A stretch of 6,924 nt of DNA from Actinomycetota bacterium. GTDB taxonomy: Bacteria; Actinomycetota; Actinomycetes; Nanopelagicales; Nanopelagicaceae. Shown one piece after another: positions 1 through 6,924 of the stretch (position 1 is its first letter; the number at the start of each line of letters is the position of its first letter). The notes below the pieces were generated by a model. That model saw nothing but the letters and a program-made list of their open reading frames with translations. It was not told the DNA's origin and made no database searches. The translations under genes were made by a program, and so were the position numbers. The stretch lies in assembly GCA_947490605.1 (NCBI GenBank), contig CANLHE010000038.1, positions 1 through 6,924 of the forward strand. Direction: 5' to 3'.

Positions 1-246
1 CGCACTTTACTTGGTGCTAACTCTGGAATTGGCATCAGCCTAGGTGATGATTGTGTAGTCGAAGCTGGGGTTTATATAACAGCTGGATCGAAAATTACTC
101 TTCCTGATAATAAAATTGTTAAGGCAAAAGAATTAAGTGGAGCAAATAACCTACTATTTCGTCGTAATTCACAAAGCGGTGCTTTAGAGGCACTTCCTAA
201 AACTGGTAGCTGGAGTGGCTTAAACTCAATACTTCATAAAAATTAG
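1..246 (+). CDS. dapD: 2,3,4,5-tetrahydropyridine-2,6-dicarboxylate N-succinyltransferase, C-terminal part (5' end outside window)
   Basis: Frame 1 is open from the first base to a TAG at 244-246, giving the last 81 residues of a protein. Residues 4-31 form a left-handed beta-helix segment (LLGANSGIGISLGDD then a VVEAGVYITAG turn), followed by VKAKELSGANNLLFRRNS, a C-terminal signature I recognise from actinobacterial DapD. The enzyme transfers succinyl from succinyl-CoA to tetrahydrodipicolinate in the cytoplasmic succinylase route to meso-diaminopimelate and lysine, which feeds peptidoglycan synthesis. Its stop overlaps the stop of the convergent glycosyltransferase gene by four bases. Start, N-terminal domain and promoter lie upstream of the window. 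The family assignment is firm; the substrate is inferred from family knowledge. Confidence 0.9.
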   Translation, partial: RTLLGANSGIGISLGDDCVVEAGVYITAGSKITLPDNKIVKAKELSGANNLLFRRNSQSGALEALPKTGSWSGLNSILHKN

Positions 247-252
247 TTTTTA
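237..252. terminator. AT-only hairpin at the convergent dapD/glycosyltransferase junction, possible weak bidirectional terminator
   Basis: TAAAAA (237-242) pairs perfectly with TTTTTA (247-252) around the loop TTAG (243-246). The loop holds both stop codons: TAG for dapD on the plus strand and TAA for the glycosyltransferase on the minus strand. A run of seven T follows at 258-264 on the plus strand. The stem contains no G or C, so it would be thermodynamically weak. It may be only a by-product of AT-rich sequence. Confidence 0.3.
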
Positions 253-1217
253 AATAATTTTTTTGGAGAGGTAATAAACCCAATACCCCAAGATATATGC
301 ATTGTTGCTAAAACAAGTGGCATTAATAATTTATCAGCAATTTTCTTACCAATAAATATTCCCCCAATAACAAGTGATGCAAAATATATAAGGATTGGTG
401 TAATGAAAACTGGGTTAATTAAAACGGCAAAAATTATTGATAAAAGAATGACTGACACTGCAATTGGGGGCGCCAGATAACGAAAATTAACTGTATTTTG
501 GTGCTGGCGAGTAATTACTCTGCGCCATCTACCATATTGAAAATACTGTTTAGCAAGTTTTCTAAAAGTATTACGAGGTCGATATGTAACAACTAATCTT
601 GGATCAAACCAAATTAATCCACCATTTTTACGTAACCTGTGATTTAGTTCCCAATCTTGAGCCCGAATATATCTTTCATCAAAGCCGCCAGCAGCTATTA
701 CTGCTGATTTTTTAAAGGTTCCAAGATATACAGTCTCAGATTCACCGGCACTTCCCCCAGTATGAAACTTGGATGACCCAACACCTAACTTAGATCGCAT
801 TGCTTGAGCAATTGTTCGTTGTAACCCTTTATTGCTATCTGCAAACATCAATCCACCAACATTTACTGCACCTTGATTATTCATTATCTCAACTGCTGTT
901 TTAATGTAAGTACTTGAAATCTCAGAGTGGCCATCGATTCGGCAAAGAATTTCATACGAGCTCATTTTTATCGCAAGATTTAAACCAGTAGCAGTTTGCC
1001 CGGATGGATTATTAACTAACTTAATTCGCTTATCAGCAGCGGATAGTTTTTCAGCGATTATTGTGGTTTTATCTATTGAAGGGCCAAGCGCCAAGATGAT
1101 TTCTATGTCTGCTGGATAATCTTGCTTAAGAATTGCTGTGATGCATTGATTCAAATCTCGTTCTTCGTTGAGAATTGGCAAAATAACTGAGACAGGTAGA
1201 AATGATGAAATACTCAT
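243..1217 (-). CDS. Family 2 glycosyltransferase, ExoA-like, membrane associated
   Basis: A 324-residue GT-A fold glycosyltransferase, full length for its family. It opens with VSVILPILNEERDL (9-22), the nucleotide-sugar binding start of GT2 enzymes. The DxD-like metal site is probably R-I-D-G-H (93-97). AQDWELNHRLR (186-196) carries the usual ED/QD catalytic-base region, followed by a QYGRWRR stretch (227-233). Hydrophobic segments at about 251-270, 272-290 and 297-315 should anchor the C-terminus in the membrane. It resembles actinobacterial relatives of succinoglycan synthase ExoA, which often sit beside LCP genes. The likely role is adding a sugar to a lipid-linked envelope glycan on the cytoplasmic face; donor and acceptor cannot be told. 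The ATG at 1217 is supported by a GGAGGA ribosome binding site. It is divergent from the LCP gene, with 59 bases between the two starts. Confidence 0.87.
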   Translation of the reverse strand: MSISSFLPVSVILPILNEERDLNQCITAILKQDYPADIEIILALGPSIDKTTIIAEKLSAADKRIKLVNNPSGQTATGLNLAIKMSSYEILCRIDGHSEISSTYIKTAVEIMNNQGAVNVGGLMFADSNKGLQRTIAQAMRSKLGVGSSKFHTGGSAGESETVYLGTFKKSAVIAAGGFDERYIRAQDWELNHRLRKNGGLIWFDPRLVVTYRPRNTFRKLAKQYFQYGRWRRVITRQHQNTVNFRYLAPPIAVSVILLSIIFAVLINPVFITPILIYFASLVIGGIFIGKKIADKLLMPLVLATMHISWGIGFITSPKKLFKN

Positions 1218-1220
1218 GAC

Positions 1221-1226
1221 TCCTCC
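1221..1226 (-). promoter_or_regulatory. Strong Shine-Dalgarno site of the glycosyltransferase gene
   Basis: On the minus strand GGAGGA stands three bases before the ATG at 1217. It is the only near-perfect Shine-Dalgarno sequence before any gene in this window. It fixes the start and indicates a transcript with a real 5' leader, unlike several neighbours. The AT-rich region upstream on the minus strand (about 1227-1247) holds several possible -10 hexamers and I cannot choose between them. Confidence 0.7.
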
Positions 1227-1257
1227 AATCTATATCTATGCACAATAATTCCCTGCC

Positions 1258-1270
1258 TATAATCTAGGAT
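1258..1270 (+). promoter_or_regulatory. Promoter of the LCP gene: TATAAT and TAGGAT in tandem
   Basis: A perfect TATAAT lies at 1258-1263, immediately followed by TAGGAT at 1265-1270, which ends six bases before the ATG at 1277. If TAGGAT is the -10 element, transcription would begin at or next to the A of the start codon and the mRNA would be leaderless. If TATAAT is used, the leader would be about seven bases, too short for a normal Shine-Dalgarno. The AGGA inside TAGGAT (1266-1269) could be a ribosome site only if transcription starts further upstream. I see no convincing -35 box. Confidence 0.55.
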
Positions 1271-1276
1271 AAGAAG

Positions 1277-2377
1277 ATGAAATCCGCTCGAAGTATCAAG
1301 ATCTTTACTGGGATTTCGATCGCAGTATTGGCGATTTCTGCAATCAGCGCACTTGCCTTTGGCACCGTAACTGCCTCGATCAATAAAATAGATGTTTTTA
1401 GTGGGATCGACAAACGCCCAGAAAAAAAATCCACAGCAATGAATTATCTTTTGGTTGGTTCTGATACTCGTGAAGGTTTGAGTAAAGCAGAGTTAAAGGC
1501 ATTAAGAGTTGGATCTGTTGCAACCGCAGCTGGCAAAAGATCAGACACGATGCTGCTAGTACATATTTCAAAGGCAAGAGATAAAGCAGTCATGATTTCT
1601 ATTCCTCGTGATACTTTCGCGCTGATCCCTGAGCACACATCAAAATCTGGAAAACTTATCCCAGCAGTGTATTCAAAAATTAACTCTTCATTCAATTGGG
1701 GCGGAGCACCACTTCTTATCCAAACAATTGAAGAGATGACAGAACTTAAAATAGACCATTACATAGAGATTAACTTTGCTGGATTTGCAAGAATTGTTGA
1801 TTCAATCGGTGGTGTTGAGGTTTGTACAAAGAAGAATATAAATGATCCAAAAAGTCATTTAATTTTAGAAGCTGGTGTTCACACTCTTAATGGAATCGAA
1901 TCTCTTAAATATGTGAGAACGAGAGAGTTTGATGGCTTGGGAGATCTAGGAAGAATGCAACGCCAACAAGCATTCATGTCTGCAGTACTTCGTAAAGCAA
2001 CTAGCGCTGGGGTGCTTTTAAATCCAGTAACTATGGCTAGCTTTATTAATTCATCTCTTTCAGCAGTAACAACTGATAGTGAACTAAAAAACTCCGAATT
2101 AATTGCATTGGCTAAACAGATGAAGTCACTATCTACTTCAAGTGTTAGAACACTTACCGTCCCACTTTCAAATCTAAATTATTATTCAAATGGTGTTACA
2201 TCGGCTGTTTTATGGGATCCAGTGTTAGCACCTCAACTTTGGACCAGGTTGCGTGAAGATCAAGCAGTGGTGGATGAGGTAGTTGCTTCGCCGTCACCGT
2301 CATCTACAAAATCACCTTCTGTTGAAATAATTGATAAATTTAAAACCCGTACCGCTGAAGATAATGTTTGTCGTTAA
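1277..2377 (+). CDS. LCP (LytR-CpsA-Psr) family cell-wall glycopolymer ligase
   Basis: A 366-residue protein with a short basic N-terminus, one membrane segment (about 8-30) and an extracytoplasmic LCP domain. Conserved LCP motifs appear in order: YLLVGSDTR (57-65), KRSDTMLLVHI (87-97), ISIPRDT (107-113), KIN (134-136), DSIGGVEV (175-182), KYVRTREFD (211-219) and GRMQRQQAF (225-233). The Arg and Asp residues in these motifs bind the polyprenyl pyrophosphate head group in studied homologues. LCP enzymes transfer undecaprenyl-linked glycopolymers (teichoic acid, capsule, arabinogalactan) to peptidoglycan outside the membrane. The C-terminus (338-366) is a Ser/Pro-rich tail ending N-V-C-R; there is no LytR_C domain. 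The only cysteines are C183 and C364. The neighbouring glycosyltransferase and ugd fit an envelope-polysaccharide role; the polymer itself is unknown. Confidence 0.93.
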   Translation: MKSARSIKIFTGISIAVLAISAISALAFGTVTASINKIDVFSGIDKRPEKKSTAMNYLLVGSDTREGLSKAELKALRVGSVATAAGKRSDTMLLVHISKARDKAVMISIPRDTFALIPEHTSKSGKLIPAVYSKINSSFNWGGAPLLIQTIEEMTELKIDHYIEINFAGFARIVDSIGGVEVCTKKNINDPKSHLILEAGVHTLNGIESLKYVRTREFDGLGDLGRMQRQQAFMSAVLRKATSAGVLLNPVTMASFINSSLSAVTTDSELKNSELIALAKQMKSLSTSSVRTLTVPLSNLNYYSNGVTSAVLWDPVLAPQLWTRLREDQAVVDEVVASPSPSSTKSPSVEIIDKFKTRTAEDNVCR

Positions 2378-2393
2378 ATACTAGGAATTTAGG

Positions 2394-2399
2394 TAGGCT
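2394..2399 (+). promoter_or_regulatory. Candidate -10 element (TAGGCT) of ugd
   Basis: TAGGCT ends six bases before the ATG at 2406, the same spacing as TAGGAT before the LCP gene. The 28-base gap between the LCP stop and ugd holds no good Shine-Dalgarno; the AGG within this motif is the closest match. The site could give ugd its own leaderless transcript in addition to read-through from the LCP gene. I see no clear -35 box. Confidence 0.4.
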
Positions 2400-2405
2400 T
2401 CATTT

Positions 2406-3722
2406 ATGACATTAAAACTCTCGGTAATTGGTACTGGTTACTTGGGAGCTACTCACGCAGCTTGCATGGCAAGTTTGGGATTTGAAGTTATTGGCTTTGA
2501 TACTGAAGCAAGTAAAATTGATCTGTTATCAAAAGGGAAAGTTCCATTTTATGAGCCAGATTTAGAAGAGCTGCTTGCTGAACAAATTAAAGCCGGCCGA
2601 CTTAGCTTTACCAAAGATATTGCGGAATTGGCAGATGTTGATGTTCATTTTATTTGTGTTGGAACACCGCAAGTTAAGGGTGGGAATGCTGCCGATTTAA
2701 CCTATGTAAATTCTGCCCTTGAATCAATTGCAAAAATTGTAAAACCTGGCGGGCTAGTTGTTGGAAAATCAACCGTTCCAGTTGGCACCGCTACAAGATT
2801 ACGCAATAGATTAATTGAATTAAATCCAAAAGCAGATCTTGCTTGGAATCCAGAGTTTCTGCGAGAAGGATTTGCAGTAGAAGATACCCTTCGACCAAAT
2901 CGATTAGTAGTCGGTGTTACAAATGATCAATCGGAAAAAATCCTTAAAGAGGTATATGCCACAAATCTAAAAGAAAATACTCCATGGGTAAGGGCTAATC
3001 TTCCAACTGCCGAGCTAGTTAAGGTAGCCGCGAACTCATTTTTAGCAACTAAAATTTCCTTTATTAACGCGATGGCAGAGATTTGTGAAGCTGCCGGTGG
3101 TGATGTAACGATTCTTGCTAAAGCAATCGGATATGACCCAAGAATTGGAAACCGTTTCTTACAAGCTGGAATTGGTTTCGGTGGTGGGTGTCTGCCGAAA
3201 GATATTCGTGCATTTATGGCCCGTGCTGAAGAGTTAGGTGCTAAACAAGCAGTTGAGTTTCTAAAAGAAGTTGATGCAATTAATTTACGTGCTCGTCAGA
3301 GAATCATCGAATTAGTAAGAAAAGATCTATCAGAGGATCTGGTTGGCAAGAAAGTAGCAATTTTAGGAGCTGCGTTTAAGCCAGATAGTGATGATGTTCG
3401 AGATTCCCCAGCCCTAGATATTGCTGCCCAAATTCAGGCAGCGGGCGCGGTCGTAACGGTTCATGATCCAAAGGCAATTGCAAATGCTCAAAAACGTTTC
3501 CCAGCATTGAAGTTTGCTGAAGATATAAATAGCACACTTAAAGATGCCGAAATTGTTCTTCACCTTACTGAGTGGAAAATTTATCGTGAGATTAAACCTG
3601 AACAAGTTAAATCCTTAGTTAAAACAGCAATCATGATCGATGGTAGAAATGCCTTAGATCGCGATGCATGGCGATCAGCTGGCTGGAAATTTAGAGCACT
3701 TGGGCGTACCGATAATGAGTGA
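2406..3722 (+). CDS. ugd: UDP-glucose 6-dehydrogenase
   Basis: A 438-residue cytoplasmic enzyme of the UDP-glucose/GDP-mannose dehydrogenase family, normal length. It performs the two-step NAD-dependent oxidation of UDP-glucose to UDP-glucuronate. The N-terminal Rossmann motif is VIGTGYLG (7-14) with acidic FD at 31-32. KSTVPVGT (121-128) and WNPEFLREG (147-155) line the active site. The central helical domain has ELVKVAANSFLATKISFIN (203-221), with the usual Lys and Asn. The catalytic cysteine is C262 in FGGGCLPKD (258-266). The C-terminal UDP-binding domain starts near 315 and carries FKPDSDDVRDSP (324-335). All catalytic residues I know for the family are present. UDP-glucuronate would feed an envelope polysaccharide, consistent with the LCP and glycosyltransferase genes next door. 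A related UDP-sugar dehydrogenase (for example UDP-ManNAc) is possible but less likely. The next gene starts inside its last codons. Confidence 0.93.
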   Translation: MTLKLSVIGTGYLGATHAACMASLGFEVIGFDTEASKIDLLSKGKVPFYEPDLEELLAEQIKAGRLSFTKDIAELADVDVHFICVGTPQVKGGNAADLTYVNSALESIAKIVKPGGLVVGKSTVPVGTATRLRNRLIELNPKADLAWNPEFLREGFAVEDTLRPNRLVVGVTNDQSEKILKEVYATNLKENTPWVRANLPTAELVKVAANSFLATKISFINAMAEICEAAGGDVTILAKAIGYDPRIGNRFLQAGIGFGGGCLPKDIRAFMARAEELGAKQAVEFLKEVDAINLRARQRIIELVRKDLSEDLVGKKVAILGAAFKPDSDDVRDSPALDIAAQIQAAGAVVTVHDPKAIANAQKRFPALKFAEDINSTLKDAEIVLHLTEWKIYREIKPEQVKSLVKTAIMIDGRNALDRDAWRSAGWKFRALGRTDNE

Positions 3723-4107
3723 TCAGATAGATCAAATGCTTGGATTAAAAACTTGGGCAATTGTTGGTTTAAGTAATAATTCTGAGCGCGCTGCCTATCG
3801 CGTTGCAAAAGTTTTAATTGAAAACGGTCATCAAGTGATTCCAGTACACCCAAAAGCAGAGGTTGTTCATGGCCAAATTGGGTATGCAAAATTATCTGAT
3901 ATCCCAGTTCCTATTGATGTAGTAGATATTTTTGTAAATTCAGCACTTGCTGGCTCAGTTGTTGATGAAGCAATCAAAATTGGCGCAAAAGGAGTTTGGC
4001 TACAACTAGATGTAATTGATGCTGGCGCGGTAGCGCGAGCACACGACTCTGGGTTGCTTGCCGTAATGAATCATTGCCCAGCAATTGAGTATAAAAAGCG
4101 AGCTTAG
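3715..4107 (+). CDS. CoA_binding_2 / YccU-type Rossmann protein
   Basis: A 130-residue single-domain protein of the YccU/CoA_binding_2 (COG1832) type, complete in length. AIVGLSNNSERAAY (15-28) is the nucleotide-binding loop. VIPVHPK (41-47), VDIFVNS (70-76), GAKGVWLQLDV (90-100) and VMNHCPAIEY (117-126) are the family's other conserved blocks. The fold is related to the CoA-binding domain of succinyl-CoA synthetase, but the cellular role is not established and I propose none. I chose the ATG at 3715, which overlaps the ugd stop by eight bases, because an ATG at 3664 would add 17 residues lying inside ugd with no family similarity. No Shine-Dalgarno is evident, so translation is probably coupled to ugd. 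The gene ends two bases from the convergent PurK-like gene. Confidence 0.85.
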   Translation: MSDQIDQMLGLKTWAIVGLSNNSERAAYRVAKVLIENGHQVIPVHPKAEVVHGQIGYAKLSDIPVPIDVVDIFVNSALAGSVVDEAIKIGAKGVWLQLDVIDAGAVARAHDSGLLAVMNHCPAIEYKKRA

Positions 4108-4115
4108 TTTTACTC
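4087..4115. terminator. Imperfect hairpin across the convergent CoA-binding/PurK-like junction
   Basis: GAGTA-T-AAA (4087-4095) can pair with TTTTACTC (4108-4115) with one bulged T. An inner AAGC/GCTT (4096-4099 with 4102-4105) can extend the stem. The structure covers both stop codons (TAG 4105-4107 plus; TAA 4112-4110 minus). No clear T-tract follows on either strand, and the stem is weak. It is listed only because the two genes are two bases apart and no other terminator is visible. Confidence 0.2.
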
Positions 4116-4931
4116 CTCTATTTCACCACTGTAATACTGTTGAGCATGAATAATTTCAGTTAGCAAACTCTCCAAATAATCGCCAGAGACTGCAACTTGA
4201 TTAATAGATTGATCAAACTTTAAATTTGGATTGCGCGCCATTAAGTGCAAATATGGACGATAGTTATCACTCTTTGGATCTGTTACTAAAGATCCAGTAA
4301 CTGTGAATTGATTGATAATTTCAGTACTTCCAAGTGGTAAATCTAGAACTGCTCTTAAATATTGCTCGAAATAATTTGAAGTAGAGTTAATCTGAGTCCA
4401 AAATTTCGCTTTGGGTGCAAGCCAATTAATGCTTATCAATTTTTTATGATCATTTGCATCAACTAATAATTCAAATCCACCAACAAGCCCGACCTCAGCC
4501 GCAAGACTTAATGCTGATATCTGAATATCTTTAGCTTGCTGATCGCTTATGCCAGGTAGTGGTGTGATTGTTAAGTTATCCGTGATTAATGTTATGGGCC
4601 AGCTACTAGCTTGGTCGTGAGCAGATCTTGCAATTAAAATTGAAATGCAATCTCCGCTAGCTAGGTTTTTTTCAATTGAATCAAGTTGTTCCAAAGTTTT
4701 AGAGCATGGATATACCCGAACTCCTGCCCGCTCGGCTGTCTTAATTGCTGAAATATCAACCATCTCTGGGTCAATACAAACAATGTCACATTCTTTGGCG
4801 AAATCAATTAACTTATCTGCCGTACGGGCATCCCTTGAGAATTTAAAACCAATTCCGAGTTTATTAGCTTCGGTTTGATAGATACTTTGCGCCCACTCAC
4901 TTGAAATAAGGCCAACGGTTGGGAAACTCAT
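4110..4931 (-). CDS. Degenerate, internally shortened PurK-like (ATP-grasp) protein, probable pseudoenzyme
   Basis: A 273-residue protein that aligns by eye to PurK (N5-carboxyaminoimidazole ribonucleotide synthase, usually about 350-390 residues) at both ends but not in the middle. Residues 4-90 match the pre-ATP-grasp domain, including CDIVCIDPEMV (48-58) and AGVRVYP (69-75). Then ISILIARSAHD (96-106) matches the family block that normally comes about 90 residues later. AAEVGLVGGFELLV (144-157), NYFEQYLRAVLDLPLGST (186-203) and YRPYLHLMARNPNLK (224-238) match the PurK C-terminus. Missing or changed are the GGGQL loop (SSEWAQ here, 10-15), the lysine/glycine-rich ATP loop, the metal-binding N-E (N-W here, 169-170) and the HNSGH motif. 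It is therefore unlikely to catalyse the PurK reaction. The frame is intact over 273 codons, which argues for a retained function, though early decay is possible. It is divergent from maf by 20 bases. Confidence 0.72.
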   Translation of the reverse strand: MSFPTVGLISSEWAQSIYQTEANKLGIGFKFSRDARTADKLIDFAKECDIVCIDPEMVDISAIKTAERAGVRVYPCSKTLEQLDSIEKNLASGDCISILIARSAHDQASSWPITLITDNLTITPLPGISDQQAKDIQISALSLAAEVGLVGGFELLVDANDHKKLISINWLAPKAKFWTQINSTSNYFEQYLRAVLDLPLGSTEIINQFTVTGSLVTDPKSDNYRPYLHLMARNPNLKFDQSINQVAVSGDYLESLLTEIIHAQQYYSGEIEE

Positions 4932-4935
4932 GTAA

Positions 4936-4947
4936 TAAGGTTACCTT
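4936..4947. promoter_or_regulatory. Overlapping bidirectional promoter between the PurK-like gene and maf
   Basis: The 20-base gap contains the 11-base palindrome AAGGT-T-ACCTT (4937-4947). On the plus strand TAAGGT (4936-4941) lies ten bases before the maf ATG. On the minus strand TAACCT (4943-4938) lies exactly six bases before the ATG of the PurK-like gene. Both are TANNNT -10 hexamers and share most of their bases, so one element may open both promoters. The plus transcript would have a leader of about three or four bases and the minus one none. A repressor binding the palindrome is an alternative reading. Confidence 0.5.
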
Positions 4948-4951
4948 CATT

Positions 4952-5551
4952 ATGGTTCAAGTAATCCTCGCCTCATCCTCCACCTCGCGCCTTCGCCTTC
5001 TTGAAAGTGCTGGCATTACCCCTAAAGTGTTAATAAGTGGTGTTGATGAAGAAGCCTCCGAGTTTGATTTACTTTCACCATCTGAACTAGTAATTGCGTT
5101 AGCGATACTTAAAGCTCACACTGTTAAAGAAAGCGCTCCAAAAAATTCATTAATTATTGGTTGTGATTCAACATTTGAATTTAACGGAAAATCTTTAGGC
5201 AAGCCTGGTAATCGTGAGAACGCTATTGCGCGGTGCAAAGAGCTAAGCGGAAAGTCTGGTTACCTGCATACTGGTCATTGTTTAATTGATTTAAAACAAG
5301 GAATTGAGTTAAGTGAGCGATCAACTGCAAAAGTGCAATTTGCGCAAATGACTGAGGCAGAAATTATTGATTATGTTGATTCCGGTGAGCCACTTAATGT
5401 TGCTGGTGGTTTCACATTAGATGGGTTAAGTGCACCTTTTATTACAAACATTGAAGGTGATCCAAGCGGAATCATTGGTTTATCCCTACCCCTGCTTCGC
5501 AAGATGATTATCTCCCTTGGTTATAGCTGGCCAGAGTTAAAAAATAAGTAA
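4952..5551 (+). CDS. maf: Maf-family nucleotide pyrophosphatase
   Basis: A 199-residue protein of the Maf/HAM1-like fold, standard length. Maf proteins hydrolyse nucleoside triphosphates, including modified ones, to the monophosphate and pyrophosphate in the cytoplasm, and some influence septum formation. Family motifs are VILASSSTSRLRLLESAGI (4-22), GCDST (70-74, catalytic Asp), LGKP (82-85), LHTGHCLID (105-113), NVAGGFTLDG (149-158) and GDPSGIIGLSLPLL (169-182). The HTGHC and GGFTLDG wording is of the actinobacterial kind; I cannot assign dTTP/UTP versus m7GTP preference. The ATG at 4952 is chosen because the protein then begins M-V-Q-V-I-L-A-S-S-S as in the family; an in-frame ATG at 4919 would add 11 residues lying partly inside the divergent gene. 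No Shine-Dalgarno is present, which fits a near-leaderless mRNA. Confidence 0.9.
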   Translation: MVQVILASSSTSRLRLLESAGITPKVLISGVDEEASEFDLLSPSELVIALAILKAHTVKESAPKNSLIIGCDSTFEFNGKSLGKPGNRENAIARCKELSGKSGYLHTGHCLIDLKQGIELSERSTAKVQFAQMTEAEIIDYVDSGEPLNVAGGFTLDGLSAPFITNIEGDPSGIIGLSLPLLRKMIISLGYSWPELKNK

Positions 5552-5556
5552 TAATT

Positions 5557-5562
5557 TAGGAT
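5557..5562 (+). promoter_or_regulatory. Candidate -10 element (TAGGAT) before the purine nucleoside phosphorylase gene
   Basis: TAGGAT, identical to the motif before the LCP gene, lies in the 22-base gap after maf and 11 bases before the ATG at 5574. It would give a leader of about four or five bases. The AGGA at 5558-5561 is too far (12 bases) to be a good Shine-Dalgarno. The gene may also be read through from maf. Confidence 0.35.
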
Positions 5563-5573
5563 AAGTTTCTCGC

Positions 5574-6383
5574 ATGAGCGATCTATATAAAGACCCACTT
5601 GGCACAGCTGAAAAAGCTGCAAAAGAAATCGCTAAGTTAACAAAAAAAGAAAAACATGATGTTGCACTTGTGATGGGCTCTGGTTGGATTTCAGCAGCTG
5701 ACGCACTTGGCACTGCTACTCATGAATTTCCGGTTACCGACTTACCAGGCTTTCCAGCACCTACTGTCGCAGGGCATGGTGGAAAAGTTCGTTCTTACGA
5801 ATTAGCAAACTCTGTTAATGCATTAGTTTTTTTAGGTAGAACACATTTTTATGAAGGCTTAGGTATGGAGCCAGTTGCTCATGCAGTACGTACCGCAGTT
5901 AAAGCAGGGTGTCGGACAATAGTTTTAACTAATGCATGTGGTGGTATAAATACTGATTATAAAGTTGGGCAACCAGTTTTAATTAAGGATCATATTTCCC
6001 TAACCGCAGCCTCACCATTAATTGGTGCCGATTTTGTTGATTTAACAGATTTATATAGCAAGCAGTTAAGAGATATTGTTAAAGCTGAAGATCCATCACT
6101 TGCTGAAGGTGTTTATGTTCACTGGCGCGGACCTTCTTATGAAACTCCGGCAGAGATTCGAATGATGCGCACAATGGGTGCAGATTTAGTTGGAATGTCA
6201 ACGGTTCCAGAGGCAATAGCTGCTCATGCGCTAGGTGCAAAAATACTTGCAATTTCTTTGGTAACAAATGCTGCTGCTGGTGTAACTGGAGAAAAGTTAA
6301 ATCATGCTGAAGTTATCGCTGCGGGTAAAGCTGCGGCAGATCGAATGGGCAGTCTTTTAGCAAAGGTGTTGCCTAAGCTGTGA
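5574..6383 (+). CDS. punA: Purine nucleoside phosphorylase, trimeric (6-oxopurine) type
   Basis: A 269-residue enzyme that phosphorolyses purine (deoxy)nucleosides to the free base and (deoxy)ribose 1-phosphate in the cytoplasm. Motifs of the trimeric PNP family are all present: VMGSGW (33-38, phosphate), VAGHGG (65-70, catalytic-site His loop), LGRTHFYEG (87-95), LTNACGGI (118-125), RGPSYETPAE (185-194), LVGMSTVPEA (205-214) and VTNAAAG (230-236). E190 and N232 correspond to the Glu and Asn that recognise O6/N1 of guanine and hypoxanthine in human PNP, so inosine and guanosine are the expected substrates. H244 matches the sugar-side His. It differs from the hexameric E. coli DeoD type. The downstream mutase starts within its last codon, so the two are probably co-translated and act in sequence. 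Confidence 0.93.
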   Translation: MSDLYKDPLGTAEKAAKEIAKLTKKEKHDVALVMGSGWISAADALGTATHEFPVTDLPGFPAPTVAGHGGKVRSYELANSVNALVFLGRTHFYEGLGMEPVAHAVRTAVKAGCRTIVLTNACGGINTDYKVGQPVLIKDHISLTAASPLIGADFVDLTDLYSKQLRDIVKAEDPSLAEGVYVHWRGPSYETPAEIRMMRTMGADLVGMSTVPEAIAAHALGAKILAISLVTNAAAGVTGEKLNHAEVIAAGKAAADRMGSLLAKVLPKL

Positions 6384-6924
6384 TCGATGATCAACTTCGT
6401 GCTGAAGTTTTAGAGTGGATCAAGAATGATCCAGATAAAAATACCGCGGATCAACTAAATAGATGGCTTGAAGAAGGTAATGAAAAAGAGTTAAACCGGT
6501 GCTTTAACGGATTTCTGCAGTTTGGTACAGCCGGATTACGGGGGCCAGTTGGACCAGGCCCTTCCTGTATGAACCGTGCTGTTGTTAGTAGAACTGCCAG
6601 TGGAATTGTTGCTTTTATGAAAAAAAATAATTTAACATCGGTAGTGATTGGCAAAGATGCCCGTCATGGATCTAATGAGTTTGCGCAAGATAGTGCTGAA
6701 ATATTTTCTGGTGCTGGCATAAAGACTTACGTACTACCTAGAGCATTACCAACACCTGTATTGGCCTTTGCTGTAAATAAACTAAAGGTTGATGTTGGAA
6801 TTATGGTTACTGCTAGTCATAATCCAGCTGCCGATAATGGATACAAGGTCTATTTGGGCAACACTCTAGATGGTGTTAAATATCGTGGGTCACAGATAGT
6901 TGCGCCAGTTGATTTAGCAATCTC
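6380..6924 (+). CDS. Phosphohexomutase/phosphopentomutase (PMM/PGM family), N-terminal part (3' end outside window)
   Basis: An open frame from GTG at 6380 to the window end gives at least 181 residues; the family runs to roughly 530-580. The GTG overlaps the PNP stop (TGA 6381-6383) in a GTGA arrangement, typical of translational coupling. FGTAGLRGPVGPGPSCMN (48-65) is the family entry motif, VVIGKDARHGS (88-98) follows, then LPTPVLAFAV (123-132). The phosphoserine active-site loop is VTASHNPAADNGYKVY (143-158), with S146 as the residue carrying phosphate. Such enzymes are often annotated phosphomannomutase (PmmB-like), but the FGTAGLRG wording is shared with PGM2-type phosphopentomutases. 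Following PNP, conversion of (deoxy)ribose 1-phosphate to the 5-phosphate is the best functional inference; hexose phosphate activity cannot be excluded. The sugar-specificity loop is beyond the window. Confidence 0.88.
   Translation, partial: MIDDQLRAEVLEWIKNDPDKNTADQLNRWLEEGNEKELNRCFNGFLQFGTAGLRGPVGPGPSCMNRAVVSRTASGIVAFMKKNNLTSVVIGKDARHGSNEFAQDSAEIFSGAGIKTYVLPRALPTPVLAFAVNKLKVDVGIMVTASHNPAADNGYKVYLGNTLDGVKYRGSQIVAPVDLAI

Follow-up and report, generated by a model that had tools for sequence, protein, structure and literature searches.

Pseudoenzymes are inactive homologues of enzymes that have been retained for binding or regulation. Like pseudoenzymes in general, the short PurK-derived protein described here has lost its catalytic residues while keeping its fold and purifying selection; unlike typical examples, it has had a whole domain removed, repeatedly, and in most cases the surrounding pathway has gone as well. 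Its closest described relative is PurK, the N5-carboxyaminoimidazole ribonucleotide synthetase (profiles TIGR01161 and NF004680; PDB 3ax6, 9zoi and 3k5i), with which it has in common the fold of the N- and C-domains, ancestry, locus and C-terminal sequence blocks. It differs from PurK in being short and lacking the ATP-grasp B domain, the metal ligands and the AIR-phosphate loop, and its sister genomes lack PurE. Loss of the core elements of a domain with retention of the remainder has been called domain atrophy (PMC4432964), and in the part of that account drawn on here, core loss with the rest retained is the trait that it has in common with the short PurK; the PurK case given there concerns a 2-hydroxyacid dehydrogenase domain assigned to the Staphylococcus aureus protein rather than a missing B domain. 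According to the portion of PMC3261824 used here, archaeal PurE works without PurK, and an E. coli purK deletion is rescued by PurE overexpression. Some purine makers can dispense with PurK, seemingly including one relative of the present genome (G077), but in the archaeal case purK is absent, whereas genomes with a short PurK retain most of the protein. Among the open-licence papers listed, we recognised none that describes a PurK without its B domain.

The window, by which we mean the whole analysed stretch of 6,924 nucleotides, encodes a family 2 glycosyltransferase (GT2), an LCP protein, ugd, a CoA-binding protein, the short purK, Maf, a purine nucleoside phosphorylase (PNP) and a partial phosphohexomutase; an Rfam scan at gathering thresholds returned no matches in it. 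The purK-derived reading frame (4110-4931, minus strand; GC 38%) opens with ATG and runs for 273 codons with no internal stop, as the earlier note had reported, and the probability that 273 random codons of the same base composition stay stop-free is 2.6e-9. Its product matches both PurK profiles below their curated cut-offs (NF004680, 75.9 bits against 327; TIGR01161, 51.0 bits against 318.4), and no other family scored better than PurK in the profile search. An N-domain of approximately residues 1-85 is fused straight to a C-domain of approximately residues 86-273, with no ATP-grasp B domain between them. In the pre-ATP-grasp N-domain (4677-4931, minus strand), whose border at residue 85 comes from the alignment, the GxGQLARM loop is eroded. 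The C-domain (4113-4676, minus strand) carries R102-S103-x-H105-x-Q107, W111, E189-Q190-x-x-R193, DLPLG at 197-201, YRPYLHLMAR at 224-233, K238, H262 and G269. Outside the B domain, both domains are predicted to keep the PurK fold. The PurK ancestry that the earlier note had proposed is upheld, and both of the sequence blocks it had quoted are present.

The deletions were mapped against a full-length relative of 373 aa (L161). Relative to it, the short protein lacks the first five residues and the stretches 42-57, 108-171 (which corresponds to the ATP-grasp B domain), 204-208 and 333-341; summed, these agree with the previous estimate of about 90 absent residues. Within 108-171 fall K139 and 143-149 of L161, the lysine and the GGYDG loop, and by our mapping K139 probably corresponds to E. 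coli Lys120. Residues E246, N257, E258 and 264-268, which cover the metal-binding E and N-E and the HNSGH motif, are lost or replaced. The metal-binding Glu is gone in either register of the INW/NEL alignment, and the alignment likewise confirms that the HNSGH motif is lost and the N-terminal GxGQL loop replaced, all as first noticed. The AIR-contact residues listed for E. coli PurK in the consulted part of PMC3261824 are Gln11, Lys307, Arg313 and Lys314; of their L161 equivalents, obtained by mapping the E. coli numbers by motif spacing, Q18 is replaced, 333-341 are deleted and K342 is replaced. The B domain, metal ligands and AIR contacts required of an active N5-CAIR synthetase are thus lacking. 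The short protein is most likely a conserved pseudoenzyme derived from PurK and retained for a putative role outside purine synthesis.

An alternative is slow decay, in which the gene is an outgoing pseudogene kept open by chance or by a slowly fading folding constraint. In a set comprising the window and 19 orthologous loci (L004-L022), all 20 proteins are exactly 273 aa long, 64 of the 273 positions are invariant and the codon-model omega is 0.106, far from 1. Saturation is not the source of the low value, because omega is also 0.09-0.16 in the five least diverged pairs (dS 0.14-0.47). Length is almost fixed in two families: among the matches listed, 87 of the first 95 clusters are 273 aa long, and 29 of 36 shortest-type relatives have 219 aa (our choice of start gives 225 aa there); the PurK matches listed for the family genomes hold no internal stop. 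Decay can point to the shortening of the protein to 219 aa in some lineages and its absence from others, to a loss of active-site residues that is uneven among the short forms, and to an omega about twice that of 16 full-length PurKs (0.052). Omega is higher still in 12 rows of a clade that pairs short PurK with PurE (0.153; the G101 row has no adjacent PurE) and in six PurKs of the shortest type (0.161). The neighbouring genes give 0.052 for Maf (n=19), 0.050 for the CoA-binding gene (n=20) and 0.021 for PNP (n=18); short purK evolves faster than its neighbours, which counts against a retained pseudoenzyme. On balance we consider decay improbable: stops or frameshifts, free length and an omega near 1, the marks of a pseudogene, are not seen in the 273-aa gene, which instead combines lost catalytic residues with purifying selection, as a pseudoenzyme would. 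The earlier note had favoured selection over slow decay, and the omega and constant length bear it out. Of the outcomes that it held would speak against its reading, neither a frameshift in this copy, nor a dN/dS close to 1, nor a family that fits better than PurK was seen; full-length PurK does exist in the wider family, yet all 19 of the closest genomes carry the 273-aa form.

Gene order places the short gene at the original purK locus. At lower coordinates in the window lie ugd, for a UDP-glucose/GDP-mannose dehydrogenase family protein (2406-3722, plus strand), and the CoA-binding-domain gene (3715-4107, plus strand; open from 3664, with 3715 the likelier start), which is convergent with short purK at a distance of 2 bp and adjoins purE-purK in many relatives. 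On the other side are the divergent gene for a Maf-like protein (4952-5551, plus strand) and the PNP family gene (5574-6383, plus strand); ugd and PNP served as synteny anchors. Ancestrally, the genes run GT2-LCP-ugd-CoA-binding-[purE-purK-birA-like]-accD-like-maf-accA-like-PNP, those in brackets lying on the opposite strand; birA-like, accD-like and accA-like are presumptive names, given from size and position. At all 11 window-type loci compared (L001, L070-L073, L104-L109), purE and the birA-like and acc-like genes are gone and the short gene stays between the CoA-binding gene and maf. The short and full-length genes share this locus by common descent, and the suggestion that purK was remodelled in place is sustained by a gene order shared with relatives that keep purE-purK. 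Import or transposition of the short gene was rejected because the gene order matches the ancestral locus.

The same arrangement bears on whether the frame persists for a DNA-level reason, holding the divergent maf promoter or insulating the convergent genes. Only 20 bp separate the start codons of short purK and maf (window 4929-4954), which probably places part of each promoter within the opposing gene, and maf promoter elements may sit inside the reading frame. Residues invariant among the 20 orthologues are, however, denser away from maf (55 of 188 in the C-domain against 9 of 85 in the N-domain), and synonymous sites change freely (dS 0.47 between the window and L004). Other lineages cope with maf beside ugd: at 10 of 10 loci of purK-less genomes (L110-L117, L119 and L120; G077 stands apart), ugd directly adjoins maf with no room between. 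We regard this explanation as very unlikely. In G077 itself (L118, 5580-7046), purE is present and no purK separates it from the birA-like gene; PurC, PurM and PurH occur too, and this relative apparently makes purines with no PurK.

Loss of the B domain extends beyond the window's group. A search of 296 genomes of the family added six short PurKs (G238, G223, G237, G210, G212, G266), all within remnants of the ancestral gene order, and PurE, PurC and above-cut-off PurF were found in none of the six. A weak PurF-profile match with four stops in G223 (L163, contig 176) was tried as a decaying purF and rejected, having no tblastn similarity to the G116 purine operon. PurE and PurC searches for this wider set covered 18 genomes: neither gene turned up in G163-G167; both were found in G173 and G285, and PurC by itself in G239, all three with weak PurK matches; the four with full-length PurK had PurE in every case and PurC in two (G116 and G220). 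On a PurK tree of 76 rows, built with the B-domain columns dropped and the shortest types, outlying types and 13 near-duplicates excluded, the full/short label changes six times (5-7 in bootstraps), with at least four changes forced by strong branches. Constraining all 45 short rows to one group was rejected (AU p 7.5e-8); G237 groups with full-length G029, and G238/G223 with full-length G116/G256. Deletion borders vary, from 101-158 (P0111) to 132-176 (G237), with approximately 108-171 in many, and 136-158 is deleted in all short forms among the 28 rows compared. What is left of these proteins retains a common group of C-domain residues. Because regain of a whole domain is unlikely, we read these patterns as several separate losses. 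PurK has thus lost its B domain repeatedly in Nanopelagicaceae, with some placements weak, some branches long and the count of losses near the window's group ambiguous. Two cases stand apart: G101 (L088 and L089) has a full-length purK-purE pair off the ancestral locus, where it carries a short copy with no purE beside it, reflecting either re-acquisition or contamination, and P0107 (361 aa, on a 1.4 kb contig) is a full-length PurK whose last ~75 residues look by eye like the window type (P0094), be it through recombination, an assembly chimera or a surviving link.

All statements about the pathway come from relatives of the window, the nearest being G001, which is 85% identical in the short PurK. 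Profile searches covered 151 genomes of the family, PurM being counted if above cut-off or as a long partial match. Full-length PurK was found in 91 genomes (PurE in 90, PurC in 73, PurM in 68), including G096, G025 and G101, which fell below the profile cut-off and were added for long or contig-end-cut matches; G101 also has its short copy. Short PurK occurs with PurE in 12 genomes (PurE 12, PurC 11, PurM 10). The 19 window-type genomes with a 273-aa PurK and the seven of the shortest types (six of ~219 aa and the 218-aa form of G014) have no PurE, PurC or PurM by these searches, and an outlying short set of five has PurE once and neither PurC nor PurM. No PurK was detected in 17 genomes, six of which (G082, G093, G123, G130, G135, G150) were counted from the profile searches, so that a strongly diverged short copy may have escaped notice there; PurE, PurC and PurM occur once each among them, all in G077. 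The gene is thus dispensable in some lineages, with no visible substitute, and this too counts against the pseudoenzyme reading.

Most genomes are fragmentary, but three of the window type (G002, G019, G031) are single contigs of 1.16-1.24 Mb, and profile searches of these found no PurE, PurC or PurH and no PurM or PurF above cut-off. PurF passed its cut-off in 0 of the 32 genomes that have a short PurK but lack PurE, and in all 8 of the others tested; the low-scoring PurF matches, mostly ~600-aa frames, look like GlmS. Weak PurM matches in most window-type genomes, mostly ~316-aa frames, are taken as thiamine-monophosphate kinase. PurH is present in 3 of the 26 window-type and shortest-type genomes. 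It occurs without PurC in G043, G136, G147, G009, G024, G036, G047 and G053, where it perhaps recycles AICAR from histidine synthesis. Full-length PurK with PurE, and neither PurC nor PurM found, was seen in 12 genomes (G011, G013, G038, G039, G050, G059, G061, G091, G121, G126, G132, G139), owing to either missing contigs or a half-lost pathway. In G001 the PurK profile has two matches (best E 1.1e-8), neither above cut-off. A second full-length PurK there was rejected, as the ATP-grasp matches lie in a 352-aa frame, by eye probably D-Ala-D-Ala ligase, and a 1086-aa frame, taken from its length as carbamoyl-phosphate synthase. Kang 2017 (PMC5301498), in the part drawn on here, credits four acI strains, which may belong to any of the present groups, with complete de novo nucleotide synthesis; the part of Hamilton 2017 considered (PMC5574706) does not name purine auxotrophy.

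These counts speak against a residual role in converting AIR to CAIR, in which the short PurK would bind AIR or assist PurE without ATP, as the earlier note had suggested. Such a role would suit the 12-genome clade with PurE and a mostly complete pathway, and PurE from E. coli acts without PurK at high bicarbonate (PMC3261824, in the portion used here). Against it, the AIR-contact positions are lost and G077 retains PurE with no PurK detected. Moreover, no AIR is expected in window-type genomes, because PurE and PurC are absent, and PurM and PurF not above cut-off, in 19 of 19. AIR binding or partnership with PurE therefore has very little probability; the note's other suggestion, a regulatory role, is possible, as is a scaffold.

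We propose that when de novo purine synthesis disappeared from these streamlined actinobacteria of fresh water, together with purE, purC, purM and purF, purK would have lost its ATP-binding B domain through in-place deletion, and that the remainder (the N- and C-domains, or little more than the C-domain in relatives of 219 aa) would have been retained for an activity needing neither ATP-grasp catalysis nor AIR. We infer the order of these events, and that full-length PurK already had a second role; the data themselves show the fold (by prediction), the disappearance of catalytic residues and AIR contacts, purifying selection, removal of one and the same domain several times, and close relatives that lack the pathway genes. 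A second role in the part that is kept is the simplest account; decay fails on omega and fixed lengths, and AIR or PurE fail on 19 genomes with neither. The chances are about even that in Nanopelagicaceae, and perhaps throughout the actinobacteria, the C-domain of PurK houses another function, one unrelated to purine synthesis, which pathway loss exposes by stripping the catalytic domain, several times independently. More tentatively, the protein might act as a scaffold or regulator, using the conserved C-domain face (RSxHxQ, W, EQxxR, DLPLG, RPYLHLMAR, H) to bind a partner or a further subunit. Repeated natural deletions here separate the chemistry of a textbook enzyme from anything else that it may do, and the short PurKs offer a natural minimal construct for seeking the putative second one. 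For annotation they carry a warning: "PurK" in these genomes is no evidence for purine synthesis.

Pathway loss is not the sole setting for short PurK, because the 12 relatives above still have PurE, mostly with PurC and PurM, which counts against an account by pathway loss. In this clade purine synthesis seems to continue, perhaps via PurE alone, and the B domain seems to have been lost without loss of the pathway. Seven of its 11 aligned PurEs (L027, L080, L081, L082, L101, L102, L103) read GGAAALPG. The His of AHLPG, which is presumably important for PurE, is kept in 31 PurEs of full-length-PurK relatives and G077. Loss of this His beside a PurK without its B domain suggests that PurE may work in a changed way there.
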